Part shown: piece by piece, positions 1 through 64,000 of the stretch
Numbering within the stretch: position 1 is the first letter of the stretch
Layout: each line of letters opens with the position of its first letter
Assembly: GCF_004001325.1 (NCBI RefSeq)
Contig: NZ_AP018722.1
Coordinates: 186,001 to 250,000, forward strand
DNA: 64,000 bases
Reading direction: 5' to 3'
From: Thiomicrorhabdus aquaedulcis
GTDB lineage: Bacteria; Pseudomonadota; Gammaproteobacteria; Thiomicrospirales; Thiomicrospiraceae
Translations under genes and position numbers: made by a program
The notes under the pieces: model-generated
What the model was told of the DNA's origin: nothing
The model's input: the letters and a program-made list of their open reading frames with translations, nothing else
Databases searched by the model: none

Positions 1-1026
1 AGTCAGCGCGTGCAAACCCAAGCGGCCGGACAATTTGGTGCCTTAAAACAGAATGTAAACCAAGCGTTGGACGATTTACAGCAGTCGTTTACTGAGATTA
101 ATCAAGCCTCTAAACGTTTGGCGCAGGGTAAGTTAAATCAACCTATTACCCAAGAATACCAAGGTGAATTAAATACCCTTAAAGAAGGTCTTAACTTTGC
201 TTTTACCTCTTTAAGTGGGTTGGTCACCAACGTAGTGAGCATGAATCAACAGCTTAATGTTGCGGTAGATGAAATTTATACCGGCAGTGAAGGGTTGTCG
301 CACGCATTAGAAGATCAAGCCCAGCAGTTGCAGTCAACGGCCAGTGCGTTTGGCAATATTGCTGCAGGGGTTAAGCAGTCTTCAGAGGGCGCGTTAAAAG
401 CCAATCAGCTGTCGAGTACCGCACGCGTGCAAGCCGAAAGCGGCGTTAAGGTGATGGAAAACACTATTTTATCCATGCGCACCATTCAAGAATCGAGTCA
501 AAAAATATCTGAAATTGTTGCACTCATTGACAGCATCGCCTTTCAAACCAATTTGCTGGCGCTTAACGCGGCAGTTGAAGCGGCGCGAGCGGGCGAGCAG
601 GGTCGAGGTTTTGCCGTAGTGGCGGGTGAGGTAAGAGCCTTGGCCGGAAAATCGGCCAACGCCGCCAAAGACATTCGTGAATTAATTGACCGCACTGTAA
701 CCGCGATAGATTCAGGCACTCAATTGGTTGAAACGTCGGGCGAGTCGTTAAGCAAAATTAATTTGGCTATTAAAGACGTCAGTGAAATTATTGCCGACAT
801 TGCTAATTTAAGCCAAACCAGTGCGCGCGATATGGAGCAGGTAAACCAACTTATTCGTAATATCGACGCCCTTACCCAGCACAATGCCTCGCTGGCCACC
901 CAATCGTCTAGCACCGCGCAATCGGTGGTGGCCAATGTACAAAGCCTAACGTTGGATTTAAATAAATTTGAAATTAATGCGCCTTCTAGCAGGGCAAACA
1001 GTTTTAAAGCCTTAGAGAATCGTTAG
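1..1026 (+). CDS. Methyl-accepting chemotaxis protein, C-terminal part (5' end outside window)
   Basis: Chemoreceptor signalling portion that would couple ligand sensing to CheA/CheW. The reading frame is open from base 1 (Ser-Gln-Arg precede a GTG at 10), so the gene starts before the window and the GTG is not the true start. A short HAMP-like stretch near residues 25-70 (counted from the GTG) is followed by long coiled-coil helices. The highly conserved receptor hairpin lies at about residues 168-212 ([20 protein letters not shown], then [15 protein letters not shown]). The ligand-binding and membrane parts are not visible, so the signal sensed cannot be told. It stops at TAG 1024-1026, convergent with the lipoprotein gene downstream. 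Family assignment is very secure. Confidence 0.95.
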
Positions 1027-1047
1027 AAATAAGTTAAAAAATAACGC

Positions 1048-1650
1048 TTAAGGTCGTGCTAAACGATCTTTTGACTCGGACTGTAAAAGACTTTGTCGTG
1101 GCGGTTTGGCCAGGCCTGGGTCTTTAACACTGCGCTCGGGTTTAGGTGCTTGAATCGGGGGTTGTATAAGCATTGGACGAGTGTGCGCGGGTAAGTTGGC
1201 GCGTTGGTTATCGCGACCGCTTTCGTTACGATCGTCTTTAGAATGCTCTTTGTAATGCTCTCTTTTACTTTCTCTTTTGTTTTCTTTGTTGCTTTCTCTA
1301 TTGCGTTGTCTGTCATCACTCTGAATGTGCTCTCGTCGGTCTTGCTCACGTTGTTGGTGTTGACGGTGCTCGCGCGGGTTAAAGTCGCGATGATTTGAAA
1401 GCGCCGGCGTATTGTAGTAAATGACACGTGGCGGCGGCGAATAAACATGCACCGGTGCGGGGCGATGCACCTCCATGGGATAGGCGGGCGAGTTATAGCT
1501 GTTATAACCACCGTAACCATTTCCATAACCGCTGCGCACTTGAGTGTGGGTAACGCACCCTTGTAATAACATAATAAACGCCAAGCCGCTTACCAATCCC
1601 AGCCATTTTACGTTTGCAATCGACCCGCTTGACCCAATCCACCGCTTCAT
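1048..1650 (-). CDS. Putative lipoprotein, charged and histidine/arginine-rich
   Basis: No known function recognised. The N-terminus has a basic start, a hydrophobic stretch and a lipobox ending LLQGC, so it is probably an outer- or inner-membrane lipoprotein. A Tyr/Pro-rich segment (YSPPPRVIYYN) follows, then a long very hydrophilic region rich in Arg, Glu, Lys, Asp and His, and a Pro-rich tail. I chose the ATG at 1650 because AAGGAG sits six bases upstream; an in-frame TTG at 1683 is a weaker alternative. One copy of the AGGCCT-centred palindrome lies near the 3' end and is read as PGL. The low-complexity centre makes distant homology unreliable. Confidence 0.6.
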   Translation of the reverse strand: MKRWIGSSGSIANVKWLGLVSGLAFIMLLQGCVTHTQVRSGYGNGYGGYNSYNSPAYPMEVHRPAPVHVYSPPPRVIYYNTPALSNHRDFNPREHRQHQQREQDRREHIQSDDRQRNRESNKENKRESKREHYKEHSKDDRNESGRDNQRANLPAHTRPMLIQPPIQAPKPERSVKDPGLAKPPRQSLLQSESKDRLARP

Positions 1651-1856
1651 TTTTTGCTCCTTGCGTTTGGCCACGCTGGTCAAACTTCAATTGCACTGTA
1701 TCATTTGGCGCGCCACAAAGATTTAGGCAAGTATTGAAAGAGTCTTGAAATGGTAAATTATTCCATTTATGGGTTTGGTGCCGAGAGCTTGGGTTGAAAA
1801 TGGCCAACGTGGTAAGATGCTTTTTTACGTTTTTAACAGCGAATGTGTAGGTTTTT

Positions 1857-4100
1857 ATGATTGTTCAGGTGGCCGTGAGTGGCCCATTTTTGTTTGCGTT
1901 AGATTATCGTTTTGATGCGCTCTTGCAGTTTCCGGTGGTGGGTGGTCGGGTGAGTGTGCCGTTTAGAAACAAAACGGTGATTGGCGTGGTGATGGCGATT
2001 TTGACCGACTCGGTGGACTGTGACCTAAGCAAAATCAAGCCCATTTTAGAGGTGCTTGACACCGAGCCGTTGTTGAGTGATGCGCTGTTGACGTTGCTTA
2101 AATGGGCGAGTCACTATTACCACGAACCCATTGGTGAGGTGCTGCAGGCGGCGTTGCCAAAACGCTTGCGAGCGGGCGAAGCGGCCGAAGTAAGCGGCAC
2201 TCCCGCTTGGCAATTGAGCGCACTTGGTTTGGCGTTAACCTTGGCCGATTTGCCAAAAAACGCCAAGCATCAACACGCGTTATTAGCGTGTTTTAACACC
2301 GCCCAGAGCCAAGGGCAAACGGTGTTAAGCGCCAGCGCGCTTTCGGCCAGTTTAGACCATTGGCGCGCCAGCGTTAAAAAGTTTGTTGAAGCGGGTTGGT
2401 TAACGCTCACCCAAGGACATTGTTTGGCCGATGGCGTTTGGGGACAGCGCCCAGCGCATTGTTTAAACCCCGAGCAGCAGGCCGCGGTAGACGCGGTGAG
2501 CCAGCGCACCACACTATTTGGGGCGTATTTATTGCAAGGTGTGACCGGCAGTGGCAAAACCGAAGTGTATTTGGGCATGATTGAGCAGGTGCTGGCCAAA
2601 GGCCAACAGGCTTTAGTATTAGTGCCCGAAATTGGCTTAACCCCGCAAATGGTGGCGCGTTTTGAGGCGTATTTGCAAGCGCCAGTGGCCACATTGCATT
2701 CGGGCTTAAACGACAGTGAGCGCCATTGTGCATGGCATTTGGTGCGCACTGGTCAGGTTAAGGTGTTGTTGGGCACACGCTCGGCGGTGTTTGCCCCGTT
2801 TAAGCACCTTGGCATTTGCATTATTGATGAAGAACACGACTTGTCTTACAAACAGCAAGAGGGCTTTCGCTATTCGGCACGCGATTTATTGGTGCGCCGT
2901 GCGTTTCAAGAAGCCATTCCGGTGGTGTTGGGTTCGGCCACGCCGTCGCTTGAAAGTTTGCACAATGTGGCGCAAGGGCGTTACCGTCATTTAACCTTAA
3001 AAATTCGCGCCGGCAACGCGAAGATGCCCAGCATTAAGTTGCTAGACATTCGCGGTGAAAAAATTCAAGAAGGCGTTTCGACCCCCTTAAAAATCGCGAT
3101 GCAGCAGCATTTGACGCAAGGTGGGCAGGTATTATTATTTTTAAATCGCCGTGGCTTTGCGCCGGTATTAATGTGCCACGACTGCGGTTGGCAGGCCAGT
3201 TGCCCCAGTTGCGATGCCAATATGACGTTGCATCAAACCGCGCACACCACGCAAGGCGGTTATTTGCAGTGTCATCATTGCGGCGAACAACAGGCCTTGC
3301 CCCCAGAGTGCCCAAGTTGTTTAAGCACCGAGTTTGTAAAGGTAGGCCAAGGCACCGAACGGCTTGAAGAAACAATCCAGGCCTGGTTTAGCGATAAATC
3401 GGTGTTGCGCATTGACCGTGATACTACGCGCTTAAAAGGCAAAATGGCCGAGTTGACCGGCATCGCCGAACGTGGCGAGGCGGATATTTTAATTGGCACG
3501 CAAATGCTCGCCAAAGGCCATCATTTCCCTAATGTCACGTTGGTGGGGTTATTGGACATTGATCAGGGGTTGTTTAGCGTCGATTACCGCGCACTGGAGC
3601 GCACCGCGCAACTGATTTTACAAGTCGCAGGGCGCGCAGGGCGGGCTAAAAAAGCCGGCGAAGTGTTGATTCAAACGCATCACCCTGAGCACCCTTTGTT
3701 AATTACGCTTATTAAAGAGGGGTATGAGGCGTTTGCCCAAAAGGCCTTGCTCGAGCGACAAGACGCACAACTGCCGCCGTTTAAACATCAAATTTTAGTG
3801 CGTGCCGAGGCCAACTTAGCGCAAGACGCCATGGCGTTTTTGCAGTCGCTTAAAGCCGGTTTAGAGCAAGTGCACGCGCGTTCACGGCCAGAGCAGGCGC
3901 ACGATTTGCAAATTTGGGGGCCGGTGTCAGCTCCCATGCAGCGTCGCCAAGGGCGCTATCGGTTTCAGTTGTTGTTGCAGTCGTCCAAACGGGCTTATTT
4001 ACACAGCGTATTGGGCGAGTTAGAACCGTATATTTATAAAAGCCCTTTGGCGCGCAAAGTGCGCTGGAGCTTAGACGTTGACCCGCAAGAGATGGTGTAG
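1857..4100 (+). CDS. priA: Primosomal protein N' (replication restart helicase PriA)
   Basis: 3'-to-5' DNA helicase that recognises stalled or repaired forks and starts reloading of DnaB. Visible features: N-terminal 3'-end DNA-binding region, Walker A GVTGSGKTE at about residue 228, DEEH box at about 324, a zinc-binding insertion with paired Cys motifs (CHDCGW, CPSCD, CHHCG, CPSC) between residues 440 and 485, and the C-terminal helicase motif with QVAGRAGRA. At 747 aa it is full length. The ATG at 1857 gives the expected N-terminus (MIVQVAVSGPFLFALDYRF). It converges on bioC with 28 bp between stops. Confidence 0.97.
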   Translation: MIVQVAVSGPFLFALDYRFDALLQFPVVGGRVSVPFRNKTVIGVVMAILTDSVDCDLSKIKPILEVLDTEPLLSDALLTLLKWASHYYHEPIGEVLQAALPKRLRAGEAAEVSGTPAWQLSALGLALTLADLPKNAKHQHALLACFNTAQSQGQTVLSASALSASLDHWRASVKKFVEAGWLTLTQGHCLADGVWGQRPAHCLNPEQQAAVDAVSQRTTLFGAYLLQGVTGSGKTEVYLGMIEQVLAKGQQALVLVPEIGLTPQMVARFEAYLQAPVATLHSGLNDSERHCAWHLVRTGQVKVLLGTRSAVFAPFKHLGICIIDEEHDLSYKQQEGFRYSARDLLVRRAFQEAIPVVLGSATPSLESLHNVAQGRYRHLTLKIRAGNAKMPSIKLLDIRGEKIQEGVSTPLKIAMQQHLTQGGQVLLFLNRRGFAPVLMCHDCGWQASCPSCDANMTLHQTAHTTQGGYLQCHHCGEQQALPPECPSCLSTEFVKVGQGTERLEETIQAWFSDKSVLRIDRDTTRLKGKMAELTGIAERGEADILIGTQMLAKGHHFPNVTLVGLLDIDQGLFSVDYRALERTAQLILQVAGRAGRAKKAGEVLIQTHHPEHPLLITLIKEGYEAFAQKALLERQDAQLPPFKHQILVRAEANLAQDAMAFLQSLKAGLEQVHARSRPEQAHDLQIWGPVSAPMQRRQGRYRFQLLLQSSKRAYLHSVLGELEPYIYKSPLARKVRWSLDVDPQEMV

Positions 4101-4128
4101 CGTGCGTTGCTAAACTGCAGCACGTCTA

Positions 4129-5097
4129 TTAACTGCGCTTGGTCTGCTGGGCAAATTGTTCTAACGAAATTTCGACCAGGCCTGCTCGGTTTCGATTGGG
4201 GCCTTTCATCACTTCGGGTGCGGCCCACGCGTGGCCGTGCACCACTTCAAACGTAGCGGGAATTTTACCGTCTTTTCTTAAGGTGTTATACGCCTCCAAC
4301 ATCGCGTTAAAGCGTTGTTTGCCCATTAAGCCATTTGCGCGTTGCGTGCTGGCGTTGGTGGCACCAATCGCTTTTAAATCACGCAGTACACCCATGGGCT
4401 TGTCGTAGGTTAGAGTAAAGTGCTCTACGTCCATTACCGGTTGGCCAAAACCCGCGCGAATCAGCGCATCGCCAATGTCGTGCATATCAATAAAGTGGTT
4501 AACGTGCTCGTATTGGGGGTCGGCCATTGACCAGGCCTGGCGAAGTTCTTTTAATGTGTCGGGGCCAAACGTGGTAAACATCAGCAAGCCATCGGGGCGC
4601 ATGACGCGTCTAAATTCGGCAAAGACTCGGTCTAAATCATCGCACCACTGCAACATCAAATTACTCACCAATAAATCGACACGGCCGGCGGCCAGCGGCA
4701 ATTGGTAGGCGTCGGCGTTTAGGCAGGTGACGGGTTGGGTGCTGGCCAAATTTTGCGTGAAGGTACAGCGTTGTAACCAGGCATTGAGTGAATTGCCCAG
4801 GCCTGGATAACGGGGGCGGCGCAAGCGCGGTTGCGCTTGTTTGAGCATAGACAGCGATAAATCAACCGCAAACACCTGAGCCTGCGGGTAACGATGCAGT
4901 ACTTTTTGGGTTAATAACCCCGTGCCCGCTCCCACGTCTAACACGGTGGTGGGCGCAAGGGTAATAAGCTCTAAGCGTTCGTCAACGCGTTGTGCCACGG
5001 TTTTTTGCAAAATGGCCGCGTCGTCGTAGCTGGGGGCGGCATGGCTAAAATGGTGTTTAATGTGGTGGCGATTAACGCTCATCAGCGATTGGGGCAT
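4129..5097 (-). CDS. bioC: Malonyl-[acyl-carrier protein] O-methyltransferase
   Basis: Methylates malonyl-ACP with S-adenosylmethionine so that it can enter fatty-acid elongation as a disguised pimelate precursor of biotin. The class I methyltransferase motif VLDVGAGTGLLTQ is at residues 52-64. The N-terminus (KHHFSHAAPSYDDAAILQ) and the later VSNLMLQWCDD are typical of BioC. At 322 aa it is somewhat longer than many BioC proteins. An alternative start is Met6. It follows bioH by 13 bp in the biotin cluster, which strongly supports the assignment over a generic methyltransferase. Three palindrome copies lie in it (4178, 4532, 4798). Confidence 0.93.
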   Translation of the reverse strand: MPQSLMSVNRHHIKHHFSHAAPSYDDAAILQKTVAQRVDERLELITLAPTTVLDVGAGTGLLTQKVLHRYPQAQVFAVDLSLSMLKQAQPRLRRPRYPGLGNSLNAWLQRCTFTQNLASTQPVTCLNADAYQLPLAAGRVDLLVSNLMLQWCDDLDRVFAEFRRVMRPDGLLMFTTFGPDTLKELRQAWSMADPQYEHVNHFIDMHDIGDALIRAGFGQPVMDVEHFTLTYDKPMGVLRDLKAIGATNASTQRANGLMGKQRFNAMLEAYNTLRKDGKIPATFEVVHGHAWAAPEVMKGPNRNRAGLVEISLEQFAQQTKRS

Positions 5098-5110
5098 GGG
5101 AGGTGTTTAC

Positions 5111-5923
5111 CTAAATTCTATTTACGGTTTTTACGGTCTTTAAAAACGCAATAATGTGCGCGGCGGTGTCGTGCGGATGCGATAAAAACGGCATGTGCGC
5201 CGCACCGGTTAAAATTACAACCTGCGCAGTGGGCTGTATTGTACTGAATTGGGTAATAAAGTCTTGAGGAATCAGCGGATCATTTTCGCCCAATAACCAC
5301 AATACGGGACACGTGAGTGTGGCGGCGTCTTGCCGACAATCCATGGCTTTAAGCAGTTGCAAACCCTGAATTAAGCCGTCCATTTGCGGGATTTTGCTGT
5401 GGGTCATGCGCAGGCTAAATTCTTTAATAAGCAAGCGCGCGCCGTCGGAGCCTTGAATCTGCAGTTTCCAAAAGTGTTTAAGGGTGGCTAGGGTGTCTTG
5501 CCCAATGGCTTGAATAAAGTCGCCTAATAACGCGGGGCTAACCGCCCAGTTCCAGCCTTCGGTTTGCACAAATTTTGGGGTGCTGGCCAAGCAAATTAAA
5601 CTGGTTATTTGGGTGGGCGCACGCACTGCAATTTTTTGCGCCAACAACCCACCCAATGACCAACCTAATAAATGGGTGTGTGGTGGCAAGACCTCTAAAA
5701 TGGCGTTAAGCCAAGCGGTTTCAATGTCGTCCGAATTAGGTAATGCCGCGCTGTCGCCAAAGCCGGGAAGCTCTATTAATGTGACGCAAAAATGTGGCGC
5801 TAAATGGATTTTGGCCCATTCGCGCCACACCGTGTTTTGTGCGCCCCAACCATGAATGAGGGCGAGATGGTCGCCCTCGCCAAAGGTTTCGGTGTGTAAT
5901 GCCGTGTGAGAAGTGGGTAACAT
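5111..5923 (-). CDS. bioH: Pimeloyl-ACP methyl ester carboxylesterase
   Basis: Alpha/beta hydrolase that removes the methyl ester from pimeloyl-ACP methyl ester, ending the BioC-primed elongation. HGWG oxyanion motif near residue 24; nucleophile motif GWSLGG with Ser89; probable acid Asp215 (ENDPLIP); probable catalytic His243 (GAAHMPF). 270 aa is normal length. It lies between the DUF748 gene and bioC, all on the minus strand, with gaps of about 12 bp, so cotranscription is likely. Family and context together make BioH secure. Confidence 0.93.
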   Translation of the reverse strand: MLPTSHTALHTETFGEGDHLALIHGWGAQNTVWREWAKIHLAPHFCVTLIELPGFGDSAALPNSDDIETAWLNAILEVLPPHTHLLGWSLGGLLAQKIAVRAPTQITSLICLASTPKFVQTEGWNWAVSPALLGDFIQAIGQDTLATLKHFWKLQIQGSDGARLLIKEFSLRMTHSKIPQMDGLIQGLQLLKAMDCRQDAATLTCPVLWLLGENDPLIPQDFITQFSTIQPTAQVVILTGAAHMPFLSHPHDTAAHIIAFLKTVKTVNRI

Positions 5924-5935
5924 TCTGGGTCTCGG

Positions 5936-8900
5936 TTAAATGCCTACGTCCACCTGAGGGGTGTCGGCGTTAGGGTTAATGTTAGGTTGGCAAATAATGA
6001 CCTGTTTGCTGGGCGTGCCCAGTTGCATTAATTGGCGTTTAATGTGGTTTTGACGTTGTATGGCAAGAATCTCAAGCTGGGCATCGTCAATGTCCATTGG
6101 CTGCGTGTCACTTTCGTTAAACCCAGGTTTAATGGCGTTTTTTAAGGCAGGGCGATCGGCCTCACTTGCGCCGCCACAAAGTTTAATTTGAATGTCTTTG
6201 CGCTCTTTAAGTAAGGTGTTTATTTTGGTTAAGTACTGCTGCATTTCGCCCGACAAGCTGTCTTTTCCAGGGGTAAAGGTAATGGGTTGCAGTTTTACCG
6301 CCGCCATTTGGTCGGCTACAAATTCACCGGCTAAGGCAATGGCACCAAAGGGTTGCAATGCCAGCAGTAAATAGGTGCGCGAAGCGGTCATTAACGCGCT
6401 GTTCATGGCTTTGCTAATGACGCCACCAATGTCAAAGTTGGGGTTATTGGCGTCACCAGACACCGGCAGACTGAGTTTGATGTTGCCGCTTTTGTCTTGC
6501 AACAGTGCTAATCCCGACTCCAACGGCATAGAAAATTCTTTTTCAAACGCTTGGGCAGTTTTGGCATCGCTGCGGCGCAATTCTAATTTATTAAGGTTAA
6601 TGTCATTTTGAGCATTGAGCTGGCCATCTTTAATAAGAGTGGTAAATTTGCCTGAGAGTTGACCGCTTCGTATTTGATAGCCAATCGCTTGCTCAACCAA
6701 ACCCGAATATTCGGTTAACGATAAACTGTCGAGTTGCGATTTGGAATTTAACCCAAGGGTCGCGTTAAGAGGTTGCACTTCTCCTTGGCTGATAAATTGA
6801 CTGAACTCGTCAATTTTGGCGTTTAAGGTGTAAGGCGTATCTTGATTGGGTTGGGTGCTGTCGATTGGCCCCAGGGTAAATTTAGTCAGCACCACATTTT
6901 TAATCAACGCCGGCTCGGTGGCGAGAGCGGTGAGTTTAATACTGTGTTGGCCGGTCGCGGTCAAACTGGCCAGTTGATAATTTAGACTCGACGGAGTTTT
7001 GGCTGGCGTTGCGAGTGCCGCATGTTTGTTGGCGGAATTGCTTGATGTGGGTTGGTTTGACGTTGGTTCATTTAACGTTGGTTTGCTGCGTGCTGGATTT
7101 AAGCGGTCCAATAATGCGTTGATGTGGATCGGTTGATAATTTGCGTCCAGCGTTAAATCGGTTTGGCTGTCGCGTAGCACCAGATTTCCCAAGGTTAACT
7201 GGGTGGGTGACTGGCTGGGCAGTTTAGAAGCCTGCCATTGCGCCGTATCCAAGGTAACGGCATTGAGTTTGACCAGGCCTGGTGAAGAAGGTGTTGCAGC
7301 ACCCAAAATAAAATCGCTGGCGTTTAATTGAGTTAAGGTGATGTTTTCGAGTGATTGAATGTCGATGTTTTGGACGTTTAACTGAGCCAGTTGCGTTATT
7401 TGCACGCTCGCCTGTTGGGATTGCTGGAGTTTTTGGCCGTTTTTAACCCCGTGTTGCAGCGCCGCTTGCACAAGGCTCAGTGCGCCATTGGCCTTTAGCG
7501 TTATGGCCGAGGGTGCGGCCGTTGGCAAAGATGGATTGAGTACATTATTTTGCGCAACGCTTAACTGGCCTTGCCATTGTGCGTTGGTAAGTTGCGCCGT
7601 AAACGGTGCTTGGCTGAGCGCCGCGTTACTCAGCATAATGGCACCTTGCTGTGTCAGGTTAAAGCCCGCATGGGAAAGCTGCGCTTGCGCATTTAACTCG
7701 GCCGCAATATCCGCAGTCAGGTCAGAGAGGGTTTGAGCATCAACACTTTGCTGGGATTTTAATGCGTTGAGCGTTAATTTTCCTAATGCGCTGACCTTGG
7801 TGTCTTGACCGTTTTGCAGATCAATTTTGCCATTCCAATCGGCTTGGTTCAGCGCAAGGGTGTTTTGGCTGGTTGGCGTGGCTTGGGTAACGTCAACGTT
7901 GCTGACGCTAAGGTGGCCGTTGGTGTTAATGGTTTGTGCCGCGGCTTGGTAGGTTGCTTGGCCGTTCCAGCGGGCTTGATTGACTTGGGTTTTGGCATGG
8001 TGTGTTGCGCCAGTCGTGTCGGGTTCACGCTGGTCGTGTTGTATTTTTTGCACATTTAAATCGCCCTTGGCCACCACCTTAAGCGGTTGATTTTTATCGG
8101 CAGTGTTTAGCCCGCTCAGCACAACGTTTCCGTTCCAAGTGGTGTTGGCCAACGCAAGGGTTTGGTCGGCTTGCTCAATGCCCAGGCCTGTTAGGGTGAC
8201 TTTACCGGTTTGTTTAAAGGTGGTTAACGCATCAAATACGCCGTGCAGATTGAGTTGCGCTTTGAGTGTGTCGAAGGTGTAATGTGATTGGGCGGTTTGG
8301 TTAAGTTTAAATTGTTTGGCTTGCACGTCGCCTTTTATAAACAATTTGGGAATAGCTTCGTTAAAAAAATGCACGTCGCCTTGCCAATGCAATTGTTTAA
8401 CGTGCCCGATTGGCCGAGTTTGAGTTGTCTGAGCTTGGAATATTTGGCTGTTGTCTAGGGTAAAGTGACCCGTTTGATAATAGTGCAAACCGCTGTCGGT
8501 GGTTTCTAAGGTCAGCGTAAGGTCGGTACTCAGCTCGCCACTTAAACCTAGGCTATGCTCAGGGGTAAAGGGTTTTAGCAAATCTTGTAATTGGGTTAAA
8601 TTTAGCTGTGACAGTTTTAACGTACCCACTAGTTTGGGATGCTTGGCAAACAGGTGCAGTTGCAAATTAGCGTTAAGCGGTGAGTCGTTAAAGGTGCTGT
8701 TTAAAATTAAGCGCGCGTAGTGGGTTTCCCAGGTGTATAAATCGTTTAAATGCAATCGTGTGATGTCATAACGACCTTGTCCTGTGGGTGAGCTTAACGC
8801 AAAGGTTACGTGGTTTAATTGCAAGTTTTGCACGCCAATCGGCAGCATTAAGGCTGACGTTTGGTCTGTGTCATCGTTGCGTTTGGGCAGCGCCAAACCG

Positions 8901-9274
8901 GCGATGAGCATTTTAAAATCGCTGGTTTGCTCAATGGGAATCAGGGCATCACTGATTTCAATAGACTCAATCCAAATTCTTGCGTTTAAAAGTTCACTTA
9001 ATTTGATTTTAAGGTGTAATTGATTTATGTGCGCAAAATCGTTGGGTTGTTTGAGCATCTTAAGTTGATTAAGCGACAACGCACCGGTAAACGGGTTAAA
9101 ACGGAGCGATTCAACGCTGACGTGCGTGACCCCTTGCGCTTGCGCCTGGGTCAGTAAATAATCTTGTAACGCCAGTTTGCTTAAGGTGGGCAGGGCTAAA
9201 ATCAGGGCGATAATAAACAGCGCAAAACCGCTAAAAATGCGATGACACTTTGCAAAGTTGACTATTTTGACCAT
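5936..9274 (-). CDS. Large DUF748/AsmA-like envelope protein
   Basis: 1112-residue protein with one N-terminal membrane helix (about residues 15-33, GFALFIIALILALPTL) and a very long periplasmic region. The opening part (FNPFTGALSLNQLKML) is typical of DUF748 proteins. The middle is rich in Gln, Thr, Asn and Leu with repeated beta-strand patterns, resembling the long AsmA-type bridge proteins thought to span the periplasm. Near the C-terminus there is an OmpA-like segment (LQPITFTPGKDSLSGEMQQYL, later NHIKRQLMQLG). Exact function is unknown for the family. It sits between bioF and bioH, splitting the biotin cluster, and leaves 122 bp after bioF. Palindrome copies at 7272 and 8183. Confidence 0.8.
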   Translation of the reverse strand: MVKIVNFAKCHRIFSGFALFIIALILALPTLSKLALQDYLLTQAQAQGVTHVSVESLRFNPFTGALSLNQLKMLKQPNDFAHINQLHLKIKLSELLNARIWIESIEISDALIPIEQTSDFKMLIAGLALPKRNDDTDQTSALMLPIGVQNLQLNHVTFALSSPTGQGRYDITRLHLNDLYTWETHYARLILNSTFNDSPLNANLQLHLFAKHPKLVGTLKLSQLNLTQLQDLLKPFTPEHSLGLSGELSTDLTLTLETTDSGLHYYQTGHFTLDNSQIFQAQTTQTRPIGHVKQLHWQGDVHFFNEAIPKLFIKGDVQAKQFKLNQTAQSHYTFDTLKAQLNLHGVFDALTTFKQTGKVTLTGLGIEQADQTLALANTTWNGNVVLSGLNTADKNQPLKVVAKGDLNVQKIQHDQREPDTTGATHHAKTQVNQARWNGQATYQAAAQTINTNGHLSVSNVDVTQATPTSQNTLALNQADWNGKIDLQNGQDTKVSALGKLTLNALKSQQSVDAQTLSDLTADIAAELNAQAQLSHAGFNLTQQGAIMLSNAALSQAPFTAQLTNAQWQGQLSVAQNNVLNPSLPTAAPSAITLKANGALSLVQAALQHGVKNGQKLQQSQQASVQITQLAQLNVQNIDIQSLENITLTQLNASDFILGAATPSSPGLVKLNAVTLDTAQWQASKLPSQSPTQLTLGNLVLRDSQTDLTLDANYQPIHINALLDRLNPARSKPTLNEPTSNQPTSSNSANKHAALATPAKTPSSLNYQLASLTATGQHSIKLTALATEPALIKNVVLTKFTLGPIDSTQPNQDTPYTLNAKIDEFSQFISQGEVQPLNATLGLNSKSQLDSLSLTEYSGLVEQAIGYQIRSGQLSGKFTTLIKDGQLNAQNDINLNKLELRRSDAKTAQAFEKEFSMPLESGLALLQDKSGNIKLSLPVSGDANNPNFDIGGVISKAMNSALMTASRTYLLLALQPFGAIALAGEFVADQMAAVKLQPITFTPGKDSLSGEMQQYLTKINTLLKERKDIQIKLCGGASEADRPALKNAIKPGFNESDTQPMDIDDAQLEILAIQRQNHIKRQLMQLGTPSKQVIICQPNINPNADTPQVDVGI

Positions 9275-9396
9275 ATCAAAACCTTCTCAAACCTTTTCAA
9301 AACAATGTAACACGGTGCATGAGACTTGTGCATAAGACCCATAAAACGCGTATTACGAGCATTAACGAGTTTCTATCATACCGTTTTAATGTGCAT

Positions 9397-10611
9397 TTAT
9401 TGTGTAAAAGTGGTTTTTTGCTGCGCTAAAATATCGCAAAAAGCCGCCAATAACGCCTCAATTTGCGCTGTGGTATGGGTGCTGCAAAGGGTTACTCGCA
9501 GGCGGGCTTGGCCTTGCGGCACAGTGGGAGGGCGAATAGCCCCCACCCAAAAACCGCGCTGTTTAAGCTGCTCGCTCCACGCCAGCGCGGTGTGCGCATC
9601 GCCCAGTAAAATGGGTTGAATGGCGGAGGGTGAGTCGATTAGCGTAAGCCCTAAAGCCTGGGCACCTTGCCTAAACTGACGAATGTGTTGCGCCAATGTT
9701 TCACGTGAAACCTGTGCGGCTTGCACTTGTTTTAAAGCCGCGCGACTGGCCGCCGCATTGAGTTGCGACATGGCGGTGGTGTATATATAGGGGCGTGCAA
9801 ACTGAATTAAACTTTCTATTAACACCTGACTGCCGGCCACAAACGCCCCAGACGTACCAAAGGCTTTGCCTAAGGTGCCCACCAAAATGGTGTTGGCGTC
9901 TGGGGTTAAGCCTAGGTGTTCAAAACTGCCTTTGCCATTTTGCCCTAAGGCACCAAAACCGTGGGCGTCGTCCACCATTAACCAGGCCTGGTAAGTTTGT
10001 GCGAGGGTTTGTATTGTTTTAAGCGGGGCGATGTCGCCGTCCATGCTAAACACGCCATCGGTCACAATTAAGGCTTGTCCCGTACATGAAGCGTGTTGTT
10101 GTGCGGCCGCCTGCAAGCGGCGCTCTAACGCGGCCATGTCGTTGTGCGGGTAGCGTTTAAATTCGGCGCTTGATGCGTGTGCGCCGTCCACCAATGAGGC
10201 GTGGTTAAGCTTGTCGCCAATAATGACGTCGCCGGCTTGCATTAACGTCTGTTGTACCGCCAAGTTTGCCATGTAGCCGGTCGAAAACAGTAACGCGCGT
10301 TCAGTTCCTAGCCAATCGGCCAGCTCGTCTTCTAATAGATGATGATGCAAATGATGGCCGGTAACCAAATGCGCAGCGCCGGCACCAACGCCACTGAGCG
10401 TGCTGTTAAGTTCGGTTATTAAGGCGTCTTTAATGGCCGAACTGTTGGCCAACCCTAAATAATCGTTGGATGAAAAGTTAACCACCGTTAGGCCGTTAAT
10501 TTGCATGATGGGTTGTTGCGGTGAGGTGACCAACGCCCGCGTGCGGTACAAATGCTGGTGTTGGCGCTCTTGTAAACGCGGGGTAAAGCGCTCGGCGATA
10601 GAGGTTGACAT
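9397..10611 (-). CDS. bioF: 8-amino-7-oxononanoate synthase
   Basis: PLP enzyme condensing pimeloyl-ACP with L-alanine, the first step of biotin ring assembly. Conserved features: NFSSNDYLGLAN near residue 45, GAGAAHLVTGHH, LFSTGYMAN, VDDAHGFGALG, and the PLP-binding lysine Lys249 in VGTLGKAFGTSGAF. 404 aa, full length. It lies 22 bp downstream of bioB. A parS-like ParB site is embedded in the coding sequence at 9697-9712, and a perfect ACCAGGCCTGGT lies at 9981, read as QAW. Confidence 0.96.
   Translation of the reverse strand: MSTSIAERFTPRLQERQHQHLYRTRALVTSPQQPIMQINGLTVVNFSSNDYLGLANSSAIKDALITELNSTLSGVGAGAAHLVTGHHLHHHLLEDELADWLGTERALLFSTGYMANLAVQQTLMQAGDVIIGDKLNHASLVDGAHASSAEFKRYPHNDMAALERRLQAAAQQHASCTGQALIVTDGVFSMDGDIAPLKTIQTLAQTYQAWLMVDDAHGFGALGQNGKGSFEHLGLTPDANTILVGTLGKAFGTSGAFVAGSQVLIESLIQFARPYIYTTAMSQLNAAASRAALKQVQAAQVSRETLAQHIRQFRQGAQALGLTLIDSPSAIQPILLGDAHTALAWSEQLKQRGFWVGAIRPPTVPQGQARLRVTLCSTHTTAQIEALLAAFCDILAQQKTTFTQ
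9697..9712. promoter_or_regulatory. parS-like ParB-binding site inside bioF
   Basis: The 16 bases TGTTTCACGTGAAACC match the widely conserved chromosomal parS consensus TGTTTCACGTGAAACA at 15 of 16 positions, including the full inner palindrome. It is placed inside bioF, reading Val-Ser-Arg-Glu-Thr on the coding strand. In many bacteria parS sites lie near the replication origin and often inside genes, where ParB loads for chromosome segregation. That this copy is bound is inference; the match itself is direct. Confidence 0.8.
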
Positions 10612-10633
10612 AAAATTCAGCGCACGCTTATTT

Positions 10634-11659
10634 TTAGGCCGTGAGTTCGGTGACTTGCGCGGCTAACTGTTGCGCCGCCCGCTCGGCTTTGCGGTTGGTC
10701 TGCATTTTAATGCCCAATTTAGCAAACAGCTCAATGTCGTGATCCGATTCGGGGTTGTCGGTGGTGAGCAGTTTGTCGCCGTAAAAAATTGAGTTGGCGC
10801 CGGCAAAAAAGCACAAGGCTTGCGCCTCGTCGGTGAGCGTCATGCGCCCAGCCGATAAGCGTACATAGGTTTGTGGCATGACGATGCGCGCAGTGGCAAT
10901 GACTCTAATAAACTCAAACGAGTCGGTTTGGCCTTTCATGTGCGCCAGCGGCGTGCCTTCGATGGGCACTAATAAATTAATCGGCACCGAGTTTGGGTGA
11001 ACGCGCATGGTAGCAAAAGTACGCAATAACTCGGCGCGGTCTTTGTGCGCCTCTCCCATGCCAATAATGCCGCCCGAACAGACGTTAATGCCGGCTTGTT
11101 GGACTTTATCAATGGTGTCTAAACGGTCTTGATAACTGCGCGTGGTGATGATTTTGGGGTAAAACGCCTCAGAGGTGTCGAGGTTGTGGTTGTAATAATC
11201 CAGCCCCGCTTCTTTAAGTTGTGCCACTTGTTCAGCGTTGAGCATGCCCAGCGTTAAACAGGTTTCAAGTCCCAAGTCTTTGACCACGCGCACCATTTCG
11301 AGTACACGCGGAAAGTCTTTTTTGGTGGGGTTGCGCCACGCCGCGCCCATGCACAGACGAGTTGCACCACGCTCTTTGGCCACCAAGGCTTGCTCGATGA
11401 CCTCTTGCACTTCCATCATTTGTTCTTTTTCGATGTCGGTGTGGTTGCGTGCGCTTTGCGAACAATACGAGCAGTCTTCGGCGCAGCCACCCGATTTAAT
11501 GTTTACCAAGGTGCTGGTTTGTACTTCATTGGGATTAAAATGTTGGCGATGTACGCTTTGTGCATAAAACATTAAATCGTTAAACGGTAAGTCCATAAGC
11601 CGACGAATTTCGTCCAGCGTCCAGTCGTGTCTTACTTGCCCTAGGGTGTGCAGGTTCAT
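10634..11659 (-). CDS. bioB: Biotin synthase
   Basis: Radical SAM enzyme that inserts sulfur into dethiobiotin. The radical SAM cluster motif CAEDCSYC gives Cys59, Cys63 and Cys66. Other family blocks include [39 protein letters not shown] and [11 protein letters not shown]. From the chosen ATG at 11659 the protein is 341 aa, the usual length. An in-frame ATG at 11752 would lie upstream of the probable -10 box at 11697-11702 and adds 31 residues unlike the family, so I rejected it. It heads the biotin cluster and is divergent from comF. Confidence 0.96.
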
Positions 11660-11696
11660 AGCGAATTTTCCGAGTTGAGCGAATTTGAATGGGCGT

Positions 11697-11702
11697 ATTA
11701 TA
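11697..11702 (-). promoter_or_regulatory. Probable -10 box of the bioB promoter
   Basis: On the minus strand the sequence reads GGTATAATACG, a perfect TATAAT placed 37 bases before the bioB start. No convincing -35 box is visible, nor a BirA operator of the enterobacterial type. Confidence 0.45.
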
Positions 11703-11778
11703 CCTTGTGAGTTAGTCTCGAGTAGCGTGTCGGTTAAAAACTTATAAAACAACTTGCTTAATCATAGGGGTGGCCATA

Positions 11779-12465
11779 ATGCATTGGCTCGAAAAATGGG
11801 TGATTCCACCGCGTTGCGTTATTACTCAAGAGGCAACTTTAGAGCGTGATTTAAGTGAGTCGCAAATAGGACAACTCTTTACGCCTGTGGGCGTTTGCCC
11901 GCAATGTTGTGAGCCCAGTTTTGGCGCTAAAGTGTGTGGGGCGTGCTTGGCTCAACCCCCAGCGTTTGATCGTACGCAAGTCGCGTATTATTTTGAAGCG
12001 CCACTGACCCAATTGGTTTACGATTTAAAGTATCATCAACAGCATGCTAACGCGCGTTTGTTGGCAGATTTGCTGGCCGAGCAGTTGGACGTGACCGAGG
12101 TGCAAGCCTTAATTGCCATTCCAATTCATCCGTTACGGCGCAAGCAACGCGGCTTTAACCAGGCCTGGTTGATTGCTAAACGACTGTCTAAGGTGCTTAA
12201 TATTCCGTTAATAGAAAAGGTGGTTGAAAGAGTCGCTCATACGCCGAGCCAAACCCAGTTGACGGCCAAAGCGCGCGCGCAAAATTTAAAAAAAGCTTTT
12301 GCAGTTCACCCCGCCCATGCGCAGAGGTTGCACGGCTTGCAACATGTCGCATTGGTGGACGATGTGATGACGACGGGAGCAACCATGCACGAGGTTGCTA
12401 AACAGTTAAAACAACACAGTGCCATTAAGGTGGTGGAAGCGTGGGCAGTGGCTAAAACAGAATAA
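11779..12465 (+). CDS. comF: ComF-family phosphoribosyltransferase
   Basis: Member of the ComF/GntX family, linked to DNA uptake and use of DNA in competent bacteria, though the biochemical role is unclear. N-terminal paired cysteines (CPQCC and CGAC) form a probable zinc site, and the C-terminal PRPP-binding loop reads VALVDDVMTTGATM. Full length at 228 aa. I prefer the ATG at 11779, which has AGGGG nine bases upstream, over the in-frame GTG at 11770. A perfect palindrome lies at 12158, read as NQAW. Placement beside bioB is common in gammaproteobacteria. Confidence 0.88.
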   Translation: MHWLEKWVIPPRCVITQEATLERDLSESQIGQLFTPVGVCPQCCEPSFGAKVCGACLAQPPAFDRTQVAYYFEAPLTQLVYDLKYHQQHANARLLADLLAEQLDVTEVQALIAIPIHPLRRKQRGFNQAWLIAKRLSKVLNIPLIEKVVERVAHTPSQTQLTAKARAQNLKKAFAVHPAHAQRLHGLQHVALVDDVMTTGATMHEVAKQLKQHSAIKVVEAWAVAKTE

Positions 12466-12510
12466 ACAGAATAAACAGAATAAATAGAATAAATAGAATA
12501 AACAGAATAA
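12457..12510 (+). repeat. Six tandem copies of a 9-bp repeat at the end of comF
   Basis: The unit ACAGAATAA occurs six times without gaps; copies four and five read ATAGAATAA. The first copy contains the comF stop codon, so each further copy offers another in-frame TAA. Looks like a replication-slippage array. Confidence 0.85.
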
Positions 12511-12578
12511 ACCGATGTAAAAACGCGCAATGAAAAAACGACACGATGTCATGCAGACTTTAAAAACGGAATCGAATC

Positions 12579-13457
12579 ATGAAAATTGAAATGAAATTGG
12601 GTATGGATGAAGCAATTAAGCTCATTCAATCTTGTCACATTGACACCGTACCCGCCGAGATTTATCAATTAGACGAACTTATGTTGGCGCCCAATCCTAA
12701 TAGCGCGCACGTGGCGCAATTATTGTCTAAAAACCCCGAGATATTGGGGGAGTTTTTGAGTTTGGCCAATCGCGTGTTAAATAAAAGCCCCGATGATTTA
12801 ATTTTTGAAGCCAGTGGTGCGGTCAACTTATTAGGGCTAGACGAAATTAAACGGCTGTTTTTAAGCAGTTATTTAACCAAAAATCTGCCTATTAGTACCG
12901 AAGACCACAAGTTGATTGTTAATTGCCATCGTGCAGGGATTGCCGCTGCCGAACTGTCGTATTGGGTAAATGACATTAGCCGTACTGAAGCGTTTTTTAT
13001 TACCTTTTTGCAAGATATTGGGGTGATTTATATGATGCGTTACGACCCAGATTATTACGCACAAACTTTTTTAAACGCCCAATTAACCTCACCGTTTAGT
13101 GCCTACGAAAAAGAGTTTGAACATTATCAAACGGCGCATACTTTTGTGGGCAGCGTTATTACACGCCGTTGGCATTTGGGCGATTTACTGAGCAAAAGCT
13201 TGCTCTTGCACCATCAAGAAAGTCTAGAGTCGGTAATGGCTTATGATGCTAAGGTGGCCAAAATGGTGGCACTGATGCAATTGGCCAACGTATTGACCTT
13301 TAAAGTGTTTTCGGATCACTACGAAACCGCCGAGTTAAAGCAAATTGAAGAACATACGGTGCGTTTTTTAGCTTTGCCAGATAACGCCGTGCAGGCCGCA
13401 CAAGCGGCGCTTAAAAAGTGGGGAGAAGGCATTAATGATCATGTGTCATCGCATTAA
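12579..13457 (+). CDS. HDOD-type signalling protein
   Basis: 292-aa soluble protein resembling HDOD proteins, which are HD-GYP relatives lacking the metal-binding HD pair and used in bacterial signalling. Supporting segments are SKNPEILGEFLSLANRVLN near residue 49, EASGAVNLLGLDEIKRLFL near 77, and FFITFLQDIGVIYMM near 139, which sits where catalytic HD proteins have a metal-binding HD. No additional output domain is seen. It starts at an ATG 114 bp after comF. The exact partner or signal cannot be told. Confidence 0.6.
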   Translation: MKIEMKLGMDEAIKLIQSCHIDTVPAEIYQLDELMLAPNPNSAHVAQLLSKNPEILGEFLSLANRVLNKSPDDLIFEASGAVNLLGLDEIKRLFLSSYLTKNLPISTEDHKLIVNCHRAGIAAAELSYWVNDISRTEAFFITFLQDIGVIYMMRYDPDYYAQTFLNAQLTSPFSAYEKEFEHYQTAHTFVGSVITRRWHLGDLLSKSLLLHHQESLESVMAYDAKVAKMVALMQLANVLTFKVFSDHYETAELKQIEEHTVRFLALPDNAVQAAQAALKKWGEGINDHVSSH

Positions 13458-13516
13458 ACACCCTGTTAAGCCAGTGGTGCAAGTACGGGTTAAATTTTGT
13501 GCTAATCACAAATAAT

Positions 13517-13545
13517 AAGAGATCTTTGAAAGGTCTCTTGGGGTT
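13517..13545 (+). terminator. Probable terminator after the HDOD gene
   Basis: AAGAGATC and GGTCTCTT form an 8-bp stem (one G-U pair) with a 7-base loop, followed by a T-containing but interrupted tail. About 60 bp after the stop codon. Confidence 0.45.
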
Positions 13546-13602
13546 ATTTATTTTATCTTTACGGTAATTCATGCAAAGGTTTCTATGCGTGGCACTGGAC
13601 TG

Positions 13603-14472
13603 TCAACCCTTTTTCGTACACAAAGACGCCCATTTTTTATCTAAGTCCTTCATGGCTTTGATCCATTGATTTTCATACTCTACTGGCGAATAATCGTCAT
13701 TGGTACTGTGCATTCTTTTGTGGTTGTACCAACCAATATATTCGGTCACGTCGTACAATGCTTCTTTACCCGTGCTGTAGGTTGTCCGATACACTCGTTC
13801 CTTTTTCAAAGAAGCAAAAAAACTTTCTACCACCGCATTATCCCAACAGTTTCCGCGACGGCTCATGCTGGGTTTTATGCCCCAGTGTTTGAGCACGTTA
13901 CGATAGGCCTTGGAGACAAACTGACTGCCTTGATCCGTATGGATAATCAACCCGCGCTTGGGCTTTCGGCTCCACAACGCTCTCATTAAAGCGGTTTTTA
14001 CCAGTTGGGCACTCATGTGTTTATCCATAGCCCAGCCAACCACTCGGCGTGAATATAGATCGATAAACACGGCTAGATATTGCCAGCCTTCCAGCGTGCG
14101 GATATAGCTAATGTCGGCGACCCATTTTTGATTCGGGCCTTTAACATTAAATTCGCGCTTGAGTACATTGGCCGCAATCCGGTCATCGTCAATGGCCGCC
14201 ACATTGCGATTACGGTAACGCTGGCGTGTGACGACTTTTAACTCTAAGGTATTCATACGCTCAATAATATGTCGGCGACTGACGATGAGCTTATGCTTGC
14301 GCTTGAGGGCGGTTTTAATGCGTCGCGCACCAATGGTGTTTTTGTAGTCCTCGACCATCTTCGTGATGTGCTGATCTAGTTCGTTTAACCTCTTCTGTTG
14401 CTGAGCTTGCTTTTTGGTGCGCTCAGGCTGCGATTGAAGATGACTGGTGTAACTACTGCGTTTGAGATCCAT
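13603..14472 (-). CDS. IS3-family transposase, OrfB (integrase core)
   Basis: 289-aa catalytic half of the transposase. DDE residues are Asp120 (KWVADISYI), Asp180 (LIIHTDQGSQF) and Glu216 (WDNAVVESFFASLKKE), giving the characteristic D-D-35-E spacing. An HTH_21-like region lies near residues 35-75. Its frame stays open upstream of the ATG at 14472 (YAWIDEHKAHYGICRLCRL) back into the stem-loop region, showing that it is normally expressed as a fusion to OrfA rather than from this ATG. Confidence 0.93.
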   Translation of the reverse strand: MDLKRSSYTSHLQSQPERTKKQAQQQKRLNELDQHITKMVEDYKNTIGARRIKTALKRKHKLIVSRRHIIERMNTLELKVVTRQRYRNRNVAAIDDDRIAANVLKREFNVKGPNQKWVADISYIRTLEGWQYLAVFIDLYSRRVVGWAMDKHMSAQLVKTALMRALWSRKPKRGLIIHTDQGSQFVSKAYRNVLKHWGIKPSMSRRGNCWDNAVVESFFASLKKERVYRTTYSTGKEALYDVTEYIGWYNHKRMHSTNDDYSPVEYENQWIKAMKDLDKKWASLCTKKG

Positions 14473-14506
14473 TAATCGGCACAGTCGGCAAATTCCATAG
14501 TGGGCT

Positions 14507-14839
14507 TTATGTTCGTCTATCCAGGCGTACTTTGCTACTTGTGAACCGCAAAGTACGCCGCCGCCTTTTTAGGAGTTCAACGTCCTCCAATGCACGAGCG
14601 AGTTCGCGTTTGAGTTTGCGGTTCTGTGCCTCTAAATCGACTGGTATTGCGACAACCAGTTTAGTTGAAGCTTTATCAGGATTATCACGACGATGTTTAT
14701 CAACCCAACCGTAAAGAGTGTTGTCTTTTATGTCTAAATCTCGGGCGATTTGTGCCACGGATTTTGAACCTTCTAGCGCCATTTCAATGGCTTGCAATTT
14801 GAGTTGGTCGTCATAGCGTTTTGATGTTTCATGTTCAAT
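14507..14839 (-). CDS. IS3-family transposase, OrfA (helix-turn-helix subunit)
   Basis: Short DNA-binding protein of the transposase_8 type: KRYDDQLKLQAIEMALEGS, then VAQIARDLDIKDNTLYGWVDKHR, then a leucine-zipper-like helix ending ELLKRRRR. No ATG or GTG fits the conserved N-terminus: homology begins before the TTG at 14797, and an in-frame ATT at 14839 preceded by AGGA is a plausible unusual start (110 aa). The shift of frame into OrfB is expected at TAAAAAG just before the C-terminus. Confidence 0.8.
   Translation of the reverse strand: MEHETSKRYDDQLKLQAIEMALEGSKSVAQIARDLDIKDNTLYGWVDKHRRDNPDKASTKLVVAIPVDLEAQNRKLKRELARALEDVELLKRRRRTLRFTSSKVRLDRRT
14524..14571 (-). promoter_or_regulatory. 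Programmed frameshift signal: slippery run plus 12-bp stem-loop
   Basis: On the transposase mRNA the slippery run TAAAAAG is followed at once by GGCGTACTTTGC, a 12-base loop and the exact complement GCAAAGTACGCC (14548-14559 and 14524-14535). A -1 slip gives LLKKAAAYFA, the conserved IS3 join, but this frame then meets TAG inside the loop. Confidence 0.7.
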
Positions 14840-14905
14840 TCCTATTCGTATTTTTTAAGTCACATTTTAACGTGTCTTTGTGTACGAAGGATTGTAGCCA
14901 GTCCA

Positions 14906-15142
14906 CACATTGATTTTAGAGGCTTTGAAATAGTTTAGGCTGGGCAAGTGGTTTTAAAGAAGAAATTACTAATATTTAAAGAGCTTCACTGTAAAATAAC
15001 TGTCATAATTTTGTAAAAAAATCATAAAATAGAGCATGTTTTAAGTCCTTTAAATCAGTCTTAATTACAGTGTATATACTGAAATATTTGTGGATTTTTT
15101 GTCTCTCTTTAATGCTTTTTAATACTTTTCCAAAACTGGCAG
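14906..15142. other. AT-rich intergenic region
   Basis: Between the insertion sequence and the MBOAT gene. It is clearly richer in A and T than its surroundings. An ATG-started frame (15112) runs into the next gene out of frame and reads MLFNTFPKLAG; I could not show that it is real. No confident promoter. Confidence 0.4.
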
Positions 15143-16489
15143 GTGTGTTTGCAATTCTCTCTAAAAATTTGGCTTTTCAGCGCTTTGTTTATTTTGTTGT
15201 TTGGTTATTTTGGTGCTTTGACAGGTTTAGTCAAGCCCGTATTTTTAGCCAGTAGCCTGCAAAGTTTAGCGGTGCCCTTGCTGATGAGCGCTGGGGTGCT
15301 TGTCTTGGCAATGTGGGTGCAAGCGCACGCGCAAACTAATGCGAACAGTTCAACTTTAACTGTTTGGCGATGGTATAAGCCTCTTTTGGTTTACGGGTTG
15401 TTTTTTAGCATTACCTTAACGTCCTTGTTTGGTTTGACTACTACCTTAACGGGTTCGCACGCTACGTCTACCAGTATATGGTTTTATGGTTTGTCGTTTT
15501 ATACGGCCTTTTTTGCCTATCATCTAGCACAGTCCTCCTTGCAGTCTGGCCATGTTTGGGTCGGCTCTAATCCTCTATTGCTGTTTACAGGTCCTATTGC
15601 GGCTTTTTTTACCTCTATTACCCATAAAGCGTGGCGTAAACGCCTGGCGTATTATCTGCCATTTTTGGTGTTGGGGATTTTTCTGTTTAAGGTAGTGGCG
15701 ACGCCGTTAACCGAATTTTTTAAACTCATAGAGTTGACCGATGCGGTAAGTGCTGTTGTTTTTGCACTGATTTTTGAATTGTTTGTGTACGCTAATTTTT
15801 GCGGGTTGTCGTTGATTATTTATGCTCTGTTAGGCATTTTTGGGGTCAAAATTCCGCTTAATTTTAGGCAACCGTTTTCGGCTCGAAATTTAATTGAGTT
15901 TTGGAAAGGTTGGCACGTAAGTTTGTCTTTGGTACTAAAAGCCTTGTTTTACAATCCCACCAAACACGCCATGGGCAAATCACGCTGGGGCACGTACGCA
16001 GCGATTATGGTGGTTTTTATGGCGTCGGCTATGTGGCACGGCATTACCGTTAACTTTATTGTGTGGGGGTTGTTGCACGGCGCATTATTTGTACTGACAT
16101 TGTGGTTGTTAAAATTAAGAGTGCGTTTTTTATTGGCGTGGGTGCCGGTATTGGTGTCTATTGTAATGCTATTGGCCATTGTTTTAGGGCGCATGATTTT
16201 TGCCGATTCTGACACCGAACGACTGCTAACCAAACTAAGCTTTGTGTACGAACCCAATACCGAACTTTGGTCAACCATTATGGCCGTGCCGCAAGCCGCC
16301 ATGGCGGCGTTGCTCATAGCGTTGGGGTTGGTGTTGGTGGAGTTTACATTTGCTAAGCAAAAGCAAGTGGCCAAACGTAATTACAAATATTTACGGGTGC
16401 CCATAGCGCAATGGGGATTAATTGCCTTGTTTGTCTTGCTGGTCTCGGCCAATATAGGAATAGATTATGCGGTTTATGGTCAGCGTTAA
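15143..16489 (+). CDS. MBOAT-family membrane O-acyltransferase
   Basis: Polytopic membrane protein of the AlgI/DltB type that moves an acyl group across the membrane for O-acylation of a cell-surface glycan. MBOAT signatures: FWKGWHVSLSLVLKALFY near residue 253 and ASAMWHGITVNFIVWGLLHG near 290, containing the conserved histidines. About ten hydrophobic segments. 448 aa. The start is uncertain: the GTG at 15143 has only a poor ribosome site, and the usual AlgI N-terminus is not obvious. It overlaps the SGNH gene by 23 bp, indicating translational coupling. Substrate unknown. Confidence 0.82.
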   Translation: MCLQFSLKIWLFSALFILLFGYFGALTGLVKPVFLASSLQSLAVPLLMSAGVLVLAMWVQAHAQTNANSSTLTVWRWYKPLLVYGLFFSITLTSLFGLTTTLTGSHATSTSIWFYGLSFYTAFFAYHLAQSSLQSGHVWVGSNPLLLFTGPIAAFFTSITHKAWRKRLAYYLPFLVLGIFLFKVVATPLTEFFKLIELTDAVSAVVFALIFELFVYANFCGLSLIIYALLGIFGVKIPLNFRQPFSARNLIEFWKGWHVSLSLVLKALFYNPTKHAMGKSRWGTYAAIMVVFMASAMWHGITVNFIVWGLLHGALFVLTLWLLKLRVRFLLAWVPVLVSIVMLLAIVLGRMIFADSDTERLLTKLSFVYEPNTELWSTIMAVPQAAMAALLIALGLVLVEFTFAKQKQVAKRNYKYLRVPIAQWGLIALFVLLVSANIGIDYAVYGQR

Positions 16490-17372
16490 CAAATGGGCAC
16501 TCTATGCAGGAATCCCGTTTTTATTGGGTTTTTATGGGCTGTATTTAGGGTATTTAGCGGCCACTTATGACGATCAAGGGCGCGCCAAAGCCATTAAAAC
16601 TCAGTACCAGTCAGTGGCTAATACGCCCAATGTGCAAGGCTTAATTTTGGGCGGATCTAACGCTGTATTTGGTTTGTCAGCCCAGCAAATGAGCCGTGAA
16701 CTGGGCATGAATATTCACAACGCCGCCCTGATTAACGAGGGCTTTAACCTAGATAATTATCACCAGTTTTTAATTAACCTTTCTACTCATTTACGTCGCA
16801 ATGAAGTTGAGTGGGTGTTTTTGTCGCCCATGCGCATTTTGCGAGCACCGGGGCAATACGATGAGCCTACGCGCGATATGACGGGACGCGCCAAAACCTT
16901 TGCGCTTCTACCTGACAAAACTCTGCTTAATACTTTATTGGATTGGGGTAATTTACATCGTCCGTCTGACGATAAATATTACGGCAACATAACGCAGTAC
17001 GGCGACTTTGATTTTAGCGGATTTAACTGCACGTTTTACGAAACTACGCGGGCGTTTGAGCCTATGGAAGACGCGTTGTTATTTACGTTTGTGCAGCAAG
17101 AAACTCAGTTTATTAAACGACTTTTTCCAAATGCCACGGTGGTGTTGGTAGCGCCCATGGAGTACGACCCACACGCCAATACTCGCCATGCGTATTTTGA
17201 AACCATGCGTCAAACCATGGCACAAAAACAGATCACGTTTATTGCCCAAGAAGCCATTACCGATTTAGAGCTAATGTGCGATACCGAACCCCACCCCAAT
17301 GTCCAAGGTCGTGCACATCGCACAGCCGATTTGATTAAGCAGTTTAAAGCCCAACGTGAACAGGCTCATTGA
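16467..17372 (+). CDS. Membrane-anchored SGNH-like acyl-transfer partner
   Basis: 301-aa protein with one N-terminal membrane helix (about residues 10-32) and a periplasmic SGNH-hydrolase-like domain. The block-I-like GGSN is in LILGGSNAVFGLSA near residue 60, and the C-terminal Asp/His region reads CDTEPHPNVQGRAHRTADL. Such proteins (AlgJ/AlgX, DltD or PatB-like) accept the acyl group from the MBOAT partner, whose gene overlaps this one. AGGA lies eight bases before the ATG. A palindrome copy overlaps the TGA stop codon. Role as transferase or esterase is not resolved. Confidence 0.7.
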   Translation: MRFMVSVNKWALYAGIPFLLGFYGLYLGYLAATYDDQGRAKAIKTQYQSVANTPNVQGLILGGSNAVFGLSAQQMSRELGMNIHNAALINEGFNLDNYHQFLINLSTHLRRNEVEWVFLSPMRILRAPGQYDEPTRDMTGRAKTFALLPDKTLLNTLLDWGNLHRPSDDKYYGNITQYGDFDFSGFNCTFYETTRAFEPMEDALLFTFVQQETQFIKRLFPNATVVLVAPMEYDPHANTRHAYFETMRQTMAQKQITFIAQEAITDLELMCDTEPHPNVQGRAHRTADLIKQFKAQREQAH

Positions 17373-17383
17373 CCAGGCCTGGT
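17371..17383. repeat. Palindrome copy at the SGNH stop codon
   Basis: Perfect ACCAGGCCTGGT (17372-17383) overlapping the TGA stop, in the 19-bp gap between convergent genes. Confidence 0.9.
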
Positions 17384-17391
17384 ACGTTAGA

Positions 17392-18078
17392 TTAACGCTT
17401 TAACGCTTTTAGCCACTTCCATAAATTAAACAAACTTGCCAGTGATGCGGCCACGTAAGTCATGGCGCAGGCGCGTAATATCCTTTTGGCTATTTTTTGA
17501 TCGTTAGCGTCTAAATATCCGCCCTCTTTTAATAAAGGCAAAGCGCGATTAAAGCTGGCGTCAAACTCAACAGGCAACGTGCTTAAGTGTATAAGTACTG
17601 GAACGCCCATAGCAATAACGCCTGCGCTAAAAGTGAGTAAGCCCACCATTGGGCTGTGGGTTAAGGGAATTAAAATAGGCGTTAGCATAAGCGCAACGCC
17701 GGCAAATTTTTGCATGACCGCAGCGCGCTCAATCAACGCAGTGCGCTCTTTGAGTTGTGGATAGTCTGATTGGTCTTGCAATGCATGACCCACTTCGTGA
17801 GCGACGGTGGTAATGGCGGTTAAACTGTTGGAATGGGCGTTTAATGTAGAGATGCGCACCACTTTTTCAATGGGATCGTAATGATCACCATCGCTCGTTT
17901 CTTCAATGCGCACACCTATTAACTGATATTTTTTGACCAAGTGTTGAGCAAACTCCAGGCCTGTTCCCGGTAAAGTGGGGTGAGGAACGCGATGCTTATT
18001 AAGAATGTGTTTGGTTAAAAGACTGGGCAAAGAGGTCAGTAAAAACAGCAGTACAAAGCCTACGACTAAAAATCCCAT
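17392..18078 (-). CDS. Membrane zinc metallopeptidase, YugP family
   Basis: 228-aa membrane protein of the YugP-type neutral zinc peptidases. The metal site HEVGH lies near residue 89 (VAHEVGHALQDQ), and the third-ligand region EFDASFNRA near 169. Membrane helices are at the N-terminus, the centre (two, about 120-165) and the C-terminus. The physiological substrate is unknown for the family. It lies 11 bp downstream of the DUF255 gene on the same strand, so they are probably cotranscribed. Confidence 0.88.
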   Translation of the reverse strand: MGFLVVGFVLLFLLTSLPSLLTKHILNKHRVPHPTLPGTGLEFAQHLVKKYQLIGVRIEETSDGDHYDPIEKVVRISTLNAHSNSLTAITTVAHEVGHALQDQSDYPQLKERTALIERAAVMQKFAGVALMLTPILIPLTHSPMVGLLTFSAGVIAMGVPVLIHLSTLPVEFDASFNRALPLLKEGGYLDANDQKIAKRILRACAMTYVAASLASLFNLWKWLKALKR

Positions 18079-18089
18079 GGTGACTCCGT

Positions 18090-20006
18090 TTACGGTAAGT
18101 GGGTTGACTGACGCTCAGTGCATTGGTTTAACCGATTAAGTGCGTGCACTGTGCTGGCGTATTTTACAAGGTTTGGCGTGTCGTTTTCTAAGATTGATAA
18201 TGCACGCAGTTGGCTGTCTGGCACAGCGCACATAGCCAACCCAGCCGCACTAGGAAGTTGCTCGTCTAACAAAATCCACTGTGGTTTTTGACCGGGTAGC
18301 CTAAATGCTTGGCTGTCTTGCCAGCCATGTTCACTGTAAAACTGTGTGCTTAAAATAGCTTGAATGTGCGCAATGGCTTGGTTTACTGAGGCCAGTGAGG
18401 GGGCAGAGTCTTGCGTCAAACTTTGAGTCAAGTTATGCGCAGGTAAGTTTACTCGTTGCTTGTGTGATGCTTGCCAATCTTGTAAACCTTGCAAAACCGC
18501 AGCGTAATCGTCCAAACCTGCATTGTGTAAAAACGTACCCTGTTCACTTACTGCACGAGGCGGTGAGGCAAGCATTATTAGACGAGTTAATTGCGCGGCT
18601 AATGCATCGGCGTGCTTGGCATAGGGTAAATCAGTTTGGTTAGGTAATTGGCTGGCGTTGCTAAGCGCTGATAAAACATACCCATTCCAGCTTAAAAGGC
18701 CTTTAGCGTCACGCGGTATTTGACTGGGTAAGCTTTGTGGTTGGTTTTGCAACGTCATTTTGACGGTATTCCAAAGCGCACTAGGCAGTTTAGAATGCGG
18801 CGCAGGATGCCATCCTAGCGCATAAGGTGGACTTTGATGCAGTGACCAGGCCTGGTTAAGTTGCTTAAATTGTGTCGGGGTAAAGAGAGCGGCTAATTGT
18901 TGTGCATTAAATAGGTAGTTACCGCCTTCTTGGCCTTGCGCGTCAATGGCCGATTGGCTGCTTTGGTAAAGCTGAGTGTTAGAATCTAATAAATGTTGGT
19001 GTAGATAATTAAGGGTGCGTTGGGCAGTCATTACAAAGTCTGGCCGCTGCCAACGTGCCCCCGCCTTTAAATAGACGCTGGCTAGAAGAGCATTGGTGTA
19101 TGTCATTTTTTCAAAATGCGGCGTTTGCCATTCGGGGTCGATGCTGTAGCGATAAAATCCACCATTGATATGATCAAATAAGTGTGCAGTTTGCATGTGC
19201 TCTAGCGTGAGAATAACCCATTCCTCAATAGCACTGGGCAAGGAGTTTAAATGTACTAAAGTGTTGAGCAGTGGTGCTTCGGGAAACTTTGAAGTGCCTG
19301 TAAGCCCGCCACTTAAATCATCTATTTGGGTGCTGAGATGTGCAAACAGTTTTAGATTAAGGTTATTAATGCGCTCTGGGACGTTGGTCGCTAAAGTGGC
19401 ATGTTTGGATTGGGTTGATTGAGTAATTGATGCGTTGTGCTCGGTTTGTTCTTTTTTAGCCAAGGCTTTGAGTGTTTGAGCGTGTGTGCGCCATAGGTCA
19501 TTTAAGGTGGTAAGTCGTTGGTTAAAGTCGGCGTTGGGTTCATATAAAAAGGCATTAAGGGGTAGACCTTCAGGGGTAAGCACAACATGCAACGGCCAAC
19601 CGGCCTGACCATTGGTACGTTTGGCAAATTCCATTAAGTAACCGTCAAGCTCTGGGTGCAGTTCTCGGTCGAGTTTTACACTGATAAAATGCTGATTAAG
19701 CAGGCGCGCACTGGCTTGATTTTGATAGGTTTCCGCCTGCATTACATGACACCAATGACAAGCAAAGTAACCACTTGAAATTAAAATGAGTTTGTTTTGG
19801 GTTTGAGCCTTTTGCAACACGTCGGCACGCCAATCGAGCCAATCAACAGGGTCAAATCCGTGCATAGCCAAATACGGGCTGGCGTGTTGAGCCAATGCAT
19901 TGGGCACTTGATGCTGGGAAGAAGGATTTGAAAAACTTACTGTAGACACTAAAACTGCGCTTAAAAAAGCGCTTAATTTAAGAATTGTTTTTGCTCTTAA
20001 ATTCAT
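18090..20006 (-). CDS. Secreted DUF255 / thioredoxin-like protein (YyaL type)
   Basis: Resembles the YyaL/SPATA20 family: an N-terminal thioredoxin-fold DUF255 domain with CHWCHVM (Cys83, Cys86) followed by a long six-hairpin glycosidase-like domain (FEKMTYTNALLASVYLKAG, LLSWNGYVLSAL). Unlike most family members it begins with a signal peptide (residues 1-25, cleavage probably after TVSFS). I chose the ATG at 20006 (638 aa). A longer open frame reaching 20237 runs antiparallel-free through the tatC end and the palindrome and encodes only low-complexity sequence, so it is rejected. Function is unknown; a redox role in the periplasm is inference. Confidence 0.82.
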   Translation of the reverse strand: MNLRAKTILKLSAFLSAVLVSTVSFSNPSSQHQVPNALAQHASPYLAMHGFDPVDWLDWRADVLQKAQTQNKLILISSGYFACHWCHVMQAETYQNQASARLLNQHFISVKLDRELHPELDGYLMEFAKRTNGQAGWPLHVVLTPEGLPLNAFLYEPNADFNQRLTTLNDLWRTHAQTLKALAKKEQTEHNASITQSTQSKHATLATNVPERINNLNLKLFAHLSTQIDDLSGGLTGTSKFPEAPLLNTLVHLNSLPSAIEEWVILTLEHMQTAHLFDHINGGFYRYSIDPEWQTPHFEKMTYTNALLASVYLKAGARWQRPDFVMTAQRTLNYLHQHLLDSNTQLYQSSQSAIDAQGQEGGNYLFNAQQLAALFTPTQFKQLNQAWSLHQSPPYALGWHPAPHSKLPSALWNTVKMTLQNQPQSLPSQIPRDAKGLLSWNGYVLSALSNASQLPNQTDLPYAKHADALAAQLTRLIMLASPPRAVSEQGTFLHNAGLDDYAAVLQGLQDWQASHKQRVNLPAHNLTQSLTQDSAPSLASVNQAIAHIQAILSTQFYSEHGWQDSQAFRLPGQKPQWILLDEQLPSAAGLAMCAVPDSQLRALSILENDTPNLVKYASTVHALNRLNQCTERQSTHLP

Positions 20007-20031
20007 ACAAACCTGCGTTAAAAAACGATTG

Positions 20032-20043
20032 ACCAGGCCTGGT
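20032..20043. repeat. Intergenic palindrome copy between tatC and the DUF255 gene
   Basis: Perfect ACCAGGCCTGGT, 26 bp upstream of the DUF255 start and 60 bp after tatC. Confidence 0.9.
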
Positions 20044-20103
20044 GAGTTTATTAAAGTAGGTAAAACCGTCTGTTTAACGTTGCCGTAAGACAATATAACA
20101 ACG

Positions 20104-21249
20104 TTAAGAGGATGTGCTGCTTGGAACCGTTGCAGATGTTTTACTGACTTTAGTGCTCTCATCGTGTGCATCATCGTGTGCATCATCGTGAGGCGTATTG
20201 GTTTGAGCAAGCGGTGGAGCAGCATCGTGAGCATCATCTTGAGTTCCTTTTGCCTTTTCAGAATCAGTTTTAGCCGCTTGTTGACGAGCGGTGTATTCCT
20301 TGTCTAGCAGGCTCATATCAGAATCCATTTTTTCAAACTCTTTATCCCAGTCAAAATTGTCATTGACCTGATCAGCATAGCGATCATCAAACTCGTACTC
20401 GGGCGTTGCGGTGGTTTTTACATTGCCCGACGAAGAAGAGGGCGTTGGCGTTGTGGGCGGTGTATCCGAAGCCGTTGGGTTATCTTCATCTTGATCACCC
20501 TCTTTTACAACACGATGTTTTTTAACGTATTCACCTACCACCAAACCAACTTCAAAAAGTAGCCACATAGGTATGGCCAATAGGGCTTGAGAGATAACAT
20601 CTGGTGGGGTGAGTAACATACCAATAACAAAAGCCCCTACAATGATGTAGGGACGAGAGTGGCGCATTTTTTCAGGCGATACCATGCCCGTTAAAATAAG
20701 CAGAACGGTTATTATCGGTACTTCAAATGCCATACCAAATGAAAAAAACATTTTAATTACAAAGTCTAGGTACAGTGAGATATCCGTGGCAATGGTAACG
20801 CCATCGGGTGCGGCTTGTGACAAGAAGCCAAATACCAAAGGAAACACCACGTAATAGGCAAATAAGCCACCAGCGTAAAATAAAAACGAGCTAAAAAACA
20901 GCAGTGGCGCAACCAATTGGCGCTCATGCTTATAAAGAGCAGGTGAAATAAAACGCCATAGTTGATACAACAAATAGGGCATTGCTAAATAAATAGCCAA
21001 CACAAAGCTTAATTTAAAGGGGGTTAAAAACGGCGAGGCCACGCCAGTGGCAATCATGCTGGTGCCAGCCGGTAGGTAGCGCGTTAGCGGTTCTGAAATA
21101 TAGACGTAGATTTCGTTTGCGAACGGAAACAGAATTAAAAAGAACACAATAATGGCGATGATAGAGCGCGTAAGACTGGTTTTTAAGTCTAACAAATGCT
21201 GAATCAGCGTCATTTCTTGGTCGTTAGGGGGCAGCGCAGTGTTGCTCAT
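20104..21249 (-). CDS. tatC: Sec-independent protein translocase TatC with long acidic tail
   Basis: Core membrane receptor of the twin-arginine export system. Six membrane helices occupy residues 1-245 with family blocks LIQHLLDLKTSLTRSI, YEL-like LWRFISPALYKHERQ, FGMAFEVPI and FVIGMLLTPPDVISQ. At 381 aa it is about 130 residues longer than usual: the extra C-terminus is rich in Asp, Ser, Thr and Pro and contains the tandem DDAHDDAHD near residue 360. It is 4 bp from tatB. Tail function unknown. Confidence 0.95.
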   Translation of the reverse strand: MSNTALPPNDQEMTLIQHLLDLKTSLTRSIIAIIVFFLILFPFANEIYVYISEPLTRYLPAGTSMIATGVASPFLTPFKLSFVLAIYLAMPYLLYQLWRFISPALYKHERQLVAPLLFFSSFLFYAGGLFAYYVVFPLVFGFLSQAAPDGVTIATDISLYLDFVIKMFFSFGMAFEVPIITVLLILTGMVSPEKMRHSRPYIIVGAFVIGMLLTPPDVISQALLAIPMWLLFEVGLVVGEYVKKHRVVKEGDQDEDNPTASDTPPTTPTPSSSSGNVKTTATPEYEFDDRYADQVNDNFDWDKEFEKMDSDMSLLDKEYTARQQAAKTDSEKAKGTQDDAHDAAPPLAQTNTPHDDAHDDAHDESTKVSKTSATVPSSTSS

Positions 21250-21253
21250 AAAA

Positions 21254-21775
21254 TTAACTTTTTGAACTGTCTAAACCAGGTTGCAGCACTTTTTCAGGCT
21301 TTAACTCGGTCGTCGGGGCGGAAGACTTAGGATTGGTGTCGGCGGTTTTAGGCGTCTGAACCACTGGTTGTTCAATAGGCGTTGTTTGAACTGCTGGCGT
21401 GGCTTTAGGCGGTTCGGGCGCTCGATTAAATTGACTGCTTGCTGAATCAATTTGCTCTTCTTCGGGCACAACCGTACCGCCAAATGGACGCTGAAACTCT
21501 TCAAGCTTTAAGCCGTCGCCAAAATTTAAACCACTTTGTAGGTCTTTGTGAATGCGTTCAATGCTGTTTTTTTCGGCTTCTAAATTCATCGACTGCTGAA
21601 AATCTCGAATGGTTTCTTGAACTTGGCCTTCTTCTTTTACCGAGTTAATAAAACGTCGCATTTTACCGGCAAATCGACCGATAGAGCGTGCTACTTCGGG
21701 CATACGCTCAGGGCCAATAACCAGTAAGGCGATAATTAACACGAGTAATACTTCTAAAAAACCAATATCAAACAT
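21254..21775 (-). CDS. tatB: Sec-independent protein translocase TatB
   Basis: Substrate-receptor partner of TatC. N-terminal membrane helix with the TatB block FDIGFLEVLLVLIIALLVIG followed by PERMPEVARSIGRFAGKMRR amphipathic helix and then a Pro/Thr/Gln-rich tail. 173 aa, a normal length. Starts 86 bp after tatA in the same direction. The Glu after the membrane helix start (LEV) distinguishes it from TatA. Confidence 0.94.
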   Translation of the reverse strand: MFDIGFLEVLLVLIIALLVIGPERMPEVARSIGRFAGKMRRFINSVKEEGQVQETIRDFQQSMNLEAEKNSIERIHKDLQSGLNFGDGLKLEEFQRPFGGTVVPEEEQIDSASSQFNRAPEPPKATPAVQTTPIEQPVVQTPKTADTNPKSSAPTTELKPEKVLQPGLDSSKS

Positions 21776-21861
21776 TGAGTTTCAACTTGTTAGTGAGATG
21801 TGCCGTGAGCTAAAAAAAGCAAAAAGAAAAGTACAATCAGCTTATGGTTTGCTTAGAGTTA

Positions 21862-22143
21862 TTAAACCTTGTCTTTAAATTCGGTTGGTTTAACGTCACC
21901 TGGTTTAATTTCTGCGGCTTTCTTTTCTTCAGCTACTACGTCAAAAACGTTTTCGCCGTCTTTCTTTTCTAGTTTTTGTTCAGCCACGGCAAGGTCTTTT
22001 TTCTCTTCTTCGTCTTTAACCGAACTTTTAAAACCTTTAATAGCTGCACCCAAATCGCTTCCGACGTTTTTTAGGCGTTTTGCGCCAAACAGTACTAATA
22101 CGATGGCTAAAATAATAAGTAATTGCCAAATGCTGATGCCCAT
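21862..22143 (-). CDS. tatA: Sec-independent protein translocase TatA
   Basis: Pore-forming subunit. Opens [20 protein letters not shown] with the [14 protein letters not shown] hinge and amphipathic helix, then a Lys/Glu-rich tail ([14 protein letters not shown]). 93 aa. First of tatABC; about 200 bp separate it from hinT upstream, which may hold a separate promoter. Confidence 0.95.
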
Positions 22144-22341
22144 GATGTTGCTCCGTTGTGAGTGACTTTATTGAATAAGCCATTCGGTTTATATAATTAA
22201 CCGTCGTGATTAACTGTCGTGTTATGTAGGCGCAGGCTAAGTGCGACGGGCGCATTAAACCAACTGTTTTTTAATAGCCGCTAATGATAGCAAATTTAAA
22301 ATGCAAATTTAGTAATTTGAATACATTAAATCTTGGGCGTA

Positions 22342-22662
22342 TTACTGGCCTAAAAGGTGAATGTGAATGTGAAACACCTCTTGTCCACCGCTTTCTCCGG
22401 TGTTGATTTGAGTTTTAAAACCGTCTAATCCTTGTGATTGGGCAATTTGTGGCAGTAACAGCATCATGTGACCCATGACGTCTTTGTCGTCTGGGGTTAA
22501 ATCGAATAAAGTGGCAATGGGTTTTTTGGGAATGATTAATAAGTGCACTCGGGCTTTGGGATTGATGTCGTTAATAACAATGCATTTTTCGTCTTCATGA
22601 ATAAAAGTGGCCGGAATTTCACGGTCGATAATTTTGCTGAAGATACTTTTTTCAGGTGACAT
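22342..22662 (-). CDS. hinT: HIT-family nucleotide-binding protein (HinT type)
   Basis: Small histidine-triad purine phosphoramidase. The HIHIH motif is at residues 98-102 close to the C-terminus. The N-terminal block SIFSKIIDREIPATFIHEDE and the NDINPKARVHLLIIPK strand are typical. 106 aa. Located between hisE and tatA, the common gammaproteobacterial order. Confidence 0.93.
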   Translation of the reverse strand: MSPEKSIFSKIIDREIPATFIHEDEKCIVINDINPKARVHLLIIPKKPIATLFDLTPDDKDVMGHMMLLLPQIAQSQGLDGFKTQINTGESGGQEVFHIHIHLLGQ

Positions 22663-22701
22663 AGTGGGTTCCTTGCTGCTGACTGTATTTGAATGTGTGG
22701 C

Positions 22702-23037
22702 TTATTTCGCGACCGAGCGACTGGCTTTTTCATCCAGGCCTGACAACCCGAAACGGCGTTGCAGTTCGCGGGTTACGTCATCGCTTGATAGGTTTTGATG
22801 TGCCAATAACACCAGGGTGTGAAACCACAGGTCGGCTACTTCGTATACTAGGTGGTCGGTATCGCCGTTGTGTTCAAGGTCTTTGGCGGCCATGATGGTT
22901 TCGACGGCTTCCTCACCGACCTTTTTAAGGATTTTTTCGAGGCCTTTATGGTAAAGACTGGCCACATAAGAGCTGTCGGGCGATTGGTTTTTACGCGATT
23001 CTAAAATCGCATCGAGTTGTTTTAAAATATCGCTCAT
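22702..23037 (-). CDS. hisE: Phosphoribosyl-ATP pyrophosphatase
   Basis: Second step of histidine synthesis, hydrolysing phosphoribosyl-ATP. All-alpha MazG-like fold; the metal-binding helix [13 protein letters not shown] is near residue 40, and [15 protein letters not shown] follows. 111 aa, the stand-alone form. Start overlaps the hisF stop by 4 bp. The partner activity HisI is not encoded in this window. A palindrome core is near its 3' end (22735), read as SGL. Confidence 0.95.
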
Positions 23038-23807
23038 AGTCGAACCTCGATGCCTTCTGCTTGCATGGCCAGTTTGGCCTCTTGGATGGTGTGTTGGCCA
23101 AAGTGAAAAATGCTGGCGGCCAGAACTGCTTCTGCGTGACCTTGGGTAATGCCTTGGGCAAGGTGGCTTAGCTCACCTACACCGCCCGAGGCGATGACCG
23201 GGATTTTAACACTGTCGGCAATGGCGCGGGTCAGTTCTAAATCAAAGCCAATTTTGGTGCCATCGCGATCCATGCTGGTAATAAGCAGTTCACCCGCGCC
23301 CAGTTGCGCCATACGAATCGCCCATTCTACTGCGTCAATGCCAGTGGCTTTTCGTCCACCGTGGGTAAAGATTTCCCATTTATCGGCTTCAGGGGGCTGG
23401 CTGACTTTTTTGGCGTCAATCGCCACCACAATGCATTGCGAGCCAAAGGTGTCGGCGGCTTCTTTAACGAAACCCGGGTTAAAAATGGCGGCCGAGTTGA
23501 TTGAGACTTTGTCGGCGCCGGCGTTGAGCATGGTGCGAATGTCGTCAATGCAGCGAATGCCGCCACCCACTGTAAGGGGAATAAACACCTGGCTGGCGAC
23601 TTGTTCTACCATGTGTACCGTGGTGTTGCGATTGTCGGCGGTGGCGGTGATGTCTAAAAAGGTAATTTCATCTGCGCCTTGTGCGTCGTAGCGTTTGGCG
23701 ATTTCGACCGGGCAGCCGGCGTCACGAATGTCTAAAAACTGTACGCCTTTTACCACGCGACCGTTATCAACGTCTAGGCAAGGAATGATGCGTTTGGCAA
23801 GCGTCAT
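23034..23807 (-). CDS. hisF: Imidazole glycerol phosphate synthase, cyclase subunit
   Basis: TIM-barrel cyclase that uses ammonia from HisH to form imidazole glycerol phosphate and AICAR. N-terminal catalytic Asp12 in [16 protein letters not shown]; the second catalytic Asp is in VVAIDAKK near 131. [12 protein letters not shown] and VIASGGVG are conserved. 257 aa, full length. Separated from hisA by 62 bp that contain a palindrome copy. Confidence 0.97.
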
Positions 23808-23841
23808 AGTAAATTCCTAAAATTAATATAAAAAGCCTTTG

Positions 23842-23853
23842 ACCAGGCCTGGT
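23842..23853. repeat. Intergenic palindrome copy between hisA and hisF
   Basis: Perfect ACCAGGCCTGGT in the 62-bp gap inside the his operon. Confidence 0.9.
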
Positions 23854-23869
23854 AAGTTACGTTTATGGT

Positions 23870-24619
23870 TTAAACCGATTTGTACGGTGACAAGCTGTCG
23901 GATAACGCTTGGCCTTCTTTAAAGTTTAATGTGCCTTCGTAGATGGCGCGTCCAGTAATAGCGCCACTGACGCCGTCGGCTTCAATTTTGGCTAGGCCGC
24001 GAATGTCGTCTAAATTGGTGATGCCGCCCGAGGCGATAATAGGAATGCGCAAGGCTTTGGCTAAGGCTTGTGTGGCTTCAATATTAACCCCTTGCATCAT
24101 GCCATCGCGGCCAATGTCGGTGTAAATAATGGCTTCTACACCGTCGTTTTCAAATTGTTTGCCGAGTTCGGTGACTTCAAACTGAGTGACTTCAGCCCAG
24201 CCATTGATGGCCACCATGCCGTTTACCGCGTCTAAACCAACCATAATGTGGCCTGGAAACGCTTGACAGGCTTGCGCGACAAATTGGGGGTTGTGTACCG
24301 CTTGAGTACCAATAATGCAGTAACTTACGCCGGCGTTTAAATAGGCTTCGATGGTTTTTAGGTCGCGAATGCCGCCGCCAATTTGAATGGGCAGGTCGGG
24401 GTACGCTTCGCGCACTTGATAGACCGCTCCACCATTGACCGGCTTGCCTTCAAATGCACCGTTTAAATCGACCATGTGCAAGCGGCGCGCGCCTTCGTTT
24501 ACCCAGCGTTGCGCCATGGCGACAATGTCGCCCGAAAAAACGGTGGCGTCTTCCATAATGCCTTGACGTAAACGAACGCATTGGCCATCTTTAAGGTCGA
24601 TTGCGGGAATTAGTAACAT
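23870..24619 (-). CDS. hisA: Phosphoribosylformimino-5-aminoimidazole carboxamide ribotide isomerase
   Basis: TIM-barrel isomerase of histidine synthesis. Catalytic Asp8 in [13 protein letters not shown] and the second Asp in [12 protein letters not shown] near 128; [13 protein letters not shown] and QIGGGIRDL are family blocks. 249 aa, full length. Between hisH and hisF in the expected order. Confidence 0.97.
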
Positions 24620-24671
24620 AGTGACACCCTTGAAAATTTGAATTTATAAAATAGTTAAACTGTTTTAAGGG

Positions 24672-25313
24672 TTACGGTTGGCCGTTCCACGCTAAAAAGT
24701 TTTTAAACAGTTGTAAGCCACCATCGGCACTTTTTTCGGGATGTGCTTGAATGGCAAACAGGTTTTTGTGGCTTAATACTGACGCAAATTCAATGCCGTG
24801 TGTGGTGGTGCCACACACGATGTGCTGGTTTTGCGGCTGCACATAGTAGCTGTGTACAAAGTAAAAGCGACTGTCTTGGTGAATGTTGTGCCACAGCGGG
24901 TGCGCTTGAGTTTGGTGAATTTGATTCCAACCCATATGCGGAATTTTAAGGGTGCTGTTGGTGTCAAACTCAAAGTGTTTGACCAGGCCTGGTAACACCC
25001 TCAAACAGTCGATTCCAGCGTTTTCATCGCTGTGTGTCATTAATACTTGCAGCCCCATGCAGATGCCTAAAAACGGTTTTTCTTGCGCGGCTTTTTGAAT
25101 AGGGTGAATCATGCCGGTGTCGAGCAATGCGCCCATACACGCTTTGGCCGCACCTTGCCCCGGAAAAATGACCGCATCAGCGTTTTCAATGTCGTCGGGG
25201 TGTTGTGTTACTAAAATACGGGTGTTCGCGTCGGCCATGTGTTCGGCGGCTTTGGCGACCGAGCGCAAATTTCCCATGCCGTAATCGACTACGGCCACCA
25301 ATTTTTGATTCAT
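24672..25313 (-). CDS. hisH: Imidazole glycerol phosphate synthase, glutaminase subunit
   Basis: Class I glutamine amidotransferase supplying ammonia to HisF. Nucleophile Cys85 in FLGICMGLQVLM; the His/Glu pair is in AIQAHPEKS near residue 190; oxyanion-side motif FPGQGAAKACM near 50. 213 aa. Start lies directly at the hisB stop. Palindrome at 24982 read as PGL. Confidence 0.96.
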   Translation of the reverse strand: MNQKLVAVVDYGMGNLRSVAKAAEHMADANTRILVTQHPDDIENADAVIFPGQGAAKACMGALLDTGMIHPIQKAAQEKPFLGICMGLQVLMTHSDENAGIDCLRVLPGLVKHFEFDTNSTLKIPHMGWNQIHQTQAHPLWHNIHQDSRFYFVHSYYVQPQNQHIVCGTTTHGIEFASVLSHKNLFAIQAHPEKSADGGLQLFKNFLAWNGQP

Positions 25314-25900
25314 TTACAACGATCCCTTGGTGGATGGCATTTTACCTGCCATTCGTTCGTCGGGCGATAAGGCCATGCGTAAAGCGCGGCCAAACGCTTT
25401 AAAAATAGTTTCGGCTTGGTGGTGCGAGTTGTGGCCACGCAGGCAATCAATGTGCACGGTGGCTTTGGCGTGATTGACAAAGCCTTGAAAAAATTCAAAC
25501 ACCAATTCGGTTTCAAATTGACCAATGGTTTCACGGGTAAAGTCGGCATTAAAGACCAGGCCTGGTCGGCCTGAAAGGTCGATGACCACGCGCGACAGCG
25601 CTTCATCTAACGGCACATAAGCGTGACCATAACGGGTAATGCCTTTTTTATCGCCAACGGCTTGATCAATTGCTTGACCCAACGTAATGCCTACGTCTTC
25701 GACGGTGTGGTGGTCGTCAATGTGATTGTCGCCTAAGGCCGTAATGTCCAGGTCAATCATGCCGTGGCGGGCAATTTGGTCTAGCATGTGTTCAAAAAAG
25801 GTACACCGGTTTTTAGGTTGGCTATGCCTTCACCGTCTAGGTTTACTGCAATTTTAATTTGGGTTTCAAGGGTGTTGCGCTCAATGGTTGCCGTACGCAT
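25314..25900 (-). pseudogene. hisB: Imidazoleglycerol-phosphate dehydratase, one base short
   Basis: Sixth step of histidine synthesis. The ATG at 25900 opens [16 protein letters not shown] and reads normally to TGVP, then shifts frame; the rest resumes as [16 protein letters not shown] with metal-binding DDHHTVED and GHNSHHQAE. The break is in a run of six A's at 25794-25799 (T on the coding strand) where seven would give PFFEHMLDQ. The span is 587 bp, and one added base gives 195 aa, the normal length of monofunctional HisB. Because the flanking his genes are intact and the downstream frame is well conserved, an assembly base-call error is the likeliest cause. Confidence 0.9.
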
Positions 25901-26195
25901 AAGAGAGTCCTTAGAGTTAAAGTCCGCCTATAATAACTGAAAAGATGGGTTATTTATATCGCGAGTTTGCGTAAGTTAAGGTTGCATTAAGCTGTTTAGG
26001 ATTAGTGAGAAGGGATAAGTGGAGGCTAAGTAGGGCATATAAGCAGTCGCTGGATGTTAATGATAAGGAAAAGTGATATGCCCTCATAAATAATTTTAGG
26101 CATGCAATAAGGGCATTCTTTTGGGATAATGCGAAGGATTTTTTAAACCGTCTGACTTTTTATTAAGGTTTTAGAAATTTAATCCATGTGATTAC
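25901..26195. other. Intergenic region between his and cco operons
   Basis: Divergent promoter region; AT-rich, no gene seen. The his operon promoter must lie at the left side, but no clear box is recognised. The FNR box and promoter of the oxidase operon lie to the right. Confidence 0.5.
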
Positions 26196-26209
26196 TTGAT
26201 ATGGATCAA
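26196..26209. promoter_or_regulatory. FNR/Anr-type box upstream of ccoN
   Basis: TTGATATGGATCAA matches the FNR consensus TTGAT-N4-ATCAA exactly. Its centre is 61.5 bases before the transcription start predicted from the TATAAT at 26252, the class I activator position. This implies induction of the cbb3 oxidase at low oxygen. Confidence 0.88.
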
Positions 26210-26251
26210 GTTTTTAAAATTCATTTGACTACGGCTGGCAACAAGGCAAGG

Positions 26252-26257
26252 TATAAT
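26252..26257 (+). promoter_or_regulatory. Probable -10 box of the ccoN promoter
   Basis: Perfect TATAAT, 88 bases before the ccoN ATG. No good -35 box at 17-bp spacing, as expected for an activator-dependent promoter. Confidence 0.65.
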
Positions 26258-26345
26258 TTTTTGCTGAGGAGTCCTGTTTGTTTGGTCAAAAAACTTAAGA
26301 CAAATTTGGGCAAAGACTTTAAGACTAGTAAGGGGAATCCGGCTG

Positions 26346-27776
26346 ATGGATACTATCGCAAAACCACAATATGACAATGGTGTGGTTCAGTATTTAACAG
26401 TGGGCGCAGTGGTTTTCTTGGTGTTAGGTACGCTTATGGGTACTTATGCAGCAGCAGAACTTGCTTGGCCTGTGTTAAATTTTGATATCGCGGAAATCAC
26501 TTTTGCACGTTTACGTGTAATGCATACAAATACTGTTATTTATGCATTTGGTGGTATGACGTTAATGGCAACAGCTTTTTACACCGTACAACGTACAAAC
26601 GGCGTAAGACTTTGGAGCAACACAATGGCTTGGGCAACAGCAATCCTGTTTACCGTTGGGCTATTGGGTGTAGTTGTAACCCTTTCTTTGGGTATGACTA
26701 CTGGTAAAGAATACCATGAACAAATTTGGCCTTTAGCCATTGCTGTTGCATTGGTTTGGACGTTATATACGTTTAATTTTATGATGACCATTGCGTCACG
26801 TAATAAAGAAACGCATCCAAACGTATACGTTTCAAACTGGTTCTTTATGGGTATGATGATTGCAATCACATATCTGTATGTAGTAAACGGTTTGGCGATT
26901 CCAGTATCATTGTTTCAATCGTACTCGCTGTTTGCGGGTGTGCAAGATGCCATGATTCAATGGTGGTGGGGGCATAACGCGGTAGGTTTCTTCCTAACGG
27001 CGGGTTTCCTTGCAATCATGTACTATTTCGTACCTAAGCAAGCGCAACGTCCAATTTACTCGTACCGTTTATCGGTTATTCACTTTTGGGCTTTAATGTT
27101 TGGTTATGTCTGGTTAGGTGCTCACCACCTTCAGTACACAGCATTGCCAGATTGGACCGGTTCATTAGGCGCAGTAATCTCTTTAGCGATGATTATCCCT
27201 TCATGGGGTGGTGCACTAAACGGAATGCTAACGCTTTCAGGCGCTTGGGATAGATTACGTACTGATTATATTTTGCGTTTCTTGATCATCTCTTTGGCTT
27301 TCTATGCAATGTCAACGTTTGAAGGGCCAGTAATGGCAGCGAAAACAGTAAACGCCTTGTCGCATTATACCGATTGGACTGTTGGTCACGTTCACTCAGG
27401 TGCACTAGGATGGGTTGCAATGGTGTCTATTGGTGCCATTTATCACATGATTATGAAACTGTGGAAAACAGAAATGTATTCTATGCAGTTGATTAACTTC
27501 CATTTCTGGTTGGCAACAATTGGTACGGTGTTTTACATTGTGGCTATGTGGGTATCTGGAATTATGCAGGGTCTAATGTGGCGTGCATACGACGAATACG
27601 GAACATTAGCCTATACGTTCGCTGAATCTGTTTCAGCAATGCACCCATATTACGCAATGCGTACGTTAGGTGGATTCTTATTCTTTACGGGTGCGGTTGT
27701 CATGTTATACAACGTGGTAATGACTATTCGTATGGCGAATGCAAAATCGACTCAAGCAGTTGAAGCGCGCGCATAA
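26346..27776 (+). CDS. ccoN: Cytochrome cbb3 oxidase subunit I
   Basis: Catalytic haem-copper subunit that reduces oxygen with high affinity. About twelve membrane helices across 476 aa. Metal-ligand histidines occur in RVMHTNTVIYAFGG, IQWWWGHNAVGFFLT, YVWLGAHHLQYT and WTVGHVHSGALGW, all typical of C-type oxidases. ATG at 26346 preceded by AGGGGAA. The operon continues with ccoO, Q and P. It contains no copy of the CAGGCCTG palindrome. Confidence 0.97.
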   Translation: MDTIAKPQYDNGVVQYLTVGAVVFLVLGTLMGTYAAAELAWPVLNFDIAEITFARLRVMHTNTVIYAFGGMTLMATAFYTVQRTNGVRLWSNTMAWATAILFTVGLLGVVVTLSLGMTTGKEYHEQIWPLAIAVALVWTLYTFNFMMTIASRNKETHPNVYVSNWFFMGMMIAITYLYVVNGLAIPVSLFQSYSLFAGVQDAMIQWWWGHNAVGFFLTAGFLAIMYYFVPKQAQRPIYSYRLSVIHFWALMFGYVWLGAHHLQYTALPDWTGSLGAVISLAMIIPSWGGALNGMLTLSGAWDRLRTDYILRFLIISLAFYAMSTFEGPVMAAKTVNALSHYTDWTVGHVHSGALGWVAMVSIGAIYHMIMKLWKTEMYSMQLINFHFWLATIGTVFYIVAMWVSGIMQGLMWRAYDEYGTLAYTFAESVSAMHPYYAMRTLGGFLFFTGAVVMLYNVVMTIRMANAKSTQAVEARA

Positions 27777-27801
27777 GGCATAAATAAGAAAGATCAATCA
27801 A

Positions 27802-27821
27802 AGTGGCAAGCAATTGCCACT
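27802..27821 (+). other. Hairpin between ccoN and ccoO
   Basis: AGTGGCAA and TTGCCACT form a perfect 8-bp stem closed by GCAA, a GNRA tetraloop. No T run follows, so it is more likely an RNA processing or stability element than a terminator. Confidence 0.7.
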
Positions 27822-27855
27822 CAATTGAATTTAATGAGTTGAGGAGCACAAACTC

Positions 27856-28686
27856 ATGGCTGATAATCAAGCACCAAAAAATATCCAGGATGGTCTAGAG
27901 CGCAATATATTTGCAATGTTTCTAGCCACTGCACTGGCGGTATCCATTGCGGGTATTGTTGAAATCGTACCGTTGTTTTATCTAAAATCTGCGGTTGATT
28001 ACACGGAACAAACCGATAAATACGGTAACGTAAAAAATGAAAAATTTCCTGAATTAGTTTGGGAACGTACCTTTACCGAAGATGAAAATGGCAAGTTAGT
28101 TTCAGACAAGAAACTTTACAGCCAGGCCAAAAATGGTAAATGGCAAGTTGCAGACTGGAAGCCAGGTGATGGGGTTCGTCCTTATACGCCTTTAGAGTTG
28201 GCTGGTCGTGATTTGTATTTGCGCGAAGGTTGCTATATTTGTCACTCACAAATGATTCGTCCTTTCCGTGATGAGCGTGAACGTTACGGTCATTATTCAT
28301 TGGCAACAGAATCTATGTACGACCACCCAATGCAATGGGGTTCTAAACGTACCGGCCCAGATTTGGCTCGTTTAGGCGGTAAATATTCTGATGAATGGCA
28401 GGTGTTACATTTGTTACGTCCTCAAAGTATGATTCCAGAATCGGTTATGCCTGCGTATCCGTGGCTGGCTGAAACCCTTGTTTCAAAAGACTTCTTTGGT
28501 ACTGAGCGTGACATGAAAGTTCGCTTATCTGTAATGCGTACGCTAGGCGTGCCTTACACCGATGAAGAAATTGAAAATGCAAACAAAGCCATCGAGGGTT
28601 ACACCGAAATGGATGCCATGGTGGCGTATCTTCAAGTTTTAGGAACGATGGTTAAGCTGGATGACAGCAAAACATATCGTCAATAA
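27856..28686 (+). CDS. ccoO: Cytochrome cbb3 oxidase subunit II (mono-haem cytochrome c)
   Basis: Membrane-anchored c-type cytochrome that passes electrons to CcoN. One N-terminal helix, haem motif CYICH in [25 protein letters not shown], and later Met ligand region MPAYPWL. 276 aa, longer than the usual 200-250 because of a hydrophilic insertion of about 45 residues after the anchor ([20 protein letters not shown] and on). It is preceded by GAGGAGCA and ends 3 bp before ccoQ. Confidence 0.95.
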
Positions 28687-28689
28687 CCT

Positions 28690-28872
28690 ATGAGCAAACT
28701 TGAACAATATTTCAGTACTGATTGGGCGGCATTAACCACCCATGACTGGGCTGGGTTAATCGTTACAGTATTGGTGTTTTTAGGCATGCTCATCACGTTT
28801 GCTTTGGCGTTACGCCCAAGCAAGCGTAAAGAGATGGAGCAAGAAAAATATAAAATACTGAATGATGACTAA
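28690..28872 (+). CDS. ccoQ: cbb3 oxidase subunit IV (CcoQ)
   Basis: 60-aa protein with a single membrane helix (WAGLIVTVLVFLGMLITFAL) and a charged tail (RPSKRKEMEQEKYK). CcoQ proteins stabilise the oxidase complex. Identified by size, topology and location between ccoO and ccoP. Confidence 0.88.
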   Translation: MSKLEQYFSTDWAALTTHDWAGLIVTVLVFLGMLITFALALRPSKRKEMEQEKYKILNDD

Positions 28873-28892
28873 TTATTCTGAGGAGAATAAAT

Positions 28893-29815
28893 ATGGCACA
28901 ACACAATCCGTGGCCGGATGAAGGCAATACAGGCCACATTTGGGATGAAGACTTACGTGAATTAGACAACCCACCTCCATTATGGTGGATGCTGTCTTTT
29001 TACTTCGGTTTTATAATGATTATTTTTACACGCTTTACTACCCAACCATTCCATTAACAGATGGAACGGGTGAGTTTACGAAAGGTATGGCTGGATGGAC
29101 TCAGGTTGAAGAGTACCAAGATGACTTTACCGTTCTAAAAAACTGGCGTGTTTCTAAGTTTGCAGATAAAGAAGAAAAGCTGGCGGCAATGTCAGTTGAA
29201 GACATTCTTAAAGACGAAGAGTTAAAATCTTACGCTGTTGCAACTTCTAAGGTTTTGTTTGGTGATTACTGTGCAGGCTGTCATGCCGCTGGTGGCGCGG
29301 GCAATCCTAATTTTCCAATCTTGGCAGACGATGACTGGCTATGGGGTGGAAGTGTTAAGCAGATTGAAACAGCAATGGTTAATGGACGAATTGGTAACAT
29401 GCCTGCTAAAGGGATGATGGGCAATTTGTCTGAGCAAGAGATGCAAGATGTAACCGATTATGTAATGGCGTTGTCTGAAGGCAAAGGCGAAGATGTCGCG
29501 TTTACTGCAGGTAAAGCGGCTTACACTAAAGGTATGTGTTTAGCATGTCATGGTCCTGCTGGTAAGCCTTTGGCTCCTACTGGATCGGCTAACTTGACAG
29601 ACCAAGTTTGGCGTTTTACAGGCCTTCCAGGTGCTGACTTGCGTACTGAAGCTTATAACACCATTGCATATGGCGTAAATGTTAAGAAAGATGGTCAGTA
29701 TATTGCGGGTACACGTCAAGCATACATGCCTTCTTTTAAAGAGCGTTTGCCTGATGCTGATGTCAACATTAAACGCTTAGCAATTTATGTTCACGCGTTA
29801 GGTGGCGGTCAGTAA
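28893..29815 (+). pseudogene. ccoP: cbb3 oxidase di-haem subunit III, one base short
   Basis: Di-haem cytochrome c that receives electrons for the oxidase. The true start is ATG 28893 behind GAGGAG, giving MAQHNPWPDEGNTGHIWDED and LDNPPPLWWMLSFYFGF, the normal CcoP N-terminus and membrane anchor. Near T5 at 29023-29027 the frame shifts; the rest continues in another frame from LYYPTIPLTDGTGEFTKG through two haem sites, CAGCH (GDYCAGCHAAGG) and CLACH (GMCLACHGPAG). 923 bp; one more T gives 307 aa, the usual size. Loss of this gene would disable the complete oxidase, so a sequence error is likely. Confidence 0.9.
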
Positions 29816-29850
29816 TGACCAGCAAGTTGTCAATTTAAGTTGTTATATTC

Positions 29851-29879
29851 AAAGGGAGAGCAGAAATGTTCTCCTTTTT
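29851..29879 (+). terminator. Terminator after ccoP
   Basis: AAAGGGAGA pairs with TCTCCTTTT (one G-U) around a 10-base loop and runs into a T tract. Confidence 0.7.
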
Positions 29880-29900
29880 GATTTTAAAAGCAGTTAGAAC

Positions 29901-29914
29901 TTGATTTTAATCAA
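29901..29914. promoter_or_regulatory. Second FNR/Anr-type box, before a small gene
   Basis: TTGATTTTAATCAA is an exact FNR consensus, 17 bp before the ATG at 29931 and next to its ribosome site. Too close for simple activation of a promoter downstream of it; repression or a fortuitous hairpin are alternatives. Confidence 0.6.
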
Positions 29915-29930
29915 GTTTGAGGAGTATGAA

Positions 29931-30071
29931 ATGAACGAATTAAATAATGATTTTGTATTGTGGATTTCTTTAGGTGCCTTGGTACTGTCCATCGTTTCAT
30001 TAGTCGCTTTTGCTTGGAAAGCCACTCGTGGTATTGAAGGTCTTGAAAAAGACGATAAATCAAAAGAATAA
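29931..30071 (+). CDS. Small single-helix membrane protein after ccoNOQP
   Basis: 46-aa protein: short acidic N-terminus (MNELNNDF), one membrane helix (VLWISLGALVLSIVSLVAFA) and a charged tail (EGLEKDDKSKE). GAGGAG lies six bases before the ATG. Position directly after the oxidase genes and before ccoG, and its size, recall the small accessory subunits CcoQ and CcoM, but I do not recognise a named family. Separate FNR box and terminators on both sides suggest its own transcript. Confidence 0.7.
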   Translation: MNELNNDFVLWISLGALVLSIVSLVAFAWKATRGIEGLEKDDKSKE

Positions 30072-30101
30072 AATAAGTGGTAAACACATTATTTTTATAA
30101 G

Positions 30102-30136
30102 ATAGGCTTAACCAAGGTTAGGCCTATTTTTTTTTA
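30102..30136 (+). terminator. Strong terminator after the small membrane protein gene
   Basis: ATAGGCTTAACC pairs with GGTTAGGCCTAT (one G-U) around two A's, followed by nine or more T's. Confidence 0.9.
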
Positions 30137-30223
30137 TAAAGCTCAATAAAAAGATTAGCTTATGCGATGTGTTATTTTTTTATACAATGCCCCGGATAAT
30201 TCGCAAAGATAAGGATTCTTTAA

Positions 30224-31711
30224 ATGTCAGCTGAAATGAATGAGTCGAAAGATAAGAAAGATTTATATCGCGACAATCATCAAACGGGTTCGGTACTCGA
30301 TACCATGAACACCAGTAACAAAAATCTTGAGAACATTGGTGTAGAAATTTTACCGATTCATACAGGTGGTACTGTTCATGCAAAGCGCATGCCTGGTATG
30401 TTTCGTACGGTTAAATGGATAACGGCCTCGTTGTGGATTGCATTATTTTTAGGCCCTTATTTGCGATGGGATGGCCATCAGGCTTTGTTATTTGATTTAG
30501 GTAATCGTCAGTTTCATATTTTTGGTCTAACCATCTTGCCGCAAGACATTTGGATTCTAGCAATGATACTGCTGTTTTTTTCATTGTTATTAGCGGCCTC
30601 AACAGCTATTGCTGGGCGTTTATGGTGCGGGTATTTTTGCTTTCATACCGTTTGGACTGATGTGTTTACTTGGATTGAAGAAAAGTTAGAAGGGCAACCT
30701 AATAAGCGTATTAAGCTTGATGAATCACCGATGAGTCTTGAAAAGATTAAGGTGAAAATTCCAAAACATATTATTTGGGGTTTTATTGGTTTTATGACCG
30801 CCTTTAGCTTTGTCGCCTATTTTGTAGACGCTATTGATTTATGGACGCGATTATTTGCATTTGAATGGAGTTCGACCGAAACATCTATTATTTTGATTTT
30901 AGGCGCGGCTACCTACTTTTTTGCTGGTATTTTGCGTGAGCAGACCTGTATTGGTTTTTGTCCTTACGCACGTATTCAGGGTGCAATGATTGATACTCAA
31001 ACGGTTGTTCCAACATACGACGTTGAAAGAGGTGAGCCGCGTGGGCGTATGAAGCGAGCTAAACCTGGTGAAGAAGTTGAAGCATTGGGTGATTGTATTG
31101 ATTGTAATTTATGTGTAGCAGTTTGCCCAACGGGGGTGGATATTCGCCGTGGCCAGCAATTTGGCTGTATTACCTGCGGTTTGTGCATTGACGCTTGCGA
31201 TTCGGTAATGGAAAAAATTAAAAAACCTAAGGGTTTAATTCGCTATGCTTCATTGGCGGAATTTGGTGGACTTGTGTTGCCACCCGTTTGGAAACGTCCA
31301 AGGGTATTGGTATACACAGGCATTATGACTTTTGCCGCTTTGGCTATGGTATGGGGATTATTAACGATGTCGCCCATTGATGTTAAAGCGTTGCATGAAC
31401 GTTCACCGTTGTATGTACAGATGAGTGATGGCAATATTCAAAATAAATGGACTATTAAAGTCGTAAATAAAAGCAATTTTCCGATGTTGGCTGAGATAAC
31501 GGTTGAAGGCCCTGAAGGAATGACTTTTGTCGCAGATAAAGTCATTAATGTATCACCAGGCAATGTTGGAGCAACCACTTTATTGGTGCGAATTCCTAAA
31601 AAATCATTAAAAGACAGTCGGATTCCTCTGAAAATTAATGTTGTTGACTTGAATAATCCGAGTATTCGTTCAACTTATGATAGTGATTTTTTAGGACCAC
31701 CAGTACCTTAA
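30224..31711 (+). CDS. ccoG: Cytochrome oxidase accessory protein CcoG (FixG/RdxA)
   Basis: Membrane iron-sulfur protein that helps deliver reduced copper for cbb3 assembly. Four to five membrane helices in the first 250 residues; CIGFCPYARIQG; two ferredoxin-type clusters CIDCNLCVAVCPTGVDIRRG and CITCGLCIDACDSVM near residues 291-325; one more helix and an Ig-like C-terminal domain. 495 aa, normal length. AAGGA precedes the ATG. Its position between ccoNOQP and ccoHIS follows the classic order. Confidence 0.95.
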   Translation: MSAEMNESKDKKDLYRDNHQTGSVLDTMNTSNKNLENIGVEILPIHTGGTVHAKRMPGMFRTVKWITASLWIALFLGPYLRWDGHQALLFDLGNRQFHIFGLTILPQDIWILAMILLFFSLLLAASTAIAGRLWCGYFCFHTVWTDVFTWIEEKLEGQPNKRIKLDESPMSLEKIKVKIPKHIIWGFIGFMTAFSFVAYFVDAIDLWTRLFAFEWSSTETSIILILGAATYFFAGILREQTCIGFCPYARIQGAMIDTQTVVPTYDVERGEPRGRMKRAKPGEEVEALGDCIDCNLCVAVCPTGVDIRRGQQFGCITCGLCIDACDSVMEKIKKPKGLIRYASLAEFGGLVLPPVWKRPRVLVYTGIMTFAALAMVWGLLTMSPIDVKALHERSPLYVQMSDGNIQNKWTIKVVNKSNFPMLAEITVEGPEGMTFVADKVINVSPGNVGATTLLVRIPKKSLKDSRIPLKINVVDLNNPSIRSTYDSDFLGPPVP

Positions 31712-31828
31712 AAATATAGGCTTAACCGCATGAAGAAAGACAGTGTATTTTTAGGTTATAGACCTATTAAATACTCTGTTTGCAATAAAGACTTTAAGCT
31801 TAAATCCTGTTTTGTACATACGCTATAA

Positions 31829-31858
31829 TAAAGCCCTTTTTTAAGGGCTTTTTTTTTC
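31829..31858 (+). terminator. Terminator after ccoG
   Basis: AAAGCCCTT and TTAAGGGCTTT form a perfect stem followed by nine T's. It precedes ccoH, so ccoHIS may have its own promoter or be partly attenuated. Confidence 0.88.
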
Positions 31859-31883
31859 CTTAACCATTGATTGGAGCAACACC

Positions 31884-32434
31884 ATGGCATTAGAAGATAT
31901 TTCGCAGTTTGAAACCAAGCCCAAAAAAGATATGCGTGATTGGAGCGTAGCGTGGAAAAACCCATTTATTATTGGTTGGGCGGTTATCCTAACGGTTGTG
32001 TTAACCGTTAACTTTTTTATGGTAAGTATGGCTATTGTCACAAATCCAGGCCTGGTCATTGATGATTTTACGAACAGGGTAAAAACATGGATGAGCTCCT
32101 GGCTAAAAACAAAAAAATGGAAGAGATGGGTTGGCAGTTAAAAACTGAACTGCCGGTTTTGCTAGAAGGTAAAGCAGACACCGTGACCTTGCAAGTTTTA
32201 GACAAACAAAATCAGCCTATGGCCGTAGACAATGCTATTTTGTATTTTTACCGCCCATCTGACCGCAAGCTGGATGGTCAATTGCAATTAACGGCGGTAG
32301 AAGGTGAGTTGGGCGCATTTAGCGCACCGATTAGCTTTCCGTTAAAAGGTAAGTGGGATTTAATAATGGAGGTTACCCAGGGCGAGTTAGTCTTTAATAT
32401 GGGGCGTTCTATTATGGTTAAAGATCCAGAGTAA
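31884..32434 (+). pseudogene. ccoH: cbb3 assembly protein CcoH (FixH-like), one base short
   Basis: FixH-type protein needed for stable cbb3 assembly. The N-terminal part has the membrane helix ([20 protein letters not shown]) and [14 protein letters not shown]; then the frame breaks at T4 32066-32069. With one added T the text runs on as [20 protein letters not shown], the expected FixH join, into a beta-rich periplasmic domain. 551 bp; 183 aa when repaired. The palindrome variant at 32045 encodes NPGL just before the break. Probably a sequence error, since its partner genes are intact. Confidence 0.85.
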
Positions 32435-32437
32435 TTT

Positions 32438-34939
32438 ATGATTCATCAGGCCTGCTTTCATTGTGGACAAGCGATACCCGAAGGGGATTTAATTCTTAAA
32501 CCCATAGAGGGCGTTACTCGTCCTTTTTGTTGCCACGGCTGTGCCTCGGTTTGTGAAGTGATTTATGAGGCTGGTATGCAAAGTTTTTACCAGCGTACCC
32601 CCGATGGCGAATTGCTGTCGCCTCCGCCTCCGCCCAATAAAGAGGTCGATTTTTACGACTACGATGAAGTGCAATCGCAATACGTGGGTGATTTAAGCAG
32701 TCGCCGTGAAATTACCTTAATGTCCGAAGCCATTCATTGCGCCGCCTGTGTTTGGTTAATAGAACACACTATGGCGAAAGTCGATGGGGTATTGTTGGCC
32801 GCCGTTAACTTTACCAATAAGCAAATTAAAATTCGCTGGAATAATGACAAACTAAAATTGTCAGACATTATTAAAAAACTCAACAGCATTGGGTATGACG
32901 CCACACCTTACGATGCAACAAGCAGTCAAAACGCTTACAAAAAAGCCAACCGCGACTTACTTTATCGGCTGGGATTTGCTGGGTTTGCGATGATGAATGT
33001 GATGTGGTTTTCAATTGCGTTGTACAGCGGTGCCGCAGAAGACCAAGAGTTTAGACACTATTTTCATTGGCTGATGTTGGTGGTGGCGACTGTAACCCTG
33101 GCGTATTCGGGTCAACCTTTTTTAAAAGGGGCTTACACCTCTTTAAAAGCCCGTTCGGTCGGTATGGACGTATCCATTAGTCTGGGTATGCTCACCACCT
33201 ATTTTTATTCAATGTGGGTAACACTTCACCCAGAACATGTGGGCGAGGTTTATTTTGATACGCTGATTGATTTTATGTTTTTGCTGCTTATTGGTCGCTA
33301 TTTTGAGGCAATATCCAAAAATAAAGCGGTTGATGCATCGCGTCGTTTGATGGAGTTACAACCCAAAGTAGCGCGATTGTCGCAAGACGGAGAACAGAAA
33401 ATTGTTCCGGTTCGCAGTCTGTTAAAAGGCCAGGACATTGTAGTGAAGCCAGGCGATAAGTTTCCGGTAGACGGCAAAGTGGTAAGCGGTCAGGGCATGG
33501 TAAACGAGGCGATGCTCAGTGGCGAGTCGCGTGAAATAACGAAAAGTTTAGGCGATACAGTGTCGGCAGGCACCCTTAACATCGACGGTAATTTGTTGGT
33601 GGAAGTGGTGGCTATTTTACAAGACACTAAGTTGGGTAAAATCGTCCACTTGGTTGAAGAAGCACAAGGCTCTAAAGCGCCAATTCAATGTACGGCCGAC
33701 AAAATTATGCCTTGGTTTGTCACCGTTACCATCACTTTAGCGGTGATGAGTTTTGCCTATTGGTTTTTTAATGCCGGCATTGAAACAGCTATTATGACCG
33801 GTACTGCGGTGCTGATTATTACCTGCCCTTGTGCATTTGGTTTGGCTACACCTATGGCCATCGCGGTGGCCTCTGGCGTTTCGGCGCGCTTTGGTATTTT
33901 AATTAAAAACGGTGCGGTGTTAGAAACCCTAAATGGGGTAGACCACTTTGTTTTTGATAAAACCGGAACCCTAACGTTAGGTGAAATGCGGGTCACCGAT
34001 TTTGTCTGGGCTGACCCAGCTATGGCGCAAAATAAAGCATTAGAACAAGCTAACCTGCTGGCACTGGCTTCAGTTGAGCATCAATCCGAACACAGTTTGG
34101 CGGTGGCGGTAGCGCGTGCGGTTAAAGAACGCTATCAACTTAATGCACAAGACTGGTTGGCAGTAGAGGCGTTTAAAGCATTACCTGGCAAAGGCGTGCA
34201 AGGTACGATAGACGCAACGCTTTGGCAAATCGGCACGGCTAAATGGCTTGATAGTTTGGCGTTGACTCTGCCGGAAGTCTTGCGCATTGAGGCCGATTTT
34301 CATGCACAACAAGGTCATACTGCTATTTGGGCGGCCTGTGCGGGGCAAGTGATTGGCGTATTGTTTTTAGAAGACGCTCTACGCCCTGAGGCCAATGAAT
34401 TGATTCGTCGTCTCAAGGCTAAAGGTAAGCAGGTTACGTTGCTTAGCGGTGATTTAGAGGTTGTCGCTCAACGTGTTGCAGATGCATTGGGCGGTATGCA
34501 GGTGATTGCGGAAGTGTTACCCGAAGATAAAAATCAGGTGATTCGTGATTTGCAAGCGCGTGGTCAAAGAGTCGCCATGATTGGCGATGGCATTAATGAT
34601 GCACCGGCGCTGGTGCGCGCTGATGTTGGTATTGCTTTGGGTTCGGGCACTGATGTGTCAATGGACAGTGCGGACATTGTGCTCATGAACAGTGATTTAA
34701 TGGCCGTCAATACTGCAGTCGAGTTGTCGGCGCGCACCCTTAGAACGGTTAAGCAAAACATCGCCAGCTCAATTGCTTACAATATTATTATGGTGCCATT
34801 GGCAATGGCGGGCATGCTAACTCCACTTATGGCGGCCATCACCATGCCGTTAAGCAGTTTGGTGGTGATTGGTAACGCTGCACGCATACGCAACTTTTTT
34901 AGCGTTAAGGCCAATAAACGCAGAGGTGGAGAGTCGTAA
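32438..34939 (+). CDS. ccoI: Copper-translocating P1B-type ATPase for cbb3 assembly
   Basis: Exports copper for CuB insertion in cbb3 oxidase. Order: N-terminal cysteine-rich domain (CFHCGQ, CCHGCASVCE), heavy-metal domain with IHCAACVWLIE, eight membrane helices with the CPC motif in ITCPCAFGLATP, phosphorylation site DKTGTLTLGE near residue 507, and GDGINDAPAL. 833 aa, typical of FixI/CcoI, which are longer than CopA. It starts 3 bp after ccoH and its stop overlaps the ccoS start by one base. Confidence 0.95.
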   Translation: MIHQACFHCGQAIPEGDLILKPIEGVTRPFCCHGCASVCEVIYEAGMQSFYQRTPDGELLSPPPPPNKEVDFYDYDEVQSQYVGDLSSRREITLMSEAIHCAACVWLIEHTMAKVDGVLLAAVNFTNKQIKIRWNNDKLKLSDIIKKLNSIGYDATPYDATSSQNAYKKANRDLLYRLGFAGFAMMNVMWFSIALYSGAAEDQEFRHYFHWLMLVVATVTLAYSGQPFLKGAYTSLKARSVGMDVSISLGMLTTYFYSMWVTLHPEHVGEVYFDTLIDFMFLLLIGRYFEAISKNKAVDASRRLMELQPKVARLSQDGEQKIVPVRSLLKGQDIVVKPGDKFPVDGKVVSGQGMVNEAMLSGESREITKSLGDTVSAGTLNIDGNLLVEVVAILQDTKLGKIVHLVEEAQGSKAPIQCTADKIMPWFVTVTITLAVMSFAYWFFNAGIETAIMTGTAVLIITCPCAFGLATPMAIAVASGVSARFGILIKNGAVLETLNGVDHFVFDKTGTLTLGEMRVTDFVWADPAMAQNKALEQANLLALASVEHQSEHSLAVAVARAVKERYQLNAQDWLAVEAFKALPGKGVQGTIDATLWQIGTAKWLDSLALTLPEVLRIEADFHAQQGHTAIWAACAGQVIGVLFLEDALRPEANELIRRLKAKGKQVTLLSGDLEVVAQRVADALGGMQVIAEVLPEDKNQVIRDLQARGQRVAMIGDGINDAPALVRADVGIALGSGTDVSMDSADIVLMNSDLMAVNTAVELSARTLRTVKQNIASSIAYNIIMVPLAMAGMLTPLMAAITMPLSSLVVIGNAARIRNFFSVKANKRRGGES

Positions 34940-35217
34940 TGGACGTGATTTATGGATTGATTCCAATGATGCTTATTTTTGGATTTTTAGTGGTGGTGGT
35001 GTTTATTTGGATGGCCAAATCGGGGCAGTTTGATGACATGGACGGTGCGGCTAATCGAATTTTTATGGAAGATGAGTATCCTAAAGAGCGTAGCTCAAAT
35101 GCGTCTAACGCAACAAAAGAACTTAAACCCCAAGAAACTTCAAATCATGCAAAAGTTTCTTCGGGCGAAGAAGCGCATCAAGCGTCGGCAAGAAACGAAG
35201 AAGACCTAAAAAAATAA
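34939..35217 (+). CDS. ccoS: cbb3 oxidase maturation protein CcoS
   Basis: 92-aa protein with one N-terminal membrane helix (PMMLIFGFLVVVVFIWM) followed by SGQFDDMDGAANRIFMEDE, the diagnostic CcoS sequence, and a longer than usual polar tail. CcoS is needed for cofactor insertion into CcoN. Last gene of the assembly set. Confidence 0.93.
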   Translation: MDVIYGLIPMMLIFGFLVVVVFIWMAKSGQFDDMDGAANRIFMEDEYPKERSSNASNATKELKPQETSNHAKVSSGEEAHQASARNEEDLKK

Positions 35218-35424
35218 GCGTTTCCCTAAGCCTTAATACACTAAAAGCATGTTGTAAAGTAAGCTAAAAAGAGATCGGTTGTTTTAAAAAAATTTACTCG
35301 ACGGCTTAAAATACCAACTTTTTAGTGCTTGATTTTCTTTAAAAAGAACGTCAATTCTAGATAAATTTAAACAAGACTAAATAAACCAACTTGACCAGGC
35401 CTGGTCAAGTCTTGTATCTGCTCT
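35218..35424. other. Convergent intergenic region with an 18-bp palindrome
   Basis: Between ccoS and the unknown gene on the other strand. TTGACCAGGCCTGGTCAA (35391-35408) is a perfect palindrome. No typical T-tailed terminator seen for either gene. Confidence 0.7.
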
Positions 35425-36080
35425 TTAACGTTGTTTAAGCGAGTATTGCAAGGCTTCTGGCCCTTCTTGATCCACTATCAACTCCAACCCTAGCTTTTCA
35501 TAATACCAGTGCGGAAGATTGTCAGATAAGACTTCTATGCGGTCAGGTTGGCCAAAACGCATGTCAATGGCGCGTTCTGAAAGATGTTTTTGTGGTATTA
35601 GCGTAACACTTAAAAATGTGCTGTCTAAAAAACCAAACGTATCTACATTAGACAGCTCCACTTCACGACTGCCCGAAGGGGTAAGGGTAATTTTTTACCA
35701 CGTTGAAACGCTTCCTCTAATTGAGTTTCCGAGGCGTTCAAGCGTAACGCTAACGCGCCTTTAATTGAGCCAATGTACACAACTGGAAAATACGCTTCGG
35801 CGCTTTTACGTGTCTGATCGACGTTGTCGGTAAACAATTTAATTTCAACGTCTTTACCATACAGTTTCATGGCTTCGCGTAATGTCGTAACGTTGGGCTT
35901 GAGTCCTAAAGCATGCAATTGGCCTTGCTCATCTATGTGCGCGTTCCAAGGCAAGTGGCTGGCATCAACGGCATCGCGCTCGGGCTGAATAAATACCATG
36001 AGTGACAAGGCTACAATCGAACCAATAAAGACCAACCAAAACATGGGTAAACGCTTTTTACTGGTAACGGGTTTGTTCAC
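35425..36080 (-). pseudogene. Unknown membrane-anchored protein, one base short
   Basis: No family recognised. One N-terminal membrane helix (MFWLVFIGSIVALSLMVFI) followed by a periplasmic domain of about 180 residues. The frame breaks at T6 35691-35696 (A on the coding strand); one added base joins FQRGKK to ITLTPSGSREVELSNVDTFG and gives 218 aa. Tail: PHWYYEKLGLELIVDQEGPE resembles a beta-rich fold with a conserved-looking Gly-Gln-Pro-Asp (RFGQPDRIEV), reminiscent of small lipoprotein domains that bind outer-membrane complexes, but that is only a resemblance. Coupled to the next gene by a 4-bp overlap; a role near oxidase biogenesis is inferred from position only. Confidence 0.7.
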
Positions 36081-36676
36081 TTTTGCGCGTCCTGCGACTT
36101 GGTATGATCCAATGAGATTTCATCTTGACCAACACCCAGCGGAACATTAGACGTTGCAGTACGTGGCAGATGTTTTTCGATGGCAGGATCCATAATGCCT
36201 TTGCCAGCGTCGTACACAGAAATCCCAGTTTGCATAAAGGTAATCAGTACGGCAACAAAAATAACCACCGCTGCAAAGCGGATGGTAATAATTTCACCTA
36301 GGTTTGTTTGGCTGTTATCGGTTGAGAAGTTGTTCATTGAAAAACCGCCCGGAAAAATCATATCAATAACGCTGTAAATGGCCACCATCGCAAGAGCCAC
36401 GGCGTAACTCAATAATAAAATTCGCCCTCGGCGCCATGCTAACAGCCAATGTGCTGCCACAAACCAGCTGTCTTGTTGTGCGGTTTGATTTTTTCGGTAA
36501 TACAAATAACCAATGACCATGCTTGAAACCAGCGGCACCAATAAAAGTTCTAGAGTTTGCCCAATTTCGAGCACAATCATTGACATAAATAAATGGGTTA
36601 TGATGATGTTAATGTTAAAAATATGGTGCGGCGTTTTAGCGGCAGAAGTCTCTGCTGGAGTAACTTGATAATGCAT
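36077..36676 (-). CDS. Unknown polytopic membrane protein
   Basis: 199-aa protein with about four membrane helices (MSMIVLEIGQTLELLLVPLV; MVIGYLYYR; ILLLSYAVALAMVAIYSVI; FAAVVIFVAVLITFM) and a polar tail. No family recognised. Its stop overlaps the start of the following gene, so the two are probably translated together. The nearest functional block is the cbb3 assembly cluster, which runs convergently. Confidence 0.7.
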   Translation of the reverse strand: MHYQVTPAETSAAKTPHHIFNINIIITHLFMSMIVLEIGQTLELLLVPLVSSMVIGYLYYRKNQTAQQDSWFVAAHWLLAWRRGRILLLSYAVALAMVAIYSVIDMIFPGGFSMNNFSTDNSQTNLGEIITIRFAAVVIFVAVLITFMQTGISVYDAGKGIMDPAIEKHLPRTATSNVPLGVGQDEISLDHTKSQDAQK

Positions 36677-36796
36677 GCGGGTTCTCGGTTTAAAGCGTAA
36701 AAATAAGTTTAAATCAGTGTAAATGGGTCATTGTGTGAAAAGGTGCGGTTGATAAAATCAACGACAATACTAAAATAGTTGTAACCCTAGATTGTT

Positions 36797-37144
36797 CTAG
36801 AATGTGTTTATGTAAGAAGATAAAAATTGATTTACCTCGCGATTTTCAATGTTAATTTGCGCAAACAACTCTTTAGATTGGGCATTGATTGTGCCTTCTT
36901 TGGCTAGTTTTTCAAGTTGCTGACACGTTACGGGTAATTGAACAGCGCCAATGTTAGCCGAGCTGCCTTTAAGCGTGTGAGCATGTAGTTGCAAGTTTGC
37001 AGCGTTTTCCATAGTAATGGCCGTACTGATTTTTTGAATTAAATCAGGCGTTGTCTCCAAATAGCTTTGTAAGATGTCTTTTAGGTCATCACCAATGACT
37101 TCCTTAAGCATTTCTAAATTACTGACATCAACAGGCGTAGCCAT
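36797..37144 (-). CDS. Histidine phosphotransfer (Hpt) domain protein
   Basis: 115-aa stand-alone Hpt protein that relays phosphoryl groups between sensor kinases and response regulators. The phosphorylated His is in HAHTLKGSSANIGA near residue 54 (LHAHTLKGSS). AAGGAA precedes the ATG. It is the downstream neighbour of the REC-GGDEF-EAL gene on the same strand, with the MITE-like element between them, so a phosphorelay connection is plausible. Confidence 0.9.
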   Translation of the reverse strand: MATPVDVSNLEMLKEVIGDDLKDILQSYLETTPDLIQKISTAITMENAANLQLHAHTLKGSSANIGAVQLPVTCQQLEKLAKEGTINAQSKELFAQINIENREVNQFLSSYINTF

Positions 37145-37192
37145 GGCGGTTCCTTATTATTAAATTTATATAAATTTCGTGTTTAAGACGAT

Positions 37193-37351
37193 GAGACCTT
37201 TGCACGAGTGAGGTGCGAGAAAAAAATGAGGAAAAATTTGCCAGATTGCGGCGAAAAACGCAGTGAATAGCTGGCTATTCGCAAGGTTTTCAACAAAAAT
37301 GAGGTAAATTTTAGCCATTTTTTACCGTGCCTTGACTCGTGCAATGGTCTC
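37193..37351. mobile_element. MITE-like hairpin element with 5-bp target duplication
   Basis: 159-bp non-coding element. The ends are inverted repeats: GAGACCTTTGCACGAGT on the left and the complement of GAGACCATTGCACGAGT on the right. It is flanked on both sides by ACGAT (37188-37192, 37352-37356), a likely target duplication. The two halves are complementary along almost their whole length, meeting at GAATAGC-TG-GCTATTC, so the transcript or single strand would fold into one long hairpin. No transposase is inside, so it would be mobilised by an unseen full element. Confidence 0.85.
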
Positions 37352-39437
37352 ACGATGGTTGTGTGTGCTGGTTTTTGACTAACCAGTCATAAAATTCTGG
37401 CGCGGGCATGGGTCTGCCGAATTTAAAGCCTTGAAAAATATCGCAATGTTTTGATTGCAAAAAACTAACCTGAGCATCCGATTCAATGCCTTCTGCTACG
37501 ACTTCTAGATTTAAACTTTCGGCCATTGCAATAATGGTTCGAGCAATAGCTTGGCCTTCAGGGTTGCCTAAGTTCATTACAAACGAACGGTCAATTTTGA
37601 TGGTGTCAATCGGAAAGCTGTGCAAATACGCCAATGATGAATAACCCGTACCAAAATCATCAATTGAGATAGACACTCCCATGGCTTTTAAGCCTTTGAG
37701 GATGTTTATATTTTTTTCGGCATCGCTCATGGCCAAGCTTTCGGTAATTTCTAAATCGATGAATTTGGCTGGCAGAGGATTATGATCTAACACACGTTGC
37801 ACATCTGCCATTAAGTTGGACTGGGTAAATTGTCGACCAGATAAGTTAATGCCAATGCGTAACTGATTAAAGCCTTGTTCATGCCATTTAAGCGTTTGTT
37901 TAATCGCAGTGCTTAAGACGAAATGACCAATGTCGACAATTAACCCGGTGCTTTCAGCAATGGGAATAAATGTAACGGGAGAGACAATTCCTAATACGGG
38001 ATGACGCCAACGTACCAAAGCTTCTGAGCCACAGGCCAATAGGGTTTTAGCGTCGACTTGAGGTTGGTAAAAAACTTCAATTTCACCGTTGTCCAGCGCG
38101 CGGCGTAAATCGTTTTCAAGTAATAATAACTCTTTAGCCTCAGCGTTCATCTCGGCGCGGTAAAATTCAAACTGATTTCCACCCTTAGATTTAGCCACTG
38201 CACGCGCAATATTAGCGTGATTTATAAGGGTTTCGGCATTGTGTGCGTCGTCGGGATAAACTGAAAGTCCAATGCTGAAACCAATAAATAACTCTTGTTT
38301 TTGCACAATAAACGGTGCTTTTAAATCAAATACAATACGATTGATTAAAAGGTTTAATTCATTTATGTCGGCAAGATTTTTGATATGAATAGCAAATTCA
38401 TCGCTGCCTAAGCGCGCTACAAAGTCCGAATCACGCGTAATGCGTTTTAAGCGTTGAGCCAATGAGATAAGTAAACTGTCGCCTTTATCTTGGCCTAAAT
38501 TATCATTGATATGCTTAAAACGATCGATATCAAAAATAATGACCGCCGTGAGTTTTTCGGCGAGCTCATCTTGGAGCGCGGTTTGTAAAACTTGACTAAA
38601 GGTTGAGCGGTTAGGCAGTTCGGTGAGTGCATCGTGGTGCGATTGAAAATCGATGATGCTTTCAGCACGATGCAAGCGGCTTATGTCCTGCGCAGAGCCA
38701 GTTATTTTAAGGACACTGCCATCACTGCTATAGGTTACTTCACCTAAGCATTCTATATGAGCGATATTGCCATCATGGTGCAAAACCCTAAAGCTAATTT
38801 GAAGATGCGATTGTCCTTGCGTGGCTTCACCCATTGCTTGATGAATCAGCGGTAAGTCTTTAGGCATAATGTGGGCTAAAAACTGTTCAAGGTTAATGCC
38901 AGGTTGATTGGGTACGCCAAATAAATTAAAAGCAGAGCTTGAACCAGAAACTTCATCATTAGGCGCATCCCACTCCCAATAACCCAGTTTAGCGAGTTTT
39001 TGGGCGTATGCCAGTTGAGCTTGACTGCTGCGCAGCTGGTCTTCTATTAAAGAAGAGCGAATGGCGTATTTAACACGTTGACCTAACAGCCCCCAGTTGA
39101 TGGGTTTGGTAACAAAGTCGGTTGCACCGGCGTCAAACGCTTGGTCGATTGAGCCAATGTCGTCAAGTGCCGTCAGCATTAAAATAGGTACGGCACGATT
39201 TTGCTCGTAATTACGAATGGCTTGGGTTGCTTTAAAGCCATCCATTACCGGCATCATAACGTCCATAAGCACTAAGTTGGGCTGATGTTGAATATAAAGC
39301 GAAAAGCCTTCACTGCCATTAGTGGCTTCGATGATTTGATAGCCAGATTTGCTTAATACCTTTGACAAGGTCATGCGGGTGACCACGTCGTCGTCGACAA
39401 TTAGGATAAGCGGGGCTTTTTCAGATGAATTTAACAT
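37350..39437 (-). CDS. Response regulator with PAS, GGDEF and EAL domains
   Basis: 695-aa cyclic-di-GMP signalling protein. REC domain residues 8-125 with phosphoacceptor Asp59 (LVLMDVMMPVMDG); PAS domain about 150-255; GGDEF domain about 265-425 with signature GSDEF (ARLGSDEFAIHI); EAL domain about 435-690 with EALVRWRHP, EITESLAM, IDDFGTGYSSLAYLH and KIDRSF. The EAL residues look complete, so phosphodiesterase activity is likely; the altered first glycine leaves cyclase activity uncertain. The stop codon TGA is formed from the edge of the MITE-like element, so the original C-terminus may have differed. Confidence 0.93.
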   Translation of the reverse strand: MLNSSEKAPLILIVDDDVVTRMTLSKVLSKSGYQIIEATNGSEGFSLYIQHQPNLVLMDVMMPVMDGFKATQAIRNYEQNRAVPILMLTALDDIGSIDQAFDAGATDFVTKPINWGLLGQRVKYAIRSSLIEDQLRSSQAQLAYAQKLAKLGYWEWDAPNDEVSGSSSAFNLFGVPNQPGINLEQFLAHIMPKDLPLIHQAMGEATQGQSHLQISFRVLHHDGNIAHIECLGEVTYSSDGSVLKITGSAQDISRLHRAESIIDFQSHHDALTELPNRSTFSQVLQTALQDELAEKLTAVIIFDIDRFKHINDNLGQDKGDSLLISLAQRLKRITRDSDFVARLGSDEFAIHIKNLADINELNLLINRIVFDLKAPFIVQKQELFIGFSIGLSVYPDDAHNAETLINHANIARAVAKSKGGNQFEFYRAEMNAEAKELLLLENDLRRALDNGEIEVFYQPQVDAKTLLACGSEALVRWRHPVLGIVSPVTFIPIAESTGLIVDIGHFVLSTAIKQTLKWHEQGFNQLRIGINLSGRQFTQSNLMADVQRVLDHNPLPAKFIDLEITESLAMSDAEKNINILKGLKAMGVSISIDDFGTGYSSLAYLHSFPIDTIKIDRSFVMNLGNPEGQAIARTIIAMAESLNLEVVAEGIESDAQVSFLQSKHCDIFQGFKFGRPMPAPEFYDWLVKNQHTQPS

Positions 39438-39493
39438 GGCTCTCTGTGGTAAGTACGCAATTTAGGCCTAGTTTATAGGCTTTGGCACAAAAG

Positions 39494-40456
39494 TTAAACA
39501 GATATTTTGCCTAAGACAAAATCATCTGTTGCCTGAATAAGGGCGGCAGCAATTTCGGGTTCCATTGCAGAATGCCCAGCGTGTTCGCAAATGGTCATAT
39601 TTGCTTTGGGTAAGGTCGCTTTAAGCTCAAAGGCTTGGTTAATAGGACAAACCATATCGTACCGCCCATGAATGATGTAAATAGGTAAGTGTTTAAGGCT
39701 TTGAGAGTGTTCTAGAATTTGATTGTCTTCAATAAACGACTGGTGAAAGAAGTAGTGACATTCAATACGCGCCATAGCCAAGGCATGAAACGGGTCGCCA
39801 AAATGACTCACAATGCCGCTGTTGGCTTTTAAGGTAGACGTGCGGCCTTCCCAAATGGACCAGGCCTCAGCAGCACGCATGCGAGCAATTTCATCATGTC
39901 CCGTCAGCACCTCGTGATAAGCGTTAATAAGTTGGTTGTGTTTTTCGGGTGCGATGGGGGCAATAAAGTCAGGCCAATAGTCGGGGTAAAATCGATTGGC
40001 ACCGCTTTGATAAAACCAGTCTACATCTTGCTGCCGACACAAAAAAATGCCGCGTAAAATTAAGCCGAGTATTCTTTCTGGGTAGGCTTGTGCATACAAG
40101 AGTGACAGTGTTGACCCCCATGAACCGCCAAACAATGCCCATTTGTCTATGCCTAACAAACGACGAATTTTTTCTATGTCTTCAATTAAGTGTGCGGTGG
40201 TATTGTTGGTTAAGCTGGCGTGTGGGCGTGATTTGCCACAGCCACGCTGGTCAAACAACACAATACGATAGTGTTGCGGGTTAAAAAACTGCCGATGAAT
40301 GGGGCTGTAACCACCGCCAGGACCGCCGTGTACAAATAATATAGGAACGCCCAGTGGATTGCCGCACTCTTCTAAATGCAAAATGTGCGTGCTGTCCACC
40401 TGCAAGCTGTGTTGTGCATAGGGTTCAATGGGTGGGTAAAGCGGTGATTTGAGCAT
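39494..40456 (-). CDS. pip: Proline iminopeptidase
   Basis: Alpha/beta hydrolase of family S33 that releases N-terminal proline. HGGPGGG oxyanion motif near residue 45, DQRGCGKSRPH, nucleophile GGSWGSTLSLLYAQ near 112, acid Asp in HGRYDMVCP and His in CEHAGHSAMEPE. I chose the ATG at 40456 (320 aa, TAGGA eight bases upstream); the open frame reaching 40531 adds 25 residues absent from the family. Isolated between the GGDEF-EAL gene and typA. Confidence 0.93.
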   Translation of the reverse strand: MLKSPLYPPIEPYAQHSLQVDSTHILHLEECGNPLGVPILFVHGGPGGGYSPIHRQFFNPQHYRIVLFDQRGCGKSRPHASLTNNTTAHLIEDIEKIRRLLGIDKWALFGGSWGSTLSLLYAQAYPERILGLILRGIFLCRQQDVDWFYQSGANRFYPDYWPDFIAPIAPEKHNQLINAYHEVLTGHDEIARMRAAEAWSIWEGRTSTLKANSGIVSHFGDPFHALAMARIECHYFFHQSFIEDNQILEHSQSLKHLPIYIIHGRYDMVCPINQAFELKATLPKANMTICEHAGHSAMEPEIAAALIQATDDFVLGKISV

Positions 40457-40580
40457 GGTGTGATTCCTAAACCATAATAGGTGTTTTAGAACGCGTTCAA
40501 CAAATATCAAAAATACGCCATTCTTAGCCACCTGGCAACTGCAAAGCCAAATTGTTTGGTGACTTTCTTAAATTTTGGCC

Positions 40581-40607
40581 AAAAAAAACCGGCTATAATG
40601 CCGGTTT
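40581..40607 (-). terminator. Terminator of typA
   Basis: Read on the minus strand, AAACCGGC and GCCGGTTT form an 8-bp stem with a 6-base loop, then a run of T's. About 90 bp after the typA stop. Confidence 0.88.
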
Positions 40608-40632
40608 AACAGGTTGATTGTCTTTTTAAACC

Positions 40633-40648
40633 TAACCAGGCCTGGTTA
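40633..40648. repeat. Intergenic palindrome copy after typA
   Basis: TAACCAGGCCTGGTTA, a 16-bp perfect palindrome, between the typA stop and its terminator. Confidence 0.9.
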
Positions 40649-40697
40649 AGGTCTGGAAAGCGTTAAAAGAGTGTTTGCCCATTATTTTTTCTAGTTT

Positions 40698-42521
40698 TTA
40701 ATCTTTGTTACGTGAAAACTTTTTACGATCGTTTTCAGTCAAATATTTCTTACGAATACGCACGCTTAAAGGCGTGACTTCAACCAATTCATCGTCATCG
40801 ATAAATTCAAGTGCTTGCTCTAAGGTAAAACGAATTGGCGGTACTAAAGTAAGCGCTTCGTCGGTTCCAGAGGCACGCATGTTGGTTAACTGCTTACCTT
40901 TTAACGGGTTAACCGTTAAATCGTTTGAACGTGAGTGCAAACCAACAATCATCCCTTCATACGCGTCTTCACCGTGACCAATGTACAGACGACCACGATC
41001 TTGCAAACCAAATAAAGCAAATGCTAACGCTTTACCTGTACCGTTAGAAATTAGCACACCGTTTTGACGGTCGCCTAAGTTACCAGTAAATTTAGGTCCG
41101 TAATGCGAGAAGCTTGAGAAAATTAATCCGTTACCTTGAGTAGCGGTCATAAACTCGGTTCTAAAACCAATTAAACCACGTGAAGGAATAATAAAGTCGA
41201 TGCGCACACGACCGTGACCGTCCATGACCATGTCTTGCATTTCGGCTTTACGCATGCCTAATCTTTCCATAATAGTCCCTTGAGACTCTTCTGGTACGTC
41301 AACGGTTAGGTTTTCGTAAGGTTCATGAGTTTGGCCATCTACTTCACGGAAGATTACTTCTGGACGAGAAATGCCCATTTCGTAGCCTTCACGACGCATG
41401 TTTTCAATTAATACTGAAAGGTGAAGTTCACCACGACCCGAAACGCGGAACTTGTTGGCGTCTTCTAGTTCTTCAACGCGTAATGCTACGTTGGTTAGAA
41501 GTTCTTTGTCCAAACGCTCACGAATTTGACGTGAAGTAAGTAACTTACCTTCTTTGCCCACAAATGGAGAGTCGTTGACTTGGAAGGTCATGCTCACAGT
41601 TGGGCGATCTACTACTAATGGCGGCAGTGCTTCAGGGTGATTAAGGTCGCATAAAGTGTCAGAGATATACAAAGGATCTAAGCCAGAAAACGCAATGATA
41701 TCGCCGGCATGGGCTTCGTCAACATTGTATTTTTCTAGGCCAAGGTAACCAAAGATTTCAGCAATTTTACCACGACGTACTTTACCTTCAGTGTCCACAA
41801 CGCTAACGGTCATACCAGCTTGCACAGCACCACGTTTAATACGTCCGGTACCAATAACGCCTTTATATGTGTCGTAATCTAATGCAATGCATTGCATCTG
41901 GAATGGACCTGTTAAGTCTACGTCAGGTGATGGCACAACATCGACGATCATTTGGAAGATAGGCTCCATAGTCCCTTCACGAACATCACTGTCTAAACCA
42001 GAAAAACCATTTAAACCTGATGCGTAAATAACTTGAAAGTCCATCTGTTCGTCAGTAGCGCCTAAACGGTCAAATAGGTCAAAAGTTTGGTCTAGTACCC
42101 AGTCAGGACGTGCGCCTGGACGGTCAACTTTGTTAATGACTACGATTGGCTTTAAGCCTTGTTTTAGGGCTTTTTCGGTAACAAAACGGGTTTGTGGCAT
42201 TGGGCCTTCAACCGAGTCAACCAATAATAATACTGAATCAACCATCGATAGAATACGTTCTACTTCACCACCAAAGTCGGCGTGGCCTGGGGTGTCTACG
42301 ATATTGATGCGGTAACCGTTCCAGTTAACGGCGGTGTTTTTTGCCAGGATGGTGATACCACGCTCTTTTTCAATATCATTAGAGTCCATCATGCGCTCAG
42401 AAGTTTGATTGCGCGTATTTTCAAACGTACCAGACTGTTTTAAAAGTTGGTCAACAAGGGTAGTCTTACCATGGTCAACGTGGGCTATGATAGCAATATT
42501 GCGGATATGATCGGTTTTCAT
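40698..42521 (-). CDS. typA: Ribosome-associated GTPase BipA/TypA
   Basis: Translational GTPase involved in ribosome assembly and stress adaptation. G1 [15 protein letters not shown] near residue 12, switch region [13 protein letters not shown]3 [14 protein letters not shown]4 NKVDRP. Domain V and the C-terminal BipA domain ([37 protein letters not shown]) are complete. 607 aa. Own terminator, apparently monocistronic. Confidence 0.97.
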
Positions 42522-42678
42522 CCAGGAGTCTCTAATGATTTAAAAAGGGGCATTATAATGTATCTGCAAACGCTAAATACAAAATTATGATTATTTTCAT
42601 TAGTTTATTGTGGATGGGGTTTTGCAACAACGCTTTGTTTGCGACAGCCCGTTAAGGTATGGGAGGGATATTGTCTTG

Positions 42679-42711
42679 TGTTGTCTTAATCTTGTCTTAA
42701 TCTTGTCTTAA
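42679..42711. repeat. Three tandem copies of an 11-bp repeat
   Basis: TGTTGTCTTAA, TCTTGTCTTAA, TCTTGTCTTAA in direct succession in the 200-bp gap between typA and the YeeE gene. That gap holds no gene that I can see. Confidence 0.8.
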
Positions 42712-42729
42712 AGTGGGCATAATGTCGCC

Positions 42730-43214
42730 TTATTTTGGGTTTTGAGCAATAAAACTTTGCAGTACGCCATAGGCCATTGTGCCGAGCAGTAAGCCCGCCA
42801 GGGTAAACAGTGCGCCAATTTTACCTTCGCCCAGCATAGCAGGAACCGTTCCTGGGCATGCTGCGGTCATGGCCCAACCAATGCCAAATAAGAATGCGCC
42901 AGTCACTAAACCTTTTTGATAGGGCTTTTTGACAAAATCCACTTCACACCCAGTGCTGATGGCATTAATGTGAAATTTTTGAGCAGCGTCACTCCAATAA
43001 TGGCCACCACCACTGCAGTGCCAATGACTTTCATTAATTGCATGTCAATAAACAAAAACATCTCTGCGTGGTAATCGTACGTGGTGGCACCCGCTCGGCT
43101 CATCAAAAACCCAAAAATAATGCCCATAATGGTGGCTAAAATATTGGTGCGATAGGCGTGGGTAAAGGCGATGCTAGAGAGTTTAAAGCTTTGTAACCAG
43201 GGTAATTTGTGCAT
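42730..43214 (-). pseudogene. YeeE/YedE-family membrane protein, one base short
   Basis: Half-size transporter-like protein of the DUF395 group, some of which import thiosulfate or sulfur compounds. Helices: TNILATIMGIIFGFLMSRAG; MKVIGTAVVVAIIGVTLL; then, after the break near 42934-42940, GLVTGAFLFGIGWAMTAACPG and GALFTLAGLLLGTMAYG. The signature GIGWAMTAACPGTVPA holds the conserved cysteine. Adding one base at the T4 run (giving KWIFVKKPYQ) or at the GG (KWDFVKKPYQ) joins the halves to 161 aa. Pairs with the next YeeE gene, 23 bp away. Confidence 0.85.
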
Positions 43215-43237
43215 GATGGTTTTCCGATAAATAATGT

Positions 43238-43726
43238 TTAAACGTAAAACAGTAAGCGCGTGGTAAAAAATGCACTCATAAAAAATACCGCACCGGCCAA
43301 TAGGCTGGGTGGGTTAAGCATGGCACCACCCACCAGGGCGTGGCCTGTGGTGCAAGCACCGGCAAGGCGCGCACCAAAGCCCAGCATCATTCCACCAAAC
43401 ATAAGCCACAGTGCTTTGGCGGCATCGGTTTGTGGTAATACCGCCTCGTACATGCCCATGTCAAAGCTCAAGCGCCATGGCTCATCTGAACCTAATGCGC
43501 TTAGCAACCCACCCAGCGGAATGCCAATTAAAAACCAGAGCTTGGCATTATTAGGTCGGCTGTATTCGCCTTGTCTGTAAAATGGCACGCGCTTGCACAG
43601 TAATCCGCAAATATTGCCATAGCCGGTTGAGCAACCCGCGGGCTTGCCCATGAGCCAAAAGTGCAGTACCACAAATAAGCCTATTGCCAAGCCGCCTATC
43701 CAGCCCGACCATACGGTGATTTCCAT
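43238..43726 (-). CDS. YeeE/YedE-family membrane protein
   Basis: 162-aa membrane protein of the DUF395 group. Cysteine signatures GKPAGCSTGYGNICG and GARLAGACTTGHALVGGAML near residues 28 and 118. About four helices. The two adjacent genes each encode one half of the typical two-part transporter. In sulfur bacteria such pairs often lie near sulfur-oxidation genes, though none are adjacent here; substrate unknown. Confidence 0.87.
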   Translation of the reverse strand: MEITVWSGWIGGLAIGLFVVLHFWLMGKPAGCSTGYGNICGLLCKRVPFYRQGEYSRPNNAKLWFLIGIPLGGLLSALGSDEPWRLSFDMGMYEAVLPQTDAAKALWLMFGGMMLGFGARLAGACTTGHALVGGAMLNPPSLLAGAVFFMSAFFTTRLLFYV

Positions 43727-43870
43727 AAGCGTTCCCTTATAAGTTATTTTTATTGTTATTTTTGAATAACGCTGAGTAATTTCTATGCATTTTCACTGTT
43801 TTAAAGGTTTGCGTCAAAGCAGTGATTTTATGGATTGGATAAACAAAATTTATTTAAACCCATCGCAATC

Positions 43871-43886
43871 TGACCAGGCCTGGTCA
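43871..43886. repeat. Intergenic palindrome copy upstream of the CHAD gene
   Basis: TGACCAGGCCTGGTCA, a 16-bp perfect palindrome, about 80 bp before the chosen CHAD start. Confidence 0.9.
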
Positions 43887-43964
43887 AAGCTCAATTGTGA
43901 CAAACTGTTCAAATTTGAAGCTATCAATATGTGGCACAATGTGTTAATTAAAGGGGAAAATATT

Positions 43965-44729
43965 ATGAACAAACATTTAAAATCGTTGGCACATCAAGTG
44001 AATGATTACCTTAAAAACGACAACAAAGCCGATGCCAAAAAGGCACTCACGGTGTCGATTGAAAAGCTGCACGATTTGCGGGTGGCCACTCGCAAGTGGT
44101 TGGCGGTGATGAATCCCGACGATGAAATGGTGGCGAGTTTTAAAAAAATTATTCAAGCCAGTAATAAAGTGCGCGACATGGACGTGTTTTTATGGGAAAT
44201 TTTGCCGACGTTTCCAGAATCTTGGCAAGCGGATTTAGTGGCCTTGCAAGCGGGTTTGCAAGACAGTCGAGCCGAATTAAACAGCCAGTTTAAGGTGTTG
44301 TTAGAAACCGAGTTGGTGGATGAGTTGGTGCGCGCCAAAAAGCGATTGGTCAAACATGCGCATGCATTTGAATCAGCCCACGGTCGGCATAAAATGCCGT
44401 TTAAAGAGATTGAAAAACGTTTAAAAACCGCGGTCAAAGAGCTTAAGTTGCTCGATTTAGAAGATAAACAGTTGCATAAAATTCGTCTGTTAATTAAACG
44501 TTTACGCTACCAGTTAGAGCATTTTTACCCCGAAGAGCATAAAGCGCTGGCTTTAACCGAAACCATTCAAGAGAGATTAGGGCTATTTCACGACCAATAT
44601 CAAGCCATGAACCTACTTGACAAGCATCAAAGCCTATTAACCCCGCACATGTTTGAACAGACGTACGCGTTTTTGCAACACGAGAAACAGCGCACCATTA
44701 GTGCGCTGCGCCAGTTTCTAACTAAGTAG
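43965..44729 (+). CDS. CHAD-domain protein
   Basis: 254-aa alpha-helical protein with conserved histidines of the CHAD domain, which binds polyphosphate in known members: KLHDLRVATRKWLAVM near residue 37 and HKIRLLIKRLRYQLEHF near 170. No CYTH domain is fused. I chose ATG 43965 because AAGGGG lies eight bases upstream. The open frame extends upstream to 43785, but that portion has no family similarity and contains the palindrome. Convergent with metH. Confidence 0.85.
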   Translation: MNKHLKSLAHQVNDYLKNDNKADAKKALTVSIEKLHDLRVATRKWLAVMNPDDEMVASFKKIIQASNKVRDMDVFLWEILPTFPESWQADLVALQAGLQDSRAELNSQFKVLLETELVDELVRAKKRLVKHAHAFESAHGRHKMPFKEIEKRLKTAVKELKLLDLEDKQLHKIRLLIKRLRYQLEHFYPEEHKALALTETIQERLGLFHDQYQAMNLLDKHQSLLTPHMFEQTYAFLQHEKQRTISALRQFLTK

Positions 44730-44777
44730 ACGGCGATGTAAACGTCGTAAGCTGTAAAAAGCTCGGTTTATAAAACC

Positions 44778-47700
44778 CTACGCCGCAAAATCTTCTGGAT
44801 CGTACCCTAGATTGGGTGCTAACCAGGTTTCGGCTTTTTCAATGCTCCAACCTTTGCGGTGCGCGTAGTCTTCAACCTGGTCACGACCTAACGAGCCTAC
44901 ACCAAAATAGCGCGCTTCGGGGTGGGCAAAATAACTGCCCGACACTGCTGCGGTCGGTGTCATGGCAAAACTTTCGGTTATCTCTAACCCAATCAGTTTA
45001 TCGGGTTCCAGCAAGCTCCAAATGGTGCCTTTTTCGCTGTGCTCTGGGCACGCAGGGTAACCCGGTGCGGGGCGAATGCCTTGGTAGCGTTCGTGAATTA
45101 AATCGTCGTTACTCAACGCTTCATCGGCGGCGTATCCCCAAGCCTCTTTACGAACAATTTCATGCAAGGTTTCGGCAAACGCCTCGGCAAACCGGTCGGC
45201 TAAGGCTTTGAGCATAATAGCGTTGTAGTCGTCGTGATCGGCTTCAAAGCGCGCGACGTGCTCGTCAATGCCAACGCCTGCGGTGACGGCAAATAAGCCA
45301 ATGTAGTCGGCTACGCCTGAGGCTTTTGAGGCTACGAAGTCGGCCAAACAATTGTTGGCGCCGCCGCGTTTTTTCTCGGCCTGTTGGCGCAGGTGATAAA
45401 ACACATGAATCACCTCAGAGCGAGTTTCGTCGCTGTAGACTTCAACGTCGTCGCCCACACGGTTGGCCGGGTAAAAACCGAAGACCGCACGCGCGGTGAG
45501 CCATTTTTCTTCAATAATTTGTTTCAGCATCGCCTGCGCATCGGCAAAGACTTTACGCGCTTCAACGCCCACTACATGGTCGTTTAAAATGCGCGGATAC
45601 AAGCCGTGCAACTCCCACGATTGAAAAAATGGCGACCAGTCAAAGCGTTCTACCAAGGTCTCGAGTGGAAAATTATCCAACACTTTACGCCCTAAAAAAC
45701 TGGGTTTAATGGGGGTGTAATCTAACCAGGCCTGGTCGGTTAGCGCGGGGTTTTCGCGTGCTTTGTTAATGGGAATGCGTTTAACCTCTTTGGCGCGGGC
45801 TTTGCGTTCCTCACGCAATAGCTCGTATTCTTTGCGAATATTGGCGGCAAAATCGGCTTTTAAATCGTGCGAAATTAAGCTTTGTGCCACGCCCACCGCG
45901 CGTGATGCGTCTTTTACATACACCACAGGGTGGTCGTATTGTGGTTCAATTTTAACGGCGGTGTGCGCTTTAGAGGTGGTCGCGCCACCAATCAACAGCG
46001 GTAAGTTCATGCCGCGCTCTTTCATTAATTTGGCGACGTTGACCATTTCTTCAAGCGACGGAGTAATTAAGCCAGACAGCCCAATCACGTTGGCGCCCAC
46101 GGCAATAGCGGTATCCAATATTTTTTCGGCCGGAACCATCACGCCCAGGTCAATCACCTCAAAGTTATTGCATTGCAATACCACGCCCACAATGTTTTTA
46201 CCAATGTCGTGCACGTCGCCTTTTACGGTGGCCATAACAATTTTGCCTTGCACGCGATCAGCGGATTTTTCGGCGGCTAAAAATGGGTCAAGGTAGGCCA
46301 CCGCGCGCTTCATTACCCGGGCTGATTTAACCACCTGCGGTAAAAACATTTTGCCTGCACCAAACAGATCGCCCACCACGTTCATGCCGTCCATTAAGGG
46401 CCCTTCAATCACGTTGATGGGCGCGCCTAACAGCACGCGGGCTTCTTCGGTGTCTTGTTCAATAAAGTCGGTAATGCCTTTTACCAACGAGTGTTCTAGG
46501 CGCTTTTGCACGCTGGTTTCACGCCAGCTTAGGTCGGACTCTTTACTGGCGGTGCTGCCGTCGCCTCTAAACGTTTCGGCGACGGCAAGCAAGCGTTCGC
46601 CGGCGTCTGGGTCGGTGTTAAAAATAACGTCTTCAATCGCTTTACGCAGGCCAGCGGGTAGGTCGTCGTAAATCGCCATTTGCCCGGCGTTTACAATCCC
46701 CATGTCCATGCCTTCTTTAATGGCGTAGTACAAAAACACCGAGTGAATCGCTTCACGCACGGGGTTATTGCCCCTAAACGAGAACGACACGTTCGACACG
46801 CCGCCCGAAATTTTAGCGTGCGGTAAATTGGCTTTAATCCAAGTGATGGCGTTAATAAAATCTAAGCCGTAGTTGTTGTGCTCTTCGATGCCGGTGGCGA
46901 CGGCAAAAATATTGGGGTCAAAATAATGTCTTGTGGCAAAAAGCCGACTTTTTCGGTGAGTATTTTATAAGAGCGACTGCAAATTTCGATTTTGCGCGCC
47001 AAGGTATCGGCCTGACCCACTTCGTCAAACGCCATGACAATGGCGGCTGCACCGTATTTTTTAACCAATTGCGCGTTTTTAATAAACGCCTCTTCGCCCT
47101 CTTTCATTGAGATTGAGTTGACGATGCCTTTACCCTGAATGCATTTTAAGCCGGCTTCAATCACCTCCCATTTAGAGGAGTCAATCATAATCGGCACGCG
47201 AGAGGCTTCGGGTTCGGAGGCCAATAGATTTAAAAAGCGCGGCATGCACACTAAGGCGTCTAACATGCCTTCGTCCATGTTGACGTCGATAATTTGCGCG
47301 CCTTCTTCAACCTGTTTAACGGCAATGTCAATGGCCTCGTCAAAGTTGTCTTCGATAATTAAACGTTTAAATTTGGCCGAGCCGGTGACGTTATTGCGCT
47401 CACCTACGTTTACAAACAAGGTGCTTTGGTCAATGTTAAGCGGCTCTAACCCCGACAAGCGACAAGCGGGTGCAATGGTCGGCAATGCGCGTGCTGGATG
47501 GGATTGCGCTGCGCTGGCCATGGCGGCGACGTGCGCGGGTGTGGTGCCACAACAGCCACCAATAATGTTAATCCAGCCACGGCGCGCCCAGATGGCAATT
47601 TCGTCGGCCATCTGTTCGGGGGTTTCGTCGTATTCGCCAAACTCGTTGGGCAGCCCCGCGTTGGGGTGAATAGAGACATAGGTTTCGCACACCCTGCTAA

Positions 47701-48499
47701 GTTCTTCAACGTACGGGCGTAACTCTTGTGGCCCTAAGGCGCAGTTTAACCCGACCGACAGCGGTTGGGCGTGGGCGATGGCGTTGTAAAAGGCCTCGGT
47801 GGTTTGACCCGATAAGGTACGTCCCGACGCGTCGGTAATGGTACCGGACAGCATAATAGGCACGTCATAGCCCACTTCGTCTTGCACCTCTTTGACCGCA
47901 AAAATCGCCGCTTTGGCGTTGAGCGTGTCAAACACGGTTTCAATTAAAATGGTGTCCACGCCGCCTTCCAGCAACGCGTGGGTGGCGTGTTTGTACGCCA
48001 GCACCAGTTCGTCAAACGAGGTGTTGCGATAGCCCGGGTCGTTTACGTCCGGCGAGATGGACGCGGTGCGATTTGTCGGGCCAAGCACCCCGGCCACAAA
48101 GCGTGGTTTGCCGTCTTCGGATTGCGCTATGTCACAAGCCTGGCGTGCAACACGAGCGGCGGCCAGGTTAATGTCGCGCACCTGGTCTTGCATGTCGTAA
48201 TCGGCCTGAGCAATGGTGGTGGCGTTAAACGAGTTGGTTTCTAAAATATCCGCACCGTGGCGTAAGAATCCAAGGTGAATGTTTAAAATGGCCTCGGGTT
48301 TGGTGAGTACCAAAATGTCGTTATTGCCTTTAATGTCCATGTGGTAGTCGGCAAATAAGTCGCCTCTAAAATCGGTCTCGGTCAAGTTTAGGTCTTGAAT
48401 CATGGTGCCCATGGCACCGTCTAGCACCACCACGCGTTGTGCCAGTAACGATTTTAAAAGTTGAAGACGTTCGGTGCGACTGCTCATTGAAGTTTCCAT
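44778..48499 (-). pseudogene. metH: Cobalamin-dependent methionine synthase, one base short
   Basis: Makes methionine from homocysteine and methyltetrahydrofolate using cobalamin. Domains in order: homocysteine-binding ([19 protein letters not shown]; zinc cysteines in NCALG and GGCCGT), pterin-binding ([18 protein letters not shown]), cap, B12-binding ([16 protein letters not shown], the DxHxxG motif), and reactivation domain ([12 protein letters not shown]). After GFLPQDII the frame is lost at A4 46920-46923; one added T on the coding strand gives [19 protein letters not shown] and a 1240-aa protein, the normal size. Both parts are very well conserved, so a base-call error is likely. Confidence 0.94.
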
Positions 48500-48689
48500 C
48501 GTTGCAAAATTTAAGAGGAAGTATTTTACCCGATTTGACCGCCGTTCGCAGCCCTATTGCGGGGGAATGGTGGATAAATTCGATGCGACTAAACCCCTGT
48601 TTTATCACGTATTTGGATGTTAAAAGTTAGGGTTTTGCTATATACTGCACGCCATTTTTTATGGGTTTAATGGGCTTGAGTACGTCTTG

Positions 48690-49634
48690 ATGAGCAAAAA
48701 TAATAGAAATAACCGTGCCAAGTCACGGCGCGGTTTAAGCTTGGTGATTTTAAGTCTGTTGGGTGTGTTGAGTGCTACCGCGCAAGCGGGATCGTTTGAA
48801 TTTGGTTCGGGCAATATGCAGTTGCAAGGTGGGTTTTTAGGGTTAGACACCGAAATTTCGGGGCCAATCACCACCTACACCATTCGCGATAATCATAATC
48901 AGATTTTAGAGTCTAACTGGTTTTACAGCTACTACTTAACCCAATATTCTGGTCAATCGCTGCAAGCGGTAGGCACTGAAGTGACGGCTTCAGCGGGCGG
49001 GTTAATTGAAACCCCGTTAACCGATTACGATGTGGTGAGTGTCGATGCGCAAGCTGGCTTTGGCTACGACTTTTACTCGCTGGGCGAACACGAATATTTA
49101 GGCATTGGCGTGGTGTTGGGTATTGCCACGCCGTACATTGAAAATTCGGGCAGCGACAGCGGTTCGAGCGGCGGATCAAGTTCTAGCGCCTCTTCAACGC
49201 CCGTACCCGTGCCGATTGGTACCACGGAAACCGTTGATTTTTTAGAGTCTACTACCGAGTTTATGGGCTATAACCTGGGGCTTAAGTTGGCCGGTAGCAA
49301 AGCGTTAGGGCCGTATGCGTCGGTGTACGCTGATGTGAGTTACGCTTGGCAAACCATGCAGGTAACCAATAAAACCTTAAACTTTAAAACCACCACCGAC
49401 GGTTATTATATGAACACCAATGTTGGGGTGCGATATACGCCCATTAAAACCAAAGTGGATGCGGGCATTATGACCCTTGATCCATCGCTGTATTTTACCT
49501 TTGGGGTAAATCAGTCTGAGCTGGTTTTAAAGGACTTAAACATCGACATCAGCGGGGTTAGCTTTGCGGTCGATTCGGCCAATTTACGCTCCAGCACCAC
49601 GTCATTGTATTTGGGTGTTGGGTATTCGTTTTAA
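48690..49634 (+). CDS. Predicted outer-membrane beta-barrel protein
   Basis: 314-aa protein with a signal peptide (LSLVILSLLGVLSATAQA) and alternating amphipathic strands ending in YLGVGYSF, whose terminal Phe is the usual barrel-assembly signal. A low-complexity Gly/Ser loop (near residue 155, SGSDSGSSGGSSSS) interrupts it. No specific family recognised. ATG 48690 follows a TTG that could also start. A possible -10 box TATACT lies at 48641. Its role is unknown; genes on either side do not clarify it. Confidence 0.75.
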   Translation: MSKNNRNNRAKSRRGLSLVILSLLGVLSATAQAGSFEFGSGNMQLQGGFLGLDTEISGPITTYTIRDNHNQILESNWFYSYYLTQYSGQSLQAVGTEVTASAGGLIETPLTDYDVVSVDAQAGFGYDFYSLGEHEYLGIGVVLGIATPYIENSGSDSGSSGGSSSSASSTPVPVPIGTTETVDFLESTTEFMGYNLGLKLAGSKALGPYASVYADVSYAWQTMQVTNKTLNFKTTTDGYYMNTNVGVRYTPIKTKVDAGIMTLDPSLYFTFGVNQSELVLKDLNIDISGVSFAVDSANLRSSTTSLYLGVGYSF

Positions 49635-49680
49635 CAGACGCAATAAATCGTATAAACCGCAATAAAGATAGAGATTGACC

Positions 49681-50787
49681 ATGCTTTGCCAAGTGTTTCC
49701 CGAACTGTACGACCAGCAATTAAGCGATAAAGTAGCACGATTAAACGCGCTTATTCCGGCGCTGCCACCGCATACCGACGTGTTTGCCTCGGCCAAAAGT
49801 CATTATCGCGCGCGCGCCGAATTTAGCATTTGGCACCAAGGGCCGCAAAGCGATTACATTATGTTTGACACCGACACCAAGCAAAAGGTCATTATTCAGC
49901 GCTGCCCGATGGTGAGCGAGTCGATTAGCGATTTAATGCCCAAGCTGATGCAGCTAATTATGCAAAACGAGTTGCTGCGCACACGGCTGTTTGAGATTGA
50001 TTTTTTATCGACCTTAAGCGGACAAATGTTGGTCACGCTTATTTATCGCAAGCCCATTGAAGATGACCAGGCCTGGTTAAATGCCGCGCAAGTCTTAAAA
50101 CAACAACTGCCCATTACTCACATTATTGGACGGGGGCGCAAACAAAAATTGTTGCTGGACGCCGATTACGTGGTCGAAACCTTGCAGGTCGATGGCCACG
50201 ATTTTATTTATCAGCAAATTGAAAACAGCTTTACCCAACCTAACGCCCAAGTGGCGCAAAGCATGTTGCATTGGGCGCGTAAAATGTCGCAACAAACCAC
50301 CGGCGATTTACTGGAGCTGTATTGCGGCAACGGCCATTTTTCGATTGCCTTGGCCGAACATTATCCGCGCGTGCTGGCCACTGAAATCTCTCGCAGTTCC
50401 GTGACCTCGGCGCAGTTTAATTTGGCCGCCAATGGGGTCAGCAACGTGACCGTGCTTAAAATGGCCGCCGAAGACGTGTCGAGTGCGTTGGCTGGGCAGA
50501 CGTTTAAGCGCATGGGCGATGTGTCGTTAGACGATTACGATTTTAAAACCATTTTGGTCGATCCGCCGCGCTCAGGCCTGGATGATTTAACCCGTCAAAT
50601 GGTGACTCAGTTTGAGTTTATTTTGTATATTTCGTGTAATTCAGACACCTTGGCGTTTGATTTGCAGCACATTTTACTTACGCACGACGTGGTGGCCAGC
50701 GCGTTGTTTGATCAGTTTCCGTACAGTCATCACATTGAGTCGGGCGTGTTTTTAAAACGTAAAAAAGCAGTTGAGGATAACACATGA
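49681..50787 (+). CDS. trmA: tRNA (uracil-5-)-methyltransferase
   Basis: Makes ribothymidine at position 54 of tRNA. 368 aa. Lacks an iron-sulfur/TRAM region, as in TrmA. Motifs: [17 protein letters not shown] near residue 215, VDPPRSGLD near 297, catalytic Cys in [14 protein letters not shown] near 322, and the general-base Glu in [10 protein letters not shown] near the end. The stop overlaps the next start (ATGA). Confidence 0.95.
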
Positions 50788-51551
50788 TTTTGGCTTGGAT
50801 GGGCGCATTGGTGATTGGCATTACCCTGGGGTTACTGGGTTCGGGTGGCTCGATTTTGACCGTGCCGGTGCTTACCTATCTGGTGGGGCAAGAGATTAAA
50901 GTCGCCATTGCCGGTTCGTTAATGATTGTGGGAATTATCAGTCTGTTTTCGGTGATTCCGTACGCCCGACAAGGCCTGGTAAAGTGGCGCACGGTGGTGG
51001 TATTTGGTGTGCCTGGCATGGTGGGCGCTATGGCTGGAGCCTGGGGCGCGCACTTTGTGAGCGACGCGGCGCAAATGTTGGTGTTTGCCAGTTTGCTCAT
51101 TATCGCCTCGTATTTAATGTTTAAACCTGTGGCGTTGCCCGAGGGTGCTGCGGTGCCCAAAGAGCGTGCTGTGGCTAACATTGCCCTGGATGGTTTGGTG
51201 GTGGGCGCGGTGACCGGTCTGGTGGGTGTGGGCGGCGGGTTTTTGATTATTCCGGCGTTGGTGTTGCTGGGCGGTTTGTCGATGCGCTTGGCGGTTGGCA
51301 CCAGTTTGATGATTATTGCGATTAAATCGTTTGCCGGGTTTGTGGGTTATATTCCGGTGTTAGAGGCGCTTAATTTGCAGGTCGATTGGCACATTATTGG
51401 TATTTTTTCGGTCATTGGGATTGTGGGCGGCTGGTTGGGGCATAAAATCAGCAGTCGCATTAACCAAAACACCTTAAAGCAAGGCTTTGCGGTGTTTCTG
51501 GTGTTAATGGGCGCGTTTATTTTGTACGAGCATGTGCCCACATTGTTTTAA
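50784..51551 (+). CDS. TauE/SafE-family sulfite/organosulfonate exporter-like protein
   Basis: 255-aa membrane protein with eight predicted helices. Repeated family motifs [15 protein letters not shown] near the start and [20 protein letters not shown] near the middle. Family members export sulfite, sulfoacetate or related anions; the substrate here is not shown. Overlaps trmA by 4 bp. Confidence 0.88.
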
Positions 51552-51571
51552 GCGTTAGTGACATGCTTAAA

Positions 51572-52600
51572 TTACATCGCACAGCTAAACGCGGTGGGCT
51601 GGCCATCTTTTAGGCCGTCTTGCACAATTAAAAACTCAATGTGTTGGGCGGCTTGCGCTAAAAATTGAATCCCTTCTGGCTTGCCTGCACCTTCGGGCAG
51701 CTCGCATAAATGGCGCAGGGTATTGGCTTTGCGGTCGGTGCCTGGTAAGCCGTTTTCACCGCTCCAGTGGTACACTTGGTAAGGCAACGGTTGGTCGCCC
51801 GTGGCGCCGGCCAACACCAAATAGCCATTGGGCGTTTCACTCAATCCGCGTATGCCACGGCCTTGCAGTTCTAAATACAGCGGCGTGACCTCTTTCACTT
51901 TAAACGACTTTTTGGCCAAGGTAACGCGCAATAAGGGCACAAGGTTGCCGCGAAGTAAGGGGCCGCGTAAGCCTAAAATAAGCTCACCTTGTGGGCTAAC
52001 GGCTAAGCCTTCAATGTCCACGCCGTTTTCTTTGCTGGGCAAGCCGCTAAACGGTTTTAAAATGGGGTCGTCTTTAACAATGTCGGCCAACGACAGCGTT
52101 TGTATCTCTTTGGGGTTAAAGTCGTTGTCCAATTCAATTCTAAACAACTGCTGGCGCGAGGTTTCAAGCTCAATGGGTTGTAGGCGTTTTAGGTTGTCTT
52201 TTTGGTTTAAATCGTCTTTGAGTTTTTTGCGTTTTAAACCGTATGAACCCGTGGCGTACAAATAGGGTGCTTGCCACGCTAGGCCTTCTAAATCCAGTTC
52301 GTCCACCGAGTCGCTTAAGGGTACCACTTTGTACGCGTGCCACACGCCGTTGCGTTTACGGTACAACTCTATCGAAGAGCCCTCGTCGGTGGCTAGGGCG
52401 ATAAAATCGCCGCTTACCACTACGCCGCTGATGTTTAATGGGTCAATTTTAAGGTGTTTGTCAAATGACCAGGCCTGGTGAGTTGGGTTTTTTGAGTCGC
52501 TTAAAGGTTTTGCTACGTCAGCCAACAGGGTAGTCGAATGGCTTAACAGCAAGCTCATGACCAGGCCTGGTAAGATTAAAAAACGAGAAGAGTGGCGCAT
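51572..52600 (-). CDS. Secreted DUF3616-type protein
   Basis: 342 aa with a signal peptide (FLILPGLVMSLLLSHSTTLLA). The body is beta-propeller-like with repeated LDLEGLAWQAPYLYATGSY and NGVDIEGLAVSPQGELILGLRGP blocks that fit DUF3616 proteins. Biochemical role unknown. Two perfect palindromes lie in the first 45 codons (52468 read as HQAW, 52560 read as PGL in the signal peptide). Divergent from ttcA. Confidence 0.75.
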   Translation of the reverse strand: MRHSSRFLILPGLVMSLLLSHSTTLLADVAKPLSDSKNPTHQAWSFDKHLKIDPLNISGVVVSGDFIALATDEGSSIELYRKRNGVWHAYKVVPLSDSVDELDLEGLAWQAPYLYATGSYGLKRKKLKDDLNQKDNLKRLQPIELETSRQQLFRIELDNDFNPKEIQTLSLADIVKDDPILKPFSGLPSKENGVDIEGLAVSPQGELILGLRGPLLRGNLVPLLRVTLAKKSFKVKEVTPLYLELQGRGIRGLSETPNGYLVLAGATGDQPLPYQVYHWSGENGLPGTDRKANTLRHLCELPEGAGKPEGIQFLAQAAQHIEFLIVQDGLKDGQPTAFSCAM

Positions 52601-52729
52601 GTTAAATCCTTTGTGTGCATTGGGGGTGGCGAATCAAGGCTTTATTGTAGTGGATTGTGTAAAATAAACGTTCTTAAAAATTCACTCCCCCGAATTTACA
52701 CCCCAGCTAATTTGAGATTTTATTACTCC

Positions 52730-53620
52730 ATGACTCAGCCTATTAACGCTATTTCCAACGATATTTCCCACGATATTGCCGCCGATATTCTGGCCTCTCA
52801 AACCGCATTAGAGCCGTTAACTCAAAAACAGCGTAAAGCCGATTGGATTAAACCGCCCAAATCTATTATGCAAATGGTGGGGCGGGCGATGGCGCAATAC
52901 AAAATGTTACGCGACGGCGACCGTGTGTTGTTGGGATTGTCGGGCGGTAAAGATTCTATGGCGCTGTTGGTGGTGTTAAAGCATTTGCAACGGCATGCGC
53001 CGGTTAAATTTGAGTTGGCGGCGTGCACCATTGACCCCGAAATTCCGGGGTTTGATCCCTCGCCGCTTAAAGCGTGGTGCGCCCAAATGGACGTGGCGTA
53101 TTTTTATGAAACCGAGGACATGGTGGGCTTGGCCAACGAGCGCATGAAAGGCAATTCGTTTTGCAGTTTTTGTGCGCGGCAAAAACGCGGCATTTTATAC
53201 ACCGTCTGCCGCCGCGAAGGCTACAACGTTTTGGCGTTGGCGCAACATTTAGACGACTTGGCCGAAAGTTTTATTATGTCGGCGTTTAACGCCGGCCAAC
53301 TGCGCACCATGAAAGCGCACTATTTAAACGACGATGGCGATGTGCGCATTATTAGACCCTTGGTGCGAGTGCGCGAAAATCAAACGCGCGAATTTGCCAA
53401 GGCCGCCCAGTTACCCGTCATTGAAGACAACTGCCCAGCGTGCTACGCCAAACCGCAAGCTCGGGCTCAAACCAAGGCGTTGTTGCTGGCGCAAGAAAAA
53501 ATGAATCCGCATCTGTTTGCCAATTTGTGGCACGCCATGCAACCGTTAATTGGCGACGACAATCATGCAGGCCTGGCGAAGTTAAACCCCGCAGTCCAAA
53601 ACGATGAGGTGGCGTTGTGA
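52730..53620 (+). CDS. ttcA: tRNA 2-thiocytidine biosynthesis protein
   Basis: ATP- and iron-sulfur-dependent enzyme that thiolates cytidine 32 of tRNA. PP-loop SGGKDSMALLVVL near residue 71; CxxC pairs CSFC (Cys145, Cys148) and the cluster-binding NCPACYAKPQARAQ near 232. ATG at 52730 gives 296 aa; an upstream in-frame start near 52592 overlaps the divergent gene and was rejected. Ends in a GTGA overlap with the next gene. Confidence 0.95.
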   Translation: MTQPINAISNDISHDIAADILASQTALEPLTQKQRKADWIKPPKSIMQMVGRAMAQYKMLRDGDRVLLGLSGGKDSMALLVVLKHLQRHAPVKFELAACTIDPEIPGFDPSPLKAWCAQMDVAYFYETEDMVGLANERMKGNSFCSFCARQKRGILYTVCRREGYNVLALAQHLDDLAESFIMSAFNAGQLRTMKAHYLNDDGDVRIIRPLVRVRENQTREFAKAAQLPVIEDNCPACYAKPQARAQTKALLLAQEKMNPHLFANLWHAMQPLIGDDNHAGLAKLNPAVQNDEVAL

Positions 53621-54537
53621 GTCAGTCGCATAAAACGGTTAATGCCAAACCGCTATTGGGCGCACTTTTAAAAGGCTTGGTGGTGGGGTTTAGTTGGCTG
53701 CCTTTGTCGGTTAATCAGGGTTTGGGGGCGTTTATTGGCCGTATGTTGTGGTGGTTGCCTAACAGCAATCGACGTATTACCCAGCAAAACATTGCCCACG
53801 TTTACCCTCATAAAACATCCGAGCAACAGCGCGCATTGGTAAAAGCCAGTTTAATCGAGCTGGGTAAAACCATTACCGAACTGGGCCCCGTTTGGCGTTG
53901 GTCGCAACCCAAATTATTGGCCAGTGTAACGGCCGTAAAAGGTCAAAATTTTATTGACGAGGCGTTAGCGGCGCAAAAAGGCATTTTGTTTTTAGGGCCG
54001 CACATGGGGTGTTGGGAACTAACCGGCGCGTATATTTCGATGCATTATCCGGCCACAACCTTGTATCAACCGCCCAATGTGCCGTCGGTTGAAGCGTTTA
54101 TGGTGCAAGCCCGCAGTCGGTTTGGCGCGCAACTGGTACCCACCGACCTGCGCGGGGTGCGTAATTTAATTCAGGCGCTTAAAGCGGGTCGCGTCAGCGC
54201 TATTTTGCCCGACCAAGATCCCGGCGACAGCGGTGGCGTGTACGCGCCTTTTTTTGGCCAACCCGCACGCACCATGACGTTGGTCAGCAAGCTCATTCAA
54301 AAAAGTGACTGTGTGGTGCTGTTTGCGTTTACTGAGCGTCTGCCCAACGCACAAGGTTATGTCTTGCACTTTTTACCTGCCGATGCTCGCATTGCCAGTC
54401 GCGATGAACTCGAGGCGGCAACGGCGTTAAACCTTGGGGTAGAAGCGGTGATAAGCCAGGCGCCCGAGCAGTATTTATGGTCGTACAAACGCTTTAGAAA
54501 ACCGCCAGCCGGCGTGGTAGATATTTACAAGCGATAA
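53617..54537 (+). CDS. Lysophospholipid/lipid A acyltransferase, LpxL/HtrB family
   Basis: 306-aa inner-membrane acyltransferase adding a late acyl chain to lipid A precursors or a related acceptor. N-terminal hydrophobic helix, catalytic HMGCWE with His129, and DQDPGDSGGVYAPFFGQPA. It starts with GTG inside the ttcA stop. The chain length and exact acceptor (LpxL versus LpxM type) cannot be told from this sequence alone. Confidence 0.85.
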   Translation: MSQSHKTVNAKPLLGALLKGLVVGFSWLPLSVNQGLGAFIGRMLWWLPNSNRRITQQNIAHVYPHKTSEQQRALVKASLIELGKTITELGPVWRWSQPKLLASVTAVKGQNFIDEALAAQKGILFLGPHMGCWELTGAYISMHYPATTLYQPPNVPSVEAFMVQARSRFGAQLVPTDLRGVRNLIQALKAGRVSAILPDQDPGDSGGVYAPFFGQPARTMTLVSKLIQKSDCVVLFAFTERLPNAQGYVLHFLPADARIASRDELEAATALNLGVEAVISQAPEQYLWSYKRFRKPPAGVVDIYKR

Positions 54538-54564
54538 TTACAAGCAAGAATCTGAATGCAGATT

Positions 54565-55179
54565 TTAAAGGCTTTTTTTGCCTACATACCAAGCGTAACG
54601 GTGGCGGTTGGCGGTGTTTTTAGGGCTAGTTTCAGGCGTATTTTCATGCGTTAACCAACCTTCGCCGTACACTAGGGTTTTAAGCTTTGACCAGGCCTGG
54701 TTAAACTCGCCACTGCCAATGTAATACTCAAGTTTACTGGGTGCATTGTCTTGCACGGGCGCTAAAAAGGTTTGGTAATACAAAAGACCATTGGGTTTAA
54801 GCGCGTCTTGCAACGCACTCAACAAGCTGCGGTCTAAGTAGCGGCTGACCACAATCACATCAAATTGTTGGTAGGGTAAAAGCATCTGCTCAAGATCGGT
54901 TATAAGCGGCACAATGGGTGCATGATGCGCCTGCGCCCAATGGTTAAGCGCGCTTAACGCGTTGTCTGAGATATCCCACGCATGGGTTTTTAAGCCGCAT
55001 TGCGCCAAAAATCGCGCATTGCCACCCAAGCCACACGCCAGCTCTAAGGCTTGACCTTTAAAGGGCAGTAAATTGCTGTGCTGTTTTAACACAAAGCACG
55101 GATTAACAGTGTCGCTTAGTTGGGCGTCGGCGTAGTGTTTGTCCCATTTTTGCGCGGTGGTGTGACTGGTGTGGCTCAT
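54565..55179 (-). CDS. Class I SAM-dependent methyltransferase (TehB-like)
   Basis: 204 aa. SAM-binding motif ALELACGLGGNARFLAQCG near residue 41 and DVIVVSRYLDRSLLSAL near 105; shape and length resemble TehB-like enzymes. Substrate unknown. Perfect palindrome at 54690, read as NQAW. Convergent with the acyltransferase gene, 27 bp gap. Follows trkH on the same strand with a 19 bp gap. Confidence 0.8.
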   Translation of the reverse strand: MSHTSHTTAQKWDKHYADAQLSDTVNPCFVLKQHSNLLPFKGQALELACGLGGNARFLAQCGLKTHAWDISDNALSALNHWAQAHHAPIVPLITDLEQMLLPYQQFDVIVVSRYLDRSLLSALQDALKPNGLLYYQTFLAPVQDNAPSKLEYYIGSGEFNQAWSKLKTLVYGEGWLTHENTPETSPKNTANRHRYAWYVGKKSL

Positions 55180-55198
55180 ATTTAGGTTACCAAGTGGG

Positions 55199-56650
55199 TT
55201 ATTTACGCCAAAATGCGGCGGTAAAGAGCACTAAAAGGGTAAAGATTTCTAAGCGTCCCAGCAGCATGGCAAAGGTAAGCACCCATTTAACCGGGTCGCT
55301 CATGCTCGAAAAGTTGGCCGCCACCTCTCCCATGCCAGGGCCTAGGTTGTTTATCATGGCGGCAATGGCTGAAAATGCCGTGATTTGATCAACCCCTAAC
55401 GCCATAATGGTGAGCATTAATATTACAAAGGTAAACACATACACTGATAAAAACCCCCAAACGGCGGTCATAATTTTTTCAGGGATAGGTTTGCCGCCCA
55501 GCTTAACCGGGCGAATGGCATTGGGATGCAATAGGCCTTGTATTTCGCGTAAGCCTTGTTTAATTAACAGGACAAAGCGAATCATTTTAATACCGCCTGC
55601 GGTCGAGCCCGCGCTGCCGCCCACAAAACTCATAATAATGAGCATGATGGGCACAAACGCTGGCCAAGCACTAAAGTTGGCATTGGCAAAACCGGTGGTG
55701 GTGGCAATAGAAACGGTTTGAAATACGCCATAGCGCAACGCATCTTCAAAATTGGGGTAAACGTTTTGAAAGTACAAATAGCCGGTAGTGATGATAATGC
55801 CAGCCAGCAGAAAGGCGCTGTAGGCTTTAAATTCGGCGTCGCTTAGATAGGTTTTACTGTTAAGGTTGCGAAACGCACTAAAATGCAATGCAAAGTTTAT
55901 GCCCGACAAAAACATAAAAAACACGGCAACCGCTTCAATTTGAATGCTGTCAAAATAACCAATGCTGGCGTCATGGGTTGAAAATCCACCAATGGCCACG
56001 GTCGAAAAACTGTGGCCAATTGCGTCAAACCAATTCATGCCAGCAAACCAATAGGCTACGGCACACGCCACGGTTAAGCCTAGGTAAATAAACCATAACG
56101 CCTTGGCGGTTTCGGAAATGCGCGGGGCAATTTTATTGTCTTTAAGAGGGCCGGGCATTTCGGCGCGATACAACTGCATGCCCCCGATGCCCAACATGGG
56201 CAAAATGGCCACAGCCAATACAATAATCCCCATGCCGCCCATCCATTGTAACTGCTGGCGATACCATAAAATGGCGTGCGGCAAGTTGTCTAAGCCCGTG
56301 AGTACGGTAGCACCGGTGGTGGTTAAGCCCGAAAACGATTCAAAAATAGAGTCGGTTAAACTTAAGGGCACTTCGTGTTCAATGTAAAACGGCAAAGCAC
56401 CCACAAATCCCAGTACGGTCCAAAACATCACCACTACTAGAAACCCATCTCTAATTTTTAACTCTTGGCGATGGTGGCGCGTGGGCAGCCAGAGCGCCAA
56501 GCCCACAATCAATAAACCAATCATCACCGTAATAAACGCCAGTGTCGCACCATCTTTGTAAATGAGCGATACCACAATGGGCGGCAAAAGCGACAAGCTA
56601 AACAGCATGAGCAATAAGCCTAAAATTTTAATGATGATTTTGGAATGCAT
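55199..56650 (-). CDS. trkH: Potassium uptake membrane protein TrkH
   Basis: Ion-conducting subunit of the Trk system. 483 aa, about ten helices with four pore-loop repeats: FSGLTTTGATVLTGLD, STVAIGGFSTHD, TTTGFANANFSAWP, and GPGMGEVAANF. Works with cytoplasmic TrkA, whose gene is upstream in the same direction. Confidence 0.95.
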   Translation of the reverse strand: MHSKIIIKILGLLLMLFSLSLLPPIVVSLIYKDGATLAFITVMIGLLIVGLALWLPTRHHRQELKIRDGFLVVVMFWTVLGFVGALPFYIEHEVPLSLTDSIFESFSGLTTTGATVLTGLDNLPHAILWYRQQLQWMGGMGIIVLAVAILPMLGIGGMQLYRAEMPGPLKDNKIAPRISETAKALWFIYLGLTVACAVAYWFAGMNWFDAIGHSFSTVAIGGFSTHDASIGYFDSIQIEAVAVFFMFLSGINFALHFSAFRNLNSKTYLSDAEFKAYSAFLLAGIIITTGYLYFQNVYPNFEDALRYGVFQTVSIATTTGFANANFSAWPAFVPIMLIIMSFVGGSAGSTAGGIKMIRFVLLIKQGLREIQGLLHPNAIRPVKLGGKPIPEKIMTAVWGFLSVYVFTFVILMLTIMALGVDQITAFSAIAAMINNLGPGMGEVAANFSSMSDPVKWVLTFAMLLGRLEIFTLLVLFTAAFWRK

Positions 56651-56712
56651 AAACGTGTCCGTTTTAAAAACTGCTAAAAACTGCTAAAAATTCTTAAAAA
56701 TCTTTTAAGGTG

Positions 56713-56734
56713 AATTGACCAGGCCTGGTCAATT
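56713..56734. repeat. Longest palindrome copy, between trkA and trkH
   Basis: A perfect 22-bp palindrome centred on AGGCCT, extending the ACCAGGCCTGGT core symmetrically with AATTG on each side. No T tract follows. Confidence 0.93.
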
Positions 56735-56767
56735 TGCATGAGCCTTATTTTAACCTTAACCTAACCG

Positions 56768-58168
56768 TTAACCCAGCCAACCGCGTTTGATGTCGGGTGA
56801 GAACAGTTTAGAAATTTCTTGACTGCTGTTAGGGTCGGTTAAAAATAAAATAACGTGATCTTCTGCTGCAACTTCTATATCACGGTGCGCCATAATGACC
56901 TTGTCATCGCGCACGATGCACCCAATAGTAATGTCTTTGGGCCAAGGGATGTCGCCAATTTTTTTGCCAATGATGTCCGATGTGTTTTCACTGCCGTGCG
57001 CAACCACTTCCATGGCTTCTGCCGTACCACGGCGTAAGGTGGCCGCTTTGATGGTGTCACCATGACGCATGTAGTGTAAAAGATTGCTGGTGGTAATGCT
57101 GTCGGCCGAAATGGCCACATCAATGCTGTTCAGTTGAATCAGCTCAACATACGATTGGTTGTTGACCAACGCAATCACGCGGCGTACGCCCAGTTTTTTG
57201 GCCAGCATGCCTGAGATAATGTTGGCCTCGTCGCTGTTGGTGACCGCCACATATAAATCGATTTCATCAATATTTTCTTCTAACAAGAGCTCTTTGTCAG
57301 ACACGTCACCATGAATGATAATGGTATGGTCTAAGGTTTCGGCAATGGAACGGGCGCGTTGTATGTTGCGGTCAATGAGCTTTACTTGATGATGGTTTTC
57401 AAGCGCTTGCGCCAAACTAAAGCCAATGTTGCCGCCTCCGCCAATTAATATGTTGCGCGAGGGGCGTTCTTTGTTTTTACGCAGCTCGTTTACAATGGCC
57501 GGTACGTGTTTGGTTTCGGCTAAAAAGAACACCTCATCACCGGCCTGAATCACCACATCGCCCGTGGGCATCATGATTTCATTTTTACGGTAAATGGCCA
57601 CAATGCGGGTCTTTACGTGCTCGGGTAAATGGGTTTTTAAACTGCGAATGGGTTGGTTTACCAGCAGTCCATCGGCGTAAGCACGCATGGCCACTAGACG
57701 TACTTTGCCACCGGCAAAGTCAATTACCTGCAACGAACCTGGGTAGCTTATGAGCTGCAAAATGTAGTCGGTTACTAAATTTTCTGGGCTAATTAACACG
57801 TCAATGGGAATGGCTTCGGGATTGGTATTGCGGTCAAATAGCTCAGGGTGATCTAAATAAGAGCGACTGCGCACGCGGGCAATTTTGGTGGGTGTTTTGA
57901 ACATAATATGCGCTAAATGACAGGCCACAATATTGGTTTCATCATTTTGCGTGGCGGCAATGAGCATGTCGGCGTCTTCGATGCCGGCGCGCACTAAAAT
58001 GTCGGGGTGCGAAGCGTGTCCACTGACGGTGCGAATGTCTAAACGGTCTTGCAGGCGTTGTAGGTGCAAGCTGTCTAGATCAACTACCGTAACGTCATTG
58101 TTTTCGTTGGCTAACAGTTCAGCCAATGAAGAGCCTACTTGGCCCGCGCCTAAAATAACAATATTCAT
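56768..58168 (-). CDS. trkA: Trk system potassium uptake protein TrkA
   Basis: NAD(H)-binding gating subunit. Two RCK-N/RCK-C units: GAGQVGSSLAELLA near residue 7 and GGGGNIGFSLAQALEN near 238, each followed by a C-terminal RCK domain. 466 aa. Between ntrX and trkH, the standard order. Confidence 0.96.
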   Translation of the reverse strand: MNIVILGAGQVGSSLAELLANENNDVTVVDLDSLHLQRLQDRLDIRTVSGHASHPDILVRAGIEDADMLIAATQNDETNIVACHLAHIMFKTPTKIARVRSRSYLDHPELFDRNTNPEAIPIDVLISPENLVTDYILQLISYPGSLQVIDFAGGKVRLVAMRAYADGLLVNQPIRSLKTHLPEHVKTRIVAIYRKNEIMMPTGDVVIQAGDEVFFLAETKHVPAIVNELRKNKERPSRNILIGGGGNIGFSLAQALENHHQVKLIDRNIQRARSIAETLDHTIIIHGDVSDKELLLEENIDEIDLYVAVTNSDEANIISGMLAKKLGVRRVIALVNNQSYVELIQLNSIDVAISADSITTSNLLHYMRHGDTIKAATLRRGTAEAMEVVAHGSENTSDIIGKKIGDIPWPKDITIGCIVRDDKVIMAHRDIEVAAEDHVILFLTDPNSSQEISKLFSPDIKRGWLG

Positions 58169-58205
58169 ACTGTGCTCATTTTATTTTCAAAGGGCTCAAA
58201 AAAAA

Positions 58206-59600
58206 TTAAATAGGGTTTTTGGGATCAATCCCCAACGCTTTAAGTTTACGGTATAAGTTGGTACGGTCAATGCCCGAACGTTTGGCGGTTTCGGATACAT
58301 TTCCGGCAGTTTCTCTAAGCAATTGGCTTAAATAAGCCGCTTCTAAGCGGTCTTTGGCTTCTTTTAAGTTCACCGAGGTGTCTAAGGCGGCCATCTGCTG
58401 CGAGCTGTGCTCTACTTGAGTTAAAGCCGCTTTAATTTCATCGTCGATGACTTCGTTGTGCCCTAAAATTAATAAACGCTGAATAAGGTTTTGCAGTTCT
58501 TTAAGGTTGCCAGGCCAAGCGTATTGGCGCAATAGATTTTGTGCGCCCACCGTAAACTGTCGATATTCTAAGCCTTCGCGAGTCACAAATTCGTTGACAA
58601 AATAGTCAATTAAATCGGGAATGTCTTCGGTGTGCTGACGCAGTGCGGGAATGTGAATAGGCATGACCTTAAAGCGTTGCAATAAATCTTCTTTAAAGCG
58701 GCTGGGGATGCTCAAATCAACATCGGTGGGCATGGCCAAAACATCTAAGCTTTTACGGCTTATACCAATAATTCGTAAATTAAGTACCGTAGGCTCGGGG
58801 TGGCTAGGTAAGCGAGCCGTTTGAGTGGTAATGATTTCCATGAGCCATTTTTGCGCAGGTCGTGACAATTTTTCAACATTGGCAATGGCCAAGGTGCCAT
58901 TGTGCGCCTCACGTAATTGGGTTTCTAGCGAAGTACGTCCGGCATTATGCACAGCAAGTTCACTGTCTTTTTCTGGCTCAATAAGGCTGTTGAGCTCTTG
59001 GGCGTTTAATGAAATAAAGGCATGTGCGTGGCGCTCGCTGGTTTTGTGCAAAGCATGGGCAAAATGATGTTTGCCCGTGCCAGGGTCGCCGCTGACAAAT
59101 ACCGGCATGCTAAATTTGGCTAGACGTTCAATGGTGTCACGCAACTCTTGCATGAGTTTGCTTTTTCCAATGGGTAAAAACTGATCGGGCAATTTTTGTT
59201 TAAGCAGGCGATTTTCTTGGTTAAGACGATGATGCTCTAGGGCGCGCTCGGCGGTTACAATTAATTTGGCCATTGAAAGGGGCTTTTCTAAAAAGTCGTA
59301 GGCACCCAGTTTAGTGGCTTCAATGGCGGTTTCAATGGTGCCGTGTCCTGACATCATAATGACGTTAGTGTGTTCAAGCAGTTCATCTTTGCGAAGTTCT
59401 TTTAATAAAGATATGCCATCAATATCGGGCATCCACACATCTAAAAACACTACGTCAGGCAGTTGTTTACGCCATGCCGTGCGAGCTTGCGCACCGTTGG
59501 CGGCTGTTTCGACTTGGTAACCTTCTTCAATAAAAATTTCTTTCATTAAATTGCGAATGTCTTTTTCATCGTCCACGATGAGGAGTTTGCCTGGTTTCAT
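58206..59600 (-). CDS. ntrX: NtrX-family response regulator with degenerate AAA+ domain
   Basis: 464-aa partner of the NtrY kinase. REC domain with Asp54 (VFLDVWMPDIDG); central AAA+ region with Walker A GDPGTGKHHFAH near 172; Fis-type HTH at the C-terminus (AKRSGIDRTNLYRKLKALGI). The GAFTGA loop is missing, and the usual Walker B GTLFLDE is replaced by GTLAIANVEKL. It therefore should not activate sigma-54 RNA polymerase in the classic way. Overlaps ntrY by 4 bp. Confidence 0.9.
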   Translation of the reverse strand: MKPGKLLIVDDEKDIRNLMKEIFIEEGYQVETAANGAQARTAWRKQLPDVVFLDVWMPDIDGISLLKELRKDELLEHTNVIMMSGHGTIETAIEATKLGAYDFLEKPLSMAKLIVTAERALEHHRLNQENRLLKQKLPDQFLPIGKSKLMQELRDTIERLAKFSMPVFVSGDPGTGKHHFAHALHKTSERHAHAFISLNAQELNSLIEPEKDSELAVHNAGRTSLETQLREAHNGTLAIANVEKLSRPAQKWLMEIITTQTARLPSHPEPTVLNLRIIGISRKSLDVLAMPTDVDLSIPSRFKEDLLQRFKVMPIHIPALRQHTEDIPDLIDYFVNEFVTREGLEYRQFTVGAQNLLRQYAWPGNLKELQNLIQRLLILGHNEVIDDEIKAALTQVEHSSQQMAALDTSVNLKEAKDRLEAAYLSQLLRETAGNVSETAKRSGIDRTNLYRKLKALGIDPKNPI

Positions 59601-61782
59601 GGTGTCTCGTTTAGAAAAATAGGTAATTCAATTATAAAGCAGGTGCCGTTGTTTGGCGCAGAATTTAATGAAACTGTGCCGCCGTGTTCTTCGACAATTT
59701 TGCGCACAATGGCTAGGCCAAGCCCGCTGCCTTTAGGTTTGTTGGTGGCGTAAGGTTCAAAAATCCAGTTTTGTGCCTCTTCTGGTATGCCCGGTCCATT
59801 ATCGCACACGGTAATGGTGAGCGTTTTAAGTTCGGTTGAACAGCTCGTGGTAATGAGTACTTGGGGCAAAATGGTGTTTTCGGTGGCTTCGAGCGCGTTT
59901 TTAATTAAGTTATGAAACAGTTGACGTAGCCGCACTGTATCGGCGGTGATGTAGGTGCATTTTTTGTCGAGTTTTTTCTTAACACGCCATTTTTCAGCGG
60001 GGTCTTGGTACATCTCTACAATGTCGGTAATGAGTCGATTGATGTTAAGCAGTTGCAAATCAATGTTGGGGGTGTTGGCGTAATCGCTAAACGCTTGCAC
60101 CAATGTTTGCATGCTGGTGACTTGATCGGTAATGGTTTGAGTCATGCGCTCTAACAAGGCCTGCTCAGGGGCTTGCAGTTTGTCGTGCAGTTTAAAGTTT
60201 AAGCGTTCGGCCGACAGTTGTATGGGGGTTAACGGGTTTTTAATTTCGTGCGCTAAACGCCGCGCCACATCGCTCCACGCCACGTTAAGTTGGGCTTGTA
60301 CAAGTTCTGTAATGTCGTCAATAACAATGACGTAGCCGCCAATGTCTTTGTCAATGCTGGGTAAGGTTGAACCGTGCAATAAGAGAATTTTTTGACTTTT
60401 TTTGCAGCTTAAGCGGTGTTGTAAGCTCCAGGGTTTGGTGCCCTGGTTAAACAGTGGTGCCACGGCATCGTACAGCGCAATTAAATGTGCGCTGTCAGGG
60501 TGGGTCATAACCTCTTCAATGTGCTTGCCCGAGTGTTGATTTAAATTGGTGTTTAAAATATCGGCCGCCGCGTCGTTGGTGGTGCGAATGCGTTTGTTCA
60601 TGTCCAGGGTTAACACGCCGCTGGAGAGGTTTTGAATGATGGCTTGCAAATACAGTTTTTGCGCTTCGGTTTGTTGATGACCAATTTTAATGTCATTACG
60701 CGCCTGTGCAATGCGTTGCGTCATGTCGTTAAACGATTGAATTAAATCGCCAAACTCGTCGTTTTTACCAATGGCCATTTTAAGACTGTAATCGCCCTTA
60801 GAAATAGCTTTGGTGCCGATGGCCAAGGTGCGAATGGGGCGGGTAAAGTTTTGAATGAGCTGAATAGTAAACAGCACGGCAGTGACCAATGTGAGCAATA
60901 ACACCATGCTTAATATCAGGGTAAAGCTGGCGGTTAACGGGCCCTTTAAGTACGACAGTTCTTTGTATTGACCTGACGCCATGGCCACCGACTCGGCTAA
61001 TTGGGTGAAGTTAGCCGGAATAGGAAAAATAACTTGTAAGACGTAATGGCTGTTTAAATCTAAATCGGTAAAGGGAATCACAATACGAATAAACTCTTCG
61101 GCTTGAAACGTACCCGGACGGCTTTCGATAGCCGCGTAACTCTTTTTTGACGTACTTGCTGAAACAGATGGTCGCCGGGGGTTTGCGGCAAAATGGTGCT
61201 GCCATCGCGACTGCTAAAGGCAATCAGTTGTTGGTTAACATGGTAGAGCGCAACTTCTTGAGCATTTAAGCTGGCGCGTAACGCACTTACGCCAATAATG
61301 GGAGATGACGCTAATAAAAAACGGTTGTCGGTACTGGCTGAAAGCGTTAGGTTTAGGCTGTCGCGGGTTTTGTTGTCAAGGGCAGCACGAGCTAAAGCCG
61401 AGGCGTTTTCAAGGGCGGTTTCGGTTTTAACATCAAACCATTGGTTAATGCCTTGCTGAATAAAAATAAGTGAAAACACAAAGATAATGGTGGTGGGAAT
61501 GCCCAATAAAAAGGTTAATACCAGGGTTAAGCGTAGGGTGATTTTAATGCCCGGAGTGCGTTTTTTGTATTGTACGCGCAGGTTGTAAAATGCGCGCACC
61601 AGCACAATCAGCAGTACGGCGACACCACCAAAAGTAAAGAACAGTAGAGCCGAATAGGTTTCAGCAAAACTCGAGGCGTTTTGCAAAATTTGGCTCATCA
61701 CCACCAGCGCAATCAAAAGCGCGCCAGAAAGTAATACGAGCCAGCCATATTGTCGCATGGTTTGCCAAATTTTTGCGCTCAT
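59597..61782 (-). pseudogene. ntrY: NtrY-family sensor histidine kinase, one base short
   Basis: Membrane kinase with two N-terminal helices, a periplasmic region, then a third helix, HAMP (IQNFTRPIRTLAIGTKAIS), PAS, HisKA with LAHEIKNPLTPIQLSAERL, and HATPase (DNGPGIPEEAQNWIFEPY, GLGLAIVRKI). The frame breaks in the periplasmic part at T6 61143-61148 (A on the coding strand); one added base reads VRQKKSYAAIESRPGTF and onward into VIPFTDLDLNSHY, giving 728 aa. The start ATG 61782 is chosen because the longer frame to 61860 overlaps the upstream gene. Coupled to ntrX. Confidence 0.9.
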
Positions 61783-61796
61783 AGGGCGTCCATTCT

Positions 61797-62462
61797 TTAG
61801 GGGCTTATGGCGTTGGCTGGGGCGATAGTCACACTGCGCCAACCACTGCTCATTTGCCAATCGGGGTTAAACAAGGTGTTTAAAATGAGGGGTGCGGGCA
61901 GTTGCCAACGATTCAGTGAAATTTGCATTTTAACGGTGTGCGTTTGTTCTACATTGAGCCGGGATAAGCTCACAAGAGTAAAGTCTTGCAAGGTGCCTAA
62001 AGCCTCTAAGGCATTTTGTAGGGTAATAAAACTTTGCACGTTTTGATTGCGCTTATTGGTTAAAACATAGCGGCGATTAAAGCCGGTGGTGTGCAGCGTG
62101 GTTTCGTAGCGCACCGTTTTGACGTGCCGCTCGTAAGTCCAATTAGCAATGGCGGTGTGTTCGGTTAACTGAATTTCGGTGCGAAACGTTAATGGAATTT
62201 CGTGGTGAACAGCTTCGATTAACGCATCAGACAAAGTCACCTTTGTTTGTGAGTCAAGGCGCACTTGTTGGTCAGCAATTTTAATGTCCATCGCAATCGT
62301 AGAGATGTTATTACCTGCCCAGGCCTGGTTAACTTTAAACAGAGTTAACCAGGCCAGTAAAACAAGGGTAATGCCCATGACGCTGAACGTTGCGCTGTGC
62401 ACTCTGTGACGCACTCTGTTACGCGCCCATGCTTTTGTGCAGTAAGCAGTAAAAAAAGCCAT
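61797..62462 (-). CDS. DUF4390 protein
   Basis: 221 aa with an N-terminal membrane or signal helix (FSVMGITLVLLAWLTLFKV) and a beta-rich body. Gene order rsmB-DUF4390-ntrY-ntrX is standard in gammaproteobacteria, which supports the call. Function unknown. Its start overlaps the rsmB end by 44 bp; an internal Met29 is possible but has no better ribosome site. Palindrome variant at 62318, read as NQAW. Confidence 0.8.
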   Translation of the reverse strand: MAFFTAYCTKAWARNRVRHRVHSATFSVMGITLVLLAWLTLFKVNQAWAGNNISTIAMDIKIADQQVRLDSQTKVTLSDALIEAVHHEIPLTFRTEIQLTEHTAIANWTYERHVKTVRYETTLHTTGFNRRYVLTNKRNQNVQSFITLQNALEALGTLQDFTLVSLSRLNVEQTHTVKMQISLNRWQLPAPLILNTLFNPDWQMSSGWRSVTIAPANAISP

Positions 62463-63810
62463 CCATGCCGTGTTCGCCCGGTAATATTTGTTGACCAGGT
62501 TGGGTTTTTAACCCCCATTCACACGCTTCTTTTGGGTTGTGCGCATTAAAACTTTGCAACACATCACCTTCTGTGGCACTGGGTTCTTGGGCTAAAAAAT
62601 GTTGCATTTGCAGGGTGTTTTCGGCCGGTAAAATAGAGCAGGTGGCGTACAAAAGCTGTCCGCCCGGTTTTAATAATGGCCACAAGGCGTGCAAAATATC
62701 GGCTTGTAGGCTGACCAACGCGTCAATGTCTTCGGGCGTTCTGTGCCACTTTATGTCGGGATGTCTTCGAATGATGCCGGTGGCCGAGCACGGTGCGTCC
62801 AGCAAAATTTTGTCAAATAATTCACCGTCCCACCATGTGCTGGGTGTGGCGGCGTCACCCGCTTGGTAGTCGGCGTGCAGGTCTAAGCGGTGTAAGTTTT
62901 CGGCCAAACGTTCTAAGCGTTCAGGCTCTTTTTCTAGGGCAAACACGCGACTTTGATTATTGGACCATTCGAGTAAATGCGTGGTTTTGCCGCCGGGCGC
63001 GGCGCAGGCGTCTAAAATGCGTTGGTTAGCGAGCGGTTGTAAAATATTGGCGGCCAACTGCGCGGCGGGGTCTTGCACGCTAAACCCACCCATGTCAAAG
63101 CTGGGCAGTTGGGTAATGTCCTGGCTTTGCCCCAACGTTACGCCCTCTGGAGCAATGGGGTGAGCGTGGGCGTCAATGCCTTGAGCGTGCAGGTTCGCCA
63201 AAAATTCATCGCGCGATTGTTGGCGCACATTCACCCGCAAGGTGAGCGGCGCGGGTTGATTATTGGCGTCTAACACCGCTTGCCAATGCTCTGGGTAAGC
63301 GGTGCGCAGTTGTTTTACCAACCATTGTGGGTGTGAATACAGGTGCGCGGGTTTTAAGTCCGCGGCCGCACACAACGCGTCTTTGTCACGTAAAAAATTA
63401 CGCAAAACGCCGTTTAATAACGCTTTGGCCCAAGGCTTTTTAAGCGATTGGGTAATGGCAACGGTTTCAGATACGGCGGCGTGTTCCGGAGTGTCCATGT
63501 ACAAAATTTGATACAGCCCTAATAAAATCAGCTGATTAACGTCTTCGTCTTTAATTTTAAGCGGGGTTTTCAGCAACAGCCCTCTGATAGCCTCTAAGCG
63601 GAACTGCCAGCGCAAGGTGCCCAGTACCAAGTTTTGGGTAAAGGCGCGTTCGCGGCGGTCGCTAAATTGGGCTAAGCCTTCGGGTAAAATTTGGCTGAGT
63701 GAACGGCCGTGTTCAATGACATTTAGGCACATTTTGAGCGCAACAAAGCGTGGGTTGGCGGCTTTTTTGGTAGGGGGGGTGTTAAAGTTTTTACTGGGCG
63801 TGTGACTCAT
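62419..63810 (-). CDS. rsmB: 16S rRNA (cytosine-967-C5)-methyltransferase
   Basis: 463 aa. N-terminal NusB-like RNA-binding domain (residues 25-165), then the methyltransferase with DACAAPGGKTTHLLE near 268, DAPCSATGIIRRHPDIKWH (first Cys of the pair) near 340, and catalytic YATCSILPAEN near 392. The ATG shares bases with the fmt stop (ATGA). Confidence 0.96.
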   Translation of the reverse strand: MSHTPSKNFNTPPTKKAANPRFVALKMCLNVIEHGRSLSQILPEGLAQFSDRRERAFTQNLVLGTLRWQFRLEAIRGLLLKTPLKIKDEDVNQLILLGLYQILYMDTPEHAAVSETVAITQSLKKPWAKALLNGVLRNFLRDKDALCAAADLKPAHLYSHPQWLVKQLRTAYPEHWQAVLDANNQPAPLTLRVNVRQQSRDEFLANLHAQGIDAHAHPIAPEGVTLGQSQDITQLPSFDMGGFSVQDPAAQLAANILQPLANQRILDACAAPGGKTTHLLEWSNNQSRVFALEKEPERLERLAENLHRLDLHADYQAGDAATPSTWWDGELFDKILLDAPCSATGIIRRHPDIKWHRTPEDIDALVSLQADILHALWPLLKPGGQLLYATCSILPAENTLQMQHFLAQEPSATEGDVLQSFNAHNPKEACEWGLKTQPGQQILPGEHGMDGFFYCLLHKSMGA

Positions 63811-64000
63811 TCTAAAACCGTGCCGGTTAAGGCGCGGGCTTGCGCAAAGTCGTAAGCGGCCATGGCGTTTTTACCGGCCGGTTGCACCTGTTCAATTAAA
63901 ATGGGTTGCGTACCTGTGGCCACCACAATTCCTTGCTTATTAACCGCAATGACCAGGCCTGGTACGTTTGGTTCTGAGTTTGTTTTAAGTTCAGTTTGCG
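63807..64000 (-). CDS. fmt: Methionyl-tRNA formyltransferase, C-terminal end (continues beyond window)
   Basis: Only the last about 64 codons are present: VVATGTQPILIEQVQPAGKN, then AMAAYDFAQARALTGTVLE and stop. The C-terminal beta-barrel pattern and the position directly before rsmB with a 4-bp overlap identify fmt. A perfect palindrome at 63952 is read as PGL. Confidence 0.85.
   Translation of the reverse strand, partial: QTELKTNSEPNVPGLVIAVNKQGIVVATGTQPILIEQVQPAGKNAMAAYDFAQARALTGTVLE

Follow-up and report, generated by a model that had tools for sequence, protein, structure and literature searches.

A conserved small membrane protein gene between ccoP and ccoG in Thiomicrorhabdus and allies, and its putative link to the cbb3 oxidase and to FNR

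Small single-helix proteins of cbb3 oxidases and the gene after ccoP

The cbb3 oxidases serve bacterial respiration at very low oxygen. The genes encoding their small subunits are so short that they are readily overlooked. Several small proteins with a single membrane helix have nevertheless been described around these enzymes. CcoM is presented as a subunit of 36 aa (PMC10433244), with a single helix and required for stability, not for activity (PMC8267372). The same source describes the ccoX and ccoY genes of Campylobacter as small single-helix genes located downstream of ccoP, essential and important for the oxidase activity (PMC8267372). Furthermore, CcoH and CcoS are termed assembly factors in another work, where the helix of the Rhodobacter CcoH is tentatively placed beside helix 9 of CcoN (PMC7876108).

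The window analysed in this work is a 64-kb stretch (64,000 nucleotides) of the Thiomicrorhabdus aquaedulcis genome. Its forward strand carries ccoN (26346..27776, TIGR00780 over its cut-off), ccoO (27856..28686, TIGR00781 over its cut-off), a ccoQ-like gene (28690..28872, with a FixQ match below its cut-off), ccoP (28893..29815) and ccoG (30224..31711, TIGR02745 over its cut-off). A weakly FixH-like gene, a gene for a heavy-metal P-type ATPase in the position of ccoI, and ccoS are found downstream of ccoG. Between ccoP and ccoG, the original prediction had placed a small membrane protein gene, and this is borne out by the reading of the ORF, the family matches, the synteny, the structural model and the pN/pS values: the gene lies at 29931..30071 on the + strand and encodes a single-helix membrane protein of 46 aa (MNELNNDFVLWISLGALVLSIVSLVAFAWKATRGIEGLEKDDKSKE). 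The full open frame extends from 29901 to 30071 (56 aa), with a TTG start inside the FNR box that is discussed below. The conserved start is the ATG at 29931, which gives the 46-aa product beginning with MNELNNDF. By direct reading, the clear ribosome site proposed for it is the AGGAG at 29920..29924 (+ strand), located 6 bases 5' of this ATG.

Regarding the quality of the assembly, ccoP is present in two frames (28893-29054 and 28982-29815), the frame changing close to a run of T at about 29025. The loci of the relatives L031-L059 read through in one frame, and the split is likely an assembly error rather than a real lesion. The ccoH-like gene (31884-32434) and hisB (25314-25950, minus strand) also appear frame-split, and the presence of three split genes within approximately 8 kb suggests that the assembly is prone to indels. 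The small ORF is intact despite these neighbouring frame breaks, and it aligns without gaps to the conserved part of its relatives.

The single membrane helix expected for this protein was recovered in the AlphaFold2 model, which was obtained with 28 sequences (own and from named relatives) and shows one helix spanning residues 3-44, with a mean pLDDT of 83.7 and values of 96 and 95 for residues 11-20 and 21-30, respectively. The motif L-N-[NS]-D-x-V-L-W is conserved near the start of the protein, and the members of the family have about 39-54 residues. The acidic residues (D/E) before the helix and K30/R33 after it suggest, following the positive-inside rule, that the start is outside and the tail inside. 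The protein would then consist of a short periplasmic start, a single helix across the membrane and, following K30/R33, an acidic tail in the cytoplasm.

CcoM of Pseudomonas stutzeri is likewise very small, with one helix preceded by a short start that is acidic and followed by basic residues. It is a subunit of a cbb3 oxidase, and the window gene is linked to cbb3 genes. Similar small proteins with a single helix are CcoX (DUF4006) and CcoY in Campylobacter jejuni, whose genes come immediately after ccoNOQP, but these belong to a different lineage, and the next genes there are ccoZ and ccoH instead of ccoG. Moreover, neither the window protein (at E <= 1) nor the 19 members of the A2 profile described below (at E <= 0.1) matched the Pfam model DUF4006. 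CcoQ/FixQ, a subunit of the cbb3 oxidase, is a small single-helix protein too, but a separate ccoQ-like gene is already present in the locus and FixQ (PF05545) did not match the 46-aa protein. No description of the small protein appeared among the best-ranked matches of a literature search that covered mainly freely accessible papers.

Considering these data together with those presented in the following sections, the small protein is probably a single-helix accessory subunit of the cbb3 oxidase, whose gene would be uncoupled from ccoP by a terminator and repressed by FNR in Thiomicrorhabdus and some of its allies. By analogy with CcoM in Pseudomonas, it would pack onto the CcoNOP core, with a stabilising role.

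Conservation, selection and relation to known families

Family, genus and class refer here to preset genome sets, the class set being composed of 369 genomes. The protein search matched the small protein in 59 of the 62 family genomes and in 7/7 genera, and the order-level search yielded again 62 genomes, with 59 hits. The gene is located directly after ccoP in 59/59 family loci; ccoG comes next in 58 of them, and a contig end in the remaining one. The three misses correspond to incomplete cco loci, since the contig with ccoN stops in ccoO in one genome (G033) and in ccoN in another (G040), and there is no ccoN match in the third (G034). Hence, the conservation in relatives on which the original prediction made the gene depend was found, and always beside ccoP.

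Uncorrected pN/pS, calculated against each of the 58 relatives over the initial 40 codons, ranged from 0.07 to 0.75 with a median of 0.33 and no value reaching 1, and from 0.07 to 0.35 in the 25 relatives of lowest pN; these values are rough because synonymous sites are near saturation. The 26-sequence alignment, made of rows with Met at the start, shows no variation at L4, N5 and V9 and almost none at D7, L10, W11 and K30. In six of the 59 family members the codon aligned with the first position is not a start codon, and an ATG is present one codon earlier. The small ORF is under purifying selection and it is a real gene. The ORF is short and no curated family covers it, as could be expected of a chance ORF or of a leader peptide without protein function. 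This explanation retains practically no probability and was ruled out by the conservation at the protein level, the pN/pS below 1 in 58/58 comparisons and the synteny, which is fixed over seven genera and beyond.

To look beyond the family, a first profile of 26 family sequences was run on the 369 class genomes, giving 26 extra-family matches at E <= 0.01. Fourteen of them, including the eight best, were in the slot between ccoP and ccoG; the 12 located outside, of which six are proteins of about 416-435 residues, were dropped as chance matches. The second profile (A2) had 19 rows, 13 of which were outgroup members from the ccoP-ccoG slot. Its list at E <= 0.1 spanned 94/369 genomes and was mostly chance according to frame length, so counting was restricted to E <= 1e-4. 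At this threshold there were 40 matches, four in the family and 36 outside it, the latter in 33/369 class genomes. The slot between ccoP and ccoG is filled by 32 of the 36 extra-family matches (in G094 within a longer frame), and by 18 of the 22 that were absent from the A2 building set; as the family is short, the extra-family E-values lean on this synteny. Among the off-slot exceptions, the match in G139 lies at a contig end upstream, with no ccoG found downstream. Second copies of the small protein away from cco were observed in G185, G197 and G404 (L224, L337 and L340). The profiles of the family and the outgroup, both gathered by the same search chain, aligned with a probability of 98.6%.

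A ccoP match at E <= 1e-10 is present in 251/369 class genomes (over the cut-off in 197), and the small gene was found in a minority of the class genomes having ccoP. Of the 189 named ccoP loci found, 80 were considered. Judged by ccoP, Thiomicrorhabdus and allies are the nearest named relatives, and the 30 nearest loci (L031-L060) all have the small gene. The other 50 (L061-L110), mostly from other Gammaproteobacteria and from Alphaproteobacteria, showed no match in the slot. Its lack in these 50 distant loci and its presence in a minority of the class indicate that the small protein is not a universal subunit. The Variovorax stretch that was inspected has no gene between ccoP and ccoG, and the one from Halomonas comes without any annotated features. 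No plasmid was matched by the 46-aa protein.

As for curated families, the window protein had no Pfam or NCBIfam match over the cut-off. Among the 19 A2 members the best E-values were 0.00035 in Pfam (20.9 bits for PF01034, under the 25.2 of its cut-off) and 0.0027 in NCBIfam. The searches against solved structures, with the single protein and with two profiles, gave nothing relevant by sequence. The family would be a new one among the small single-helix accessory proteins of respiratory oxidases. As a conserved syntenic family that lacks a curated Pfam or NCBIfam model, it is a candidate for a subunit missed so far in sulfur oxidisers and in scattered members of the class.

The original prediction had proposed a small accessory subunit similar to CcoM, and it is worth considering whether the protein is a true, highly diverged CcoM ortholog. 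Both share the size class, the single helix, the predicted orientation and a D-x-V near the start. CcoM was identified as chain N of 5djq and as NCBIfam NF041600, whose cut-off is 40 bits. This model gave no match for the window protein at E <= 10, and the best of seven other members tested reached 15.6 bits. When compared by hhalign with a CcoM profile of only three rows, the family obtained a probability of 14% and the outgroup 29%, with an E-value of 0.0006 that belongs to a single comparison; the outgroup result counts for orthology and that of the family against it. CcoM is over the cut-off in 2/369 class genomes (G222 and G423), and neither has an A2 match at E <= 0.1, a distribution that would suit orthologs, although two genomes are too few to establish exclusion. 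Furthermore, the queries with ccoN, O, P, G, I and S found none of these genes in the 3.1 kb that surround ccoM at L227 or at L228, while the window gene is next to ccoP in 59/59 family loci. No significant sequence relation between CcoM and the small protein emerged, and orthology appears unlikely. The resemblance to CcoM fits in the sense of a protein that works like it, while the membership in the CcoM family fails. Nothing specific points to the other function that had been suggested, a regulator of the oxidase.

DUF3149 (PF11346) also comprises single-helix proteins of about 40 residues. With a cut-off of 23.2 bits, it did not match the window protein or the 19 A2 members at E <= 0.1, and it scored 13.4 bits for one of five other outgroup members tested. 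DUF3149 proteins fill the ccoP-ccoG slot in two of the seven over-cut-off matches from 21 chosen genomes (L346 in G207 and L348 in G184). The other five have no cco gene found in the locus, unlike the small gene. In the 30 best-scoring ccoP loci (L277-L306), two have a short gene in the gap that matches at E < 1e-3, both DUF3149-like (in one Pfam comparison one exceeds the cut-off and the other falls just short of it, in another both exceed it), and several others carry in the slot a different, longer membrane ORF with no meaningful match. No mention of DUF3149 was found in the literature searched.

Terminator-like hairpins and the link to the ccoNOQP unit

The small gene had been described as framed by two terminators. 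Terminator-like hairpins were indeed found by the hairpin scan on both sides, after ccoP (29851..29878, + strand) and after the small gene, before ccoG (30099..30130, + strand), and many relatives keep hairpins in both places. It should be considered that the scan of 7 kb detected 11 sites versus 6.6 in shuffles, so any single hairpin is weak evidence. In the family, a hairpin is located upstream of the small gene in 41/59 loci (11.4 expected from shuffles), or in 36/59 with a stricter scan, and downstream, before ccoG, in 44/58 (12.6 expected from shuffles). The frequency of the upstream hairpin implies that co-transcription with ccoNOQP is not general. In 8/59 family loci the gap is of 60 bases or less and no upstream terminator was seen, and read-through or co-transcription is likely there.

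Regarding the outgroup, 23 of the 32 slot loci were scanned, and the hairpin appears after the small gene in 17/23 and before it in 4/23, counts that have no shuffled control. This position, mostly after the small gene, ties the gene to the ccoNOQP unit. The simplest history would be that of a fifth gene of ccoNOQP that was later uncoupled in part of the family. According to it, the small gene would ancestrally be the last one of the ccoNOQP unit, and in Thiomicrorhabdus and some allies a terminator would split it from ccoP, leaving it with its own promoter.

The anatomy of the locus also bears on whether the protein could be a biogenesis factor, as CcoS and CcoG are, in contact with the oxidase solely while it is being assembled, and not a stable subunit. 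The small gene adjoins ccoG, whose product acts in assembly, and the family often has a hairpin between the small gene and ccoP too. Moreover, small single-helix proteins of cbb3 oxidases can be assembly factors, as reported for CcoH and CcoS (PMC7876108). Against this, a hairpin usually parts the small gene from ccoG, both in the outgroup and in the family, and in the outgroup the gene is rarely separated from ccoP. The window protein also contains no Cys or His that could carry a metal, though some outgroup members have them. On balance, a role restricted to assembly seems unlikely, and the accessory subunit is the reading followed below.

FNR boxes and possible oxygen control

An exact FNR box (TTGATTTTAATCAA, 29901..29914, without assigned strand) is present ahead of the start, as had been predicted, with 16 bases between the box and the ATG and its centre about 23 bases before it. 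A second exact box (26196..26209, likewise without strand) is located 150 bases before ccoN. The FNR consensus TTGATNNNNATCAA and a gene for an FNR-like protein are both present in the genome. This gene (L307) is the only Crp/FNR-type HTH match of the genome over the cut-off, and its product has CLNCGLQKIC, a later Cys and ETVSR; these cysteines and the ETVSR are as in the FNR of E. coli.

The number of boxes in the window is not unusual, with five having at most one mismatch where 2.7 are expected and 16/100 shuffles reaching five. In the whole genome there are 17 box places versus one for the reversed control pattern. In the gaps between ccoP and the small gene the boxes exceed chance: 21 of the 59 contain an exact one, and the number rises to 26 when one mismatch is allowed, versus 0.025% and 0.8% of the shuffled gaps, respectively, in a control of single-base shuffles applied to gaps that are related and not independent. 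The remaining 33/59 family gaps have no box with one mismatch or less, which indicates that FNR control is not general. Concerning ccoN, the 27 readable upstream regions of the named relatives contain no exact box, 19 boxes with one mismatch, seven with two and one with three; 1.8% of the shuffled upstream regions have a box with at most one mismatch and 21% with at most two. The ccoN box of the window is itself exact.

Two layouts were distinguished in the gaps. The proximal one, found in 21 loci, places the box at -26 to -34, in 17/29 loci of the genus of the window (g1) and 4/11 of g3. The distal one, with five loci, places it at -106 to -122, past the ccoP stop but ahead of the terminator, in 4/4 loci of g5 (Sulfurivirga) and 1/4 of g2. 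In these five loci (L113, L119, L120, L121 and L122, from g5 and one g2 genome) the box comes right after the ccoP stop. The distal box lies at about the distance expected of an activator site if a promoter were located within the ccoP terminator, the transcript then starting near the terminator end.

The proximal boxes are exact in 18/21 loci, with nearly fixed arms, TTGAT/ATCAA, and a four-base spacer and flanks that vary. No compensatory changes in the arms were seen by eye in the 21 loci, and in all of them, the window included, a GGAG can be read by eye between the box and the ATG. No conserved -35 or -10 was established. The box overlies the few bases where the transcript of the small gene, if it has its own, must begin, and an FNR site over or next to a transcript start normally represses. 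Furthermore, an activator acting at -41.5 from the proximal box would start transcription inside the ORF, so it cannot activate the small gene; class II activation of this gene by FNR was rejected for this reason. Repression by the proximal box is thus the likeliest and simplest reading, in agreement with the original remark, in which the box position fits either repression or a promoter hidden in the ccoP terminator. The FNR form active at low oxygen would then repress the small gene and activate ccoN from the box located 150 bases upstream.

A class II promoter inside the ORF that would drive ccoG was also considered but found no support, as no well-placed -10-like hexamer was seen by eye, and the terminator-like hairpin before ccoG in 44/58 loci opposes it as well.

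It is conceivable, if less favoured, that the palindrome, rather than being a repressor site for the small gene, forms a hairpin in the RNA, blocks read-through or serves as the activator site of another transcript, the small gene being expressed by read-through from ccoNOQP. The bases flanking the palindrome can pair in 16/21 proximal loci, the short gaps free of terminators mentioned above would permit read-through, and five relatives have the box at a distance resembling that of an activator. However, the nearly fixed arms, together with the variable spacer and the lack of compensatory changes, favour a protein site over an RNA hairpin, and a promoter at -41.5 would start inside the ORF.

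Following the repression reading, FNR might change the subunit make-up of one cbb3 oxidase with oxygen in Thiomicrorhabdus and allies, with CcoNOQP up and the small subunit off, although this is quite unlikely as things stand. As oxygen falls, the imperfect ccoN box would raise CcoNOQP and the perfect proximal box would shut the small subunit, the ccoP terminator and the box forming together the switch that uncoupled an ancestral operon subunit. If true, this would retune the enzyme without a second isozyme. The locus may offer a natural case in which a terminator and an oxygen-sensor site have uncoupled the expression of a subunit from that of its complex.

Finally, another place in the genome of the window (L316, G000:C1:989047) has an exact FNR box with its centre 21 bases before an ATG, a close layout like that of the small gene. 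The ORF that follows looks by eye like an FAD-linked glycolate oxidase, and a divergent aminotransferase-like ORF lies beside it.
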